In this document: in pieces, positions 1 to 41,879 of the stretch | How positions within the stretch are numbered: the first letter of the stretch is position 1 | Layout of the letters: every line of letters starts with the position of its first letter | Virus record (IMG/VR): IMGVR_UViG_3300046821_000110 | Coordinates: 1-41,879 of that record | Reading direction: 5' to 3' (one strand) | Length of the DNA stretch: 41,879 nt | Source of the DNA: a virus | Notes under the pieces: generated by a model | The model's database searches: none | Told to the model about the DNA's origin: nothing | Seen by the model: only the letters and a program-made list of their open reading frames with translations | Translations under genes and position numbers: made by a program

Positions 1-2
1 TC

Positions 3-212
3 GTGGGTGACCAGTCCTTCACTACCATCGGTTTCCAAACTGATGGCAAAACCGTGAAGTTCAAAATCTTCCACAAAGCACCGGGCGAAGCCACTGCTGA
101 CCGTAACGATCCTTACGGTGAGACCGGTTTCATGTCGATCAAGTGGTACTACGGCTTCATGGTACTGCGTCCTGAGCGTATCGCTCTGATCAAAACCTCC
201 GCCGTCCTCTAA
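3..212 (+). CDS. Major capsid protein, C-terminal end (partial)
   Basis: Only the last 69 codons lie in the window; the reading frame is open to the left edge and the first readable codon (GTG) is probably not the real start. The tail contains [20 protein letters not shown] and ends [10 protein letters not shown]. This resembles the C-terminal strand of HK97-fold major capsid proteins of podophages. The position immediately upstream of the virion genes that lead to the giant RNA polymerase matches the place of the N4 capsid gene (gp56). A strong hairpin terminator follows, as expected for a very highly expressed gene. The capsid assignment rests on family resemblance and synteny; a fold comparison was not possible. 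Confidence 0.75.
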
Positions 213-226
213 GGCAGCGGTACTGG

Positions 227-252
227 GAACCCGGGCAACCGGGTTCTCTTTT
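227..252 (+). terminator. Rho-independent terminator after the capsid gene
   Basis: An 8-bp GC-rich stem (GAACCCGG with CCGGGTTC) closes a GCAA tetraloop and is followed by TCTTTTC. It lies 15 bases after the capsid stop codon and would insulate capsid transcription from the genes downstream. Confidence 0.8.
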
Positions 253-275
253 CTCTCCAATAGGAACTCTTTCCC

Positions 276-884
276 ATGAGCGATGAAGCCCAAGAACTCG
301 ACCAGAACGAAGCTGCTGATTTGGCTGCTGCCGAGCTGGAAAACCTGAAAGCCCGTGCAGACCTGCTGGGTGTTACCTATCACCCGAACATCGGCACGGA
401 AAAGCTGCGTGAAAAGATCGCCGCCAAACAGGCAGAAGAAGCTACTCCTGCTCCCGTTTCCGGTGAAGCTGCTGGCAAATCTGAAGAAAAGTCCAGCATT
501 CAATCTGCTGAAGAATCCACTGCTGCCAAGCGCGTGCGCCTGAAGCGTGAAGGGCTGAAGCTGGTGCGTGTACGCATCACCTGCATGAACCCCTTCAAGA
601 AAGAGTGGGAAGGCGAAATCTTCACCGTGTCCAACAACGCTGTCGGCACCGTCAAGCGTTATGTGCCTTACAACGTCGAAGACGGTTGGCATGTTGAGCA
701 CATCCTGCTCGAACAGCTGAAAGAGCGTAAGTGCCAAATCTTCGTGTCCGATAAAGACTCTCGTGGCAACAAGGTGCGTAAGGGCAAGCTCATCCGTGAG
801 TTCGCCATTGAAGTGCTCGAACCGCTGACCGACAAAGAGCTGGCTGAACTGGCTCAGCGTCAGGCCATGGCCAAAGGCCAGTAA
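276..884 (+). CDS. HeH/LEM-domain virion-associated protein (N4 gp55 position)
   Basis: 202 residues. Residues about 17-52 look like a HeH/LEM helix-extended-loop-helix (LENLKARADLLGV...EKLREKI), a small fold used by phage proteins to bind DNA or partners. A low-complexity Glu/Ala/Ser linker follows (about 53-85). A conserved C-terminal domain of about 110 residues includes the motif NPFKKEWEGEIFTVSN and the ending EFAIEVLEPLT. Proteins with this C-terminal domain are usually encoded next to phage capsid genes. The start ATG has AGGA about 10 bases upstream. The order capsid, this gene, coiled-coil gene matches N4 gp56, gp55, gp54. Its exact role in the particle is unknown. Confidence 0.65.
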   Translation: MSDEAQELDQNEAADLAAAELENLKARADLLGVTYHPNIGTEKLREKIAAKQAEEATPAPVSGEAAGKSEEKSSIQSAEESTAAKRVRLKREGLKLVRVRITCMNPFKKEWEGEIFTVSNNAVGTVKRYVPYNVEDGWHVEHILLEQLKERKCQIFVSDKDSRGNKVRKGKLIREFAIEVLEPLTDKELAELAQRQAMAKGQ

Positions 885-910
885 ACCCCTAAGCAACTCA
901 GGTAGACCAA

Positions 911-1681
911 ATGAGTGAGATTCCAACTTCCGCCCTGACTTCCGCCACAATTGGTGGTGATGGTCTCTTTGATACCCTGATGCGTGCCGCTAAGGCCCAT
1001 CTTGATCAGGAATATACCCAGAACCGTATCAAGGGAACGGAATACTCTCAGGTCTATCTGGGTTCGCTTACCCAAATTCTGCAGACCTCTGCGCAGTTCC
1101 TTTTGGAACAGCGGAAGAGTGCTCTCGAAGATGAGTTGATGCAGGCTCAGATTGCTGAGACCAATGCCAAGGTTCTTTTGGTTCATGCTCAGATCGAACT
1201 GGCTAAGCAACAAAAGCTGAATGCTGAAAACGAGTGGAAACTACTCGATGAGCAGAAGGCCAAAATGCAGGCAGAGACCAAGTTGTTGGGTCAGACCTAC
1301 CTGAATGCCGTTACTGAGAACGACACCATGCTTAAGCAGCAGTGCAAGCTGGCAGCTGAGTATGATGTGTTGATGGAGCAGAAAGGTAAGACCGTTGCTG
1401 AGTCTAGTCTTCTGGCTCAGAAGAAGGTCACCGAACAGGCCCAGACCAGCAGTGTGGGTACGGACGACGACAGTGTGGTTGGCCGTCAGAAAGCCCTCTA
1501 CTTGGCCCAGACCAACGGCTTCCAGCGTGATGCTGAGCAGAAGGCTGCCAAGTTGTTGGTCGATAGCTGGAACGTCCGTCGAACCACGGACGAAGGTACT
1601 CAGGCCAACGCAACCAACATGCTGCATGATGTGGTTGTAGGGCGGGCAGTGACCAAGCTCATGGACGGTGTGAAAGCGTAA
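911..1681 (+). CDS. Coiled-coil virion structural protein (N4 gp54 position)
   Basis: 256 residues, almost entirely helical. Residues about 60-180 are rich in Gln, Ala, Glu, Leu and Lys with heptad-like spacing ([20 protein letters not shown]), which suggests a long coiled coil. The N-terminal part has the conserved phage pattern [14 protein letters not shown]. No enzyme motif is visible. By synteny it corresponds to N4 gp54, a protein of the N4 particle, and probably belongs to the internal or tail machinery that leaves with the DNA. The start has CAGGTAGACCAA before the ATG. A terminator follows directly, so this gene ends the short transcription unit begun after the capsid terminator. Confidence 0.6.
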
Positions 1682-1698
1682 CTGGTCTGCAATAAAAC

Positions 1699-1721
1699 AA
1701 GGGGGCCTCGGCCTCCTTTTT
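1699..1721 (+). terminator. Rho-independent terminator
   Basis: Stem AAGGGGGC with GCCTCCTT (one G-T pair), CTCG loop, then a run of T. It sits between the coiled-coil gene (stop 1681) and the 753-residue gene (start 1740). Confidence 0.75.
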
Positions 1722-1739
1722 GCTATTTAGGGGTGCTCC

Positions 1740-4001
1740 ATGGGGCTATTCAGCTCAAAGAAAAAAGTGACCGTAGACACCACGGTGACACGCTTGGTCA
1801 ATGACAACATGCTGCCCTACACCAGTAAGACCAGTGTGATTACTGCGTGTCTGGAGGAAGGTTCCATTGCCGACTCTTTGGTTACAGGTTTTCTAGGGTG
1901 TGCTGCCGTTAAAGCAGATCGTATGTTTGCGTATGCCCGCGACCACTACACCCATGGTCTACCCAACCATTCGTTTCACATGAAGACGAATGGTGAAGAT
2001 GTGGTTAAGCAGGCCATTGAGATGGAGCTTGGCCAGAACATCGAGATCGACTACTTCAAGTACGCACCAATCAACAACACCCACACAGCTTGGAAAAAGC
2101 TGTCAGATGACTACGAATACGACTACCGGACCAATGAGATTCCGGTCCTGTCAGCTCAAGTAGGTGCCAAGGTCTACCTCAACGACATTGTTGTGATCTA
2201 CGCACAGAGCACCTTTGACGAAGCTGAACCAGGTGCATTCGATGTGTGGGGTGAACCTGCTTTGGCACGGTATGCCAATCACCGTGAGGGGCAGGAAGTA
2301 TTCAGTCTCCGGACCTACGTGAAGGCGGGGGATTACTTCGTTGATCCCAACGCTTCAGTGGACTCTGTTGAGGTGCATTACACCTACCAAACTGCTTCAG
2401 GTGAGCAGGTATTCAAGTCGTTCCCTGTATCCATGGTTCCGTATGACCAGGAACTTGAGTATTACCAAGTCCAGTACCGTTATCTCAAAGGTGGGGTGAT
2501 GCGTGTTGGGCACTGGACCTATCTTGATGGTTCTGGCCTGCATTCGCAGGTTGATGCCATCCATGACGTTGAATACGAAAAGGTGGGTAGCTACTTCCCT
2601 TTCACGTTCTTCCGAAGCCAAAGCAAGAACATGACTGGTGCAGAGCACGAGTACTCTCCTGCCTATGTAACTTCGACCAAGATGCTCAAGTACCTGGGCC
2701 TGGACTACCAAAGCCTGGCCAACGACATCCATGCAAACGAGGGTATTGATGACATCGTACAGGCCATCATGATGATGGCTGTGCCTGCAGAGGGTAAGTC
2801 TCAGGTAGAAAGTCGTTACCTCTTCGACTACTTCAGCACCATGTATTACGCCAGCCCAGAGCCTGAAACCATGCTTGGACCGGTGTACTCAGACAGTGCA
2901 GGCATCGTGCGACGTGATGGCATGGCCATCTCAATTGCTGACTTGGACTTCAAGTGTACCCTTCGATACAACGGGATTGGTCGTCGTCGGGTGGCCGGCA
3001 GCATTGGTGATGTGGGCACCTGTAAGAGTGAGCAGGGTACTGAAACATCCACCCTCCGGTACGCTGATTACACCACTGGTTCCAAGCAGTTCCGGACGGT
3101 ATCCAATCCGTACTACTCCTACCAACGTCAGACCACTGAAACCTTCTATGAAGAAATCCGGGTCTACGACTTGACCATGATTTACAACGTGGAGGGCAAG
3201 TACAACACGGTAGCTAAGACAGGCTCAGCTAACCTGTTGATTCCAATAGATAAAGCCATCACTGACACGATGGCATTGGGTATGAAGGAGGAGCTATACC
3301 TACGGTCGCTGCACTTCGTATTCAACTCGATGATCGTGGAAACGACCAAGTGGTATCAGCAGTCCTGGTTCAAATGGGTACTGATTGCTATCGCCGTCGT
3401 GGTCACAGTGTTTTCGGGGGGGTCTGCTGGACCTGGGCTGTGGGCAACATTAGAAGCAATGACTGCTGCAGCGATTGCTTGGGCTGTAGTGACCTATGTA
3501 GTTCAAGCTCTGGTACTGCAACTGACCTTCAAGCTGTTTGTGAAGTTGGCAGGTCCAGAGTTCGCTATGTTTGTTGCCCTGGTAGGTCTGGCTGTTGGGG
3601 TGTATGGCAACTTTGCTGAAGCCACTTGGGCAGACTCACTGATGTCTATGTCCACCGGTTTGATGGACGCATCCAGTGCTGGGTATCAGGCAGGTATCTC
3701 TTCTGCTTATAGCAGTGAGTTTGCTGAGTTCAAGCTAATGGCTACTGAAGCTCAGACAGCCCTTGAAGATGCCCAGAAGTTGATGGGTATGGGGGATATT
3801 CTGGACCCATTCGCTTTTATTGGCAGGGAGCCTACATTCACTCCAGGGGAGGCTCCTCAGGATTTCTACAACCGATCTGTTCATGCCGGCAATATGGGCA
3901 CACTAGGGTTTGACGCAATTTCGTCTTATACCCAAATATCACTTACTCTACCTAAATTATCCGACACCTTTGGAGAAACGAATGATGGAATGGATGAATA
4001 A
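1740..4001 (+). CDS. Large virion or ejection protein with membrane segments (N4 gp53 position)
   Basis: 753 residues. The N-terminal two thirds is soluble and rich in Tyr, Asp and Thr. A hydrophobic block follows with three likely membrane-spanning stretches at about residues 545-562 (WVLIAIAVVVTVFSG), 577-600 (AIAWAVVTYVVQALVLQL) and 607-626 (FAMFVALVGLAVGVYG). The remainder is Met/Ser/Ala-rich and helical. A particle protein with internal hydrophobic segments, next to the injected polymerase gene, suggests an ejection protein that lines a channel through the host envelope. This is inference, since no known motif was recognised. AGGGG precedes the ATG. The 3' end overlaps the next gene by 20 bases. 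Confidence 0.6.
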   Translation: MGLFSSKKKVTVDTTVTRLVNDNMLPYTSKTSVITACLEEGSIADSLVTGFLGCAAVKADRMFAYARDHYTHGLPNHSFHMKTNGEDVVKQAIEMELGQNIEIDYFKYAPINNTHTAWKKLSDDYEYDYRTNEIPVLSAQVGAKVYLNDIVVIYAQSTFDEAEPGAFDVWGEPALARYANHREGQEVFSLRTYVKAGDYFVDPNASVDSVEVHYTYQTASGEQVFKSFPVSMVPYDQELEYYQVQYRYLKGGVMRVGHWTYLDGSGLHSQVDAIHDVEYEKVGSYFPFTFFRSQSKNMTGAEHEYSPAYVTSTKMLKYLGLDYQSLANDIHANEGIDDIVQAIMMMAVPAEGKSQVESRYLFDYFSTMYYASPEPETMLGPVYSDSAGIVRRDGMAISIADLDFKCTLRYNGIGRRRVAGSIGDVGTCKSEQGTETSTLRYADYTTGSKQFRTVSNPYYSYQRQTTETFYEEIRVYDLTMIYNVEGKYNTVAKTGSANLLIPIDKAITDTMALGMKEELYLRSLHFVFNSMIVETTKWYQQSWFKWVLIAIAVVVTVFSGGSAGPGLWATLEAMTAAAIAWAVVTYVVQALVLQLTFKLFVKLAGPEFAMFVALVGLAVGVYGNFAEATWADSLMSMSTGLMDASSAGYQAGISSAYSSEFAEFKLMATEAQTALEDAQKLMGMGDILDPFAFIGREPTFTPGEAPQDFYNRSVHAGNMGTLGFDAISSYTQISLTLPKLSDTFGETNDGMDE

Positions 4002-4440
4002 CTTGCCTGCATGGTTGGGGGGCGGCAGTGCCAATGGCATGGCCCAAAACCCAGAACTGATGAAGATGAATAATTGGGGTAGCTACAACAGTGGTAGTAC
4101 CCCTATTAACACCCTTCCAGCTACTCAGGGTGGTTCGTTGTTTGGTGGTCTGTTCGATGGCTTCCTAGACAAGACCGACGCCAATGGGATCAAAACCCAA
4201 GGTTGGGGTGGTATGGCCATGCAAGGTCTGCAGGGGCTGGGCAATAGCTACATGGGTATGAAGCAGTTCGGGCTGGCTGAGGATGCCTTGAAGGAACAGA
4301 AGCGTCAGTTCGACATTAACTATCAGGCACAGCGTAAAAACATCAACTCTCAGTTGTCTGATCGACAGCTTGCGCGTGTGGCGTCCAACCCAACTGCTTA
4401 TCAGTCTGAAGCGGAATACATGAAGAAGTGGGGGGTATAA
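3982..4440 (+). CDS. Small virion protein (N4 gp52 position)
   Basis: 152 residues. A start further upstream in this frame (3910) is possible, but GGAG six bases before the ATG at 3982 supports 3982; a second ATG follows at once. The N-terminal half is Gly/Asn-rich. The C-terminal half is helical and ends with the pattern LSDRQLARVASNPTAYQSE then EYM, seen in small structural proteins of N4-like and other podophages. N4 gp52 is a virion component at the same place in the gene order. The start lies inside the end of the upstream gene, which suggests translational coupling. Confidence 0.6.
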   Translation: MMEWMNNLPAWLGGGSANGMAQNPELMKMNNWGSYNSGSTPINTLPATQGGSLFGGLFDGFLDKTDANGIKTQGWGGMAMQGLQGLGNSYMGMKQFGLAEDALKEQKRQFDINYQAQRKNINSQLSDRQLARVASNPTAYQSEAEYMKKWGV

Positions 4441-4443
4441 CCC

Positions 4444-5751
4444 ATGCCTATCACTTGGCGTAACGTGGAAAGTGATCCGACTCGTGGAGCTGCTGTGCTC
4501 TTCGAGTCGGCTCGCCGTGCCCTGAACGATGGTTTCACCGGCTTCAATGGAATCATCGACTCTCGTAATGAGGTGAACCAGCAGAACTGGGACACTCAAA
4601 AAGAGGTCAACACTGACCAGTTCCTTGATCGTCTGGCTCAGTACAAGACGCCTGAAGAGTTGGCGGCTGCTCAAGAGGCTGGCCAGCTTCAAGCATTGAA
4701 GGCTCAGTTCGGTGGTCAGATCGACCGTGATGCTGTGCGTGGTGCAGAAGCTGCCCAAGCAGATGTGCTGATGAAGCGTATTGCTGCGCAGAACCAGTAC
4801 GGTGACGACAAGATCAACCGTGATGCACGTCCGGATGCAGCAGTGTTTGATGACCTCGTGGCCGCAGGTAAGCTGAAAGAAGCAGCTGACTGGAAAGCCT
4901 CTCGGGTACTGGGCACTGATGAGTCCCCCTTCACAAATCGTCTATTAGAACGTGGTGATGTTCAGTTCAACCAAGACAACACTAAAAGCCAGTTGGCCAT
5001 CTCTCAGCGTCAACTGGGTTTGGATATTGCGCGTGATCAACGTGAAACTAAGGATTGGGAGGATCAGTGGGCTGAAACTACCCAACGTCGTGTGGCCATT
5101 GACCTTGGTGATCAGGCCCTGAATGGTGCCGCTGACTTCGCTAGTGCGCGCTCAGCCTACCTTACTTCTGCCAAAGAAAAGGGTCTTCGTGATGATGTGG
5201 TCAATGCTGGTTTAGAAGCCTTGCAGAAGTCCTATCAAACTCGCACTGGCCTGACTGCAGAGCAGGATGCACTGTTATCATCAGATAGTGAGCTGATAGC
5301 TATGACCAAATCTGCTGAGCTGGCAAAGGAACAGCTCACAAAGAATCGTTACAGTGACCCTAAAGCTACTAAGGTCACTGAAGACGAAGCCATTGCTAGT
5401 ATCTTTCCTCGGGTTAAAGGTGAAGAGGATGAAACCTCCAACCTGATCAAGACTCACCTGAAAACTTTCAAAGAAAAACATAAAGGCTCTTTGGAAGCTG
5501 CAGGTATCACTAACCTTGGTCCAGTAGTAGAACAAGCACTGAAAAGTTCTGGTGTAGATGAGGCCCTTTTTGGTGATGACACCATGGACTTTAATGGGTT
5601 TCAATCCAAAATGACCAATGCTCTCAGTGATTACGTTGCATACACCGAGTTGCGTAAACAAGTTGATACAGCATCCTCAAAAGCAGCAACCAAACGGATG
5701 GAGAAGCAATTGCAGATGATTCAGGGTAATATCTTGAAGAATCTGAAATGA
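4444..5751 (+). CDS. Helical internal virion protein (N4 gp51 position)
   Basis: 435 residues, highly charged and Ala-rich, predicted almost wholly helical, with no cysteine and no enzyme motif seen. It sits three bases after the preceding stop and 14 bases before the giant polymerase gene. The position matches N4 gp51, a virion protein encoded beside the polymerase. It could be a scaffold, an internal virion protein or an ejection partner of the polymerase; the sequence does not discriminate. GGGGGT lies about nine bases before the ATG. Confidence 0.55.
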   Translation: MPITWRNVESDPTRGAAVLFESARRALNDGFTGFNGIIDSRNEVNQQNWDTQKEVNTDQFLDRLAQYKTPEELAAAQEAGQLQALKAQFGGQIDRDAVRGAEAAQADVLMKRIAAQNQYGDDKINRDARPDAAVFDDLVAAGKLKEAADWKASRVLGTDESPFTNRLLERGDVQFNQDNTKSQLAISQRQLGLDIARDQRETKDWEDQWAETTQRRVAIDLGDQALNGAADFASARSAYLTSAKEKGLRDDVVNAGLEALQKSYQTRTGLTAEQDALLSSDSELIAMTKSAELAKEQLTKNRYSDPKATKVTEDEAIASIFPRVKGEEDETSNLIKTHLKTFKEKHKGSLEAAGITNLGPVVEQALKSSGVDEALFGDDTMDFNGFQSKMTNALSDYVAYTELRKQVDTASSKAATKRMEKQLQMIQGNILKNLK

Positions 5752-5765
5752 CTTGAGGATGTTTG

Positions 5766-8700
5766 ATGGCCCTTTTACCGACACTCCCTGGTATCAATGC
5801 ACCTATTGATCGTACTGAGCAAAAGTTAGACAAGTTGGAAGCTAAATCTGCTGCCAAAAAAATACTTCTTGCAGAGCGTTCTGGGATGTCGGGTGGGGCC
5901 ACAGTTCCTGATCCATGGAAAAATCATGATCGGGCTGTATTCTTGTTGGAGCAGGAAAAGCTCGCAGCAGATGCTCGTAATGAACAAGCAATTGTAAGCG
6001 ACGATGACCTGCACACGTTTTGGGGCAGTCGAACACAGGAAGGGGCTTCCATAGCGACAGGTGGTGCCCGTCTTGTTGGCGATGTAGCAAGTGCCCCGGC
6101 CACTGCATTTGCTGACGCACAACTGAGTGGTGTCAGTGATGAAATGCGGGCCTTGTATGATGTTGAACAGGGCTACAAGTCTCAAGTTGAGGGGCTGAAA
6201 TCGGCTGAAACAGCCCTACAATTCGATGTAATGTCGGGGAAACTGGGGCCAATTGAGGCTGCTGCACGTCGTTTGGAATTACGTAACCAGCAGAAAGCTC
6301 TGGTAGCCCCCGATACAGAAAAGCTAAAGGCACTAGATGTACGGCCTGAGCAACGTAATGTTGCCCAGAACCCTACTGGTGCTTTGGCCTTCGCCCCGTC
6401 TGACTATCAAGATGCGGGTCTGATTGAACAAGAACTCTCTCCTCGTGAACGTATCGAGGCGGCAAAAAACGCTTTGAAGTTCGCTGGCACTGTCGATAAA
6501 TCCATCGAAGGTATCACTGAAGGGGTGATAAACCCGCTCAAACGTGATGTCCTCAACGCCGATATGAATGCTTCGGTGGAAGCCAATAAGGCTTCATTCA
6601 CCGCAGCAAGTGCTGCATGGGATAAGGGTGATACTGGTTCTGCCCTACTCGAAACGGGTAAAGGCATTGCCGGTCTGGTTAAAGATTTTGGTGCCAATGC
6701 ACTGGATAACCCAGACGCTGCACTGGAATACATTGCAGAGAACGTACCCCAACTGGCCTTGGGTGCTGCAGGCAAAACCGGTCAGTTGATGATGGCTCAA
6801 ACCAACCTTGCCTACGGTGCAGACATCTACCGTAAAGGGTTGGAAGAATATCAAGCCAAGAATGAAGGCAAGCTGCCTACTCAAGCTGAAGCCACTGAAA
6901 TGCTTGGCTGGAGTTTGTCAGCCGCAGCTGCTGAACAGGTTGGCGACATGCTGACATTGAGTCCCTTAAAAGGGCCACTCAGTAAGGTAATGGGGGATGC
7001 GTTCACCCAAGTGAAAGCAGGGAAACTGGTAACAGCTGCCAAAGAACTTGGGCGTGTACCTGCTGCAGTAGCTTCCGGTGTTATTTCTGAAGCCCCAACT
7101 GAGGGGTATCAGACTGCAGTGGAAGAAAACCTCTCCAAGCTGAACACTGATTTCGATTTCAACACCATTGCCAAGGCAGCAGGTATTGGTGGGATCGTGG
7201 GTGGTGGATTGAAAGGTGGTATCGAAACGCTGGTACAGACCGGGGATATTGTTTCTGGTGGTGCATTAACTGCCCTAGGTAATCAGGCCGATTCCCTTAA
7301 AGACAAGGCTAAAGGTGTTGTGGATGCTGATGCAGCCAAGGTAGCGGCTTTTGAAGAGGCCAAGACCACAGGTGATGTGGATAAGCTGATCGACTTCAAT
7401 GCCGACACCTTCAACCCTACGGCTGCTATCACAGCCATGCACCACTACACCAAGACCACTGAAGACGACGTTGATCCAGAAGATTACGTGCAGTACGGGG
7501 AAGGTCTGGTTGGTGTAATGGAACAGCAACTGACTGTCAAAGAAGAAGCAGTCAAAGCCCTCCCTGAAGATGCCACTGAGACTGATCGAGAGGCACTGGT
7601 TCAGGACTTTGAAGCAACCCGGGAACAGGTTGCCAGCATGAAGCTAGCTGTAAAAAGCTGGCGTGATGAACTCAGTGGCCTGACCACTGTAGAAGACATC
7701 GACGCAGCTGTGGCCGAGGCAGATACCGACATCACCGAAGCCGATGAAACCGTTGTAGCAAAAGCCACTGAGTCCACCAGCAAAGTGATGACTCTAGCCA
7801 TGAATCGCTCCAGCAAAGTTACGCCTGAGCAGCTGGAAGCCTTGGCTTCCAACACTTCCAATGTGTTGAGTACTGAACAACGCTCTTTCCTGACCCGAGC
7901 TGCTGATGCCCGCCGTGCTATCAATGCCTTGAAGGATGTTGAAGGTGTAAGCAAGGAGGTATTCTCCGGGGGTAATGGCAACTTTGGCCTGAACGACTAC
8001 CAGAAGGACTTCGATACTGCGCACAAAACAGGTAACACCGAACAGGCTACTCGTGCTCTGAGTGAATTGACCCGGTTCACTGAAGGTCATCGTGCCAAAT
8101 TCAACCTGTTCTCTCGTGCCTTTGATGCCAGCGAAAAAGCCGGCGGTACCAAGACCTATTCGTTCCTGCCAGTGGGCAACAACACCGGTAAATGGGTTGT
8201 TGCACCGAAAGGTATGAGCTGGGATGCCGTGCGTAAAAAGGGTGGGGTAAACATCTCTGCACGGAACTCCGGCAACCTGCTCAACGCAGTAGAAATGGAA
8301 GTCAAAGCACTAGAAGCCTCGGCAGCTGAAATGTCTGCTGCTATGAAGATTGCTCGCCCTGTACGTGCTCAAGCCTCCTCTGCCACGAAGAAAGTACCAA
8401 AGCCTCTCCCGGTACAAACCCCGAAGGATGTTACTCAGCTGTCGGATGAAGAAACATCGGCACAGCCGGTAAGTGCTCCGAAGGCTGAATCGGTATCCGA
8501 AGAGTCTAAAGAGGTGGATGCCTTACAAGACCTGACATCTCGGTTGGACTCTATAAATGCTGTGGTACCCAAAGATTTGACAGACTGGGTGCGTGCTAAT
8601 GGTCGTGCGTCTACAGTAGCCTTGTTTGAGCGTCTGCTGGGTAATCCCATTATTCAGGCCATTACGGATGTACAACTCTTCACCCCTGAGAAGAACAGCA

Positions 8701-11700
8701 AACGCCCCGAAGCTGGCCTATATCACCCGAAATCTCGAATTATTCAGATCAACATCGCTGAATCTGCCCTGCGTCATCAGGCAGCAGGGCGTCAGCTGAA
8801 AGCTTCTAAAGTGGTAGACACCCTGATCCATGAGATGGTGCATGCCCTCACCTATGACCTGCTGGAAACCAATAAAGAGCTTCAGGCTCAGGTTGATCAT
8901 CTGCAACAGCAGGTACGCAACTGGATGAAAACCAAAGCGGGCAAAGCCTTGCCTGCTAATGTACGGGAACGGATAAACAATTCGTTGGAATCCCGGCATG
9001 AGTTCTTGACCTATGCGCTGACGGACAAACGCGCACAAGTGGTCTTTTCTCGCATCCCCGTAAAGAATGGCACTTCCGTACTACGTGAACTGGCAGACAC
9101 ACTGCTGCGTTTGTTGAACGAGGTGTTGGGTTCCCAAGCCGTACCGAATAGCGTACTGATTGAAGCCTTGAACCTTACCGATGAACTGCTGACCCCGCTT
9201 AACGATAAAGAATCCACCCCCCAACTGAATGCCACGTCTGACAGCTCACCAGAAATTGGGGCACTGGAGCAGAAAGAGACACCGGCAAGCCAAGATGCCG
9301 ACTTCGAGGAAGAAGTCAGTAAGGCAGAAGCAGACCTGAAAGCGGCTGAACAAAAGCAAACTGAAGAAGCAGACGCAGCTGAGGCAGCCCGCCGTACTCA
9401 ATCATGGGTAGATGGCCGTGTAGCGAAGACGGAGGCCCGCAAGTCTGATTACCTGGGTCAAACCGCAGGTGTGTTGACTGCGTTCAAAGAAGCTGTGGTA
9501 GATCGCATTACTGCTAATCTTTTCCGTGAAAAGAATCTGCTATCTGCCTACTTCAAACAGGTGGCTCAATCCCTGCATTCCACTACCCCACGTCCGTTGG
9601 TGGCAGTGTCGAATTTCATGGCCCATGTAAAAGTGGGAGACATCCTCATGGATGAGTTCCTGAGCCATGGTATGACCGAAGCTCAAGCCCCATTGGTGGC
9701 CCTGTTCATTCAAGCCCATGACAAGTTCGTGGAAACCATCAACAAGGTGATTCCCCCTTCGCTGAACAAGAAAGGGCTGCCTAACAAGGACTGGTATTTC
9801 CGTGAACCCGTGGAGTTCTTCCGTAATGAAGACGGCAAGTTCGATGCAAACTTCCTGACTGCTATGGCTGCTGGTGCCTTTGCTCTGCTGGCAGAAGAAG
9901 TAAATACCCCGATGTACCGTACCAACGAAGAAATCGCCATGATGTTGGGTCTCCCTAAAGAGACTGACGTTGGACGTGATGTGCGTAACCGACTGCGCCC
10001 TATGCTGGCCCGTCGTTTTGCTATCGAGAACAAACTCGGGCAGTTCATTACTGATTCGTTGGGCATCAAGATCAAAGACGAAAACACCCCTGTTGGTGAG
10101 TTGGAGCGTCTACGTGCCCATCTGGGTGCCCATGCCTTGAACATGCTAGTAGAGCTGAATCTCCTTCAACTGAATGAAGTAGACATTGGTACCTATGCAG
10201 GCAAGCCAGCTGATTCTGTCAATGAAGAAGACGCCTCTGAAGATGAAGGGGCTGCTGGCGATGACACCATCAACAAGTTCCGTACTGACATCTTCGTGTC
10301 AGTACCTCGTGATGGTAAGAAGCTGATCGAACCCCTGGAACGCATCAAGAGTGTGTCCAAAGGTACCGGTGGTGTACTGGCTACCCTGTTCGGTATGGAA
10401 AGTGCCCAACAGATGCCCCTGCTTGAGCCACCAAAAGTGACTCAAGAAGACACCAATGGTGGTCTTCAGAAAGTCTCCAAGTCGGTTAAGCGGGCAATGT
10501 CTAAGTTTGCCAGTCGGCAGATGTCGTTCCGTCCTGCCATGACCATGCTGATTAGTGCTGAACAAGGCTTCCTTGAAGACATTGCCGGTATCGAGAATGT
10601 CGAGAAACTGGTAATGCACGCAGAGCTGCGTGAGTCTGCTCAGGCTGCGAACGATAACCTGCGTCGTGAACTGGAACAGCTGCAAGACCTGTGGATGCAC
10701 CTGAGTGCCCTGGGCACCCCATTCCGTAACTTCTTCTCCCTGCCTGACCAGTGGAAGAATAGCCGTATCGGCTACACCGGTTCATGGGCCAACATGCAGA
10801 CCAGTAAGATCGCACGTTTCCTCGTATCCCCTGTGGGTTGGGAGTCTGAGGTGGTGATTGATGGCTCTGCCCCGAACAAGAATCAAACCAGCTTGGATAA
10901 TTTCAAGCTGCGTGTGATGGAGGCTTTGGGTGCCAAAACCGACAGTCAGTCGGATGATGTATCGCTGGCCAACTGGGACAAGATGACCAACGACTTGGAT
11001 ACAGCAAAACACATTGTTGATGCTGTAGCAGCCCTACGCCCGGTAGTAGCTCTGCCTGTTGAACAGCAGAAGCTGTCGAAAGAAGCACAGGCAACCATTG
11101 CCAATGCAGTCTTGAAGTCCAAGACAAAGCTGCACGGCTTCGAGGCATTGGTTGCTCTGGCTCAGTATGAGAACGCTAAAGCAGCAGGGGAATCCAGCTT
11201 CAAAGCCATTGTGACTTCTGAAGTGGATGGTAAGACCAACGGCCCAATGCTGAGTATGTGGCTGCTGGGTGTGATGGACAGTACCTTCGCCGCCATGGGT
11301 GGCTTCTACACGCATGTGAGTCAAGTGCGCAGCTTCGGTCAATGGAAGCCGGGTAACTACGACCTGTATGAACGCACTGCTTCGAGTCTGATTGGGCGTC
11401 TGTTGAGTCGCGGCTTTGAACAGAAGTCGCTGGACGCCCTGTTCAATCTTCTTGGTTCGCCGTTGAACGAAGACAACAGCATCTCTAAGGCTGGGCGTGA
11501 TCTGGTCAAAAATCCATTGACCACCCTCATCTACGGTTCTGGTCTGGAAACCACCGTGGAAAAGATGACCGATGTGTTCATCGAGAACGTCTACAAGACC
11601 ATGGGTCAGATCGCTGAAGGTAAAGCCTACGGTGCTCAGAAACTCACTGGTGTTGCTGCGTGGGCACAGTACCAAGAAGACCTGAAGGAGATGTCAGGGA

Positions 11701-14700
11701 TGTCTCAATACCTGTTCCCGGGTGAACTGGAACAGGCTATGGAAACACCTATGGAAGCCGCAGCACTGAGTAATCTCCGTGAAGAGTTCAAAGAGTCGAT
11801 AGGCAAAGCTGTTAAAGACACCATCAATGAAGACTTTAAGGGCTACATGGACGCCCGTAAGCAGATGGTGCGTCAGGCTAACGGTGTCTGGACTATGTAC
11901 GACATGGTTCGTACCAAACTTCTTGATGACCTCACTGAACAGCTGATGGACTGGGGTGAAATTGATTTCCAGTGGATCACTGTTGATACCGATAAAGTGA
12001 TCGGCAAAGACAAAAAAGGTCGTCCGGTATTCGAGAAAAAGAAAGTACGCCAACCGCTGCGTGAACTGACTCCAGCTGAAAAAGCTCCGGCCCTGGAAGC
12101 TATCAAGGACATGGAACCGCGCATCAACACGGCTCTGTCCAAGCGAGATGGTCAATTGGATGCTGGCATCTACGTGTCCAAGTCGGCCCGCAAAGCCTCT
12201 AACAGCCCTACCCACACCACGGATGTGAAAGGGGTGGTCAACGGTGAAAAAACCAACCACAAATCCAAACCTGTAATGCGTGTGGAGTCGAACCCAGGCG
12301 TATCCATTATGGCCAACGGTGTGCAGTCTCTCGATGGCAACACCATCGTGGAAGTACTGGCTGCCTTGAATTTGGTGGGGGTGCATGACGCTGTACTCAG
12401 TGCTCTGCATGATGCGGCTGCTGCCGGCCAAGCCATGAACCAGCAAGTGATGGATATGCTGCTGAATCACTCGCTGCCCCGTGAAAGTTACGAATCGCTG
12501 GAGCGTACTCTGAAGGGCTTCGCGGCCTACATCGAACAGAATCCGGGTGACATCAGTAAGGAAGCTCTAGGGGAACTGCTCAACTCCCAGAAAGAAGACC
12601 GTAAAGACCCCGTGTCATTTACGATTCTGGTTCAGCGTGCAGCCCGTTTTGCCCATGAAGCGGACTACAACCGTTTGGATGGTCTGAGCCAATTGGCTGT
12701 GGTGGATCAATACACCATCGCTGCTGGTATCTTCGATGTACCCAACAGCTTCAACAATCTGGCTGCCAAGAAACGGGATGCTCTGTCTCCGAAAATCGAC
12801 CCGGCTTTGTTGGCAATTGCTGCCCAGTTGGACGAGATCGTCTTTGCCAAGAAGGTTCCCGTAGCAGCAAAAACTGCTGCTAAGAAAACCCGTAGTACTC
12901 AGGTAACTGACTTCGACCTGGATGCCCTGCTGCAAACCGAGGGGATCACCGCCAATGAAGTAGCGGCCAAGCTGTTCAACAGCATTGGTACACCTCAAGA
13001 CGGTGACACCATGGGTAAGCTGTACCGGGAAATCCTGAAGCGCGGCATCAAGCAGCTCCAAGGTCTACCGATTGTCTATGCCACCTCGGATTCCCAGATT
13101 CCTGAGAAAGCCAAGGATGCCTATGGTTGGTATCACGTTGATGCTGATGGCAAAGCTCATTTGGGTATTCGTGGCACTTCCATGGGTGGGTCTGGGGTGA
13201 CTACTGAGCTGGTCGTGCATGAAATTCTGCACGCCATGGTGGCCTGGATCATTGACCAAGCTGAGAAAGGTCATGGTAGTGCTGAAGTACTGGCTGCTGT
13301 GGCTGATCTGGAAGCCCTACGTAAAGAGCTGAAGCCTCTACTGGAAGCTGAGCACAGCGAAGCAGTCAGTACCTTGCAAGAGTTCGTGGCATGGGGGATG
13401 ACCAACCCTGCTTTCCAGAAAGCCATGGCTGCTGTGCCTATGGTGGAAAAAGGTTTTGCTGCCCTGAAGAACAAGGCTCAGCAATTCTTCCGTGCCATCT
13501 CCACCATCGTGTTCGGTGTCCGTGGGCCTGCCATTGAAACCGCCCTGAGTATATTCATGGCTCGGGTATCGGTGATCGTTGGTGAGTCGGAAACCACTCA
13601 AGCAACTCAAGCACCGGGCACTTATCGTATGGCTGCCCACAACTTCAATGCTGTGGGCCTGTTCAACGGACTGGCTGCACAAGGTAACGGCTACACCGAT
13701 CCCTACCTGCAAGAGAGAGTGGCGGGCCTCATGTCTACTGTCGTGGATGCGGTAGGTGGTCCTTTCCAGCAGTTCTATCAGCAGATCGCTCAAAGCGCGA
13801 CTACCCCTGCTGGTTTGGTAGCCAATGCTCAGCAGCAGGGCTTGATGCCGGTCACAGCTGGTCTGCGTACCAGTGGCTTTGCTCTGGGTGACCAGCAAGC
13901 CTATGCGATTGAAGTGCTCACTGAGACCTTCAAGGCTATCCAACGGGACACCACAGGGGCTGCCCAACAACAACTGCTGAAGCTCTTTAAAGAGACTTCT
14001 AAGCAAGTGACTGCGGCTGATCTGGGTGGTCAAGCACAGTGGGATGCCATCTTTGGTGCTGAAGCCATCGACACCGATGGGGATTATCTGGCTCGCTTTG
14101 CTGCTATGGCTCTTGCCTACCCGCCTCTGGTGGCCAAGATGGGCTTTACCACCCAAGAGGTAGTGCGGGAGTCCACCACCCTGTATGGGCGTCTGGTGGC
14201 CTTCTTTGAGGGCATGATGAACGCACTGTCTAAGGCAGCCCACAAGGCGTATGCCGGTCAACGTGCTGATGCCAAGCTGGATACCCTGACCAAACGTCTG
14301 GTACTGCTGGAAGCTAAGTATCAGCTGCGTCAGCAGCCGTCGATGATGAATGATCTGCTAGATGGTCTGGAAGACAAACTAACCGACGTGGGTGAGTCTG
14401 CGCGTAAAAAGCTGATTGAACTATCCCAGTCCTCGTACCTGGGTGGTGCAAATAATCTGTACCTGAAAACCGCCGGCAACGTAGTCAAGATGGTGGCTGA
14501 ACAGCGTGTTGGTTACATGCTGGATAACGTAGAGAAAATCTACAACCGCTCGGTGAAGGGTCAAATGGGCATCTTGGGTTCGCTGTTCAATGAACTGCGG
14601 GGCACCCGTGACACCAACATTATGGGCCGTGCCTTGATGATCAAGAACAAGTCGCGTGAGAAAGAACGTGAGGACATCAATCGGGACATTGCGAAGTTAC

Positions 14701-17018
14701 TGGCTGATCCGTTCAAAGAACTATCCAAGAAGGAATCTGACAACATCACCAAGGTGCTGCTGCGTACTGACGTGCAGGCGCTGTGGGGCACCTTCACGGA
14801 TGTGGAAATTCGTGAGCTGTTGTCACGTCCTGCCAAGCTGAATGCTGCCATTGTCCAGTACCAGAATCAGTTGCCTGCTGCACTGAAGACCTACTACGAA
14901 AACCAATCGGACTTCACTGCATTCATGCTGGCTGTGGGCGAAGACAAGGGCGACAACACCCAGTTGAATATCCACAACATCGCTGACCTGAGTGGCACAA
15001 AACAGGCTGGCACGCTGAGCGATGTAGAGGTTGAAGCCAACATCAAAGTGTTGGACGTGTTGGTTACCCTGAAAGCCCTGAAGTTCACCAATGAAGGTGA
15101 TCGGCAGAACATGGCAAGCCTGATGCTGCGCGAACCAGAAGGCGTTAAGACGGCTCTGCTGATGCACCGTGGTCTGATGGAAAAGGCACGTACTGAGACT
15201 TTCGTGGGTACTGAGCGCCTGATGCGTAAAGGCTACGTTCCGGAGATTCACAACCCCCATGTGGAGTTGGTTCCGGTGCCAGAGGGTGCTATGGAGGATT
15301 ACATCAAGCAGGGCTACAAGTACCACTACCACTTGCCTGCTGATCCTGCTGACGTGACGTATGAGCCACGGGTACTGATGTCGGTTGAGAAGATGACCCC
15401 ACGTATTGTGTCGGGCACCTTGTCTATCACCAGCATGCAGTCTCAGGGTTCTGCAGTTCACAGCGGTCTGGAGATGTACGACTTCAGTGGGGTGAACACG
15501 TTCAACCAACACACCAATAAGCGTATCGCCAAGAAGCGTGAGCAGCATATTGATCGGTTGTTCAAGGCCCCACATGGTAAAAACCTGTTCGATATGCAAG
15601 TCACTCGGATGACTCCAATCTCCAATCCGAATGGTGAGATGGTGGGTTACCGCTACATGATGAGCCACGAAAACCGTGACATCCTCCTTGAGCGCAACAA
15701 CAACTTCGCACAAGTGCTAGCTGAGATGGCTTCTACCGTCTTCGACAAGCAAACAACCCCGGTACATAACCGTGAAGTACTGACTGCTATCAAAGATCAG
15801 TGGGAAATCGAGCAATCTGTTAATCCTGAAGCCTTCCTGTTGGTAGGTCTGGACAGTGCGGATAAGGATTTGCGTGAGCGTTACCTTGCAATCCCCTATG
15901 AAACTCGCAAAGACATTGCGCGTATCTGGGGTGATAACAACATGATGATTCGTCGTGATCTGATTGATCTGCACTTGGGATACCGTAAGGCATCTTTGAC
16001 TGATCTTCTGACCGACAATGGTAAGCATGAAGGAATAGTGAAAGACTTCTTCCTGTGGTTGGCTAAGGATGTATTCAACATCAGCCCCAAAGGTCTGCGT
16101 CGAATCCTGAAGGCTGAGAACATCATCATGGCAGTGAACCAGGAGATCAAAGACTTTTTCGTAGTGAAGTCCGGTGTTACTACCTTCTGGAACATTGTCA
16201 GCAACCTAACTCTGTTGAAGCTGTATGGGGTTTCAATTCAGGAGATTGTGCGCTCTCACAAAACAGCCCTGATGGGTGCTCGTGATTGGCAAAAGCATGA
16301 CTCAGAGCTTCGTCGCCTGAAGGCAATGAAGGATTCTGGTCTGGTCATTGGCAGTTCTTCCGAGATGGATCAGCAGATTGCTGTACTGGAAGATCAGATG
16401 GCACGGAACCCAGTCCGTGAGGTGATGATGATGGGCATGATGCCTACCATTGTGGAGGATATGGATGCAGCGGAAGACCCGTATTCATACAAGAGTTATG
16501 CAGCTCGTAAGGCTGAAAAGGTAACTCAGTACATTCCGGGTTTTGTTAAGCAGGGTGCGAAGTGGGTATATATGACCCATGACACTGGCCTGTATCAGAT
16601 CATGAGTCAGGGAGCGCAGATGAGTGACTTCGTGGCACGGTATACGCTGTTTGAACACCTGAAGACTCGGCGTAAAAATCCGCTGGCTACAGGTGAAGCA
16701 GCTATCCAAGCTATTGATGCCTTCATCAACTACGACTTGCCGTCTAACCGTTGGGTGCAGTACGCCAACGACATGGGTATCGTGCGGTTCACCAAGTACT
16801 ACTTGCGGATTCAAGCTGTACTGGCTCATCTGTATCAGAACAACCCTGCTCGGGCACTGTTCTTGGCCACCATTGAAAACTACTTCAGTGGTCTACAGAC
16901 GGTGATGGACTCTTCCTTGTGGAACCGAATCGGTTCCCCACTGGAGGGTGGCCCATTCGATGCGCTGGAAGCTATCGAAAGTGGGCTGGTAAGCCGAATG
17001 CTTGGCAAGGTGTTCTAA
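5766..17018 (+). CDS. Giant virion-encapsidated RNA polymerase (N4 gp50 type)
   Basis: 3,750 residues from ATG 5766 (GAGG seven bases upstream; a TTG at 5763 is also in frame). The centre holds a single-subunit RNA polymerase of the T7/N4 class. Around R1667 a TxxGR-like region runs into NMQTSKIARFL. Motif A is SEVDGKTNG with D1821. Motif B is R1911-x3-K1915-x7-Y1923-G1924, an exact match to RxxxKxxxxxxxYG. Motif C is GVHDAV with D2208. The spacing resembles N4 mini-vRNAP (D559, R666/K670/Y678, D951). Zincin-like HExxH motifs flank the core at 1022-1026 (HEMVH) and 2485-2489 (HEILH), each followed by an EF[LV] motif. The N-terminal arm and the C-terminal arm of more than 1,200 residues lack known motifs and probably serve packaging and ejection. 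In N4 the enzyme is injected with the genome and transcribes early genes from hairpin promoters. Confidence 0.93.
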   Translation: MALLPTLPGINAPIDRTEQKLDKLEAKSAAKKILLAERSGMSGGATVPDPWKNHDRAVFLLEQEKLAADARNEQAIVSDDDLHTFWGSRTQEGASIATGGARLVGDVASAPATAFADAQLSGVSDEMRALYDVEQGYKSQVEGLKSAETALQFDVMSGKLGPIEAAARRLELRNQQKALVAPDTEKLKALDVRPEQRNVAQNPTGALAFAPSDYQDAGLIEQELSPRERIEAAKNALKFAGTVDKSIEGITEGVINPLKRDVLNADMNASVEANKASFTAASAAWDKGDTGSALLETGKGIAGLVKDFGANALDNPDAALEYIAENVPQLALGAAGKTGQLMMAQTNLAYGADIYRKGLEEYQAKNEGKLPTQAEATEMLGWSLSAAAAEQVGDMLTLSPLKGPLSKVMGDAFTQVKAGKLVTAAKELGRVPAAVASGVISEAPTEGYQTAVEENLSKLNTDFDFNTIAKAAGIGGIVGGGLKGGIETLVQTGDIVSGGALTALGNQADSLKDKAKGVVDADAAKVAAFEEAKTTGDVDKLIDFNADTFNPTAAITAMHHYTKTTEDDVDPEDYVQYGEGLVGVMEQQLTVKEEAVKALPEDATETDREALVQDFEATREQVASMKLAVKSWRDELSGLTTVEDIDAAVAEADTDITEADETVVAKATESTSKVMTLAMNRSSKVTPEQLEALASNTSNVLSTEQRSFLTRAADARRAINALKDVEGVSKEVFSGGNGNFGLNDYQKDFDTAHKTGNTEQATRALSELTRFTEGHRAKFNLFSRAFDASEKAGGTKTYSFLPVGNNTGKWVVAPKGMSWDAVRKKGGVNISARNSGNLLNAVEMEVKALEASAAEMSAAMKIARPVRAQASSATKKVPKPLPVQTPKDVTQLSDEETSAQPVSAPKAESVSEESKEVDALQDLTSRLDSINAVVPKDLTDWVRANGRASTVALFERLLGNPIIQAITDVQLFTPEKNSKRPEAGLYHPKSRIIQINIAESALRHQAAGRQLKASKVVDTLIHEMVHALTYDLLETNKELQAQVDHLQQQVRNWMKTKAGKALPANVRERINNSLESRHEFLTYALTDKRAQVVFSRIPVKNGTSVLRELADTLLRLLNEVLGSQAVPNSVLIEALNLTDELLTPLNDKESTPQLNATSDSSPEIGALEQKETPASQDADFEEEVSKAEADLKAAEQKQTEEADAAEAARRTQSWVDGRVAKTEARKSDYLGQTAGVLTAFKEAVVDRITANLFREKNLLSAYFKQVAQSLHSTTPRPLVAVSNFMAHVKVGDILMDEFLSHGMTEAQAPLVALFIQAHDKFVETINKVIPPSLNKKGLPNKDWYFREPVEFFRNEDGKFDANFLTAMAAGAFALLAEEVNTPMYRTNEEIAMMLGLPKETDVGRDVRNRLRPMLARRFAIENKLGQFITDSLGIKIKDENTPVGELERLRAHLGAHALNMLVELNLLQLNEVDIGTYAGKPADSVNEEDASEDEGAAGDDTINKFRTDIFVSVPRDGKKLIEPLERIKSVSKGTGGVLATLFGMESAQQMPLLEPPKVTQEDTNGGLQKVSKSVKRAMSKFASRQMSFRPAMTMLISAEQGFLEDIAGIENVEKLVMHAELRESAQAANDNLRRELEQLQDLWMHLSALGTPFRNFFSLPDQWKNSRIGYTGSWANMQTSKIARFLVSPVGWESEVVIDGSAPNKNQTSLDNFKLRVMEALGAKTDSQSDDVSLANWDKMTNDLDTAKHIVDAVAALRPVVALPVEQQKLSKEAQATIANAVLKSKTKLHGFEALVALAQYENAKAAGESSFKAIVTSEVDGKTNGPMLSMWLLGVMDSTFAAMGGFYTHVSQVRSFGQWKPGNYDLYERTASSLIGRLLSRGFEQKSLDALFNLLGSPLNEDNSISKAGRDLVKNPLTTLIYGSGLETTVEKMTDVFIENVYKTMGQIAEGKAYGAQKLTGVAAWAQYQEDLKEMSGMSQYLFPGELEQAMETPMEAAALSNLREEFKESIGKAVKDTINEDFKGYMDARKQMVRQANGVWTMYDMVRTKLLDDLTEQLMDWGEIDFQWITVDTDKVIGKDKKGRPVFEKKKVRQPLRELTPAEKAPALEAIKDMEPRINTALSKRDGQLDAGIYVSKSARKASNSPTHTTDVKGVVNGEKTNHKSKPVMRVESNPGVSIMANGVQSLDGNTIVEVLAALNLVGVHDAVLSALHDAAAAGQAMNQQVMDMLLNHSLPRESYESLERTLKGFAAYIEQNPGDISKEALGELLNSQKEDRKDPVSFTILVQRAARFAHEADYNRLDGLSQLAVVDQYTIAAGIFDVPNSFNNLAAKKRDALSPKIDPALLAIAAQLDEIVFAKKVPVAAKTAAKKTRSTQVTDFDLDALLQTEGITANEVAAKLFNSIGTPQDGDTMGKLYREILKRGIKQLQGLPIVYATSDSQIPEKAKDAYGWYHVDADGKAHLGIRGTSMGGSGVTTELVVHEILHAMVAWIIDQAEKGHGSAEVLAAVADLEALRKELKPLLEAEHSEAVSTLQEFVAWGMTNPAFQKAMAAVPMVEKGFAALKNKAQQFFRAISTIVFGVRGPAIETALSIFMARVSVIVGESETTQATQAPGTYRMAAHNFNAVGLFNGLAAQGNGYTDPYLQERVAGLMSTVVDAVGGPFQQFYQQIAQSATTPAGLVANAQQQGLMPVTAGLRTSGFALGDQQAYAIEVLTETFKAIQRDTTGAAQQQLLKLFKETSKQVTAADLGGQAQWDAIFGAEAIDTDGDYLARFAAMALAYPPLVAKMGFTTQEVVRESTTLYGRLVAFFEGMMNALSKAAHKAYAGQRADAKLDTLTKRLVLLEAKYQLRQQPSMMNDLLDGLEDKLTDVGESARKKLIELSQSSYLGGANNLYLKTAGNVVKMVAEQRVGYMLDNVEKIYNRSVKGQMGILGSLFNELRGTRDTNIMGRALMIKNKSREKEREDINRDIAKLLADPFKELSKKESDNITKVLLRTDVQALWGTFTDVEIRELLSRPAKLNAAIVQYQNQLPAALKTYYENQSDFTAFMLAVGEDKGDNTQLNIHNIADLSGTKQAGTLSDVEVEANIKVLDVLVTLKALKFTNEGDRQNMASLMLREPEGVKTALLMHRGLMEKARTETFVGTERLMRKGYVPEIHNPHVELVPVPEGAMEDYIKQGYKYHYHLPADPADVTYEPRVLMSVEKMTPRIVSGTLSITSMQSQGSAVHSGLEMYDFSGVNTFNQHTNKRIAKKREQHIDRLFKAPHGKNLFDMQVTRMTPISNPNGEMVGYRYMMSHENRDILLERNNNFAQVLAEMASTVFDKQTTPVHNREVLTAIKDQWEIEQSVNPEAFLLVGLDSADKDLRERYLAIPYETRKDIARIWGDNNMMIRRDLIDLHLGYRKASLTDLLTDNGKHEGIVKDFFLWLAKDVFNISPKGLRRILKAENIIMAVNQEIKDFFVVKSGVTTFWNIVSNLTLLKLYGVSIQEIVRSHKTALMGARDWQKHDSELRRLKAMKDSGLVIGSSSEMDQQIAVLEDQMARNPVREVMMMGMMPTIVEDMDAAEDPYSYKSYAARKAEKVTQYIPGFVKQGAKWVYMTHDTGLYQIMSQGAQMSDFVARYTLFEHLKTRRKNPLATGEAAIQAIDAFINYDLPSNRWVQYANDMGIVRFTKYYLRIQAVLAHLYQNNPARALFLATIENYFSGLQTVMDSSLWNRIGSPLEGGPFDALEAIESGLVSRMLGKVF

Positions 17019-17023
17019 ATGAC

Positions 17024-17050
17024 AAAGGCCCAAGGATGGGCCTTTTTGTT
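17024..17050 (+). terminator. Rho-independent terminator after the RNA polymerase gene
   Basis: Stem AAAGGCCC with GGGCCTTT, loop AAGGAT, then TTTTTGTT. It ends the long rightward virion operon just before the convergence zone. Confidence 0.88.
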
Positions 17051-17054
17051 AGGT

Positions 17055-17150
17055 GATGGGATCGACGGACAATCTTCGTGCAGTCCCTACGGTGAACCCG
17101 TAAGGCCCCAGAGAGCTTTTCCTACCTTTGGCCTTCAGGCCGATCCCATC
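17055..17150. other. Structured intergenic element closed by a 10-bp perfect stem
   Basis: GATGGGATCG (17055-17064) pairs perfectly with CGATCCCATC (17141-17150) and encloses 76 bases. The interior holds further short hairpins: GGAC/GTCC, TACGG/CCGTA and GGCC-TTCA-GGCC. Read on the minus strand, the middle contains CTGGGG, TTAC, GGTTCACC and GGGACTGC in the same order as the promoter region near 26170-26203. It could be a small RNA, a processing or protein-binding site, or a decayed promoter. No open frame of note occupies it. Confidence 0.55.
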
Positions 17151-17155
17151 TAAAT

Positions 17156-17236
17156 CTGCATTGGGGAGAACCCTACCCGCTAACCACCACAGTTCGCTTG
17201 CTACCTACTCAATGGGTAAGGTTCTCTCCAATGCAG
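17156..17236. repeat. Long imperfect inverted repeat (22 bp paired)
   Basis: CTGCATTGG then GGAGAACC on the left pairs with GGTTCTCT then CCAATGCAG on the right (one G-T pair). After a single C/A mismatch it continues with TACCC/GGGTA. In all 22 of 23 positions pair, around a 35-base loop (17179-17213). This is far longer than a normal terminator stem and has no T run on either side. It lies between the ends of two converging operons. Confidence 0.75.
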
Positions 17237-17252
17237 CCCAGTTATTCTGGGC
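17236..17252. repeat. Short hairpin beside the long inverted repeat
   Basis: GCCCAG, loop TTATT, CTGGGC. It abuts the long inverted repeat and lies nine bases from the last stop codon of the leftward replication block. It might help end leftward transcription, although neither strand has a convincing T run. Confidence 0.5.
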
Positions 17253-17260
17253 CACATTGG

Positions 17261-17473
17261 TTACTCTTCTGGTCTGTTTTGTTCGGAACGGAACTCAAGG
17301 TATTCCTTGATTCCTTCCCAGACCAAGCCCAGCACTATGCCGATAAAGCAGAGCATCATAACGATGAACCCGACGATACCGATTAGCCAGCCCATTACCA
17401 TGCCTGCCGCGTAGCACGCGATGGTAGCTATCACGGCACACATGAATAACAGCAGCCCCTTGAGGGCCGCCAT
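17261..17473 (-). CDS. Small two-helix membrane protein
   Basis: 70 residues. Two hydrophobic helices (about 5-30 and 31-53) are followed by an acidic tail (EYLEFRSEQNRPEE). Its ATG overlaps the stop of the upstream gene (TAATG), so translation is coupled. It is the last gene of the leftward replication block. No family function is recognised. A membrane protein at this place might act on the host envelope or in superinfection control, but nothing in the sequence proves that. Confidence 0.6.
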   Translation of the reverse strand: MAALKGLLLFMCAVIATIACYAAGMVMGWLIGIVGFIVMMLCFIGIVLGLVWEGIKEYLEFRSEQNRPEE

Positions 17474-17793
17474 TACGAGAACAGGCTGGAGGCCGGTGCT
17501 ACTTCCTTGGCTTCAGCTTCTTCAGCCGGAGTTTCGGAAGCTTGTTCTTCCTGAACTGGTTCGGCAGTTTGCACCACCGGGTCAGCAGAAACAGTCACCT
17601 CACGGGTGATCGCTTGACCTTTGACGTGGGTTTCACCGATAGCGGTGATGTCCACATCAGCGGTCAGACCATCAGAGCCACGGCTTGCAGTGAAGTCGAT
17701 CTTCACTTGCTTGCCGGTCAGGTTGATACCCTGATTGGCGATGTACTGGCTGAGTGCTTCTTCGATTTCAGTTTGACGCAATTTGATAAGCAT
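17473..17793 (-). CDS. Unknown early protein with SLFS tail
   Basis: 106 residues. The N-terminal part (about 1-66) looks like a small alpha/beta domain typical of short conserved phage proteins (EIEEALSQYIANQGI, then a beta-rich part). The rest is an acidic, Pro/Ala/Glu-rich linker ending in APASSLFS. The same final four residues, SLFS, end the SSB (20313..21053) and the protein at 41428..41784. A folded domain, disordered linker and short hydrophobic tip resemble the arrangement of SSB-type docking tails. GAGGAAG lies five bases before the ATG. Function unknown. Confidence 0.6.
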   Translation of the reverse strand: MLIKLRQTEIEEALSQYIANQGINLTGKQVKIDFTASRGSDGLTADVDITAIGETHVKGQAITREVTVSADPVVQTAEPVQEEQASETPAEEAEAKEVAPASSLFS

Positions 17794-17816
17794 GAATGCT
17801 TCCTCGCAGTGGATGG

Positions 17817-18383
17817 TTACGCCTTCAATAGCGGTAACGCTTGTAGGAACGGATTGGAATGGATACCAGCTTGGATGGCTCCGATGGCATCAGCCATGTG
17901 TTCAGCCTTCGCTTCACTGATCTTTTGTGCGCCCTTCTCTGTGTAGTAAGGCCACGAAGCAGCAGGATGCTGACTTGTAGCCCACTGGATCATCTCTTGC
18001 TTGGTGGCAGTCTTCCTGCCTACGGTAGCCATCTTCACTTCGGTCGGAGTGACCTCGAAGAATGGAATACCAACGGCTCTCAACGATCCAAGCACACCCA
18101 CACAGATACCGTAACTGGCCATGGCTCGCGCTGATTGGCTCCCTACGGGAACTTCAGCAAAGATCACTTGAGCTTGCTTTGCAAACTCCACGGCAGCTTT
18201 ACATAGCTGGAATGCTGATTCGAGGTCAGAGCTGTTCTGCCTGACCTGTTTGCCAGTCGGAAGCACTGGCTGAATGACTCGCAGCGTTTTCATGCTGAGA
18301 GTCATGGTGTCGGTATCTAGGGTGCCGCAAGCGACACCCCAGTTCCGGAGTGATGGGTCGAAGCCCACTACCCTGAGCAACAT
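17817..18383 (-). CDS. RuvC-like Holliday-junction resolvase
   Basis: 188 residues with the RNase-H-like fold of RuvC nucleases. The first acidic residue is D9 in VVGFDPSLRNWG, the second is E77 in VIFAEVPVGSQ, and the C-terminal acidic pair lies in EAKAEHMADAIGA (E161, D165). These are the metal-binding positions of the family. It would cut branched DNA made during replication and recombination before packaging. It lies in the same leftward operon as SSB and the RecA-like ATPase, consistent with that role. The ribosome binding site is weak, and it starts four bases from the upstream stop, so coupling is likely. Confidence 0.88.
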   Translation of the reverse strand: MLLRVVGFDPSLRNWGVACGTLDTDTMTLSMKTLRVIQPVLPTGKQVRQNSSDLESAFQLCKAAVEFAKQAQVIFAEVPVGSQSARAMASYGICVGVLGSLRAVGIPFFEVTPTEVKMATVGRKTATKQEMIQWATSQHPAASWPYYTEKGAQKISEAKAEHMADAIGAIQAGIHSNPFLQALPLLKA

Positions 18384-18386
18384 GGG

Positions 18387-18839
18387 TTAAACCACAACCC
18401 AGTCGGTTGCCAGCATGTCCGTCTGACTGGCCAGCCATGGCACTCGCGCCCCTTCAGGGTACGCTTTGCTATGTACTGGATAGCTCATACGGATATACGC
18501 CAGATCAACCCCAGACGCAGGCAGGTATTCAAGCCAAAGGCCCACACCATTCCAGCCCGCACGACTGACACGCTTACCCTGTTGAAGTGCTTCCAGTGCA
18601 AGACCAAAGGGCATCCCTGTGGTTTCACGGTAAGCAGCTTCAAACTGGGCTTTCGGTGACCAGCTGACATAGCCGGAGTAATGCTCAGTGTTCGGTTTAC
18701 CGCCATCCAGATATTCCACCAGATAGCCTTCATCCGAACCTTCCTCATCGTCAGGCAACGACCACTTTCGGAAGTCGTTGTATTCCTGCCGAGTCATCGG
18801 AATGGCATTCACCATTTTGGTGCCAATGAAGCGGCTCAT
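18387..18839 (-). CDS. DUF2829 (Tad2-like) protein, possible Thoeris inhibitor
   Basis: 150 residues in two parts. Residues 1-71 form a conserved phage domain (FIGTKMVNAIPMTRQEYNDF, then GYLVEYLDGG and GYVSWSPK). Residues about 76-150 form a DUF2829 domain: FGLALEALQQGKRVSRAGWN, then IRMSY, then PWLASQTDMLATDWVVV. DUF2829 includes Tad2, a phage protein shown to bind and sequester the cyclic nucleotide signal of the Thoeris defence system. Whether this copy binds that signal is not visible in the sequence. The N-terminal partner domain may alter its assembly or role. Its ATG overlaps the upstream stop (ATGA), which places it within the replication operon. Confidence 0.85.
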   Translation of the reverse strand: MSRFIGTKMVNAIPMTRQEYNDFRKWSLPDDEEGSDEGYLVEYLDGGKPNTEHYSGYVSWSPKAQFEAAYRETTGMPFGLALEALQQGKRVSRAGWNGVGLWLEYLPASGVDLAYIRMSYPVHSKAYPEGARVPWLASQTDMLATDWVVV

Positions 18840-19240
18840 TGAGCCACCTCACCAGATGCCAAACGGCACTTCAGCTCGTAGCCCATCAGCGGCCAGATGT
18901 CGTTCTCAGCCTGACGACGAGCCGCAATGCGACCAGCCTCGGCGTCGAAGTTCTCTGGAGAAGCACAGGCCGATTTACCAGTAACGGTAAAACCGTTCTG
19001 GAGTACCAGCACACAGAAGGTCAACAGACCCAATGCTGGATCAAGTGCAGGAGGGGTGGGGTCAGTGAACGGAGGTTCTTCCACCACATAGTCCATCACT
19101 GCACAACGGCTACCTTGCAGGGCCGTGAAGTAGTGAACGCTCTTGATGTTGGCCTGAATCATCGCCGGGGTGATGCGTGGTGCATTCAACCCTTTCTCTT
19201 TGAGCATCTGCTCAAATTCAGTATCAGTTGGGTTGCTCAT
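18836..19240 (-). CDS. Gp49-like phage protein
   Basis: 134 residues. The second half matches the Gp49 phage family pattern: LLTFCVLVLQNGFTVTGKSA, CASPENFDAE, then NDIWPLMGYELK. The N-terminal half includes ITPAMIQANIKSVHYF, also typical. The family is common in tailed phages and prophages next to DUF2829 proteins, but its function is not established. It overlaps the DUF2829 gene by four bases and the upstream gene by 17, so the set is probably translated together. Confidence 0.75.
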   Translation of the reverse strand: MSNPTDTEFEQMLKEKGLNAPRITPAMIQANIKSVHYFTALQGSRCAVMDYVVEEPPFTDPTPPALDPALGLLTFCVLVLQNGFTVTGKSACASPENFDAEAGRIAARRQAENDIWPLMGYELKCRLASGEVAQ

Positions 19241-19574
19241 CAGCAGCCCCCTGATCTTCTGGTGCAGGCTCTTCTTCAGCCTCAGTCATCTGGATCGGGA
19301 ACTGTTGAAACAGGCTCACCGCGATGGAAATACCAGCACGGAAGCCAACCATCTGCTCTGCATTGAGAGTGATGATCTCACCGGTATCGTGGTCAGTGAC
19401 CTCAACCGGGATTTCCGGAGGCACGTTCATGGCGTGCAGCAGTTGGCCCATACGGTTCTGGTGCCAGCCGAGCATGTGGAATACCACTTGATCGGTTGTT
19501 TCCAGCGGGATGGGTTCCTGCGGTGGAGCGGCCTCGGGTACTTCGTGGCCATTCAGGTTTTCTGGTTCGAGCAT
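19224..19574 (-). CDS. Conserved early protein of unknown function
   Basis: 116 residues, strongly acidic at both ends (Pro/Glu-rich), with a central domain (about 27-97) containing VVFHMLGWHQNRMGQLLHAM and VTDHDTGEIITLNAEQ. A very good ribosome binding site, GAGGAG six bases before the ATG, suggests strong expression. The 3' end overlaps the Gp49-like gene. No function recognised. Confidence 0.6.
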   Translation of the reverse strand: MLEPENLNGHEVPEAAPPQEPIPLETTDQVVFHMLGWHQNRMGQLLHAMNVPPEIPVEVTDHDTGEIITLNAEQMVGFRAGISIAVSLFQQFPIQMTEAEEEPAPEDQGAADEQPN

Positions 19575-19589
19575 TGCAGTCTCCTCAGA

Positions 19590-19799
19590 CTATTGGATGA
19601 CTCGGAGTTCGTTACGGGGAATCCACTGATCGTTGACTTTCACCGTACAACCAATGAATGCGACGTATCGCACTTCACGGTTGGTTTGGTTGCCGTACCA
19701 CGAACAGGAACCCCATGCCACAAGGCGGGTAACGAACCAAAGCAGTAGCAGGAGTAGGGCAAGACTGCCCCACACCCACTTCATCTTCGGCATCTTCAT
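19590..19799 (-). CDS. Small signal-anchored membrane protein
   Basis: 69 residues. A basic N-terminus (MKMPKMKW) precedes one membrane helix (about 9-28, SLALLLLLLWFV). A small outward-facing domain follows with Cys32, Cys51 and the pattern WIPRNELRV. Similar short proteins occur in many phages and prophages of Gram-negative hosts, function unknown. Its ATG overlaps the stop of the TerB-like gene (ATGA), so the two are coupled. Confidence 0.65.
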   Translation of the reverse strand: MKMPKMKWVWGSLALLLLLLWFVTRLVAWGSCSWYGNQTNREVRYVAFIGCTVKVNDQWIPRNELRVIQ

Positions 19800-20236
19800 A
19801 CCTGAAGGTAGTTCTCGATGCGAAGGCCGAGCATCATGCCAACATCGGTCAGCACTTTCAGCTCTTTATCGTCAATGGTGCCATCGGCCAGAGCAATGGT
19901 CAGGCCCACCAGGAACACGTCTTCGGCTTCACGGTTGTCGCCTTTAACGTCTTCGATTTCACGCATGATCTGTGACTTGCCGATCAGGAAGCCGGCGTCT
20001 TTCAGCATGGTGTTGTAGTTGTTGAAGGTTTCAGTGACTTCGCCACCAAAGCCTTTCAGTGCTGGGTTGTTGGCCAGTACTTTCTGGATTTTGTCGCCTT
20101 CGCTGACTGACAGATCACCGTCAGCCCAGCCGACTAGCAGAGCAATACCAACGGCAGCTTGCATCAGGTCACGTTTCTCGAAGTTGGTCACTTGACGGCT
20201 AACGAGTTTGGCTTTCTTTTTGAACATACCGAACAT
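19796..20236 (-). CDS. TerB-like domain protein
   Basis: 146 residues. Two helical repeats of TerB/DjlA type are visible: LLVGWADGDLSVSEGDKIQ (about 34-52) and LTIALADGTIDDKELKVLT (about 112-130). Each carries the acidic metal-binding pattern ADGxxxxxE/D. TerB domains occur in tellurite-resistance and stress systems and in phage proteins, and are thought to bind metal ions and partners. A role in phage stress response or host takeover is inference. AAAGGA lies about seven bases before the ATG. A terminator separates it from ssb upstream. Confidence 0.7.
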   Translation of the reverse strand: MFGMFKKKAKLVSRQVTNFEKRDLMQAAVGIALLVGWADGDLSVSEGDKIQKVLANNPALKGFGGEVTETFNNYNTMLKDAGFLIGKSQIMREIEDVKGDNREAEDVFLVGLTIALADGTIDDKELKVLTDVGMMLGLRIENYLQV

Positions 20237-20266
20237 TGCGATTTCCTTTAAAGGAGAGGTGTTGGC

Positions 20267-20292
20267 AAAAAAGCCCCCAAATGGGGGCTTTT
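20267..20292 (-). terminator. Rho-independent terminator after ssb
   Basis: Stem AAAAGCCCCC with GGGGGCTTTT and loop AAAT, followed leftward by T residues. It falls between ssb and the TerB-like gene, although all genes here run the same way. Either readthrough feeds the genes beyond it or they have their own promoter in the 30 bases that remain. Confidence 0.85.
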
Positions 20293-20312
20293 CTGTAGAC
20301 AGTGCTCAGCTA

Positions 20313-21053
20313 TTAGCTGAACAGGCTGTTCTGCGGCTTGGTAGTGCCAGTGGTGGCTGCGCCGGTAGCTTTAGGGGCACCTGCAGTGCCTGCAGTTTTG
20401 GTGGACTTGTCCTTGACCTGACCAACCCACTTCTTCTTCCAAGTCTCGATGAACACCGCTTCAGGTGCTTGAGCCAGAATTTCAGCAGTGGTCTTGCCGT
20501 CGCGCTCGCGGAACAGCTTATCCAGCTCGTTCTCTTCACGAGTTTCGCCGGTCGGCTCGTACTCGCCAGTGGATTCGTTTTTCTTGGTCTTGTCCACGAT
20601 CTGCTTGATCAGACCACCGAACACTTGCTTGCCGAGCAGCTCGGTCAGCATTTCCACGTTGGTCGGCACTTCAGCTTTGGCTTCGCTGGAGTACAGGTTG
20701 ACCACCTTGGTTTCGGTTTCCAGTTGGGCAATTTCTTTACCCACGGTCAGCAGGCACAGGCTGTTGGCCATGTTGAAGCCCGGCAGGTATTGCTTATCGC
20801 CGTTTTTGTCCACGTAGAAGTTCTTGCAGCCCTTGGCTTTGCCAGAGGTCATCCAGAACTGCTGACGGACATCTTTACCGTCTTCGGTGGTCAGGTGAAC
20901 CACAAGTGACAACGCCTCGCTGTCAGCCTTCTGCAGATAGGCCAGCTTGACGGTGAAGTTGTAGAGGTTGGTGTCCAGAACGAAACCACCACCTACCGAG
21001 TCTTTTTCGGAGGCGATGTCGTTGGAGGTAGCGAGGCTGGAGAGCAGAGACAT
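20313..21053 (-). CDS. Single-stranded DNA-binding protein (N4 gp45 type)
   Basis: 246 residues, close to the 265 of N4 SSB. The N-terminal part (about 20-120) alternates hydrophobic and polar residues like an OB-type beta barrel (NFTVKLAYLQKADSEALSLV). A helical region follows. The last 35 residues are a Lys/Thr/Gly/Ala-rich linker ending QNSLFS. Identification rests on length, layout and its place in the N4-type replication block. In N4 this protein coats replicating DNA, aids recombination and activates late transcription by host RNA polymerase, for which its extreme C-terminus is needed. AGGAAA precedes the ATG. The SLFS tip is shared with two other proteins in this window. Confidence 0.8.
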   Translation of the reverse strand: MSLLSSLATSNDIASEKDSVGGGFVLDTNLYNFTVKLAYLQKADSEALSLVVHLTTEDGKDVRQQFWMTSGKAKGCKNFYVDKNGDKQYLPGFNMANSLCLLTVGKEIAQLETETKVVNLYSSEAKAEVPTNVEMLTELLGKQVFGGLIKQIVDKTKKNESTGEYEPTGETREENELDKLFRERDGKTTAEILAQAPEAVFIETWKKKWVGQVKDKSTKTAGTAGAPKATGAATTGTTKPQNSLFS

Positions 21054-21083
21054 GGTGTTTTCCTTTTGAGGAGGTTGGGTGGG

Positions 21084-21815
21084 TTAAGCGTAGTAATGGT
21101 GCAGACGGTCAAGAACCATCTGCATATCGTTGTCCATGTAAGTCTCTTTGTTTTCAAAGAGGCCCATGGGGCCGCGCAGACGTTCGGAGACAGTCTCCTT
21201 GGTCAGCTTGGTTTGGAAGACGTATTTGAAGCCGAGGGCTTCGTCTTCCGGAGAGATGTTCAACATCGGGTTGGCGTAGTCCTTCAAGGACTTCAGTGCC
21301 ACCTTTTTGCTGGCGATCACGATGGAGAAGAACGATTCCAGACCAACACCTTTCAGTGCGCCTTTGATCGGCACGTAGGTCTCCATGACCATCTCGGACT
21401 CGTTGATGTCCGATTTGGTGTGAGCAATGAAGATCACGTTCTTGGTCGAACGGGCAACGTACTGTTGCATCAGGTTTTTGCAGAACTGGGCATAGTTGCC
21501 CCATGCCTGCATGGTGTTGGTGGAGGGGATCACGTAAACCGACTCGTACATTTCCATGAGGAATGTCAGAGAATCCACGACGATGGTGTGGATTTCAGGC
21601 TTGGTCTCGGCATGATCGAATGCCTCGTAGACCTGAAGCGGATCGGTGATGGTGAACTCCTTGAACTTGGAGCGGAACGGCAGTTTCTTGCCGGCTTCAC
21701 AGTTCAGGTACATCACCCCTTCAGGGTTTTTCAGCTTGGACAGGCTGGCCGATTTACCGGTGGCAGACTTGCCAACGAGCAACACAAGGTTGTCGTTCAC
21801 TTGAGATTGAGACAT
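21084..21815 (-). CDS. RecA-like P-loop ATPase (Sak4 / N4 gp44 type)
   Basis: 243 residues. Walker A is GKSATGKSASL (G15-S22) and Walker B is HTIVVDSLTF (D81). After that, VIFIAHTKSD provides the sensor-like polar strand of RecA cores. Short, single-domain RecA-like ATPases encoded beside SSB belong to the Sak4 group, which works with SSB in strand annealing and recombination. AAGGAAG lies eight bases before the ATG. A likely virion-polymerase hairpin promoter starts transcription only about 23 bases upstream, so this gene heads its own transcript with ssb behind it. Confidence 0.85.
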   Translation of the reverse strand: MSQSQVNDNLVLLVGKSATGKSASLSKLKNPEGVMYLNCEAGKKLPFRSKFKEFTITDPLQVYEAFDHAETKPEIHTIVVDSLTFLMEMYESVYVIPSTNTMQAWGNYAQFCKNLMQQYVARSTKNVIFIAHTKSDINESEMVMETYVPIKGALKGVGLESFFSIVIASKKVALKSLKDYANPMLNISPEDEALGFKYVFQTKLTKETVSERLRGPMGLFENKETYMDNDMQMVLDRLHHYYA

Positions 21816-21833
21816 GGAAGGCTTCCTTGAATT

Positions 21834-21856
21834 TTCACCAACCGCCCGGAGGGCGG
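21834..21856 (-). promoter_or_regulatory. Putative virion-RNA-polymerase hairpin promoter
   Basis: On the plus (template) strand TTCACC and AA are followed by stem CCGCCC (21842-21847), loop GGA and stem GGGCGG (21851-21856). N4 promoters have a 5-7 bp stem, a three-base purine loop, and a template C about 11 bases from the loop centre. Here that base is C21838. Transcription would run leftward, beginning GGTGAA, into the RecA-like ATPase gene. The same flank and loop occur at 26181-26203. Confidence 0.72.
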
Positions 21857-21872
21857 CTGATTCTACTGAGAA

Positions 21873-21894
21873 AGGGTCTTCGGAAGAAGACCCT
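21873..21894 (-). terminator. Hairpin terminator after the primase-helicase gene
   Basis: A 9-bp perfect stem (AGGGTCTTC with GAAGACCCT), four-base loop. On the minus strand it is followed by TTTCTC, a weak T run. It lies just before the hairpin promoter of the next unit, so it probably separates two transcripts. Confidence 0.6.
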
Positions 21895-21899
21895 AATGG

Positions 21900-24080
21900 T
21901 TACGGCTGAGCTACTGCTTGAGCCTTCTTCACCAGTGCCTTACCAACGGTGACCATGATCGAGTTCATGATCTCCATTTCATCCAGCTTGTCAGCTAGCT
22001 TGTCATTGAGGTTCAGCACACGTTGACGAATGGTTTCGTAATCGTGGCCGGTGTCCACCATGATGTAGGCATAGCGCAGCAGCTGATTGTTACGGTTGCC
22101 GTCACCAGTGTTGGTCATCACCCAGCGTTCCAAGCTATCCATGGAGTGCAGAGTGTTCATCTGGTTCTTGCGATCCTCGTTCTTGCTGGTCTTCGGAATG
22201 AAGGGCAATACGTCAAGGAGCTGACCGTCGGTGTATTCACAGTGACCGTTATGGCTCAGCCATTTACGGGCTACCTGCCCTGTCGATTCGTCCACCTTGA
22301 AAGGCATCCACTCGAACAGGTTGGACATGAACTCCTTGTAGTCCTTGGCGTCGAGCTTCAGCTCGAAGTTGGTTGGCAGGATGATCCGGAAACGATCCGT
22401 TGCAGGCTTGTTGGCTTCAGCCACCTGATGACGCTTGGTGGTGTAGTACAAGGCTTTGTAGTCCTTGAGCAGCAGCTTGGCCGTGTTGAGGCTGACCTCA
22501 CCGTCCACGTCGATCACCACCATGTTGAAGCCGGGGATGTAGTTGTCCCCGTTACGGTAACCATCCTTGAGGTGGTGAGCTACCCAGTGAAGCCCTTGGT
22601 TCTGGGTGAGCTTGGTCAAATGCTCGAAGGGGGCATAGTCGTTGTTGAAGCCAACCGTAATGTCGCCACTGTAGCTGACGATCATCTTTTCCAAGTCGGT
22701 CTCTTTCAGCGACTCACCACGCAGGAACTCGATCCCATCGTTGAAGGCTTTCTTGATGATGATGTTGTTCTTGTAGCCATAGGCAATGGCCAGTGTGAGC
22801 ATTTCCTGCTTCTGGCTCGCAGAGCCTTTGTAAAACGGCAGGTCTTCTACCAGATCAGCCTGAGTGACTTCCATGCCGATGTTGGCCAGATACTTGGCCA
22901 GCTTCACATACGGACGATCACGCGCCAGCATGCGATTGAACGCCTCACCGGAGTCCTCTACCAGTTTGATGGCGTTGTACAGGTGAGCTTCAGTCAGCTC
23001 GGGGCTGTCGTCCACGAACGCATAGGCACCTGCCAGTTTGAGAGCCTTAAAGTAACGGTGACTCAGCTCAGCCTTTTGCAGCTCGTGGTGTTCACCAAGC
23101 TCTTCTGCATCACGCTCGCACTGCAACTTGTATTCGATCATCAGCAGGGCTGTGGCCTTACTCATGACCAACTTCTTGTTGGCATTGATGATGTTGGCCA
23201 ACGATTCCAGTTTGTCAGCGAGATCGCTTAGGAACTGGTTATTCGTGGTGTTTGTCATCACGTCGAATACTTGTTGTGCCGTGACGCTAAGGTCTTTCGA
23301 CGCTTTTTTCAGGTAGCCAAACAAGCAGCGTCGGGCATAGCCGGTCTCCAACATTTCCATCAGGTGCTGCTCAGTAACTGCACCGTCAAACAGCTTGGAC
23401 GGTGTACCGAATAGCATCATGTTGGTTGGAGTCATGCCCCGAATTTCTTCGTGGCGATGGCTGTCGGAGGTGGATTTAACCAACTTGGTCTTGACCTTAC
23501 CCTTGTCGTACAACTCAAGGAATGTGGTCAGCACCTCAGTGTTGCCCATCATGTTGGAGCCGATTTCGTCGATCTCCAGATTGACCGAGCCGGCATTGGC
23601 CATCAGCAGCTTGTGACGCATCTGCTTCACAGCCGGCGAAGTGCCGGAGTCAAAACTGAACAGCAGGTTACCCAGACTGTCGAACTCTTTGGTGACACGC
23701 ACCAATTCTTCGTCGGGGTCAGTCTGCTTGCGAGTGGCCCGCTTGTGGGCAATCTGAGGCAGGTTACGTTCAGCCATCACCGGAAAGGTCTCTTCCAAGA
23801 ACCGTTCACGGAATTGGGACATCACCTCGTCTTCAATGATCGACGTGGAGAAGCCCTTACCAGTGCCTGACGGCGACAGGTTGATGGCATACAAGTTGAC
23901 CGGAATGTCACCCCGATCAGGGGTGGCAATGATGCAACGCATCTGGGCAGCGGCCACCGCCCATGTGTAGCCCACCAGTACCCGGAAGAACAACGGTTCG
24001 GTGTTCTGTGTCCGTGAACAAAGCAGCTGAACCAGCTGCTCTGAAGTAGGGTGGTATTCCATTTGGGATACAGGAAGCAT
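21900..24080 (-). CDS. Primase-helicase with N-terminal ATPase and C-terminal AEP-like domain (N4 gp42 type)
   Basis: 726 residues from ATG 24080, chosen because AAGGAG lies six bases upstream; a TTG at 24101 is in frame but would overlap the nuclease gene. The N-terminal half is a P-loop ATPase with Walker A SPSGTGKGFS (about 70-79) and Walker B NLEIDEIG (D171/E172), like the DUF3987 helicase-related proteins. The C-terminal half has MVVIDVDGE (D524, D526), then YYTTKRHQ, then TDRFRIILP. This order is the DxD, xH and following strand pattern of archaeo-eukaryotic primases. It should prime and unwind DNA for replication. ATPase before primase reverses the usual order of fused primase-helicases. 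The primase call is inference. Confidence 0.75.
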   Translation of the reverse strand: MLPVSQMEYHPTSEQLVQLLCSRTQNTEPLFFRVLVGYTWAVAAAQMRCIIATPDRGDIPVNLYAINLSPSGTGKGFSTSIIEDEVMSQFRERFLEETFPVMAERNLPQIAHKRATRKQTDPDEELVRVTKEFDSLGNLLFSFDSGTSPAVKQMRHKLLMANAGSVNLEIDEIGSNMMGNTEVLTTFLELYDKGKVKTKLVKSTSDSHRHEEIRGMTPTNMMLFGTPSKLFDGAVTEQHLMEMLETGYARRCLFGYLKKASKDLSVTAQQVFDVMTNTTNNQFLSDLADKLESLANIINANKKLVMSKATALLMIEYKLQCERDAEELGEHHELQKAELSHRYFKALKLAGAYAFVDDSPELTEAHLYNAIKLVEDSGEAFNRMLARDRPYVKLAKYLANIGMEVTQADLVEDLPFYKGSASQKQEMLTLAIAYGYKNNIIIKKAFNDGIEFLRGESLKETDLEKMIVSYSGDITVGFNNDYAPFEHLTKLTQNQGLHWVAHHLKDGYRNGDNYIPGFNMVVIDVDGEVSLNTAKLLLKDYKALYYTTKRHQVAEANKPATDRFRIILPTNFELKLDAKDYKEFMSNLFEWMPFKVDESTGQVARKWLSHNGHCEYTDGQLLDVLPFIPKTSKNEDRKNQMNTLHSMDSLERWVMTNTGDGNRNNQLLRYAYIMVDTGHDYETIRQRVLNLNDKLADKLDEMEIMNSIMVTVGKALVKKAQAVAQP

Positions 24081-24090
24081 GGGGTACTCC

Positions 24091-25083
24091 TTAAACGTCA
24101 AGATCGCCAGAAGCGATCAAGTCCTGTGCCTGCTTGCAGACCGGAAAGGCTGGACAATAAAGGCATGCTTTAGCCTTACCGGGGATTTCAACGACACGCC
24201 CGACGTTACCGTCCTGAGCCATACGGAGGTATGCCTCTTGCTTGTCATCGAAGTTCTTGGTGGAACGCCCGCCCTTGGCAATGGCTTCGGGGTTCTTGTA
24301 ATACTTCCACGCTGGTTCAGATCGCCACAGCTCTTCATCCGTGCAACGAGGTAGCTCGTCTTGAGGAGCATCGAAGAATTTGTCCATCAGGCTCAGGCGC
24401 CCACGGATGAAGTTCTCAGTCTCAGATAGAGACATCAGCTCCAGTTTCCGTTCCAGAGTCCGCTGCTGTGGGTAGTTCGGGTTGGCCCGGGCCATGGCTG
24501 CTGACCAGTCAGTGAAAATGAACTGGATAGCCATGACCGGCGAAGTGATGATCTTCGGGTTGAGCCAACGGTAAATGGAACCTTGCAGGATGTAGTCTTT
24601 GTCTTTGGTGTTGTTCATCCATGTGAACACTCCGGTGGACTTGAAGTCCTCCAGACGACCATCACCTACAAAGTCGTATTTACCCGACACCTTGTAGCCT
24701 GCGATTTCTCGCATGCTGCGCTGTTCCAGATAGACCGGAATGTCCCCTTCCTTGAGGGTGTCTGGATCAGGATTAACCTTGATCCGGGCAATCAGCGATT
24801 CCGGATAGCCCATCTTGGCCAGAGCCTTACTTGGGTCATTGACCCACGAACGCTCGATAGCATCATGCAGAGCACTACCCATACGGGATTGGGTCAGACT
24901 GACCACTTCCACAAGGTCTTTACCGAATGGCACTCGATGAGCCAGTGCCAGTTGACGTATCGGCTTCAGCAGGGAAGTAGCCGAAATGGTTTTCTCCCCT
25001 GACTGATAGTCGTAGTTGTCAGTAGCCAGAAACACTGCCATGGACAACGGTACGTTTGCATTGTTGGTGTATTTACGACGCAT
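24091..25083 (-). CDS. Cas4/RecB-like PD-(D/E)XK nuclease with iron-sulfur-type cysteines
   Basis: 330 residues. An early helix has the His of RecB-type nucleases (MGSALHDAIERSW). The catalytic core is SGKYDFVGDGRLEDFKST, giving the D and the DxK of the PD-(D/E)XK motif. One cysteine in LPRCTDEELWR plus three near the C-terminus (ACLYCPAFPVCKQA, spaced C-x2-C-x5-C) match the four-cysteine iron-sulfur clamp of Cas4 and AddB nucleases. It would resect DNA ends for recombination with the RecA-like ATPase and SSB, or degrade host DNA. Its stop lies 11 bases before the primase-helicase start. Syntenic with the gp43 region of N4, though equivalence was not tested. Confidence 0.85.
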   Translation of the reverse strand: MRRKYTNNANVPLSMAVFLATDNYDYQSGEKTISATSLLKPIRQLALAHRVPFGKDLVEVVSLTQSRMGSALHDAIERSWVNDPSKALAKMGYPESLIARIKVNPDPDTLKEGDIPVYLEQRSMREIAGYKVSGKYDFVGDGRLEDFKSTGVFTWMNNTKDKDYILQGSIYRWLNPKIITSPVMAIQFIFTDWSAAMARANPNYPQQRTLERKLELMSLSETENFIRGRLSLMDKFFDAPQDELPRCTDEELWRSEPAWKYYKNPEAIAKGGRSTKNFDDKQEAYLRMAQDGNVGRVVEIPGKAKACLYCPAFPVCKQAQDLIASGDLDV

Positions 25084-25303
25084 GAGGTGCTTTCTCCGAA
25101 GGTGGTCGAAAGTAGACAGAGACCATCACATGCCACCCGAATAGGTTGAAGAAGGTCTTCTTCATACTGGGTAGCCGTGGGTCAAGATGATCCTCGCAAC
25201 AAGTTAGAATCTGTATTACCGCATTCTTCATTCCGGGAACGGGTAGAAGGATGAAATACTGCGTCACGAAGCGAGGGAAAAAGCGATTCAGTATCCGCAG
25301 CAT
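25073..25303 (-). CDS. Small protein of unknown function
   Basis: 76 residues, hydrophobic and basic (MLRILNRFFPRFVTQYFILL), with a Cys-Cys pair in LTCCEDHLD. No family recognised. The case for a real gene is a strong ribosome binding site, AGGAG six bases before the ATG, and a tight fit: it starts nine bases after the upstream stop and overlaps the nuclease start by 11 bases. It may exist partly to couple translation to the nuclease. Confidence 0.5.
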   Translation of the reverse strand: MLRILNRFFPRFVTQYFILLPVPGMKNAVIQILTCCEDHLDPRLPSMKKTFFNLFGWHVMVSVYFRPPSEKAPHAS

Positions 25304-25312
25304 CGGCTACTC

Positions 25313-25666
25313 CTATCGGTCTTTGTTGATTTCAAGCCAGCGATTCAAGGTATCGCGGGCTTCACGAATGTCATCGAACTTCGACTTGCCCCCAGTGCGA
25401 ACACCGGACAGCAGCAGCTTCTTGCTGGCATGGTGAATACAGCCACTGTGATCATTGATCTCGAACCGGTCGTGAACAATGTACACATCGGCCTCATCTA
25501 TGCCGGTGAAGTCCTTGTAATACTTGGGGTACAGCTCAGCCATGCTGGATTTCATGACCTTTTCACTGGTTCCAATGACTAATTTGTCACTGCAGCCAAA
25601 ACAGAAGTCACTCGTGTTATCCGAAGATAGGGTGACTGTGCAACCAATCGCTTTACATGTCTTCAT
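25313..25666 (-). CDS. Zinc-finger protein with DUF3310-like C-terminus
   Basis: 117 residues. The N-terminus carries four cysteines (C4, C9, then C22 and C25 in CFGC), a likely zinc knuckle. The C-terminal part, GCIHHASKKLLLSG then KSKFDDIREARDTLNRWLE, resembles DUF3310. That family includes the T7 gp1.7 nucleotide kinase and SaV-like phage proteins. The match is by eye and not strong. It is an early gene in the replication operon, in line with a nucleotide or replication role. Confidence 0.5.
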   Translation of the reverse strand: MKTCKAIGCTVTLSSDNTSDFCFGCSDKLVIGTSEKVMKSSMAELYPKYYKDFTGIDEADVYIVHDRFEINDHSGCIHHASKKLLLSGVRTGGKSKFDDIREARDTLNRWLEINKDR

Positions 25667-25686
25667 GTGCTACCTGGATGTTGGGT

Positions 25687-26109
25687 TTAAGGTTGGAGTT
25701 CTACTGGTTCGCTTCCTGCTATCTTCGCCAGATGCCGATGGATCATCGTCATGGCTAGTTTGGTTGCCTTGATGTACTTCTGAGCCTGACGCTGCTCAAT
25801 GTTCATCAGCTTCATCACTTCACGAGTGTTGATCATCTCAACACATTGCAGAATGTTGTAGAGCCTTGAGGCGCTTAGCGGGACAGAATTTCCATAATCC
25901 AACCGCACAACACCCTGAATGATGTCGTCTACCCAACAAGTTGGATGCCCAATCTCTTTGTCTTGCATAAATGCCAGAAGACCATTGGGTATGTTGCGGG
26001 AGCGTGGCTGAGGGGATGAGTCTGCGATGTTGGCATAGCGGATTCGATCTACTCCCGCCTTGCCCAAACGGGCACACAACGTAGGCATTTGGTCGATGGG
26101 GTAGGTCAA
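25687..26109 (-). CDS. Putative DNA-binding early protein, first gene of the replication operon
   Basis: 140 residues from a TTG start at 26109; AGAAGGAG lies eight bases upstream, which decides this start over the first internal ATG. The C-terminal third, TREVMKLMNIEQRQAQKYIKA, has the look of a helix-turn-helix. The N-terminal part contains SRNIPNGLLAF and a Trp-Asp-Asp segment of unknown role. As the first gene behind a hairpin promoter it may be regulatory or replicative. Function unproven. Confidence 0.6.
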   Translation of the reverse strand: MTYPIDQMPTLCARLGKAGVDRIRYANIADSSPQPRSRNIPNGLLAFMQDKEIGHPTCWVDDIIQGVVRLDYGNSVPLSASRLYNILQCVEMINTREVMKLMNIEQRQAQKYIKATKLAMTMIHRHLAKIAGSEPVELQP

Positions 26110-26154
26110 AAATCAGCTCCTTCTAAAACGTCGCATAATCTAAGGGGAACCCTT
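26110..26154 (-). promoter_or_regulatory. Leader of the replication operon with hairpin
   Basis: Between the putative start point (26185/26186) and the TTG at 26109 lies a leader of about 76 bases. It contains AAGGG-GAA-CCCTT (26142-26154). On the RNA, CCCC upstream can pair with the GGGG that follows. The strong Shine-Dalgarno AGAAGGAG closes the leader. The hairpins could modulate translation or protect the 5' end. Its first 20 bases resemble sequence near 17091-17112. Confidence 0.45.
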
Positions 26155-26180
26155 CTCCCCCTCTTACTGGGGATTACAGG

Positions 26181-26203
26181 TTCACCAAGCGCAGGGACTG
26201 CGC
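26181..26203 (-). promoter_or_regulatory. Putative virion-RNA-polymerase hairpin promoter
   Basis: On the plus (template) strand TTCACC and AA are followed by stem GCGCAG (26189-26194), loop GGA and stem CTGCGC (26198-26203). Layout, loop and flank equal those at 21834-21856. In N4 the hairpin lies 3' of the start on the template strand, so transcription would run leftward from C26185/26186, beginning GGTGAACC, into the replication operon. A second pairing, ATTACAGG (26173-26180) with CCTGTAAT (26223-26230), encloses the hairpin. Confidence 0.75.
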
Positions 26204-26222
26204 CTCAATTCCTCTCCAGCAT

Positions 26223-26298
26223 CCTGTAATTCTGTTGAGTAATGGTGCCTCCCTGCACCTCCGTACCTATCGCCTTCGCTACGCTTCGGCTCTGGTAC
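26223..26298. other. Further short inverted repeats in the gap between two leftward operons
   Basis: GGTGC-CTCCCT-GCACC (26244-26259) and GTACC (26263-26267) pairing with GGTAC (26294-26298), the latter enclosing GCC/GGC. These lie after the cysteine-rich protein gene and may contribute to ending its transcript. No gene is seen here. Confidence 0.4.
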
Positions 26299-26319
26299 TT
26301 TGGTGCCGGTCGGCCCCTA

Positions 26320-26523
26320 TCACTTTGGTTTGGTAGTGAGGCAGGTCTTGCAGAGGCATTCGCCACTCCAGTCCACCTCACGGATTTGAGGTATTACGTT
26401 GAAGCACCAACAGGTGTCTTTTCCTTGACTGATCTCACACTGCACCGGGCCTTTGCAGCCCGGGCAGGAATGTGTGACCACCCGGGTATGCTCCAGCTCA
26501 CGCTGTAGCTCCCGGTGTTCCAT
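26320..26523 (-). CDS. Cysteine-rich CWC-family protein
   Basis: 67 residues with eight cysteines. The pattern CPGC...C...TCWCFNV...CLCKTCL (C20, C23, C29, C38, C40, C56, C58, C61) matches the small cysteine-rich CWC proteins, presumed to bind zinc. Its ATG overlaps the ribonucleotide reductase stop (TAATG), so the two are translationally coupled. Coupling to a thiol-dependent enzyme raises the possibility of a redox or metal role for this protein; that is inference only. Confidence 0.75.
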   Translation of the reverse strand: MEHRELQRELEHTRVVTHSCPGCKGPVQCEISQGKDTCWCFNVIPQIREVDWSGECLCKTCLTTKPK

Positions 26524-28541
26524 TATTTAACCTCGCAACCACCAGCCCCACAGGCGATTTCGCCTGTCAGGTTGGTTTCATCGTTGGCTTCGATTACCAG
26601 TGACAGATCAACACCGCTGAGTGATGCCATCAGTTCGTGGTAACGCTCTTCGGTGATGTCCTCGAACGGTGCTTGTTGGTAAGTGCCTCCGTCATACGGC
26701 AGTACCGAGATGCCGTTGAAGTGGTTGCGGTTTTCCCACATCCAATCAGTGACCAGTGGCCACTCGTCATCCTTCACCGAAATGGTGCAGCTGACGTTGT
26801 GGGTGTTGTCGCCTTCACGGTGACCCGCACGTACCCATTCCAGGTTGAAGCGACGTACCCGATTCAGCAGGTCGGCAGGCGACTCACTGCGGAGAATGGC
26901 CCCTTCTGGTGCTCGCTGAGGTACACCGATTACAGCCTGTTCGTTGGGACGGAAGTATTCATCTTCCACCAACTGAGGGTGATGCTCGGCAAGGTACTGG
27001 TAAATGGCTTCGTTCTTGCCTACGCGAACGCGACGGATGTAGAACGGGGCATGCCATGCGTGAATGCCTGAAGCACTACCCAGCACAAGGCTAGTGGTGC
27101 CTGCCGGTTTCACTGTGCTGGTTCGTGCAGCTACGTTGATTCCGATGGCTTTGGCGATCAGGGCATTGGTGGTTTTCACCACTTCAGCCACTGCTTCCAG
27201 GTCGAGACCCAGAATGGCACCGCTACCGATACCGGTGATGCCTACGCCAATCAGAGCATCCAGCTCAGTGGTCTCACGCCAGATCGGACGCAGGTAGTGG
27301 AAGTCGGTGTAACCCGCTTGCAGGGTGCCGATAAAGGCAGCTGCATGGGCACGAGCTTCCATGTCTTCCTGACTGGTCACGTCGTCGGCATTGATCTCGG
27401 TCAGGTTACAGAACTGGTTCGGTCGCAGACCAATCTCACAGCAGGGGTTGGTGCCCCAGTCGAGGTTGTTCGTCCAGTACACACCCGGCTCACCGGCACC
27501 ACTCGCTTCCACACGTTCCATCAGCGCATAGAACTCGTTCTGGCTGACTGCCCCACGAAGCAGGTTTGCACTGTTGTTGGCACGACCACGTTGCGGCTCG
27601 AACAGATACCATGGCAATGCCCCCTTCTCTTTCCACTCAGCAAGCTGGGAAGAGTGCAGCACTATGTTGTGGTAGTCCTTGCCATTCATCGTGGTAATGA
27701 TGTCGCACTCATACAGTTCGGCATCTTGGTTGATGCAGTCAGTACGCGACATGGTGCAGGCGAGGTTGGACTTGCAAGTCAGCATCTCCTCATCGGCACG
27801 GTCGAACAGTACGATCATGGCAGCACGGCGAATGCCCCCTGCCAACACCGCATCAGCGATGTGACAAAGCATGTCGTGCGCTTCGATGGGACGCAGCTTG
27901 GTGCCAGTGCCACGAGACAGTGCCGATTCCAGAACCTTCTGGAGCTTTTCCAAGCACTCTTTCAGTGGGCGTGGCCCCGGAGCCTTACCACCAGAGGTGA
28001 TCAGGCGAGCGCCCTTTGGGCGGATGGCCGAATAGTCGAAGCGTGGCAACGACTTACCGTTGAAGTAAGCCTTCAACAGAATCTTGACGGCATCACCCCA
28101 ACCTTCAATCGAGTCACCGATCAGGAAGCGATAGGTGCCCGGGGCCGGTTCGGTCAGGCTGGGTAGCTTGTTGACGTGACGGGCTTGTACCGAATAGCCG
28201 ACACCAGTGCCACCCAGCAGCAGGAACATGGCTTCATGGAATGCAGCCGGATGATCCAGTGGCAGGAAGGCACAGTTGAAAATACGGCTTTCGCTCAGCT
28301 CAATGGGGGTACCACCGAACTGCAGGGAACGCATCGACGGCAGCACTTTCTTGGGCCGAACGAAGTCGTTGTACACCTGCTTAATCTGCTCACGCAGTTG
28401 CGGATAACGCTTGATGTGCATGGCCACGTTGCGATCGCACAGCTCATCCCAAGTCTCACGACGTTGGATTTCAGGGATGTGGCGTGCGTATTTCATGTGG
28501 ACAGTGATGTCCGAGAGGATGCCTACAGATACGTCTTTCAT
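26523..28541 (-). CDS. nrdJ: Adenosylcobalamin-dependent ribonucleotide reductase, class II
   Basis: 672 residues from ATG 28541, supported by AAGGA seven bases upstream; an in-frame ATG at 28643 would overlap thyX by about 90 bases. It reduces ribonucleotides to deoxyribonucleotides with a B12 radical. All five functional cysteines of the monomeric class II type are in place: one in FNCAF, the radical cysteine in NPCCEIGL, its redox partner 11 residues later in FCNL, and the C-terminal pair C664/C669 in ACGAGGC. GGTGVGYSV and STVKPAGTTSLVLG are further family signatures. It follows thyX by 10 bases and overlaps the CWC gene, forming a dNTP-supply cassette. It relies on host B12. Confidence 0.95.
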   Translation of the reverse strand: MKDVSVGILSDITVHMKYARHIPEIQRRETWDELCDRNVAMHIKRYPQLREQIKQVYNDFVRPKKVLPSMRSLQFGGTPIELSESRIFNCAFLPLDHPAAFHEAMFLLLGGTGVGYSVQARHVNKLPSLTEPAPGTYRFLIGDSIEGWGDAVKILLKAYFNGKSLPRFDYSAIRPKGARLITSGGKAPGPRPLKECLEKLQKVLESALSRGTGTKLRPIEAHDMLCHIADAVLAGGIRRAAMIVLFDRADEEMLTCKSNLACTMSRTDCINQDAELYECDIITTMNGKDYHNIVLHSSQLAEWKEKGALPWYLFEPQRGRANNSANLLRGAVSQNEFYALMERVEASGAGEPGVYWTNNLDWGTNPCCEIGLRPNQFCNLTEINADDVTSQEDMEARAHAAAFIGTLQAGYTDFHYLRPIWRETTELDALIGVGITGIGSGAILGLDLEAVAEVVKTTNALIAKAIGINVAARTSTVKPAGTTSLVLGSASGIHAWHAPFYIRRVRVGKNEAIYQYLAEHHPQLVEDEYFRPNEQAVIGVPQRAPEGAILRSESPADLLNRVRRFNLEWVRAGHREGDNTHNVSCTISVKDDEWPLVTDWMWENRNHFNGISVLPYDGGTYQQAPFEDITEERYHELMASLSGVDLSLVIEANDETNLTGEIACGAGGCEVK

Positions 28542-28551
28542 GGCGATGTCC

Positions 28552-29280
28552 TTAATCAACAAGCGCGGCCCAAGAGACCGGGTACAGGGGGCGAATGATG
28601 GCGTCCACTTCGGTGAAGAGGTCGCGTACTTCTTTTTGGGCATGGCTGTCCAGACGGGCTACAGCGGCCTGAGCAAAGGCATATAACGAACCAGTCCAGA
28701 CCCAGTTCACTTCAATCCCTTGGATCAGGAAGAAGCGTGCTTGCTCTGGACATACCCCGTCTTCGATGGCAGCCAGATAGGTCTCGATGGACTTCTCGGC
28801 AGTTTCGATGTATTTGCCCATCCACTCTTCGTTGCGGGGGTGAACACCAGCACTACCTTGCTTGACGTTCTCGGCTTTGGCACGGAAGTGATCTGGCACG
28901 AAGAACTCAGGACGGCTGGAGATATAGCGACGGGATTCTTCGGACTCAACGAAGCCGATCTTGTGCTTGAAACATTGCGTGCGGATTGGCACCGGAGCCG
29001 ACATGCGCAGGCTGATGTGCGGGTGACCGAAAGGAACCCAATGACAGGGAATCTTACGGATGTAACCGGCCATGGCTGCCACTTCTTCTTTGCTTTTGGC
29101 CATGAACATGTTCTGTAGCAGACTGTCCCAGTCGCCAGACTTCATGCCACGAGCCAGGAAACGAACAAGGTTGTCGTTCTGCTCCTTACTGAAGTTGTCT
29201 GCAACATCAGCAAAGCTGTGACGTGCAAAGTTCGCAACGTCAGCATCGGTTAAGTAGTGGTTGAGGTACTGTGCTTTCAT
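28552..29280 (-). CDS. thyX: Flavin-dependent thymidylate synthase
   Basis: 242 residues. ThyX makes dTMP from dUMP with FAD, NADPH and methylene-tetrahydrofolate. The family signature RHRx7-8S followed by RY appears as KHKIGFVESEESRRY (K105-H106-K107, S116, R118, Y119), preceded by HPHISLRMSAPVPIRTQCF. Both motif arginines are lysine, a conservative change also present, as I recall, in other phage ThyX proteins. It is the first gene of the leftward dNTP cassette, with AGAGAAG before the ATG. Together with nrdJ it makes DNA precursor supply independent of host enzymes. Confidence 0.88.
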   Translation of the reverse strand: MKAQYLNHYLTDADVANFARHSFADVADNFSKEQNDNLVRFLARGMKSGDWDSLLQNMFMAKSKEEVAAMAGYIRKIPCHWVPFGHPHISLRMSAPVPIRTQCFKHKIGFVESEESRRYISSRPEFFVPDHFRAKAENVKQGSAGVHPRNEEWMGKYIETAEKSIETYLAAIEDGVCPEQARFFLIQGIEVNWVWTGSLYAFAQAAVARLDSHAQKEVRDLFTEVDAIIRPLYPVSWAALVD

Positions 29281-29387
29281 AGCTTCTCTTTCTGGTTGGT
29301 GGATGGAGCGCGGGTCGAGCAGTTTAAAGAACCAATACGCTTGGTGTCTTGTACAATGCTCAGGTATTTAATTTGGAGGTGTCATTG
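29281..29387. promoter_or_regulatory. Divergent intergenic region between thyX and the tail-tip gene
   Basis: This 107-base gap must hold promoters for both directions. TACAAT (29352-29357) resembles a sigma70 -10 box for the rightward genes, but no good -35 box is placed before it. No three-base-loop hairpin like those at 21834 or 26181 is present. ACCAA-TACGC-TTGGT is a small inverted repeat within it. Confidence 0.3.
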
Positions 29388-30557
29388 ATGAGTGACTTCA
29401 CTTGTGGAGGGCAGGTTTGCGGTACTGGTGATTGGGCAGGCCCGAAACCAGGTGATCCAGACAACAATGTCGTGATCTCTGCACAGCCTGCGTTCGGTGG
29501 AATTGACGTTAGCTGGACTTTTCCAGGCATCAATCCACACGCAGTAGCTCATGTGATCTTGTATCGCAGTGCGAACATTGAACCTGAAACTATGGTCCAG
29601 TTGGCCAAGGTTAATGGCACGTTCTACTTCGATCGGTCAGCTTCACTGACTCCTATGGAGTTCTTTTATTGGATGCGTATCGTGTCTATCAATGGCACGG
29701 TAGGTCCAGTCATTGGTCCAGCCTCTTCCATTGCACGCGATACGATCTCTGACACCATCAAGTCCCTTACAGGGAAGATTGATGCTGGTGTTTTGGCACA
29801 GTCGTTGAAGACTGACTTGGCAAAGATCGAGATCAATGCCTTGGGTATCACTCAAGAGATACTTGAGCGTGCTCAGAATGATGATGCTCTGGGTGCATCG
29901 TTCAATGAGATTCAGGCATTCTCTGAAGAGACTCGTGCTCTGGTACAGAATGAGGTCTTGGCACGTACTGAGGCTGATGCAGCCTTTGTGAATGTGGCCA
30001 ACACCATCTATGCAGAGACTGAGGAAGCTAAGACTGCTATTCAGACACTCAGTCAGGTGGTTGCTAAGGCTGACCAAGCTCTAGCTAAGCAGATTACTGC
30101 AGCTCAGACCGAGTTGAATGGCAACATTGCTCAAGTCGAAACCAACATGCAGTCTTCCATTAAGCATGTGGAAGGTAAGGTTGATGAGATTGGTGCCCTT
30201 TATACCGTCAAAGTAAACGTCAACGGTCTGGTTGGTGGCTTTGGTGTGTACAACGATGGTCGTGAAGTCCAGGCAGGCTTCGATGTTGACACCTTCTGGA
30301 TCGGTCGTACCAATGCCCAGCTAAAGAAACCCTTCATCGTTTCAGGCGATGAGGTATTCATCAACGGTGCTGTGGTTAACAAGATCACGTTCAACCAGAT
30401 GCGATCTGATGACGGTTCCCTGTTGTTCGCAGGTGGCAAGCTACAGGTCAAGTACATTCAGGTTGATGACCTACAGATTACCAATGCCAACATCAAGGGT
30501 GACTTGAAGTCGGATAACTACGTAGCTGGTAAATCGGGCTGGATCATAAAAAAGTAA
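29388..30557 (+). CDS. Tail-tip/fibre protein with fibronectin-like and DUF1983-like domains (0-frame product)
   Basis: 389 residues from ATG 29388, which has GGAGGTG six bases upstream; a TTG at 29349 is in frame but poorly placed. Order: short N-terminal CGGQVCGTGDWAGP, a fibronectin type III-like domain (about 27-110, VVISAQPAFGGIDVSWTFP), a long helical stalk (about 115-275), then a region resembling the C-terminus of siphovirus tail-tip proteins (DUF1983): YTVKVNVNGLVGGFGVYNDG, then TFWIGR, FNQMRSDDG and SGWIIKK. Such proteins sit at the distal tail and contact the host. Translation probably also continues by -1 frameshifting at 30548 into the next frame, giving a product of about 586 residues. 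Confidence 0.8.
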   Translation: MSDFTCGGQVCGTGDWAGPKPGDPDNNVVISAQPAFGGIDVSWTFPGINPHAVAHVILYRSANIEPETMVQLAKVNGTFYFDRSASLTPMEFFYWMRIVSINGTVGPVIGPASSIARDTISDTIKSLTGKIDAGVLAQSLKTDLAKIEINALGITQEILERAQNDDALGASFNEIQAFSEETRALVQNEVLARTEADAAFVNVANTIYAETEEAKTAIQTLSQVVAKADQALAKQITAAQTELNGNIAQVETNMQSSIKHVEGKVDEIGALYTVKVNVNGLVGGFGVYNDGREVQAGFDVDTFWIGRTNAQLKKPFIVSGDEVFINGAVVNKITFNQMRSDDGSLLFAGGKLQVKYIQVDDLQITNANIKGDLKSDNYVAGKSGWIIKK

Positions 30558-30592
30558 CTGCCATCACCCTGCCTTACCTACAGAGTGATGGC
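30548..30592 (+). promoter_or_regulatory. Predicted -1 programmed ribosomal frameshift signal
   Basis: Slippery heptamer A-AAA-AAG (30548-30554) is exactly in phase with the zero frame (ATA-AAA-AAG-TAA). A five-base spacer follows, then a hairpin: GCCATCAC (30560-30567) with GTGATGGC (30585-30592), 8 bp perfect, extended inside by CTG/CAG after one mismatch. The -1 frame is open from GTA 30554 straight through the next gene to 31147. The downstream ATG (30614) has no good ribosome binding site. Confidence 0.75.
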
Positions 30593-30613
30593 TCAACTGC
30601 CTACGGTAATTTC

Positions 30614-31147
30614 ATGGCAGAGTTTAACGATGCTTCCTTTTCTGGGGATGTCTCAGGTCTGGAAGGTACGTTCTCAGGTGTTCTAACTGCTGATGCTGTT
30701 AATGCTGCAGCCAACATAAACATTGCTGGCCAGGCGGTTGCTCTTACGACTGTATCTTTCCTGGCTGATCGTCGAGGTTTCTCAGATGGTGATGGCTGGT
30801 TGAAGGTACACAGCTGTAAGTTTGTAGTTCCTGCAGATGACCTATCAGGGGGTTGGTTTACTGGTGGTGTGCAGTATCGCCTGGTGGATATGAAAGGCGA
30901 CAACGATCAGTACTTGATGCAGTACCGTCTTCGTCTTAATGGCAAGGTGCTATTTACTTCTTCTGGCTGGTATCGCTTTGGTATTTTCTGTAAGCGTATT
31001 CAGGAGTTCTACCACGAAGTAGCAGGGAAGATTGATACCCCTGGTATGTATGAACTTTCCATGGATTATCAGTTTGCTGAAGCACCTACCAACGTGTACC
31101 CAATCTTCAGCAATATCATTTTTCGTGTTGATTACGTGAGGAAGTGA
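30614..31147 (+). CDS. Fibre distal domain, likely expressed as a frameshift extension of the tail-tip protein
   Basis: 177 residues if started at ATG 30614, but there is no convincing Shine-Dalgarno. The frame is open upstream to the slippery site at 30548, so the natural product is probably a fusion that adds about 197 residues to the tail-tip protein. The N-terminal segment EFNDASFSGDVSGLEGTFSG continues the beta-rich pattern usual after SGWxI in tail-tip proteins. The rest is a beta-rich domain with many aromatics, plausibly a receptor-binding or trimerising head. Its first 40 residues resemble the N-termini of the next two proteins. Confidence 0.7.
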   Translation: MAEFNDASFSGDVSGLEGTFSGVLTADAVNAAANINIAGQAVALTTVSFLADRRGFSDGDGWLKVHSCKFVVPADDLSGGWFTGGVQYRLVDMKGDNDQYLMQYRLRLNGKVLFTSSGWYRFGIFCKRIQEFYHEVAGKIDTPGMYELSMDYQFAEAPTNVYPIFSNIIFRVDYVRK

Positions 31148-31148
31148 C

Positions 31149-31595
31149 ATGTCGTATATAGAGCTTTCCGACACGATGTTCCGTGGCACCTTAAAAGGTG
31201 CTCGGGGAAAGGCTCGTTTCAAACTCACAGCTAAAGCGATCAATGCTATCGACACTGTGAACATCAACCACAACATGGTCACCTATGACTACAACATCCA
31301 GTACAGCACTCCTAGTCAGTCCGCTGGTTCGGTGCTTGTTACTGCTGGCATCAACGTGCCAGATGAGGAAGCCTGGGTAGAGATCATTGCTTACGGGGCT
31401 GGTGCTGGGAGTGTCCGGGTAAACGGAAATACCATGCCCAACCGTAACTTACGTGGTCCTGGACAGAAGCTGCTGCCTTTCGTGTCTGTAGTGAAACTAC
31501 CTAAAGGGCAGCATACAGTGCAGCTGATTTCTGCTGCTTCTGGGGCTTCTTCGGGTTTTATCATGTGCCGTTACATTCGTAAGACGGGTGGTTGA
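31149..31595 (+). CDS. Fibre-associated protein, paralogue 2
   Basis: 148 residues. The N-terminus (ELSDTMFRGTLKGARGKARF, then INAIDTVNINHNMV) follows the same pattern as the preceding and following proteins; the C-terminal beta domain differs. GAGG lies seven bases before the ATG, so this one is translated on its own. The end, GFIMCRYIRKTGG, suggests a closing beta strand. Probably a small appendage or tip subunit; function inferred only from context. Confidence 0.6.
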   Translation: MSYIELSDTMFRGTLKGARGKARFKLTAKAINAIDTVNINHNMVTYDYNIQYSTPSQSAGSVLVTAGINVPDEEAWVEIIAYGAGAGSVRVNGNTMPNRNLRGPGQKLLPFVSVVKLPKGQHTVQLISAASGASSGFIMCRYIRKTGG

Positions 31596-31597
31596 AG

Positions 31598-32188
31598 ATG
31601 ACGCTTCCTTCAGGTTATGCAGAGTTCAATGATGGTGATGCGGTAATCCGGGGACGTATTGCCGGTTCCGATGGAACCTTCTCTGGTTCATTTGATGCAG
31701 CCAACATTAACGCCATTGAAAGTATCAATGTGCGTAATGGGGCTGTGTCCGCCTACTACAACTTCGAGTTTCCTAATAAAAGCATGAAGGCTGTGTTTCA
31801 AATACCTGGCCAAAAATACACCCAGATTGCAGACATCATCATTCCTATTAGGATGTCTGCATTAGGAAATATAGAACCTTGGCAGGCTGCTAAAATTGAC
31901 CTGTATAAAAATGGAGTACTGCTGTCACATGCAGAAGTCTATTTTAATGGTTGGACTGTAAAAAGAAGTGGTGGTAGAAATAGTGGAAGTTATACACAAT
32001 CTTTTCGCCTTGAATATCTTCAGGTTATTAGATTTGTTGATTTTGAAGTAACAGGTAATGCTACATATGAACTTATTCTTACGAATAGTTCTTACTTAAA
32101 AAAAACAAGTCCAGGTGCTGAAACAGCCAGTCCTGCAGTGATGTTGGATATGCTTGGCCCTGTAACAGTTGGTTTTCGTAAGAGGTAA
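31598..32188 (+). CDS. Fibre-associated protein, paralogue 3, with AT-rich distal region
   Basis: 196 residues. The N-terminus (LPSGYAEFNDGDAVIRGRI, GTFSGSF, INAIESINVRNGAV) is the third copy of the module seen in the two preceding genes. From about 31790 to 32110 the DNA becomes clearly AT-rich, with many AAA, ATA, TTA and AGA codons unlike the neighbours, which suggests a recently acquired distal domain. A TTG at 31592 and ATG 31598 are both possible starts; neither has a strong ribosome binding site. Likely a receptor-contact protein. Confidence 0.6.
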   Translation: MTLPSGYAEFNDGDAVIRGRIAGSDGTFSGSFDAANINAIESINVRNGAVSAYYNFEFPNKSMKAVFQIPGQKYTQIADIIIPIRMSALGNIEPWQAAKIDLYKNGVLLSHAEVYFNGWTVKRSGGRNSGSYTQSFRLEYLQVIRFVDFEVTGNATYELILTNSSYLKKTSPGAETASPAVMLDMLGPVTVGFRKR

Positions 32189-32193
32189 TTAAG

Positions 32194-32592
32194 ATGGTAG
32201 CTGCAACGATTTATGACAAGCGTAATGGTCAAGTGATCATGACGGTCGAAGCGCCTGATGAGGAATCAGTTGAGCTTCAAGTGAGTGATGAGCTGAACCA
32301 GAAGATTCTATGGGGTCGGCGTGTGGATGCTGCCAACTTCTACTTTGTGGCTGGTGTGGATGTAGCTCGTCCTGTGATGGATTTGAGTATTAACCACGCA
32401 GGCGTCCTGGCTAAAGGTCAGCTTCTCAAGGTGGAAGGTATCCCTCTAGGCTGCTCTGTTGTGTATCCGGGGGGCCAGACCACTGTTAACGATGGCTACA
32501 TTGAATGGGCTTCAGTAACCTCAGGTGAGTTTGAAATCTATCTCACCTGCTTTCCCTACAAAGAGGTAATCCTTAATGCCATCGTTGGGTGA
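32194..32592 (+). CDS. Tail-associated protein of unknown function
   Basis: 132 residues, beta-rich (ATIYDKRNGQVIMTVEAPDE, then GVLAKGQLLKVEGIPLGC and VNDGYIEWASVTSGEFEIYL). Short proteins of this type are encoded beside tail fibre genes and may act in fibre assembly. AAGAGG lies eight bases before the ATG. It overlaps the next gene by 17 bases. No motif for a specific function. Confidence 0.55.
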   Translation: MVAATIYDKRNGQVIMTVEAPDEESVELQVSDELNQKILWGRRVDAANFYFVAGVDVARPVMDLSINHAGVLAKGQLLKVEGIPLGCSVVYPGGQTTVNDGYIEWASVTSGEFEIYLTCFPYKEVILNAIVG

Positions 32593-32959
32593 ATTTGATG
32601 GTCTGGCTCAAGAGCCGGCCACCCTACAAGACATTGATGCAGCTCGTTTGGCTGCTGAGTCTGTAGTACAAACTTCTCGTGGTGCGTTGCAGTTTGATCT
32701 GGTCAGTCGCCAGCGCATGAATGATGTACTCATGACTCTGGAGCCTGATAACGCGAACTCTGCTGTTACTTGGGTAATGGCAGACAACACCAAGCAGTAC
32801 CTGTGCTATGAAGAGTTGCGTGATCTTCACTATGAAGCCACCACTCTGATTGGTCCTCGTATTGGGCGAGTCTTCGACATTGCATCGGAATTAAAAGAAC
32901 GGCTTCGGCGTGGTAAAGTGGTGACTCTCCGGGACATCAGTGATGAAGCCTGGAAGTGA
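32576..32959 (+). CDS. DUF4376-like tail protein
   Basis: 127 residues. The section VVQTSRGALQFDLVSRQRMN, then VTWVMADNTKQYL and a helical end (IGRVFDIASELKERLRRG) resembles the DUF4376 domain found at the C-terminus of phage tail fibre and fibre-assembly proteins. The similarity was judged by eye. Its start lies within the previous gene, so the pair is probably coupled. A terminator follows. Confidence 0.5.
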   Translation: MPSLGEFDGLAQEPATLQDIDAARLAAESVVQTSRGALQFDLVSRQRMNDVLMTLEPDNANSAVTWVMADNTKQYLCYEELRDLHYEATTLIGPRIGRVFDIASELKERLRRGKVVTLRDISDEAWK

Positions 32960-32991
32960 TCAGCTGATTTGACACTGGTCGTACCTATACG

Positions 32992-33021
32992 GGATGCTTT
33001 TTCAGCATCCTGTTCTTGTTT
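32992..33021 (+). terminator. Rho-independent terminator
   Basis: Stem GGATGCT with AGCATCC, loop TTTTC, followed by TGTTCTTGTTTC. It closes the first group of appendage genes. Confidence 0.75.
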
Positions 33022-33046
33022 CATCCCTTAACTCCTGGAGTTCACA

Positions 33047-33451
33047 ATGTCGGCATTCTCCGATCACCTTGAAGCTGCACTGATCAACGCAACTTTGCGT
33101 GGTGCTACTTACACCGGCAGTGCCGTGTATGTGGCTCTGTTCACTTCTGACCCTACTGACGCTGGCTCGGGTGTTGAGCTGGTTGATGGTGCTTATGTTC
33201 GTCAACGTGCTCACGCTTCCGTGGCTTCGGATGGTTTCACCATTCCTGCCAACGGCTCGTCCAGCAACACTCGTAACCTGATCTTCCCTGCCATTGCTGG
33301 CACCCAGAAGGTCGTGACTCACTGGGGCATCTACGATGCACAGACCAGTGGCAACCTGCTGTATCACTCCCCGATGGTGAACCCAAAGACTCTGGACCCG
33401 ACTGACGTTCTGTCGTTCCCGATTGGTTCGCTCGTCGTAACCTTGGCTTAA
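33047..33451 (+). CDS. Phage tail-fibre family structural protein
   Basis: 134 residues with the well-known phage pattern YVALFTSDPTDAGSG...YVRQR, then IFPAI and VVTHWGIYDA near the C-terminus. Proteins of this family are small structural or fibre-linked components in many tailed phages; the exact site in the particle is not settled. A good ribosome binding site (GGAG six bases before the ATG) right after a terminator suggests a separate, strongly expressed unit. Confidence 0.7.
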   Translation: MSAFSDHLEAALINATLRGATYTGSAVYVALFTSDPTDAGSGVELVDGAYVRQRAHASVASDGFTIPANGSSSNTRNLIFPAIAGTQKVVTHWGIYDAQTSGNLLYHSPMVNPKTLDPTDVLSFPIGSLVVTLA

Positions 33452-33454
33452 CCC

Positions 33455-34843
33455 ATGCGCTTTGGGCTATCGCTGTTTGGTGGGGCAGCTCCGGGGCTAG
33501 TAATAGCTGTGGGGCTTACTGCTGCTTGCGGTGCCCAAGTTGATGGGCAACCCAACGTCACCCGCCTGGGTGCAGGTAATGCTGCATCTCAGGCGGTAGT
33601 GACTGGCTCTGGCAAGCGTACTGCTAACAACAAAGTTTCGACTTTGATTGCTCGGGCTACTGCTTCAGGCAATGCCCGTAACAACATTACTGCCTCTCCT
33701 CTTAGTGCCCTGGCTAGTGCTACGGCCTCTGGACAGGCAAAAGCATTCTTTTATGGGGCTGGCTCGGTATCTGCGTATGCGCAGGTTCAAGGTTCCCCAT
33801 TCCGGCAAGCTCGTGGTTATGGCTTGCCTGCAAAAGCTACTGCAGCACTGGAGTGCTACCCAGAGACTTGGGAGGTAGGTGAGGCTTCACCTGCTCTGGC
33901 CTTTGCTTATGGGTATGGTACTTGGCACCACATCGGCCACGGGAACGCCTTGGCGTTTGCCCAAGCTAACGGCCTTGGAATGCACACCCATGGTGCTACT
34001 GGGGAAGCTGTTGCTCCGGCTGCTGCTACTGGGGTCTGTGTACTGACTCATGGTGCTGAAGGTCTGGCTGAATGTTCAGCCAAAGCCTTTGGTGATGCTG
34101 CAGTTAAAAAAGGTGGTGTGCGATACCTAGCTGCCAACGGCAGTGCAATTTGTACTGCAGAAGCTCAGGTACTAACTGTATCCATCTATCAGCCTCAGAT
34201 TGCTGAATGTGTTGCTGAGCTTGAAGGTACTGCCTACTACATCTTGGGTGGTGCAGGTAATGCCCTGGCCACTGCAACAGCTGGTGGTGATGCTGAAGTT
34301 ATCCAAACTGCTGCTACAGCTGACCCTGCCCACACTTCTGCTGCTGCTACTGGGGCTGCTAAGAAGTGGGCCAACGCAATTGGTAATGGTGTCGCTACTG
34401 CAACAGGCTTTGCTGATCCAGAAGTGAAACAGACTGCTGTTGAAGCTATGCCGGGGGTGTGTACTGCGACTGTATCTGGGAATGCTGAACGCATTTGCCA
34501 GGCTGAAGGTCTTGGGTTGGCTACCTCTACCTGGGATGTGGTGTACAACAAGATTGTTACTGGGTATCCAATGTTGGGTAAAGCCACTGCAACCTTGTTC
34601 CAGTATCAGATTGGGATTGGTGTTACCCCACAACCAGCTGCATGTGATGCAGTTGTGTCTGGTGATGGGCAACGTATTGCTTTTGTAGATCAAGTCACTG
34701 CTCTTGCAACCGCTATTGGATGGGGTGCTAACCAAGTTAATGATCTGGTTCCAGCTCCGGTTAAACGGCAAATGGTTGTTCCTGTGGTTTCCCGTGTAGT
34801 GCCTGTTCCATTTGTTTCTCGAACCATCTACGTCGCTGCGTGA
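33455..34843 (+). CDS. Ala/Gly-rich repeat appendage protein
   Basis: 462 residues, mostly degenerate repeats of alternating small residues such as ARATASGNARN, ASATASGQAKA, ATATAGGDAEV and ATATGFADPEV, spaced roughly 20-50 residues. This regular A-x-A-x-A pattern suggests stacked beta strands in a fibrous protein. The C-terminus carries a repeated motif, RQMVVP, RVVPVP, RTIYVA, found at the ends of several phage tail-linked proteins. The N-terminal hydrophobic stretch is not a clear signal peptide. It starts four bases after the preceding stop, with a poor ribosome binding site. Probably virion surface; role unknown. Confidence 0.6.
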   Translation: MRFGLSLFGGAAPGLVIAVGLTAACGAQVDGQPNVTRLGAGNAASQAVVTGSGKRTANNKVSTLIARATASGNARNNITASPLSALASATASGQAKAFFYGAGSVSAYAQVQGSPFRQARGYGLPAKATAALECYPETWEVGEASPALAFAYGYGTWHHIGHGNALAFAQANGLGMHTHGATGEAVAPAAATGVCVLTHGAEGLAECSAKAFGDAAVKKGGVRYLAANGSAICTAEAQVLTVSIYQPQIAECVAELEGTAYYILGGAGNALATATAGGDAEVIQTAATADPAHTSAAATGAAKKWANAIGNGVATATGFADPEVKQTAVEAMPGVCTATVSGNAERICQAEGLGLATSTWDVVYNKIVTGYPMLGKATATLFQYQIGIGVTPQPAACDAVVSGDGQRIAFVDQVTALATAIGWGANQVNDLVPAPVKRQMVVPVVSRVVPVPFVSRTIYVAA

Positions 34844-34849
34844 GGCTCT

Positions 34850-35167
34850 ATGTATACCTACCAACAACAGACTAAAGATGTGCTCGATTACGATGTCATC
34901 ATGGATGATTGGTTTGCTGAAATCCCCGGTGATGACATTCAATCGGTAACCATCACAGTTACCAGTGTTACTGGGCTGGATTTGGCACTTGTAGTAGGGC
35001 CAGCGCCTCACCCAGAGTACGTTCTTATGGGTGCCACCCCTACACGCTTTAAGGTGTGGATCGGTGGTGGTACTGAGTTTGAGGACTACATCGTGACCTG
35101 CTTGGTTAAGACTGAGCAGGATCGAACCTTCGAAGTTGAGTTCAAAATTAAGGTGCGGAATAAATGA
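34850..35167 (+). CDS. Ig-like beta protein, fibre adaptor type
   Basis: 105 residues. The sequence VLDYDVIMDDWF, then SVTITVTSVTGL, then KVWIGGGTEFEDYIVTCLV and FEVEFKIKV fits a known phage family of small Ig-like proteins (usually V-W-L-x-G-G-T followed by Y-x-V) encoded just before tail fibre genes. It may act as an adaptor or fibre base. The stop overlaps the next start (ATGA), so it is coupled to the S74 fibre. Confidence 0.65.
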   Translation: MYTYQQQTKDVLDYDVIMDDWFAEIPGDDIQSVTITVTSVTGLDLALVVGPAPHPEYVLMGATPTRFKVWIGGGTEFEDYIVTCLVKTEQDRTFEVEFKIKVRNK

Positions 35168-37044
35168 GTAACCTTGGAAACTTTGTTCAGTGCCGTTTTG
35201 TAACTCCACTGGCTATCGGTGCAACGGAGATGACTCTCTATGCTGCCGATGCCCCCTACAACCTGCCCCCTGCTGAGGGTGGTTTGCTGGTGCTGTGTGA
35301 CAGTCCCGGCAATCCCTCTTTCATTGAGGTGATCTCGTATACCTCCCGTACTGGGTTGAACCTGTCGGGGGTAGTACGGGGTCTTGAAGGGACTACTGCT
35401 CGTGCATGGTCTGGCTTTGCCTACTGCTTCCAGTCGATGTTGGCTGGCGACTATGCAGCTGACATGAATGCCAAAGAGAATGCCATTACTGCTGGTACTG
35501 CTGCGCAGATGTGGTTAGGTAACAAGACTTGGGCATCTGTACTGAGCCAGGTGCAGGGTACTTTGCTCACTGGTTTGAGCTTGGCTACTGGCACGGCCAT
35601 TACTGCAGCCGACACTGTGTTGTCAGGTTTGGGTAAGCTCCAGAAGCAGATCACTGATGCTGCTACCAATCTGGCAGCTAACGTGCGTGCTGTTGCTTTA
35701 ACTGGTTACCTGGCAGGTAGTAACACGGCACTGGCAGCAACGGACACTATTCTGGCTGCCATGGGCAAGTTGCAAGGTCAGCTTAATGCGCGTGCGCCTT
35801 TAACTGGTGAAGGTACTTCTGGTTCCTGGCCTATTTCGGTAACAGGAAATGCTGCGCGTGCCCGTCCTCAGCGATCTGATAATGCTAGTTGGGACCTCTA
35901 CTGGAGTAACCCAGGTGGTCAACCAACTTATTACTTAGGTAGTACGGATGGGGCTACCGTACAGCCATATGCCATTGGTGTAATGAATGTTGGCTCTGCT
36001 ACCAAGTTGGCGACGGCTCGGACAATCAATGGTGTGCCTTTTGATGGTACAGCCAACATCACTATTGCGGCAGGTGAGACAGGTCGGCTGCCGTTAACTG
36101 GTGGCACGTTGACTGGTCGCCTAAACGGTACTAGCTGCGGGATGGTTGGTACAGGCAACGACTACAGTAGCGGAGCCTACGAGGTTATAGGCAATGGCGC
36201 CTCTAATACGGTCTTCCCTACAATTGGCTTCCATCAACCGAGTGCGTACGCCTCCAGCTTGCAGTTGCGTGGTGCCTCCGACTTTCGCTTCTATGCTCAA
36301 GGTGCAGCAGCTTACGCTAACGTGACTGCTAACATTTTCTACGGCACGCTGTCAGGCAACGCTTCTAGCGCCTCCTCTGTACCGTGGTCAGGCGTATCAG
36401 GTAAACCAACAACGCTTGGGGGTTACGGCATTACCAACGGCTACGCGATGGATGGCGTGAACACCGGCTGGTTTCGCAGTTACGGCGGAAACGGCTGGTA
36501 CAACCAAGATTACGGTGGTGGCATCCATATGACGGATTCCACTTATGTTCGCGTCTACAATGGTAAAGCCTTCTACTGCGCCGGTAATGAGATTGTCCTT
36601 GAAGGGACTAGTCCTACATTACGGCTTTATGACACCGACAATGCGATAAATCGCTATGTTCACGCAAATGGCGGTACAGTCGGCTTTCTCAGAAGCGATG
36701 GCAACTGGGGCTTTTATAACGACAACTCAGGTAATACTTACTCTGTCGGTAACGTGACTGCTTACTCTGATATTCGCCTCAAGACTGATATTGAAGTAAT
36801 TCCAGATGCTCTGGCGAAGGTGATGAAACTACGTGGCGTAACGTACACACGTATTGATTCTGGTGAACGGCAGACAGGTGTCATTGCACAAGAGATCAAA
36901 GCAGTGCTCCCGGAGGCTGTTATGGTTGGCGCTGACGAAGACGCAACTTTGTCGGTAGCTTATGGCAACTTGGTGGGTCTGTTGATTGAAGCCATTAAAG
37001 AACTGAAGGCTGAGGTTGATGTGTTGAAGCAGGGGGCTAAATAA
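35164..37044 (+). CDS. Tail fibre with C-terminal S74 intramolecular chaperone
   Basis: 626 residues. The N-terminal region is probably particle-binding (about 1-105). Repeat-rich stalk elements follow (TGLSLATGTAITAADTVLSG, AATDTILAAMGKLQGQL, then ARTINGVPFDGTANITI). A Tyr/Gly/Asn-rich distal part includes GWFRSYGGNGWYNQDYGGG. The C-terminus is a peptidase S74 domain: YSDIRLKTDIE with cleavage serine S535, then GVIAQEIKAVLPEAV and a coiled-coil end. S74 domains drive trimer folding, then cut themselves off, which would release about 92 residues. This is the best candidate for the main receptor-binding fibre. Confidence 0.88.
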   Translation: MSNLGNFVQCRFVTPLAIGATEMTLYAADAPYNLPPAEGGLLVLCDSPGNPSFIEVISYTSRTGLNLSGVVRGLEGTTARAWSGFAYCFQSMLAGDYAADMNAKENAITAGTAAQMWLGNKTWASVLSQVQGTLLTGLSLATGTAITAADTVLSGLGKLQKQITDAATNLAANVRAVALTGYLAGSNTALAATDTILAAMGKLQGQLNARAPLTGEGTSGSWPISVTGNAARARPQRSDNASWDLYWSNPGGQPTYYLGSTDGATVQPYAIGVMNVGSATKLATARTINGVPFDGTANITIAAGETGRLPLTGGTLTGRLNGTSCGMVGTGNDYSSGAYEVIGNGASNTVFPTIGFHQPSAYASSLQLRGASDFRFYAQGAAAYANVTANIFYGTLSGNASSASSVPWSGVSGKPTTLGGYGITNGYAMDGVNTGWFRSYGGNGWYNQDYGGGIHMTDSTYVRVYNGKAFYCAGNEIVLEGTSPTLRLYDTDNAINRYVHANGGTVGFLRSDGNWGFYNDNSGNTYSVGNVTAYSDIRLKTDIEVIPDALAKVMKLRGVTYTRIDSGERQTGVIAQEIKAVLPEAVMVGADEDATLSVAYGNLVGLLIEAIKELKAEVDVLKQGAK

Positions 37045-37538
37045 TGGCACTTCCTTCTAGTGGCGAACTGTCATTCTCTGGATTGAATAACCATATTCGA
37101 CGCCCAGAAACTCAGGCTTTAAGTTTGAATGACGCGCAAATCCGAGGGCTTGCTCAAAAGCCTTCAGGGGCAATCGCTGTAAGTGATCTGCACGGTAAGT
37201 GGGCTGGTACCCGCCTTACCTCTGCTTACGATAGTGTCAATACGCGCTATGGATTTCAGCAAGGTATTGCTGGTTCAATTGAAGGTGACTTTGCCGGTTC
37301 TAACTTAAAAAGTTGTTACTGGATTAACATCCCTGGTTGGTACATTTTAAACATGGAAACAGTATCTGGAGCAGCCCAACCAACATCACGTACTCTTAAG
37401 ATTACGGACGATAACTTTAATGTCATCGCAACATATACTCTGACTGCTTGGACACTTTCAAATGGTGTTTGGTCTGCTGCAGTAGGTGCGCCTACTAACC
37501 CATTTCCTGCTGGCACTAAACGGTGGCTCACCTGGTGA
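37044..37538 (+). CDS. Fibre-associated protein
   Basis: 164 residues. The N-terminus (LPSSGELSFSGLNNHIRRPE, then LSLNDAQIRGLA and ISVSDL-like AIAVSDLHGKW) is the pattern of short phage proteins that follow tail fibre genes. The C-terminal part is a beta domain rich in Tyr and Trp. Its ATG overlaps the fibre stop (TAATG). Probably a fibre tip or accessory subunit. Confidence 0.6.
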   Translation: MALPSSGELSFSGLNNHIRRPETQALSLNDAQIRGLAQKPSGAIAVSDLHGKWAGTRLTSAYDSVNTRYGFQQGIAGSIEGDFAGSNLKSCYWINIPGWYILNMETVSGAAQPTSRTLKITDDNFNVIATYTLTAWTLSNGVWSAAVGAPTNPFPAGTKRWLTW

Positions 37539-37969
37539 TTCATTTCGAAAAAGTTACAACACACTTAGGGTTGCAAGAGCACTATGGCTTAATTGAAGAA
37601 GCCTGTGCTCGTATTACTGCCCGGCAAGGATTCCGGGCATTTGCCCCTGATGTGTATGCAGCCTTGCTTCAAGGCAAGGCTGATTTAATCGTGGGGTTCC
37701 GTGATGGTGAGGTGAAAGGGTTCTTCACTTGTTATGTGGTTGAGCACCCATGCAGCCCACCTCATTTGCATGTGTGGCATGGTTACATTAGACCTGGCGA
37801 TCCTGCTGATGGTTTAATTGCCGCCTTTGCTGAGTTGAGCAAAGTTGCACTGGAGAAAGGTTGTTCCCAGCTGGTGTTTGGTACACGGCGTAAAGGTTGG
37901 GAGCGTGCAGCAAAACGGGTAGGCATGAGCCTGCGTGATTACACTTTCGCAAAACAGATAGGTGATTGA
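37535..37969 (+). CDS. GNAT-like acetyltransferase-fold protein
   Basis: 144 residues from GTG 37535, whose codon overlaps the upstream stop (GTGA); a GTG at 37523 is an alternative. The order of elements, DLIVGFRDGEVKGFFTCYVV, HLHVWHGYIRPG, then LSKVALEKGCSQLVF and RKGWERAAKRVG, fits a GNAT fold with a central strand pair and a Gly/Arg cofactor loop. Such proteins occur near fibre genes of several phages, and modification of virion or host proteins has been suggested. No catalytic residue can be named. Confidence 0.5.
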   Translation: MIHFEKVTTHLGLQEHYGLIEEACARITARQGFRAFAPDVYAALLQGKADLIVGFRDGEVKGFFTCYVVEHPCSPPHLHVWHGYIRPGDPADGLIAAFAELSKVALEKGCSQLVFGTRRKGWERAAKRVGMSLRDYTFAKQIGD

Positions 37970-38227
37970 ATGAAAACCAAACTTCTTGCAGCCCTGGCTA
38001 TTGCTGTTGTTCTTGCTGGTTGCAGCAAAGATCGTGACGACGATGACGACAAACCCAATGTTCGTCCACCAGCTCCGATATATCAGTTCACTCTGGAAAG
38101 CATTCAGCGTGACCGTATCGCGGTCAACAAGTTGGAATGCAAGGGTGAAGCGGACTGCCTGACCTTCCAAGCAGCTGCTTTGAAAGAGCTGGATCGTATG
38201 GAAGCTGAGCTGGGTAAGCAGCCTTGA
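37970..38227 (+). CDS. Small lipoprotein
   Basis: 85 residues. A signal peptide (KTKLLAALAIAVVLAGC) ends in the lipobox LAGC with lipidation at C18. An acidic run (DRDDDDDK), a Pro-rich stretch and a helical end follow. The mature protein would be anchored in the host envelope, probably the outer membrane. Position just before the endolysin suggests an outer-membrane spanin component, but no partner inner-membrane spanin is visible; superinfection exclusion is the alternative. Confidence 0.75.
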   Translation: MKTKLLAALAIAVVLAGCSKDRDDDDDKPNVRPPAPIYQFTLESIQRDRIAVNKLECKGEADCLTFQAAALKELDRMEAELGKQP

Positions 38228-38577
38228 ATGCGGTCGAGATTCTGCAGGAGCATCTCCGGATGCTTCTCACTCTTTATGGTCCCCTCTCTAGTGGGGCTGG
38301 GTATTTACAGGGTCTGATTGATGCCCGTACAGCAGCAAACCTATTCACATTGGAGCCGGGTGTTACTGCATTTATGCAGCCTACAACTATTGCAGGCTAC
38401 CTGATTGGTGCTGGCAAAATCTTCGGTGAAGATAGTGCTGCTGTAACGTACCTTCGTGAACTGGAAGTACTGCATGGTCCTGAGCAAGTAATTGAGCTTC
38501 CTGAGCTTGATGTGGCATATCAGTTAGGACGTTTGGTGAGTGGTTCTGAATTACCACTGACTCTGCTTCCTGAATAA
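38224..38577 (+). CDS. Unknown protein in the lysis region
   Basis: 117 residues from TTG 38224, which overlaps the lipoprotein stop (TTGA). An ATG at 38260 with AGGAG nine bases upstream is a plausible alternative. The sequence is Leu/Gly-rich and helical (LLTLYGPLSSGAGYLQGL) without a clear membrane helix. No family recognised. Confidence 0.5.
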   Translation: MNAVEILQEHLRMLLTLYGPLSSGAGYLQGLIDARTAANLFTLEPGVTAFMQPTTIAGYLIGAGKIFGEDSAAVTYLRELEVLHGPEQVIELPELDVAYQLGRLVSGSELPLTLLPE

Positions 38578-38593
38578 TCAGTAGAGGGGCTAT

Positions 38594-38929
38594 ATGACTC
38601 TTGGTCAGAAGCAACGTAACTTCACTCGTATGATTGGCTTACTCATTGAGTATGCCTACCAACAGGGATTTGAATTAACTGTCGGTGATGCGTACCGTGA
38701 TCCACGGTTGCACGGTGCCATTGGCATTAAGGCTGGCTACGGTCATCCAAAGTCTAGCCACAAGCAACGCTTGGCAATGGACTTCAATCTCTTCAAGGAT
38801 GGTAAGTTCTTGCAGGAGACAGAAGATCACCGAATCCTGGGGGAATACTGGGAATCCATTGGTGGTAGTTGGGGGGGTCGTTTTAACGACGGCAACCATT
38901 ATTCGTTGGAACATGAGGGCATCAAATGA
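38594..38929 (+). CDS. Endolysin, M15-type peptidase
   Basis: 111 residues. Zinc ligands of the M15 family are visible: H56 and D63 in SSHKQRLAMDFNLF, and H102 in DGNHYS. The N-terminal LTVGDAYRDPR is the usual lead strand. These enzymes cut peptide cross-bridges of peptidoglycan (D-Ala-D-Ala or L-Ala-D-Glu bonds) to lyse the cell. There is no signal peptide, so a holin is needed. The next gene, whose ATG overlaps this stop, fits that role. AGAGGGG precedes the ATG. Confidence 0.88.
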   Translation: MTLGQKQRNFTRMIGLLIEYAYQQGFELTVGDAYRDPRLHGAIGIKAGYGHPKSSHKQRLAMDFNLFKDGKFLQETEDHRILGEYWESIGGSWGGRFNDGNHYSLEHEGIK

Positions 38930-39096
38930 ATGCAGTTCTTGGTTACCTGAAGCAAGCAAGCACCTGGCGTGGTCTGGCTATCTTGGCCGGTGTGTTCGGT
39001 GTGGTGATTGATCCGGCTTCCATGGAAGTCATCGGTGCTGGCGTTGTCGCTGCCATCGGTGTCGTTGAAGTCGTGCGCAACGAAGTAGGTAAGTAA
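38926..39096 (+). CDS. Small holin-like membrane protein
   Basis: 56 residues (MNAVLGYLKQASTWRGLAIL onward to EVVRNEVGK). Two hydrophobic helices (about 15-30 and 34-50) are separated by a short turn with Asp-Pro, and the tail is charged. The ATG overlaps the endolysin stop (ATGA). Size, topology and position fit a small two-helix holin. It is followed by a terminator, so it closes the lysis unit. Confidence 0.7.
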   Translation: MNAVLGYLKQASTWRGLAILAGVFGVVIDPASMEVIGAGVVAAIGVVEVVRNEVGK

Positions 39097-39114
39097 TTTA
39101 CCTGGTTCAAGCTG

Positions 39115-39135
39115 AAGGCCCTTAGGGGCCTTTTT
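39115..39135 (+). terminator. Rho-independent terminator after the lysis genes
   Basis: Stem AAGGCCC with GGGCCTT, four-base loop TTAG, then TTTTTC. Confidence 0.88.
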
Positions 39136-39178
39136 CTTTGTCTGAAATTTGACGCCTGTTTAATGACCTCTACTGTTT

Positions 39179-39209
39179 TTGTGGGTATGTCAACTAACAG
39201 GCATATACT
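39179..39209 (+). promoter_or_regulatory. Possible sigma70 promoter
   Basis: TATACT (39204-39209) is a good -10 box 28 bases before the next start codon. The best upstream match is TTGTGG (39179-39184) with a long 19-base spacer, so the -35 is weak. A terminator just upstream implies that a promoter must lie in this gap. N4 late genes use host RNA polymerase, consistent with such a site. Confidence 0.35.
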
Positions 39210-39236
39210 AGGCACTCATTAACTTAAGGAGTGCTT

Positions 39237-39497
39237 ATGGCCACTTCAAATAGCACCGTAGGCCGCAGCTGGATGCAAGTGGCTAGTGATTCCAACACCG
39301 ACCTTCTAGTGACCTGGAATGACGCTGTTGAACTTGAAGTGGCTACCACTTCTACGAACCAGGAACCCACAGTATCAGGCCATCGTGTTACTCGTGATGA
39401 TGCAATCAGCCGTGGTGTGATTGGTCCTGGTTATGTCTGGGTCCGTCTTGTGGGTAGCAACCCTCAAGAAAATGTCTTCGTGGTGATCAGCAAATGA
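39237..39497 (+). CDS. Small virion-type protein
   Basis: 86 residues from ATG 39237, which has AAGGAG five bases upstream; a GTG at 39231 is in frame. The pattern SWMQVASDSNTDLLVTWNDA, then GHRVTRDD, then GYVWVRLVGSNP is that of short beta-rich phage surface proteins. First gene after a terminator and a possible promoter. Function unknown. Confidence 0.6.
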   Translation: MATSNSTVGRSWMQVASDSNTDLLVTWNDAVELEVATTSTNQEPTVSGHRVTRDDAISRGVIGPGYVWVRLVGSNPQENVFVVISK

Positions 39498-39631
39498 TGA
39501 AGCGAGTCAGTCCTTTCCGCATCATGCGTAAGACGGTCCAGATGTCTAAGGCTGTCAAACGTGGTAATGCTGAGCTGCTGGCCATGGCCTTTGTAAGCCC
39601 ATTGGCCTCTCAGTACATCCCTTTTCTGTAG
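39494..39631 (+). CDS. Short basic protein
   Basis: 45 residues (MMKRVSPFRIMRKTVQMSKA onward to QYIPFL), strongly basic in its first half. It starts in the stop of the upstream gene (ATGA) and ends seven bases before the next ATG, so it fills the gap exactly as phage genes usually do. No family recognised; it could be a leader for the structural gene that follows. Confidence 0.5.
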   Translation: MMKRVSPFRIMRKTVQMSKAVKRGNAELLAMAFVSPLASQYIPFL

Positions 39632-39638
39632 GTGATCC

Positions 39639-40823
39639 ATGACTAAAAAGATGCAGGTAAAAGACGGTAACGGCCAGTTGCAGGATGTATTCACTTCACC
39701 TGGTTATGATGAGAATGATGACTCGGTTAAGGTCAAGAGCATGCAGAAGCGTGTTCGTGATGCTTTCCCTGGTGCTGCAGTGAACCCACTGAAGTGGGAC
39801 ACTGCTTTAGGTACTGGTGGTACTGCAACTGTTTCTGCAGGTGCCTTGACTATGGGTAGCGGTACTACTGCTAACAGTGAATCCAAACTCACCTCTAAAG
39901 AGATGTTCACCATCCCTTTTCGAGTGTCTGTGGGTTTGCTGATGTCTCAGCGTATTGCCAACCAGTCTTTCTATATGGAAGCTGTGTCGGTTAATCCGGT
40001 GACAGGCATTCCTGATGGCCTGAACTCTATGAGTTGGCTAATGGATGGTACTAACCCTGTGTTGGGTAAGTACACTGTTCAAGCTGAGGGCATGGCTGAA
40101 CTGGCAAGTGCCACTTCAACTATCCCTTCCACATCTACTACCAGCCTATTGGAGCTGGAAGCCTTTGCTGATGAAGCCTGGTTCCATACTGGGGTGTTTG
40201 ATGGTGTAGCTGGACGTACACAGAGCTACCGCCGTCACCAACGTACCCCCGATCCAAATGCGTTCTACAAGATTCGATTCCGCTGGAAGAATGGTGCTTC
40301 TGCACCAGCATCTAACACCAACGTACAGATTTCTTCGTTTGCTGTTGAAGACTATGCTGAGATTTTGGCTGAAGTTGTTGCAGGCCGGGGTAATAGTTCT
40401 GCAGGACAATCCTTGGGGGTATCGGTAACCAACAGTCTTAGTGTTGCTGGTACTATTCGACTCTCCCCTAGTGCTGCTTCTGATGGTTATGGCACTGTAG
40501 GTAAGTTGCTTTCTGCAGCTACTACTAACGCTACCTTGGTGCGTAACGCACCCTGCAATATCGGGTTCTTGAGTGCTCACAACCTGAGTGCTGCAGTGAA
40601 GTTCCTGAAGATTTACAACAAGGTCACTGCTCCTACGGTTGGTACAGATACCCCTGTAATGGTTATCCCTATCCCACCTAACAGCCACGTTGCTGTACCT
40701 ATCCCAGCTGCAGGTTATCGTTTGTCTGTGGGTATGGGTCTGGCAATCACCGGGGGTGCTGCTGATAATGACACCACTGCAGTGGCACTGAATGATGTCG
40801 TCGTAAACTGGGGGTACATCTAA
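39639..40823 (+). CDS. Virion surface or decoration-type protein
   Basis: 394 residues. A short charged N-terminus (MTKKMQVKDGNGQLQDVFTS) is followed by a beta-sandwich-like domain (about 50-240: TALGTGGTATVSAGALTMGS, FRVSVGLLMSQRIANQSFYM). A C-terminal domain ends GLAITGGAADNDTTAVALND then VVVNWGYI. This layout is common in phage proteins near head or tail genes that decorate the particle. AGGTGATCC lies before the ATG. Not assignable to a specific N4 protein. Confidence 0.6.
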   Translation: MTKKMQVKDGNGQLQDVFTSPGYDENDDSVKVKSMQKRVRDAFPGAAVNPLKWDTALGTGGTATVSAGALTMGSGTTANSESKLTSKEMFTIPFRVSVGLLMSQRIANQSFYMEAVSVNPVTGIPDGLNSMSWLMDGTNPVLGKYTVQAEGMAELASATSTIPSTSTTSLLELEAFADEAWFHTGVFDGVAGRTQSYRRHQRTPDPNAFYKIRFRWKNGASAPASNTNVQISSFAVEDYAEILAEVVAGRGNSSAGQSLGVSVTNSLSVAGTIRLSPSAASDGYGTVGKLLSAATTNATLVRNAPCNIGFLSAHNLSAAVKFLKIYNKVTAPTVGTDTPVMVIPIPPNSHVAVPIPAAGYRLSVGMGLAITGGAADNDTTAVALNDVVVNWGYI

Positions 40824-40993
40824 TGCGCTTTAAAGCTGATTGCAGCCTTCGGTGGAAACCCTTGGCGGATGCTGTAGGGGAAGAAGATGGTGAAGTTGTA
40901 GGGGAAATGACCAGTGATAGTGTTACCACTGTTGATCTGATTTTCCCTTCTTATGGTCAGGTCTGTGGGATACCCAGCACTGAGCTGGAATAA
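40823..40993 (+). CDS. Small protein of unknown function
   Basis: 56 residues (MRFKADCSLRWKPLADAVGE onward to GIPSTELE), acidic. Its ATG overlaps the stop of the decoration-type gene (TAATG), and a terminator begins six bases after its stop. It is the last gene of the rightward region. No family recognised. Confidence 0.55.
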   Translation: MRFKADCSLRWKPLADAVGEEDGEVVGEMTSDSVTTVDLIFPSYGQVCGIPSTELE

Positions 40994-40998
40994 ATGAG

Positions 40999-41023
40999 AA
41001 AGCCCCCTACTTGGGGGCTTTTT
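40999..41023. terminator. Bidirectional terminator between converging operons
   Basis: Stem AAAGCCCCC with GGGGGCTTT, loop TACTT, T run on the right and A run on the left. It ends the rightward genes and, from the other side, the leftward operon whose last stop codon lies inside it. Confidence 0.88.
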
Positions 41024-41201
41024 CTTTGTGTGGATTCACCATGTCCACAGGGAGTGGAATGCCTTTGGCCAGCAGCCAGATGAACCAGCGGTTGTTGACC
41101 TGCTGCTTGGTGTACAGCTCACCTTTACGGGTGACATTGATGCCCGGAAAGTATTTGACGTGCATGGCCTCAAAGGGGTCTCGCAGACGATCTAAAGGCA
41201 C
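41007..41201 (-). CDS. Small protein of unknown function
   Basis: 64 residues from GTG 41201, with GGAG five bases upstream. Contains YFPGINVTRKGELYTKQQVN then WFIWLLAKGIPLPV, a compact basic domain with no known family. It starts two bases after the upstream stop. Last gene of the leftward operon, ending in a terminator. Confidence 0.55.
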   Translation of the reverse strand: MPLDRLRDPFEAMHVKYFPGINVTRKGELYTKQQVNNRWFIWLLAKGIPLPVDMVNPHKEKAPK

Positions 41202-41203
41202 GG

Positions 41204-41431
41204 CTACTCCAATAGGGAAAGCAGTTGTTCCGCTTCCCGGTAGTTCACACTCTGGGTGATGAGGTTGATGGGGGCCATCTCTGCTACCAGCTTTTTCAGA
41301 CTGTCGTACAACAGATCGGCGTGTTTAATGCGAGCCAGAATGTTGAGTATCTCTGGTTCGCTCCAGCGGTCTGTATCCACATTCATGTGGAAAACATTCC
41401 CGCTGGGCATTGGGTATAGGAACGTACTCAT
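41204..41431 (-). CDS. Small protein of unknown function
   Basis: 75 residues, helical and acidic in the second half (EPEILNILARIKHADLLYDS). Its ATG overlaps the upstream stop (ATGA), showing coupled translation. No family recognised. Confidence 0.55.
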   Translation of the reverse strand: MSTFLYPMPSGNVFHMNVDTDRWSEPEILNILARIKHADLLYDSLKKLVAEMAPINLITQSVNYREAEQLLSLLE

Positions 41432-41784
41432 GAGAATAAGCTCTTGCTTGGGTGTTGTCGTAACTGCTTGGGGTCATGCAGCAGAGACTGCTGATAGGTT
41501 CTTCGTTGAAGGAACTGAGCTTGGCTGATCGAGGCATCTCGTTGGATTATTCCCAACAGCTCATCAAGGGCTTCGACGTGCTCATTGGGTTCCAGCAAGG
41601 ATGCAACCTTTAACAGTGGCATGCACTGGCTGGTGAGAAAGTGCAGACGCCGTGCTGATTTGAGCAGGGCATACAGTTGCCACCCTTCAATGCTGTGGAG
41701 TGGTATGGGTAATTCCACTTCAATGGGCTTTCCATCCACTGAAATGAATAGCCCAGGGTATCGCTGACCTCTTTGTGCGCTCAT
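41428..41784 (-). CDS. Unknown protein with SLFS tail
   Basis: 118 residues from ATG 41784, whose codon overlaps the upstream stop (ATGA); a GTG at 41829 is in frame but overlaps the upstream gene much more. A short beta part (GLFISVDGKPIEVELPIPLH) is followed by a mostly helical middle (LQLYALLK-like WQLYALLKSARRLHF) and a basic tail ending HPSKSLFS. The final SLFS equals that of the SSB and the protein at 17473..17793, with different codons. Function unknown. Confidence 0.6.
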   Translation of the reverse strand: MSAQRGQRYPGLFISVDGKPIEVELPIPLHSIEGWQLYALLKSARRLHFLTSQCMPLLKVASLLEPNEHVEALDELLGIIQRDASISQAQFLQRRTYQQSLLHDPKQLRQHPSKSLFS

Positions 41785-41879
41785 CGGATCACTTCCCTTT
41801 CTCTTTGCCAGCCTTGGCAGGTCAAACACAGGATGACTTCAACACTGTTGAAGAACACCCCGGTGTACCGCCGTTTATG
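41781..41879 (-). CDS. C-terminal end of an unknown small protein (partial)
   Basis: The last 32 residues of a leftward gene whose 5' part lies beyond the right window edge. The fragment reads HKRRYTGVFFNSVEVILCLT and continues with CQGWQREREVIR. It contains one CxxC pair (CLTC), perhaps half of a zinc site. The stop overlaps the next ATG (ATGA). A perfect 7-bp palindrome with three-base loop lies in the coding sequence at 41838-41854. Confidence 0.55.
   Translation of the reverse strand, partial: HKRRYTGVFFNSVEVILCLTCQGWQREREVIR

What the first reader, a model, noticed from the sequence alone, without database searches (positions are those of the whole stretch)
17055..17252. Gene-free convergence zone packed with strong inverted repeats
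Within 200 bases there is a 10-bp perfect closing stem (17055/17150), a 22-of-23 paired stem (17156/17236) and a 6-bp hairpin (17236-17252). Ordinary terminators are much shorter, and a complete terminator already exists at 17024-17050. The zone could encode a stable noncoding RNA, form a barrier between converging polymerases, serve a replication or packaging function, or bind a protein. It is the strongest unexplained structure in the window.
Basis: seen in the sequence. Interest (0 to 1): 0.7.

Follow-up and report, generated by a model that had tools for sequence, protein, structure and literature searches.

The report
Undescribed structured RNA in N4-like phage
Between two converging gene blocks of an N4-like phage lies a hairpin stacked on a 23-pair RNA stem, a divergent example of an apparently undescribed family of phage RNA elements that keep the same outer shape around changing contents, sometimes a tRNA, in many unrelated phages.

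Summary
The 23-pair stem is the strongest inverted repeat in the window (0 of 1000 zone shuffles reach it).

The zone lies between the virion RNA polymerase gene (+) and the middle genes (-) of an N4-like (Schitoviridae) phage. The nearest relative (78% in the polymerase C-terminus) keeps the terminator and the 23-pair stem with compensatory changes, but lacks the 95-nt closed module entirely.

Other N4-like phages carry, at this place and on the middle-gene strand, a short hairpin with no gap before a 16-22 pair long-range stem. A strict version (TGACA-NNNNG-GARAGA-CNNNN-ACYATCA) occurs in dozens of phage contigs, most without an N4 polymerase. Covariation is very strong. G.U:A.C is 56:15 in the stems, so the RNA of that strand is what is selected. 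Mismatches pile up at stem pairs 10-11. The cargo inside is variable, sometimes a tRNA. Rfam has no match.

The window's element has the architecture (abutting 5-bp hairpin; its only mismatch is A.C at pair 10) but not the sequence signature, so I call it a divergent member. The mechanism is inferred: a processing or protection "shell" at the tail of the middle transcript. The 95-nt module remains unexplained.

The parts
5763..17018 (+). virion RNA polymerase gene (N4 gp50-like); its stop is the left border of the zone
   Evidence: PHROG 2206 virion RNA polymerase, 1587 bits
17024..17050 (.). T1: hairpin 17024-17032/17037-17045 followed by T5 on +; intrinsic terminator of the late genes by eye; the same hairpin lies 3' of the long stem on the '-' strand
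   Evidence: hairpin conserved in L003 and in L080. The tool's terminator scan did not list it
17055..17150 (-). closed accessory module (10-bp closing stem, three arms inside); absent as one piece from the nearest relative; no homologue found; role unknown
17156..17178 (-). 3' arm of long stem P (as '-' strand RNA)
17179..17213 (-). 35-nt 'cargo' loop inside P
   Evidence: 37 nt in L003, about 100 nt in L080
17214..17236 (-). 5' arm of long stem P; only mismatch on the '-' strand is A.C at pair 10 (17227/17165)
17237..17251 (-). hairpin H, CCCAG-AAUAA-CUGGG on the '-' strand, abutting P with no gap
17255..17260 (-). segment CCAAUG that can also pair with the start of the 5' arm of P (extended hairpin, 14 bp); conserved as CCAAU in L003 and L080
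17261..17473 (-). last middle-block ORF (70 aa, no PHROG match); its stop codon lies directly next to the element
17817..18383 (-). RuvC-like resolvase, anchor used to find relatives
   Evidence: PHROG 159; 80 loci

Best explanation
The core of the zone (17156-17251, '-' strand) is a structured RNA element at the 3' end of the middle-gene transcript. A 5-bp hairpin (H) stacks without a gap on a long-range stem (P): nine pairs, an A.C mismatch at pair 10, then thirteen pairs around a small cargo loop. It is a divergent member of a family not named in any resource searched, the 'H-P' elements. Across that family the outer shell is conserved (H, a nine-pair lower helix, a weak point at pairs 10-11), while the enclosed cargo changes freely and is sometimes a tRNA. 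Shown: structure, conservation, covariation, strand, position, family architecture. Inferred: that the RNA is made as the tail of the middle operon, and that the shell works as a leader-trailer processing or protection stem, with a two-turn helix and a weak point at the boundary letting a nuclease or RNA-binding protein trim or hold the cargo. The neighbouring 95-nt closed module is a separate accessory piece of unknown role, and the 17024 hairpin ends the late transcript.
For: Window and nearest relative: L003 keeps H and P with compensatory changes. In H, CCCAG/CTGGG becomes CCTAC/GTAGG (two pairs); in P, pairs 19 and 22 change on both sides. On the '-' strand both sequences leave only the A.C at pair 10 unpaired, counting G.U as paired; on the '+' strand L003 would have two mismatches. 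Locus: a hairpin abutting a long stem on the middle-gene strand is found in 22 of 50 non-redundant zones, against 1 of 50 shuffled zones; every strict site whose locus also holds vRNAP or RuvC has the same orientation. Family: H pairs in 95.2% of cells, covariation 0.822 against at most 0.208 when slid; P pairs in 94.9%, 13 of 16 pairs change on both sides. G.U:A.C outside pairs 10-11 is 56:15 (p = 1e-6), at pairs 10-11 it is 0:15. A second hairpin class (loop CGUAA) has a mismatch at pair 10 in 9 of 9 related sites. The window was not used to derive that position. T-arm-like sequence in the cargo in 6 of 60 elements, 0 on the control strand; a tRNA covariance match inside one (L097). The element stands before two tRNAs in Xanthomonas phage FoX2, and N4 carries tRNAs in the same middle-strand strip.
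Against: The window and L003 lack the sequence signature of the main family (TGACA, GARAGA loop, ACYATCA), so membership rests on architecture. Only three sequences of this subfamily are known (window/L002, L003, L080), and L080 has no mismatch at pair 10. No transcript has been seen, and no promoter-like site was found nearby. Some strict hairpins stand alone before ordinary genes without a long stem, which a pure cargo-shell model does not predict. About half of the 50 zones have no such element, so it is dispensable for the virus family. No processing enzyme or partner protein has been identified.
Confidence: 0.6

Rival explanations
1. Transcription-end zone: the hairpins are bidirectional terminators or a roadblock that keeps the late (+) and middle (-) transcripts from running into each other, or that stops exonucleases at the 3' ends.
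For: Convergent position; T1 has a GC-rich stem and T5 on + and is conserved in L003. Many related zones begin with a classical terminator.
Against: P and H have no T-run on either side, and the terminator scan lists none of them. A roadblock needs no fixed loop sequence, no fixed mismatch position and no G.U polarity. The same element occurs away from convergent ends, in tRNA clusters and in 5' leaders.
Confidence: 0.2
2. Cis-acting transcription element comparable to HK022 put: adjoining stem-loops in the nascent RNA bind the polymerase and change pausing or termination downstream.
For: Two adjoining stem-loops with strong sequence and structure constraint; some copies lie in 5' leaders of genes or before tRNA clusters. 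putRNA is about 70 nt and composed of two stem-loops (PMC9378689).
Against: In N4-like phages it lies at the very end of the operon, where little is left to antiterminate, and N4 middle genes are read by a T7-like polymerase (PMC3715699). Cargo of 5-359 nt between the arms is unlike put.
Confidence: 0.1
3. DNA-level function: cruciform or single-strand hairpin used in replication, packaging or as a hairpin promoter, as for N4 virion RNA polymerase.
For: N4 vRNAP uses DNA hairpin promoters, predicted in LUZ7/LIT1 as 4-5 nt hairpins with a 3-nt loop (PMC3715699); H is also a 5-bp hairpin.
Against: Loops of 4-6 nt rather than 3, position at the 3' end of the middle genes, and 20 of 22 other carrier contigs show no vRNAP (many are fragments). 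The G.U:A.C asymmetry marks one RNA strand. Only 0-2 copies per record.
Confidence: 0.05
4. Neutral debris: decayed tRNA or mobile fragments collecting in a permissive gap, with stems kept by recent duplication and inversion rather than by selection.
For: Zone contents differ widely between relatives; the 95-nt module is absent in L003; tRNA-like remnants occur in some zones.
Against: Compensatory changes and G.U polarity require selection on pairing; the hairpin loop is kept in distant phages.
Confidence: 0.05

Closest known systems
Bacteriophage RNase III processing signals (T7 R sites) and rRNA leader-trailer stems
   Same: Works alike in outline: a helix of about two turns with an internal weak point near one turn, closing over enclosed RNA
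   Different: Resemblance from general knowledge, not tested. A fixed abutting hairpin with a set loop is not part of those signals, and cleavage was not shown here
Bacterial Y RNAs (YrlA, Ro60-bound tRNA mimics)
   Same: Long end-to-end stem with a tRNA-like domain inside in some family members
   Different: No Rfam YrlA match at the elements; no TROVE/Ro60 gene in 30 carrier records; most cargos are not tRNA-like; the window's cargo is a 35-nt loop
HK022 put RNA
   Same: Two adjoining stem-loops, phage-encoded (PMC9378689)
   Different: put has no large variable cargo and sits downstream of early promoters; the window element is at an operon end
Lambdoid boxB hairpins (N-protein sites)
   Same: 5-bp stem with a short purine-rich loop, like GARAGA
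   Different: No boxA or N-like protein was sought; stem sequence is free to vary in H; the window loop is AAUAA. Comparison from memory
N4 vRNAP hairpin promoters
   Same: Same virus family, 5-bp hairpin
   Different: N4-type promoters have a 3-nt loop and lie before early genes (PMC3715699); here loops of 4-6 nt at the end of middle genes
Intrinsic terminators
   Same: The 17024-17050 hairpin is one by its stem and T-run
   Different: H and P have no T-run

Membership tests
H-P element family (defined here) | short hairpin directly 5' of (0 gap) a long-range stem of at least 15 pairs on the coding strand of the middle genes | tested here: met
   CCCAG-AATAA-CTGGG abuts a 23-pair stem; score 26.5, next best such arrangement in the window 15.4
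H-P element family (defined here) | mismatch at pairs 10-11 of the long stem, A.C frequent, never G.U | tested here: met
   only mismatch of the window's 23-pair stem is A.C at pair 10; same in L003; family rule. L080 of the same subfamily lacks it
H-P element family (defined here) | G.U polarity of the '-' strand | tested here: met
   window pair 18 U.G, L003 pairs 4 and 20 G.U on the '-' strand; these would be C.A mismatches on '+'. Few cells
H-P element family (defined here) | hairpin signature TGACA + GARAGA loop, or CCGAYT + CGTAA loop | tested here: not met
   window loop AAUAA, L003 GAGA, L080 GUAA; regex scan finds no strict site in the window
H-P element family (defined here) | long stem begins ACYATCA and ends TGATRGT | tested here: not met
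   window stem begins CTGCATT
YrlA / bacterial Y RNA | match to the family model and a Ro60 (TROVE) protein in the carrier | tested here: not met
   no Rfam match at the elements; TROVE 0 of 30 records, hosts not testable
Intrinsic terminator (P/H part) | GC-rich hairpin followed by a T-run | tested here: not met
   no T-run after H or P on either strand
N4 vRNAP promoter hairpin | short stem with 3-nt loop, before early genes | tested here: not met
   loop 5 nt in the window, at the 3' end of middle genes
tRNA / tRNA-like RNA | cloverleaf with T-arm | tested here: not met
   no Rfam tRNA match in the window; cargo is a 35-nt loop without T-arm. Met in some other family members
RNase III processing signal | cleavage at the internal weak point | not testable with these tools
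   needs RNA end mapping or in vitro cleavage
HK022 put | suppresses pausing and termination in cis | not testable with these tools
   needs transcription assays

The most novel reading that the evidence does not exclude
A new class of phage RNA: a sequence-specific hairpin stacked on a nine-pair lower helix forms a portable shell, with a fixed weak point at pair 10, that carries interchangeable RNA cargo including tRNAs. It occurs as modules in unrelated phages and gathers at the end of the middle operon in N4-like phages. The window holds a divergent copy that kept the shell geometry but changed its sequence.
Probability: 0.5. Interest if true: 0.85.

Novelty: categorically new. Interest (0 to 1): 0.72.

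Why it matters
If the family holds up, dozens of phage contigs share a structured RNA with a defined 28-nt signature, very strong covariation and a fixed mismatch, and no Rfam family covers it. It looks like a general way for phages to package small RNAs, tRNAs among them, inside a common shell. It would be directly testable in culturable phages (for example Xanthomonas phage FoX2). The novelty label applies to the family; it rests on no Rfam match and no hit in the open-access papers searched, and subscription literature could not be checked. The window itself shows how the geometry can persist after the signature is lost, which a sequence-based search would miss.

Tried and rejected
BLAST of the zone in the phage collection: no match.

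Rfam at gathering and at permissive thresholds on the zone and on carrier loci: only tRNA and unrelated or weak hits.

Homologues of the 95-nt module among the loci fetched: none. A genome scan for the module's 20-mer found nothing.

A first DNA pattern for the stem was written with the wrong spacing and found nothing; corrected. The one bacterial hit to the corrected pattern (Pedobacter) is a single chance-like hit without follow-up.

Ro60/TROVE partner: none in 30 records.

sigma-70 promoter reading of TGACA-N16-ACTATCA: considered and set aside, because the base before TGACA is not conserved and a promoter would not need the spacer to covary.

Motif search in plasmids: none. Literature strings of the motif: none.

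Published N4-like annotations and text: the LUZ7 and N4 records and the LUZ7/LIT1 paper show or mention only genes, terminators, tRNAs and vRNAP hairpins.

Chance origin of the long stem: rejected by shuffles.

Full report
WHAT THE WINDOW IS. The 11.3-kb ORF ending at 17018 is an N4-type virion RNA polymerase (PHROG 2206), and the '-' strand block to its right carries RuvC, ssb, primase, exonuclease, ribonucleotide reductase and thymidylate synthase. So the window is part of a Schitoviridae (N4-like) phage, and 17019-17260 is the gap where the late vRNAP gene meets the end of the middle block. In N4 the same neighbourhood holds gp47-gp49, the vRNAP stop and four predicted tRNA genes on the middle strand.

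THE OBSERVATION. The 23-nt stem is the best ungapped inverted repeat of the whole window and beats 12 of 12 whole-window shuffles and 1000 of 1000 zone shuffles. The 10-bp closing stem alone is less striking: 3% of zone shuffles hold a perfect 10-bp stem.

CLOSE RELATIVES. A protein search with RuvC gave 80 viral loci. L002 is identical over the zone. L003 (vRNAP C-terminus 78% identical) has the terminator and the long stem, but the stretch from about 17051 to 17153 is missing as one piece. The closed module is therefore a separate accessory piece, and no homologue of it was found. The hairpin changes from CCCAG/CTGGG to CCTAC/GTAGG by two double changes, and the long stem has double changes at pairs 19 and 22. 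Read as '-' strand RNA, window and L003 each leave one position of the 23 unpaired, the A.C at pair 10. Read as '+' RNA, the window would have one mismatch and L003 two, at other pairs. A third, more distant relative, L080 (46%), has the same arrangement with hairpin CCTGG-GUAA-CCAGG, a 19-20-pair stem without the mismatch, about 100 nt of cargo, and the T1-like hairpin directly after the stem.

THE SAME PLACE IN OTHER N4-LIKE PHAGES. Zones after vRNAP were extracted from 63 loci and reduced to 50. A hairpin ending within 0-3 nt of a long stem on the middle-gene strand occurs in 22 of 50, against 1 of 50 after dinucleotide shuffling; the mirror arrangement occurs in 11 (1 in shuffles). In the same zones a strict motif stood out by eye and by regular expression: 5'-TGACA-NNNNG-GARAGA-CNNNN-AC. 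A pattern that fixed the flanks and loop but left the stem free retrieved 109 stretches of viral contigs. Among distinct sites 77 of 86 have all five stem pairs. Wherever vRNAP or RuvC lies in the same locus, the motif has the same orientation. It occurs 0-2 times per record, with no hit for the reversed control.

THE FAMILY. After the hairpin the sequence ACYATCA opens a long-range stem with a partner 27-170 nt or more away; 88 of 93 sites beat a reversed-sequence control. With G.T and A.C penalised equally, 61 distinct stems have mismatches piled at pairs 10 and 11. Outside these two pairs G.U:A.C is 56:15 (p = 1e-6), which marks the RNA strand. At pairs 10-11 it is 0:15, so a true mismatch, often A.C, is kept there. 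Pair counts: hairpin 95.2% paired, covariation score 0.822 against at most 0.208 for slid versions; long stem 94.9% paired, 13 of 16 pairs with changes on both sides, pair 10 unpaired in 15 of 47 and pairs 12-16 almost never. These counts are not corrected for shared ancestry; the slid controls keep the relatedness. A second hairpin class, CCGAYT-NNNNCC-CGTAA-GGNNNN, turns up in the same phages and its long stem is mismatched at pair 10 in all nine sites seen, which are related to each other. Cargo length is 5-359 nt, median 61; six of 60 contain a T-arm-like sequence, none on the control strand. One cargo matches the Rfam tRNA model (L097). In Xanthomonas phage FoX2 the element stands before two predicted tRNA genes. 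Of 22 other carrier contigs, 20 show no vRNAP, so the family is not limited to N4-like phages, although many contigs are fragments. Some strict hairpins have no long stem and sit before ribosome-binding sites of ordinary genes.

IS THE WINDOW A MEMBER? It meets the architecture: hairpin with zero gap, 23-pair stem, correct strand and place, only mismatch A.C at pair 10, and G.U wobble on the right strand. The pair-10 rule was derived without the window. It fails the sequence signature (loop, 5' flank, stem start). I therefore call it a divergent member by architecture, with about 75% confidence, not a signature-bearing member.

HOW IT MOST LIKELY WORKS. Shown: the pairing is under selection as RNA of the middle-gene strand, the shell is conserved and the cargo is not. 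Inferred: it is made as the tail of the middle transcript (the stop codon of the last ORF directly adjoins it) and acts as a processing or protection shell, as leader-trailer stems do for rRNA and as RNase III signals do in T7 (analogy from general knowledge). In the tRNA-bearing members looked at, the tRNA acceptor stem begins at about pair 10 (read from the folds), so the conserved weak point coincides with the shell-cargo boundary. I give this mechanistic step about 35%. Rivals are a terminator or roadblock zone, a put-like transcription element (PMC9378689), a DNA hairpin function, and neutral debris.

NOVELTY. No Rfam 15 family matches the element in the window or in 40-odd carrier or relative loci searched whole, apart from the tRNA inside L097; no Ro60 gene accompanies it in 30 records; no open-access paper contains four common versions of the hairpin. 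The LUZ7/LIT1 paper mentions only terminators and vRNAP promoter hairpins. Subscription literature was not searchable. The 95-nt module of the window stays unexplained.

Noticed in passing
window 17156-17164, 17228-17236, 17255-17260: Three copies of one segment (CCAATG / CATTGG) let the start of the 5' arm pair either with an upstream segment (14-bp extended hairpin) or with the 3' arm of the long stem; CCAAT is kept in L003 and L080, with a compensating change in L003. It could be a folding switch.
   Followed up: partly
L105 -168, L120 -2872, L125 +3925, L137 +1384, L159 +4317: The strict TGACA-hairpin-AC motif also stands alone, 15-50 nt before ribosome-binding sites of genes (a thymidylate synthase-like ORF in L137); in L111 and L179 it lies upstream of capsid-like and tail-tubular-like ORFs (names from memory of the sequences, not searched).
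   Followed up: partly
L203 (Stenotrophomonas phage BUCT708) around 1000-1600: Several GGAAAGAC-loop hairpins cluster in one intergenic region near phage regulator genes.
   Followed up: no
L009, L102, L149, L176 and others, directly after the long stem: A recurrent trailer GAATGCGCAGGCTGATGCGC (or TAATGCGTAGGCTGATACGC, ACGCGCATAGCGCACC) follows the stem, another small hairpin that may belong to the element.
   Followed up: no
L013, L028, L031, L022, L016: N4-like zones often hold two or three such modules in tandem with different cargos and hairpin classes, suggesting module gain and loss.
   Followed up: partly
L206 (phage N4) 4452-5131: ARAGORN predicts four tRNA genes (Asn, Ser, Thr, Pro) between gp47 and gp48 of N4; a paper (PMC3715699) states three.
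   Followed up: no
window 20254-20307 and 40996-41024: Further strong GC-rich hairpins with T-runs, ordinary terminator candidates.
   Followed up: no
window 35164-37044: 626-aa protein whose C-terminal part matches long tail fibre and tail fibre families, in a + strand block beyond the middle genes.
   Followed up: no
L168 7259-7332: Rfam Burkholderiales-2 RNA near a strict H-P element in this viral contig.
   Followed up: no

Follow-up and report, generated by a model that had tools for sequence, protein, structure and literature searches.

Two DNA hairpins stand ahead of the replication genes of an N4-like phage, and we predict that they are promoters of a second, non-early class, most likely read by the heterodimeric middle RNA polymerase RNAPII, a reading in which our confidence is just short of even. 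Both are template-strand hairpins that keep their pairing in relatives while their sequence changes, and they belong to one of two hairpin classes that divide by genome region. The window (the whole stretch of DNA analysed, 41,879 nucleotides) is a 41.9-kb fragment assigned to Schitoviridae by gene content. DNA-hairpin promoters are known from the virion RNA polymerase (vRNAP) of phage N4 and have been thought to be confined to the genes that enter the cell first. If true, a family-wide second class preceding middle and replication genes would reveal how such phages switch polymerases, and would let promoters be mapped across many genomes by sequence only.

Hairpins ahead of the replication genes

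The features considered here are as follows (window coordinates).
5763–17018, plus strand: giant virion RNA polymerase (vRNAP), 3751 codons from the first TTG; catalytic K437/R440 conserved
20313–21053, minus strand: single-strand DNA-binding protein (SSB), downstream of Sak4 in the site 1 unit (PHROG 743)
21084–21815, minus strand: Sak4-like single-stranded DNA annealing protein, first gene past site 1 (PHROG 124)
21834–21856, plus strand: site 1, predicted template-strand hairpin promoter (sequence, single-stranded DNA fold, relatives); TTCACC 21834–21839, AA, CCGCCC 21842–21847, GGA 21848–21850, GGGCGG 21851–21856
21873–21894, minus strand: terminator-like hairpin right after the primase stop, separate from site 1 (sequence; arrangement repeated in L003/L004)
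21900–24101, minus strand: DNA primase, N4 gp43-like, the anchor for finding relatives (PHROG 2135)
24091–25083, minus strand: exonuclease, N4 gp42-like (PHROG 2139)
25687–26109, minus strand: small conserved gene, first past site 2, TTG start with AGAAGGAG ahead (PHROG 3360)
26181–26203, plus strand: site 2, predicted template-strand hairpin promoter (sequence, single-stranded DNA fold, orthologues); TTCACC 26181–26186, AA, GCGCAG 26189–26194, GGA 26195–26197, CTGCGC 26198–26203

The flank, 6-bp stem and GGA loop that the initial annotation described at 21834 and 26181 are exact at both positions, and the two stems, unlike in sequence (CCGCCC/GGGCGG and GCGCAG/CTGCGC), are each perfectly paired. 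Searching the whole record for TTCACCAA-N6-GGA, a check proposed at that stage, returned these two sites only. The 8-mer TTCACCAA by itself is weak evidence because it occurs five times in the record against 2.15 expected, a count near chance, and it was rejected as a stand-alone signal. The combination of flank, stem and loop at both sites is not due to chance; two 6-bp, 3-nt-loop hairpins with a common 8-nt flank and loop appeared in 0 of 60 dinucleotide-preserving shuffles of the window. The description of the sites as a matched pair proved too narrow, as complete relatives have several such sites (up to ~8 in G008).

Single-stranded DNA of either strand folds stably at the two sites, with folding energies of -7.4 (site 1) and -6.8 kcal/mol (site 2). 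Each site has a template-strand inverted repeat with a stem in the 5–7 bp range and a 3-nt loop, as in N4-type hairpin promoters, and a C for +1 is present ~11 nt from the loop centre; structurally, an N4-type hairpin promoter is the probable and well-supported reading. The predicted leftward +1 falls at ~21838/21839 and ~26185/26186, and the N4 register (loop centre at -11) leads to the same predicted starts, C21838 and C26185, as had been put forward. The proposed orientation also holds, with template-strand hairpins ahead of leftward genes at both sites, as does the N4-like architecture (on the transcript strand, GAG-7 bp-TCC-7 bp-TTGGATGAAG at N4 promoter P2 and GAG-6 bp-TCC-6 bp-TTGGTGAA in the window). 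A sigma-70 promoter was rejected, -35/-10 hexamers being absent from either site.

Both sites are located in a leftward replication island that encodes a Holliday junction resolvase, SSB, the Sak4-like annealing protein, primase, exonuclease, ribonucleotide reductase and ThyX, and whose right border is formed by rightward tail genes. With tail genes standing between it and the early and middle genes, the island needs promoters of its own; the layout of replication island and tail genes is the same in LIT1 and LUZ7. Site 1 is 26 nt from the Sak4 gene, which would receive a leader of ~23 nt with AAGGAAG, and SSB is next. Site 2 is ~80 nt ahead of the small conserved gene, which is followed by the exonuclease and primase. 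The island also contains a member of PHROG 632, a "tellurite resistance" family (19796–20236), and a Mu Gam-like end-protection protein is encoded near SSB (19224–19574).

We infer promoter activity along the following lines. At each site the template strand would extrude the 6-bp GGA-loop hairpin, to which a phage-coded RNA polymerase of the T7 family would bind, and leftward RNA would start ~10–11 nt from the loop centre, with GGUGAA or GUGAA. Site 1 would then serve the Sak4-SSB unit and site 2 the exonuclease-primase unit.

Pairing is kept in relatives while stem sequence changes

Relatives were drawn from 79 loci found by a primase search. Across LIT1/LUZ7-like Schitoviridae the hairpin family reads, on the transcript strand, (C/G)AG-6 bp-TCC-6 bp followed by TTGGTGAA (the window, L004 and G013) or TTCTNCGA (many others). 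Close relatives retain both hairpins with drifting flanks. Site 1 is conserved in L003, L004 and L060, and site 2 has orthologues in L004, G013, L047, LIT1 and LUZ7, where the stem ahead of the same gene reads GCGCAG (window, L004), GGGTTC (G013), GGTAAC (L047) or GCCCCT (LIT1). The compensatory stem changes that were to be looked for in the relatives' gaps were therefore found, with pairing kept and stem identity varying.

Among 21 aligned copies, covariation was 0.767 against 0.171 when shuffled, with all six pairs altered on both sides. Because only copies with ≤2 mismatches were admitted to this set, counts from sites picked without regard to pairing are the cleaner test. A perfect 6-bp stem was present in 11 of 29 distinct TCC-N6-TTCTNCGA sites picked by sequence only (chance ~0.007) and in 4 of 8 TCC-N6-TTGGTGAA sites picked likewise. 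None of the fully paired copies among these picks depended on G-U, and several of the other copies had a TCCG loop of 4 nt or the wider CTCCG(T).

The hairpins also follow strand and position. GGA-loop hairpins in the primase-search loci favoured the template strand fourfold (97 vs 24 on the other strand), and in 20 genomes the hairpins numbered 71 on the template strand vs 12 on the other. In regions chosen solely by Sak4 homology, a hairpin was present at ~30 of ~63 loci, mostly 18–64 nt before the start. Longest-ORF gene calls wrongly placed some intergenic sites, including the window's own, within genes; the counts were therefore built on annotated genomes, homology anchors and strand. Collection scans with 14-base patterns were discarded, as they gave mostly chance matches (4 of 239 perfectly paired).

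Loop variants were also observed. The near-identical contig G002 (G002/L060) has a GTA loop at site 2 (G002:12696) where the window has GGA, a natural variant at -11, the base contacted by N4 vRNAP. In the primase-Sak4 gap of the L005–L022 group, the loop is TCCG, TTCG or CTCCG(T) and the stem is shortened, with the TTCTNCGA tail kept.

Two hairpin classes by genome region

Hairpins were classified in 16 complete or near-complete genomes of the window phage's lineage. Class E was defined by a 5-bp stem and a transcript-strand T[ACT]C loop, followed by 4–5 nt and TGG; class M is the GGA-loop, 6-bp class of middle and replication operons. Class E fell in the early region in 13 of 14 cases, with 0 on the other strand, and class M comprised 32 hairpins outside the early region and 2 inside it, with 4 on the other strand. 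In relatives, class M begins just after the middle-polymerase gene RNAP2, and it is also found ahead of gp24, gp25, DNAP and rIIA, strand-matched to the next gene. The reading we favour on this sequence comparison is that DNA-hairpin promoters include a second class, a middle one, beside the early class. The early region, DNA polymerase, RNAP1 and RNAP2 are absent from the window, whose own early hairpins are hence out of view; the near-identical contig G002 reaches only part of the DNA polymerase gene, and no closer relatives containing the early region were found.

As a control, scanning N4 recovered P1, P2 and P3 (at 97, 566 and 4555) and no hairpin around the primase or gp44. In LIT1, the scan found GTA hairpins preceding genes 12 and 13, which correspond to two of three published predictions (PMC3715699), and saw none ahead of gene 1. 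The GGA hairpins of LIT1 are all past RNAP2: two just downstream, a third deeper in the middle region, a fourth in the divergent gap that precedes the exonuclease module, and a fifth between primase and Sak4. LUZ7, KPP21 and Littlefix show the same split, with GTA loops early and GGA loops right after RNAP2 and later. For this split Fisher's test gives 1.6e-4 on 5 and 12 sites. In a comparison of early and later hairpins, -9C with -8G/A occurs in 10 of 12 early vs 6 of 42 later ones (p=1.7e-5). Both p-values are descriptive only, because the class rules came from the data they are tested on and the sites share ancestry. Later hairpins favour -6G and -4G in place of -9C/-8R. GGA hairpins ahead of RNAP1 in G010 and G005 fit class E poorly. 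In phiA41 (L083/L084), three early hairpins (52611, 52974 and 58304) have template-strand TAT loops with -9C -8G and are apparently another early-promoter dialect.

Predicted promoters with 3-nt-loop hairpins have been described in the same virus family for LUZ7/LIT1 (PMC3715699) and Pectobacterium phages CB1/CB3/CB4 (PMC6027278). The accessible portions of these two papers give three early hairpins only and make no mention of GGA hairpins past RNAP2, ahead of the exonuclease module or ahead of Sak4. Searches of the open literature yielded no description of hairpin promoters beyond the early region.

Assignment of a polymerase

The vRNAP of N4 contacts the -9C loop-closing pair and -8G of its promoters, and vRNAP alone can act in the early region. 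Its hairpin promoters occur in the early region only, and a review confines them to the left end of the genome (PMC4496689). The sites were initially annotated as vRNAP promoters like P2, and part of this stands. Template hairpin and orientation agree, and the window sites share with N4 P1–P3 a 3-nt loop, a short A-rich spacer, CC at the start and a short leader. The loop has the 5'G..A3' form with a central purine at both sites, being GGA as in P2/P3. What is not supported as stated is the assignment to vRNAP: N4 P1–P3 have 5–7 bp stems with -9C -8G and lie only in the early region, whereas the window sites have a 6-bp stem with -6G, carry -9C -8C (site 1) or -9G -8A (site 2), so that neither combines -9C with -8G/A, and precede replication genes, while relatives possess a separate early class.

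Reading by vRNAP is nonetheless a substantial possibility, if not a likely one. Its promoters would have spread, in the window lineage, from the early region to a replication island that tail genes of opposite orientation isolate from the early and middle genes. N4 P2/P3 share TTGG starts as well as GGA loops with the window, the window tail TTGGTGAA resembles that of P2 (TTGGATGAA), and early-positioned GGA hairpins are seen in G013, G010, G005, G011, G012, G016, G019, DSS3phi2 and JWAlpha; vRNAP is also the sole polymerase with proven hairpin recognition. The initial annotation named the giant polymerase of the window as the reader. The gene is indeed present, but its role as reader is not supported as stated. 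Within single genomes, early hairpins differ from later ones in loop, tail and stem bases; the residues aligned to N4 K114, R119, W129, D901 and R904, which contact the hairpin, show no conservation in the window's vRNAP, though the alignment is of low similarity and too weak to be decisive; and a cell receives only about four copies of vRNAP (PMC4496689).

Two hairpin codes in two regions would most simply mean two polymerases, with class E serving vRNAP and RNAPII reading class M, the marker of middle and replication operons in LIT1/LUZ7-like Schitoviridae. RNAPII is the most likely reader because class M is non-early and separate from the class E of vRNAP. RNAP1, the small RNAPII subunit, carries a 35–40 aa N-terminal insertion in the window phage's lineage (e.g., L384:5891-6823) that is absent in N4, JWAlpha and DSS3phi2, all without class M. 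In exonuclease-Sak4 regions, class M was absent from these three and from Paxi, Ebordelon, BUCT194, RHph_X3_15 and Erwinia S6; the last has a short RNAP1 (268 aa) and a Sak4 nearer to the window's than that of LIT1 is. The insertion may point to RNAPII as the class M reader, as a lead and not as proof; both it and class M follow phylogeny.

The middle promoters of N4 RNAPII (gp15/gp16) drive middle and replication genes, a position that the window sites fit, but they are described as AT-rich from -7 to +2 and without hairpins (PMC4496689), whereas the window sites are GC-rich hairpins. For this reason, and because the window tail resembles P2, vRNAP stays a strong rival; judged by the two hairpin classes, it is an unproven reader and a slightly less probable one than RNAPII. 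More broadly, and more tentatively, many Schitoviridae may use two hairpin codes, an early one for the injected vRNAP and a middle one for heterodimeric RNAPII. If so, DNA-hairpin recognition would not be unique to vRNAP, and gene timing would be written in hairpin shape and loop. The two-class idea is open to test in the cultured Pseudomonas phages LUZ7, LIT1 and KPP21.

Readings other than a promoter

An RNA-level element between operons, acting as an intrinsic terminator or mRNA-end stabiliser, is unlikely. In some relatives the loop is TCCG or TTCG, either of which makes a stable RNA tetraloop, several relatives carry GCGCC-TCCG/TTCG-GGCGC followed by TTCTT, and one copy lies just after RNAP2, at the end of the early genes. 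Against this, no T run follows the stem (TTGGTGAA, TTCTNCGA or TCCATGA), a terminator scan calls neither site, and copies paired only via G-U are lacking. The hairpin also occurs in divergent gaps (LUZ7, LIT1 and G010), where there is no upstream transcript to terminate, and true T-tract or strong terminators adjoin the motif in L034, L054, L073 and the window, where the hairpin at 21873–21894 reads AGGGTCTTC-TTCC-GAAGACCCT-TTCTC on the transcript strand. A Rho-independent terminator was rejected, as neither site has a GC stem with a T run. A role in replication or recombination instead of transcription, as a single-strand origin or protein-binding site, would suit hairpins that border replication genes and fold when the DNA is single-stranded, but is very improbable given that the same class is found, strand-matched to the next gene, ahead of gp24, gp25, DNAP and rIIA and after RNAP2.

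Follow-up and report, generated by a model that had tools for sequence, protein, structure and literature searches.

Among the slippery heptamers compared in E. coli, A_AAA_AAG is the most shift-prone, and the E. coli dnaX gene, which carries it, reaches 50% shifting (PMC5009743). The dnaX cassette joins A AAA AAG to a simple 3′ stem-loop, and in the reversed arrangement of some bacteria the zero-frame stop lies right after the site and the longer product results from the shift (PMC5009743). Frameshifted minor forms of virion proteins are already known: in the T3 capsid protein and in Listeria phage tail proteins with Ig-like domains, a shift near the gene end yields a minor form with an extra domain (PMC5009743). 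A frameshift-made fibre is known from Orsay virus, where CP-delta gains, by a shift at the end of a structural gene, a fibre whose head is thought to be receptor-binding; a free fibre protein may also exist (PMC5344674). Among J-like fibres, lambda gpJ comprises FNIII, helical, beta-prism and receptor-binding parts, is the product of a single uninterrupted gene and has a homotrimeric receptor-binding domain (PMC11101478). In the N4-like phage DEV, the J-like fibre protein gp56 is accompanied by extra proteins encoded directly behind it; in an asymmetric model based on AlphaFold3 and an 8.5 Å map, the gp56 trimer bears a single copy each of gp55 and gp54, and gp54 has been suggested to bind LptD as its receptor (PMC12892993).

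The locus described here lies in the window, by which we mean the whole 41,879-nucleotide stretch of viral DNA that was analysed (IMG/VR record IMGVR_UViG_3300046821_000110). Its fibre gene (29388-30557, plus strand) starts at ATG 29388 with a Shine-Dalgarno duplex of -13.1 kcal/mol and encodes, in the zero frame, 389 residues ending in GWIIKK. This product matches the phrog_496 tail fibre family (E 5.8e-72) and, with residues 256-389, positions 4-117 of the 139 in the PF09327 profile (Phage_Tail_Tip; E 1.9e-10; 41.1 bits against a cut-off of 22), and hence ends within that domain. Because these are J-like fibre families, a tail assembly chaperone frameshift of the lambda gpG/gpGT type was rejected. 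Identity to the J proteins of most litunavirus records listed is 44-46% (LIT1, 44.9%), and it is on such litunavirus proteins, not on the DEV sequence, that the likeness to DEV rests. The initial annotation had called the product a tail-tip protein; in related Schitoviridae, however, the J-like protein forms a receptor-binding fibre that sits next to the tail plug and not at the very tip (DEV gp56, PMC12892993). A second fibre gene of the window (35164-37044) encodes 626 residues with a C-terminal Peptidase_S74 chaperone domain, and is probably a long tail fibre or spike.

The J-like gene ends in ATA AAA AAG TAA (30546-30557), in which six A (30548-30553) and G30554 complete an A AAA AAG heptamer in zero-frame phase (30548-30554, plus strand), with the TAA stop (30555-30557) directly 3′ of it. 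A spacer of 5 nt (30555-30559) leads to a putative stimulatory hairpin (30560-30592), whose 8-bp stem GCCATCAC/GTGATGGC pairs 30560-30567 with 30585-30592; three inner pairs, 30569-30571 with 30581-30583, bring the arms (30560-30571 and 30581-30592) to 11 of 12 pairs around a loop of 9. Heptamer phase, adjacent stop, five-base spacer and 8-bp hairpin can thus be read directly from the sequence as first annotated. Of 300 dinucleotide shuffles of the 60 nt downstream of the heptamer, 296 fold less well than the real sequence (z -3.0), and a 101-nt stretch at the site (z -2.5) was equalled by none of 200. In the 12,713 codons of the listed window genes, A AAA AAG occurs in phase a single time. 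A Shine-Dalgarno-like element lies about 10 nt upstream of the site in dnaX and is not generally required. Unlike dnaX, the gene studied here encodes a virion fibre protein, and the 5′ element of the window is weak: without a shuffled control, it amounts to -4.3 kcal/mol, with -6.3 and -3.8 in the relatives L206 and L207 and -7.9 to -10.2 in the other 9 of 12 sequences. Taken with the conservation described below, this arrangement makes a programmed -1 ribosomal frameshift at 30548-30554 almost certain, and we infer that a substantial share of ribosomes slips at A AAA AAG, stimulated by the hairpin. Among openly available journal papers searched by title, we found no report of a frameshift signal in a J-like fibre gene, which by that measure appears to be new; the word 'frameshift' is likewise absent from the main text of two papers on Nickievirus isolates (PMC8537276, PMC11256456).

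Slippage would lead into a -1 frame that runs from 30554 to 31147 (plus strand) without interruption and encodes 197 residues, hereafter extension A, followed by a stop. The predicted long product has 389 + 197 = 586 residues, so the lengths first given, 389 and about 586, are borne out. An open frame of this length was rejected as evidence by itself, since at least 197 such codons follow the stop in 3 of 36 listed genes because neighbouring genes overlap. Residues 1-21 of the extension (30554-30616) form a linker encoded by the hairpin region and predicted to fold as a beta hairpin, residues 22-60 (30617-30733) carry a shaft motif, and residues 61-197 (30734-31144) make up a predicted beta-sandwich head. 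In unshifted J proteins the chain continues in frame from a Gly-Trp motif into the shaft motif, and in Schitoviridae lacking the cassette (98PfluR60PP, phCDa, Minga_mokiny_4) one continuous J gene ends about 40 residues past the same Gly-Trp motif. By sequence comparison, the -1 frame supplies the shaft continuation that unshifted J proteins have in frame. The J gene of Enterobacter phage N5822 (L244, 1-3803) is annotated in consecutive pieces, perhaps owing to sequencing errors or decay.

Modelled as a single chain from 10 sequences (mean pLDDT 72), the extension displays a mostly confident beta-sandwich at residues 61-197 and nothing confident at 18-60. Its first Foldseek match in the PDB is lambda gpJ with LamB (E 6.4e-7), and VIA-align of residues 61-197 returns the BC2L-C N-domain (Z 10.2, rmsd 3.1, 117 residues aligned) as well as Pgp3 and TNF-like lectins. 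The folds of the BC2L-C N-domain, Pgp3 and the TNF-like lectins are trimeric. As predicted, the extension would therefore add a shaft end and a beta-sandwich head resembling those of lambda gpJ and the TNF/C1q-like trimeric heads, and the C-terminal head of receptor-binding type of this J-like fibre would be encoded only in the -1 frame; at such low identity, fold scores point to a common arrangement and not to a function.

Behind the extension lie gene B (31149-31595, plus strand; 148 residues) and gene C (31592-32188, plus strand; 198 residues; TTG start, with ATG 31598 possible), both of which are free-standing paralogues of the extension. Profile comparison with hhalign relates A, B and C with probabilities of 97.5-98.1%, and the alignments begin at about residue 22 of A, residue 4 of B and residue 8 of C. 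For the model of gene C (mean pLDDT 69) the first Foldseek match is again gpJ (E 1.8e-6), while VIA-align yields mixed sandwich folds (BcsB, Z 10.3, rmsd 3.3, 119 aligned; Pgp3, Z 9.3; gpJ, Z 8.8), so that it resembles other sandwich folds, such as BcsB, equally well as gpJ. Downstream of the cassette, most of the 14 members listed have genes D (32194-32592, plus strand; 132 residues) and E (32576-32959). A 253-residue gene resembling SAM-dependent methyltransferases by eye stands between C and D in L205 (4593-5351), alone among these 14, and gene B of the L137 phage (L222, 3157-3807, minus strand) has a long proline- and glycine-rich insertion absent from other B proteins.

The paralogues accompany the frameshift. 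With a single profile, three matches were found in all 8 IMG/VR members, in the window and in four Nickievirus records, and two in the plasmid introduced below, whose gene B was placed by position and alignment; six J relatives without a frameshift had none, and nine further records with unshifted J had one match (four records) or none (five). At least two matches were thus present in 14 of 14 frameshift records, and three in 13, whereas more than one occurred in 0 of 15 records with unshifted J, counts that include some fragmentary records and a profile built from A sequences. Scanning IMG/VR with B gave 7 loci, all on contigs already known, and with C 9 loci, namely seven known contigs together with L238 and L239. 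The latter two were rejected as cassette members, being ordinary one-frame J proteins; in L239 a gene similar to D by eye stands directly behind the unshifted J. Phage records in which an unshifted J motif was found (438 places in 436 records) were also rejected as a control set for the absence of B and C, because a like search misses B and C even where they are present (6 places in 6 records).

On the basis of these observations we consider it somewhat probable that frameshifting generates two forms of J, a headless chain of 389 residues and a chain of 586 residues with the shaft end and head A, and that these enter a mixed head. In this model, B and C are made unattached and share the shaft motif and the head type of A; a single chain of the J trimer would be long, with B and C filling the positions of the two missing extensions and contributing shaft strands and heads to a hetero-trimeric A+B+C head with a composition of 2 short : 1 long : 1 B : 1 C. 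The mixed head itself we hold at about even chances. The initial annotation had envisaged a mix of short and long proteins in the particle: the two forms are strongly supported by conservation, and, as the extension forms a head domain and two free-standing paralogues of it are encoded next, the mix probably has a defined composition. At one shift in three, random mixing would by arithmetic place exactly one long chain in 44% of trimers, under half, so that the mixed head would require selection during assembly. A still more tentative proposal, for which we see slightly less than even chances, is that frameshifting acts as a symmetry breaker: about one headed chain would be made per two headless ones, a three-fold fibre would end in an asymmetric head of tethered A and free B and C, and the cassette would have passed between the tails of podoviruses and siphoviruses. 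Were this so, the composition of a putative receptor-binding head of a phage would be set by a recoding signal, and the locus would allow the change of a three-fold fibre to asymmetry to be tested directly, for which isolated phages carrying the cassette exist.

The asymmetric fibre of DEV may, by analogy, be regarded as a precedent for the mixed head. It differs in that a litunavirus J gene of this type (L004) has no frameshift, and the genes in the gp55 and gp54 positions behind J in L002, L003 and L004 gave no counterpart in the window by tblastn (best E 0.12). In contrast to the extensions of the T3 and Listeria proteins, the one found here is a J-like fibre head that is conserved together with two free paralogues, and unlike the pentameric single-protein fibre on the capsid of Orsay virus, an animal RNA virus in which free delta was dispensable for infection in the assay described (PMC5344674), it belongs to a phage fibre.

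A true programmed frameshift could also serve a different assembly, in which part of the fibres end in a homotrimeric A3 head made by the long form, while B and C assemble into homotrimers of their own or into adaptors attached to that head or lying beside it. Homotrimeric heads do occur in unshifted J proteins such as lambda gpJ (PMC11101478), and the added proteins of DEV are described as monomeric adaptors on a complete trimer (PMC12892993). However, B and C carry the shaft motif of A and start where the motif of the extension starts, among the records compared they never occur unless the frameshift is present, and with an A3 head it would be hard to see what the short form is for. We therefore judge this arrangement unlikely, though it deserves to be taken seriously, and prefer the mixed A+B+C head.

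The cassette is not confined to the window. Among 50,697 phage records, tblastn with the extension matched 6 (nickie twice), all of them Nickievirus, 112-kb phages of Pseudomonas syringae, with 36-38% identity over all 197 residues. Five of the six records were read; all five have CTA AAA AAG TAG with a hairpin in the corresponding position, and all are annotated with two genes there; in the isolated phages hairong, phiK7B1, ZY21, nickie and Nican01 the head is listed as a separate hypothetical protein, an annotation that the frameshift would correct. A profile scan of IMG/VR with the extension returned 9 loci (one a near twin of the window, one nickie), with the heptamer in place in 9 of 9, and a plasmid of Endozoicomonas gorgoniicola carries the same junction. 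One further member, L137, was added by a pattern scan for the heptamer, which gave 82 stretches; of the 83 occurrences examined in loci L109-L212, 11 pass the open-frame filter (L137, L171, L187 and L205-L212, with L171/L206 and L187/L207 being the same contigs), the rest being chance. In another set of 14 pattern loci, 7 are members (one window twin, one nickie) and 7 are chance. Scans of bacterial genomes with the extension profile or B alone, which used narrow peptide patterns and are weak evidence of absence, found no relative.

The carriers include N4-like phages and Nickievirus siphophages as well as one further phage-like contig and a plasmid. A giant N4-type virion RNA polymerase is encoded by the window, L206 and L207, whose J parts are 63-65% identical; the Nickievirus-type J chain spans at least 1000 residues in the available sequence and is 25-30% identical to window J; J of L137 has 338 residues (34% over 127 columns) and that of the plasmid 260 (33% over 110 columns). 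Judged by these differing lengths and identities, the cassette occurs in at least four fibre contexts. The virion RNA polymerase of the window (5763-17018) has 3751 residues and a SprT-like match at residues 982-1035 that scores 25.5 bits, against the Pfam cut-off of 25.6.

Every extension homologue that was read has the same heptamer and a hairpin at equal spacing. Conservation of the heptamer in relatives had been named at the outset as a check, and A AAA AAG is identical in all 15 sequences compared; TAA or TAG occupies the zero-frame stop position in 14, and the plasmid has TGA five codons later. The stem is folded by 15 of 15 (z -2.0 to -5.2), with its core starting 5-6 nt past the heptamer and some folds extending it upstream. 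Near-duplicates were dropped before counting, namely L005, L009 and L015 (near twin of the window), L208 and L023 (nickie again) and MG018927 (a second nickie record). In a structure-anchored count over 11 sequences, which leaves out phiK7B1/ZY21 (identical stretch) and Nican01 and L210 (near-identical to nickie and hairong), 121 of 132 cells are paired, and sliding the 3′ arm lowers this number to 47-69. In a gapless alignment restricted to 10 rows, 9 of them distinct and without L205, L211 and L137, whose loops are longer, 93.5% of cells are paired versus 33-52% when slid; shuffles reached the real value in 1 of 500 cases both for the covariation score and for cells paired. Two of the five covariation measures lie within the shuffles: 63 of 500 shuffles reach the real value for pairs changed in both arms, and 79 of 500 for additional pair types. 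Taking the arms from the individual fold of every sequence biases the counts towards pairing, a bias that the controls reduce without abolishing it, and the independent lineages are few, several rows being close relatives. RNAalifold recovers the same stem unaided. The stem of L137 differs in sequence and forms 9 of 12 pairs with its own arm, compared with 6-8 with the arms of others, and in L205 and L211 the 3′ arm lies 8 nt further on and in a different codon phase. Heptamer, spacing, hairpin and -1 product are accordingly conserved across several phage types, and a -1 frameshift giving the predicted products of 389 and 586 residues is strongly supported by sequence.

This conservation bears on the view that frameshifting merely rescues or tunes an extension that was recombined out of frame, with the ratio of the forms being structurally meaningless. 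Such an origin has been proposed for phage Ig-like extensions, which occur in or out of frame (PMC5009743). Here, the junction of heptamer, stop and hairpin has been kept although the fibre genes upstream are only 25-34% identical, and the scans with the extension, among them those of phage records and IMG/VR, and the scans with B and C turned up no extension homologue whose head is joined in frame next to B and C. A mere rescue is hence improbable, and a maintained frameshift is the reading we retain.

Could the extension be a separate gene, translated by re-initiation or internal initiation near the stop? In 12 of the 15 members a GTG lies 4-5 codons upstream of the shift point in the -1 frame, which leaves some room for re-initiation in these 12, and the annotators of the Nickievirus records used such starts. 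In the window, L206 and L207, however, the -1 frame has no ATG, GTG or TTG upstream of the site, and the first start codon downstream comes only after 18-20 conserved codons. Conservation of the -1 protein begins at the shift point, and the similarity to Nickievirus includes residues 1-20, upstream of any ATG of the window, a part for which the self-starting genes B and C have no counterpart. The first start codon of the -1 frame in the window, ATG 30614 at residue 21, has a Shine-Dalgarno duplex of -3.1 kcal/mol, where J reaches -13.1 and gene B (start at 31149) -9.9, so that the ribosome binding site said to be lacking there is indeed not convincing. The conserved heptamer and hairpin would moreover need another reason, and we give independent initiation hardly any weight beside frameshifting.

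Transcriptional slippage on the A run could lead to the same product; such slippage has been described where 9 A or T follow one another (PMC5009743). The run at this site has only six A, and the conserved heptamer phase, the stop and the spaced hairpin mark ribosomal frameshifting, which leaves transcriptional slippage very improbable. That the junction is a sequencing error or a chance frameshift mutation is the least credible explanation, practically dismissed: one extra A would make the gene continuous, yet seven A, the case named at the outset as fatal to a frameshift, are seen in none of the 15 sequences compared, and the same junction recurs in isolated phages, metagenome contigs, a plasmid and a second IMG/VR contig of a near-identical phage (99.94% identity over 7,167 bases) with the identical six A. 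Apart from the focal site, the only in-phase heptamers of the all-A type in the listed window genes are A AAA AAA in gene C (32098-32104) and A AAA AAC in the virion RNA polymerase gene (5763-17018).
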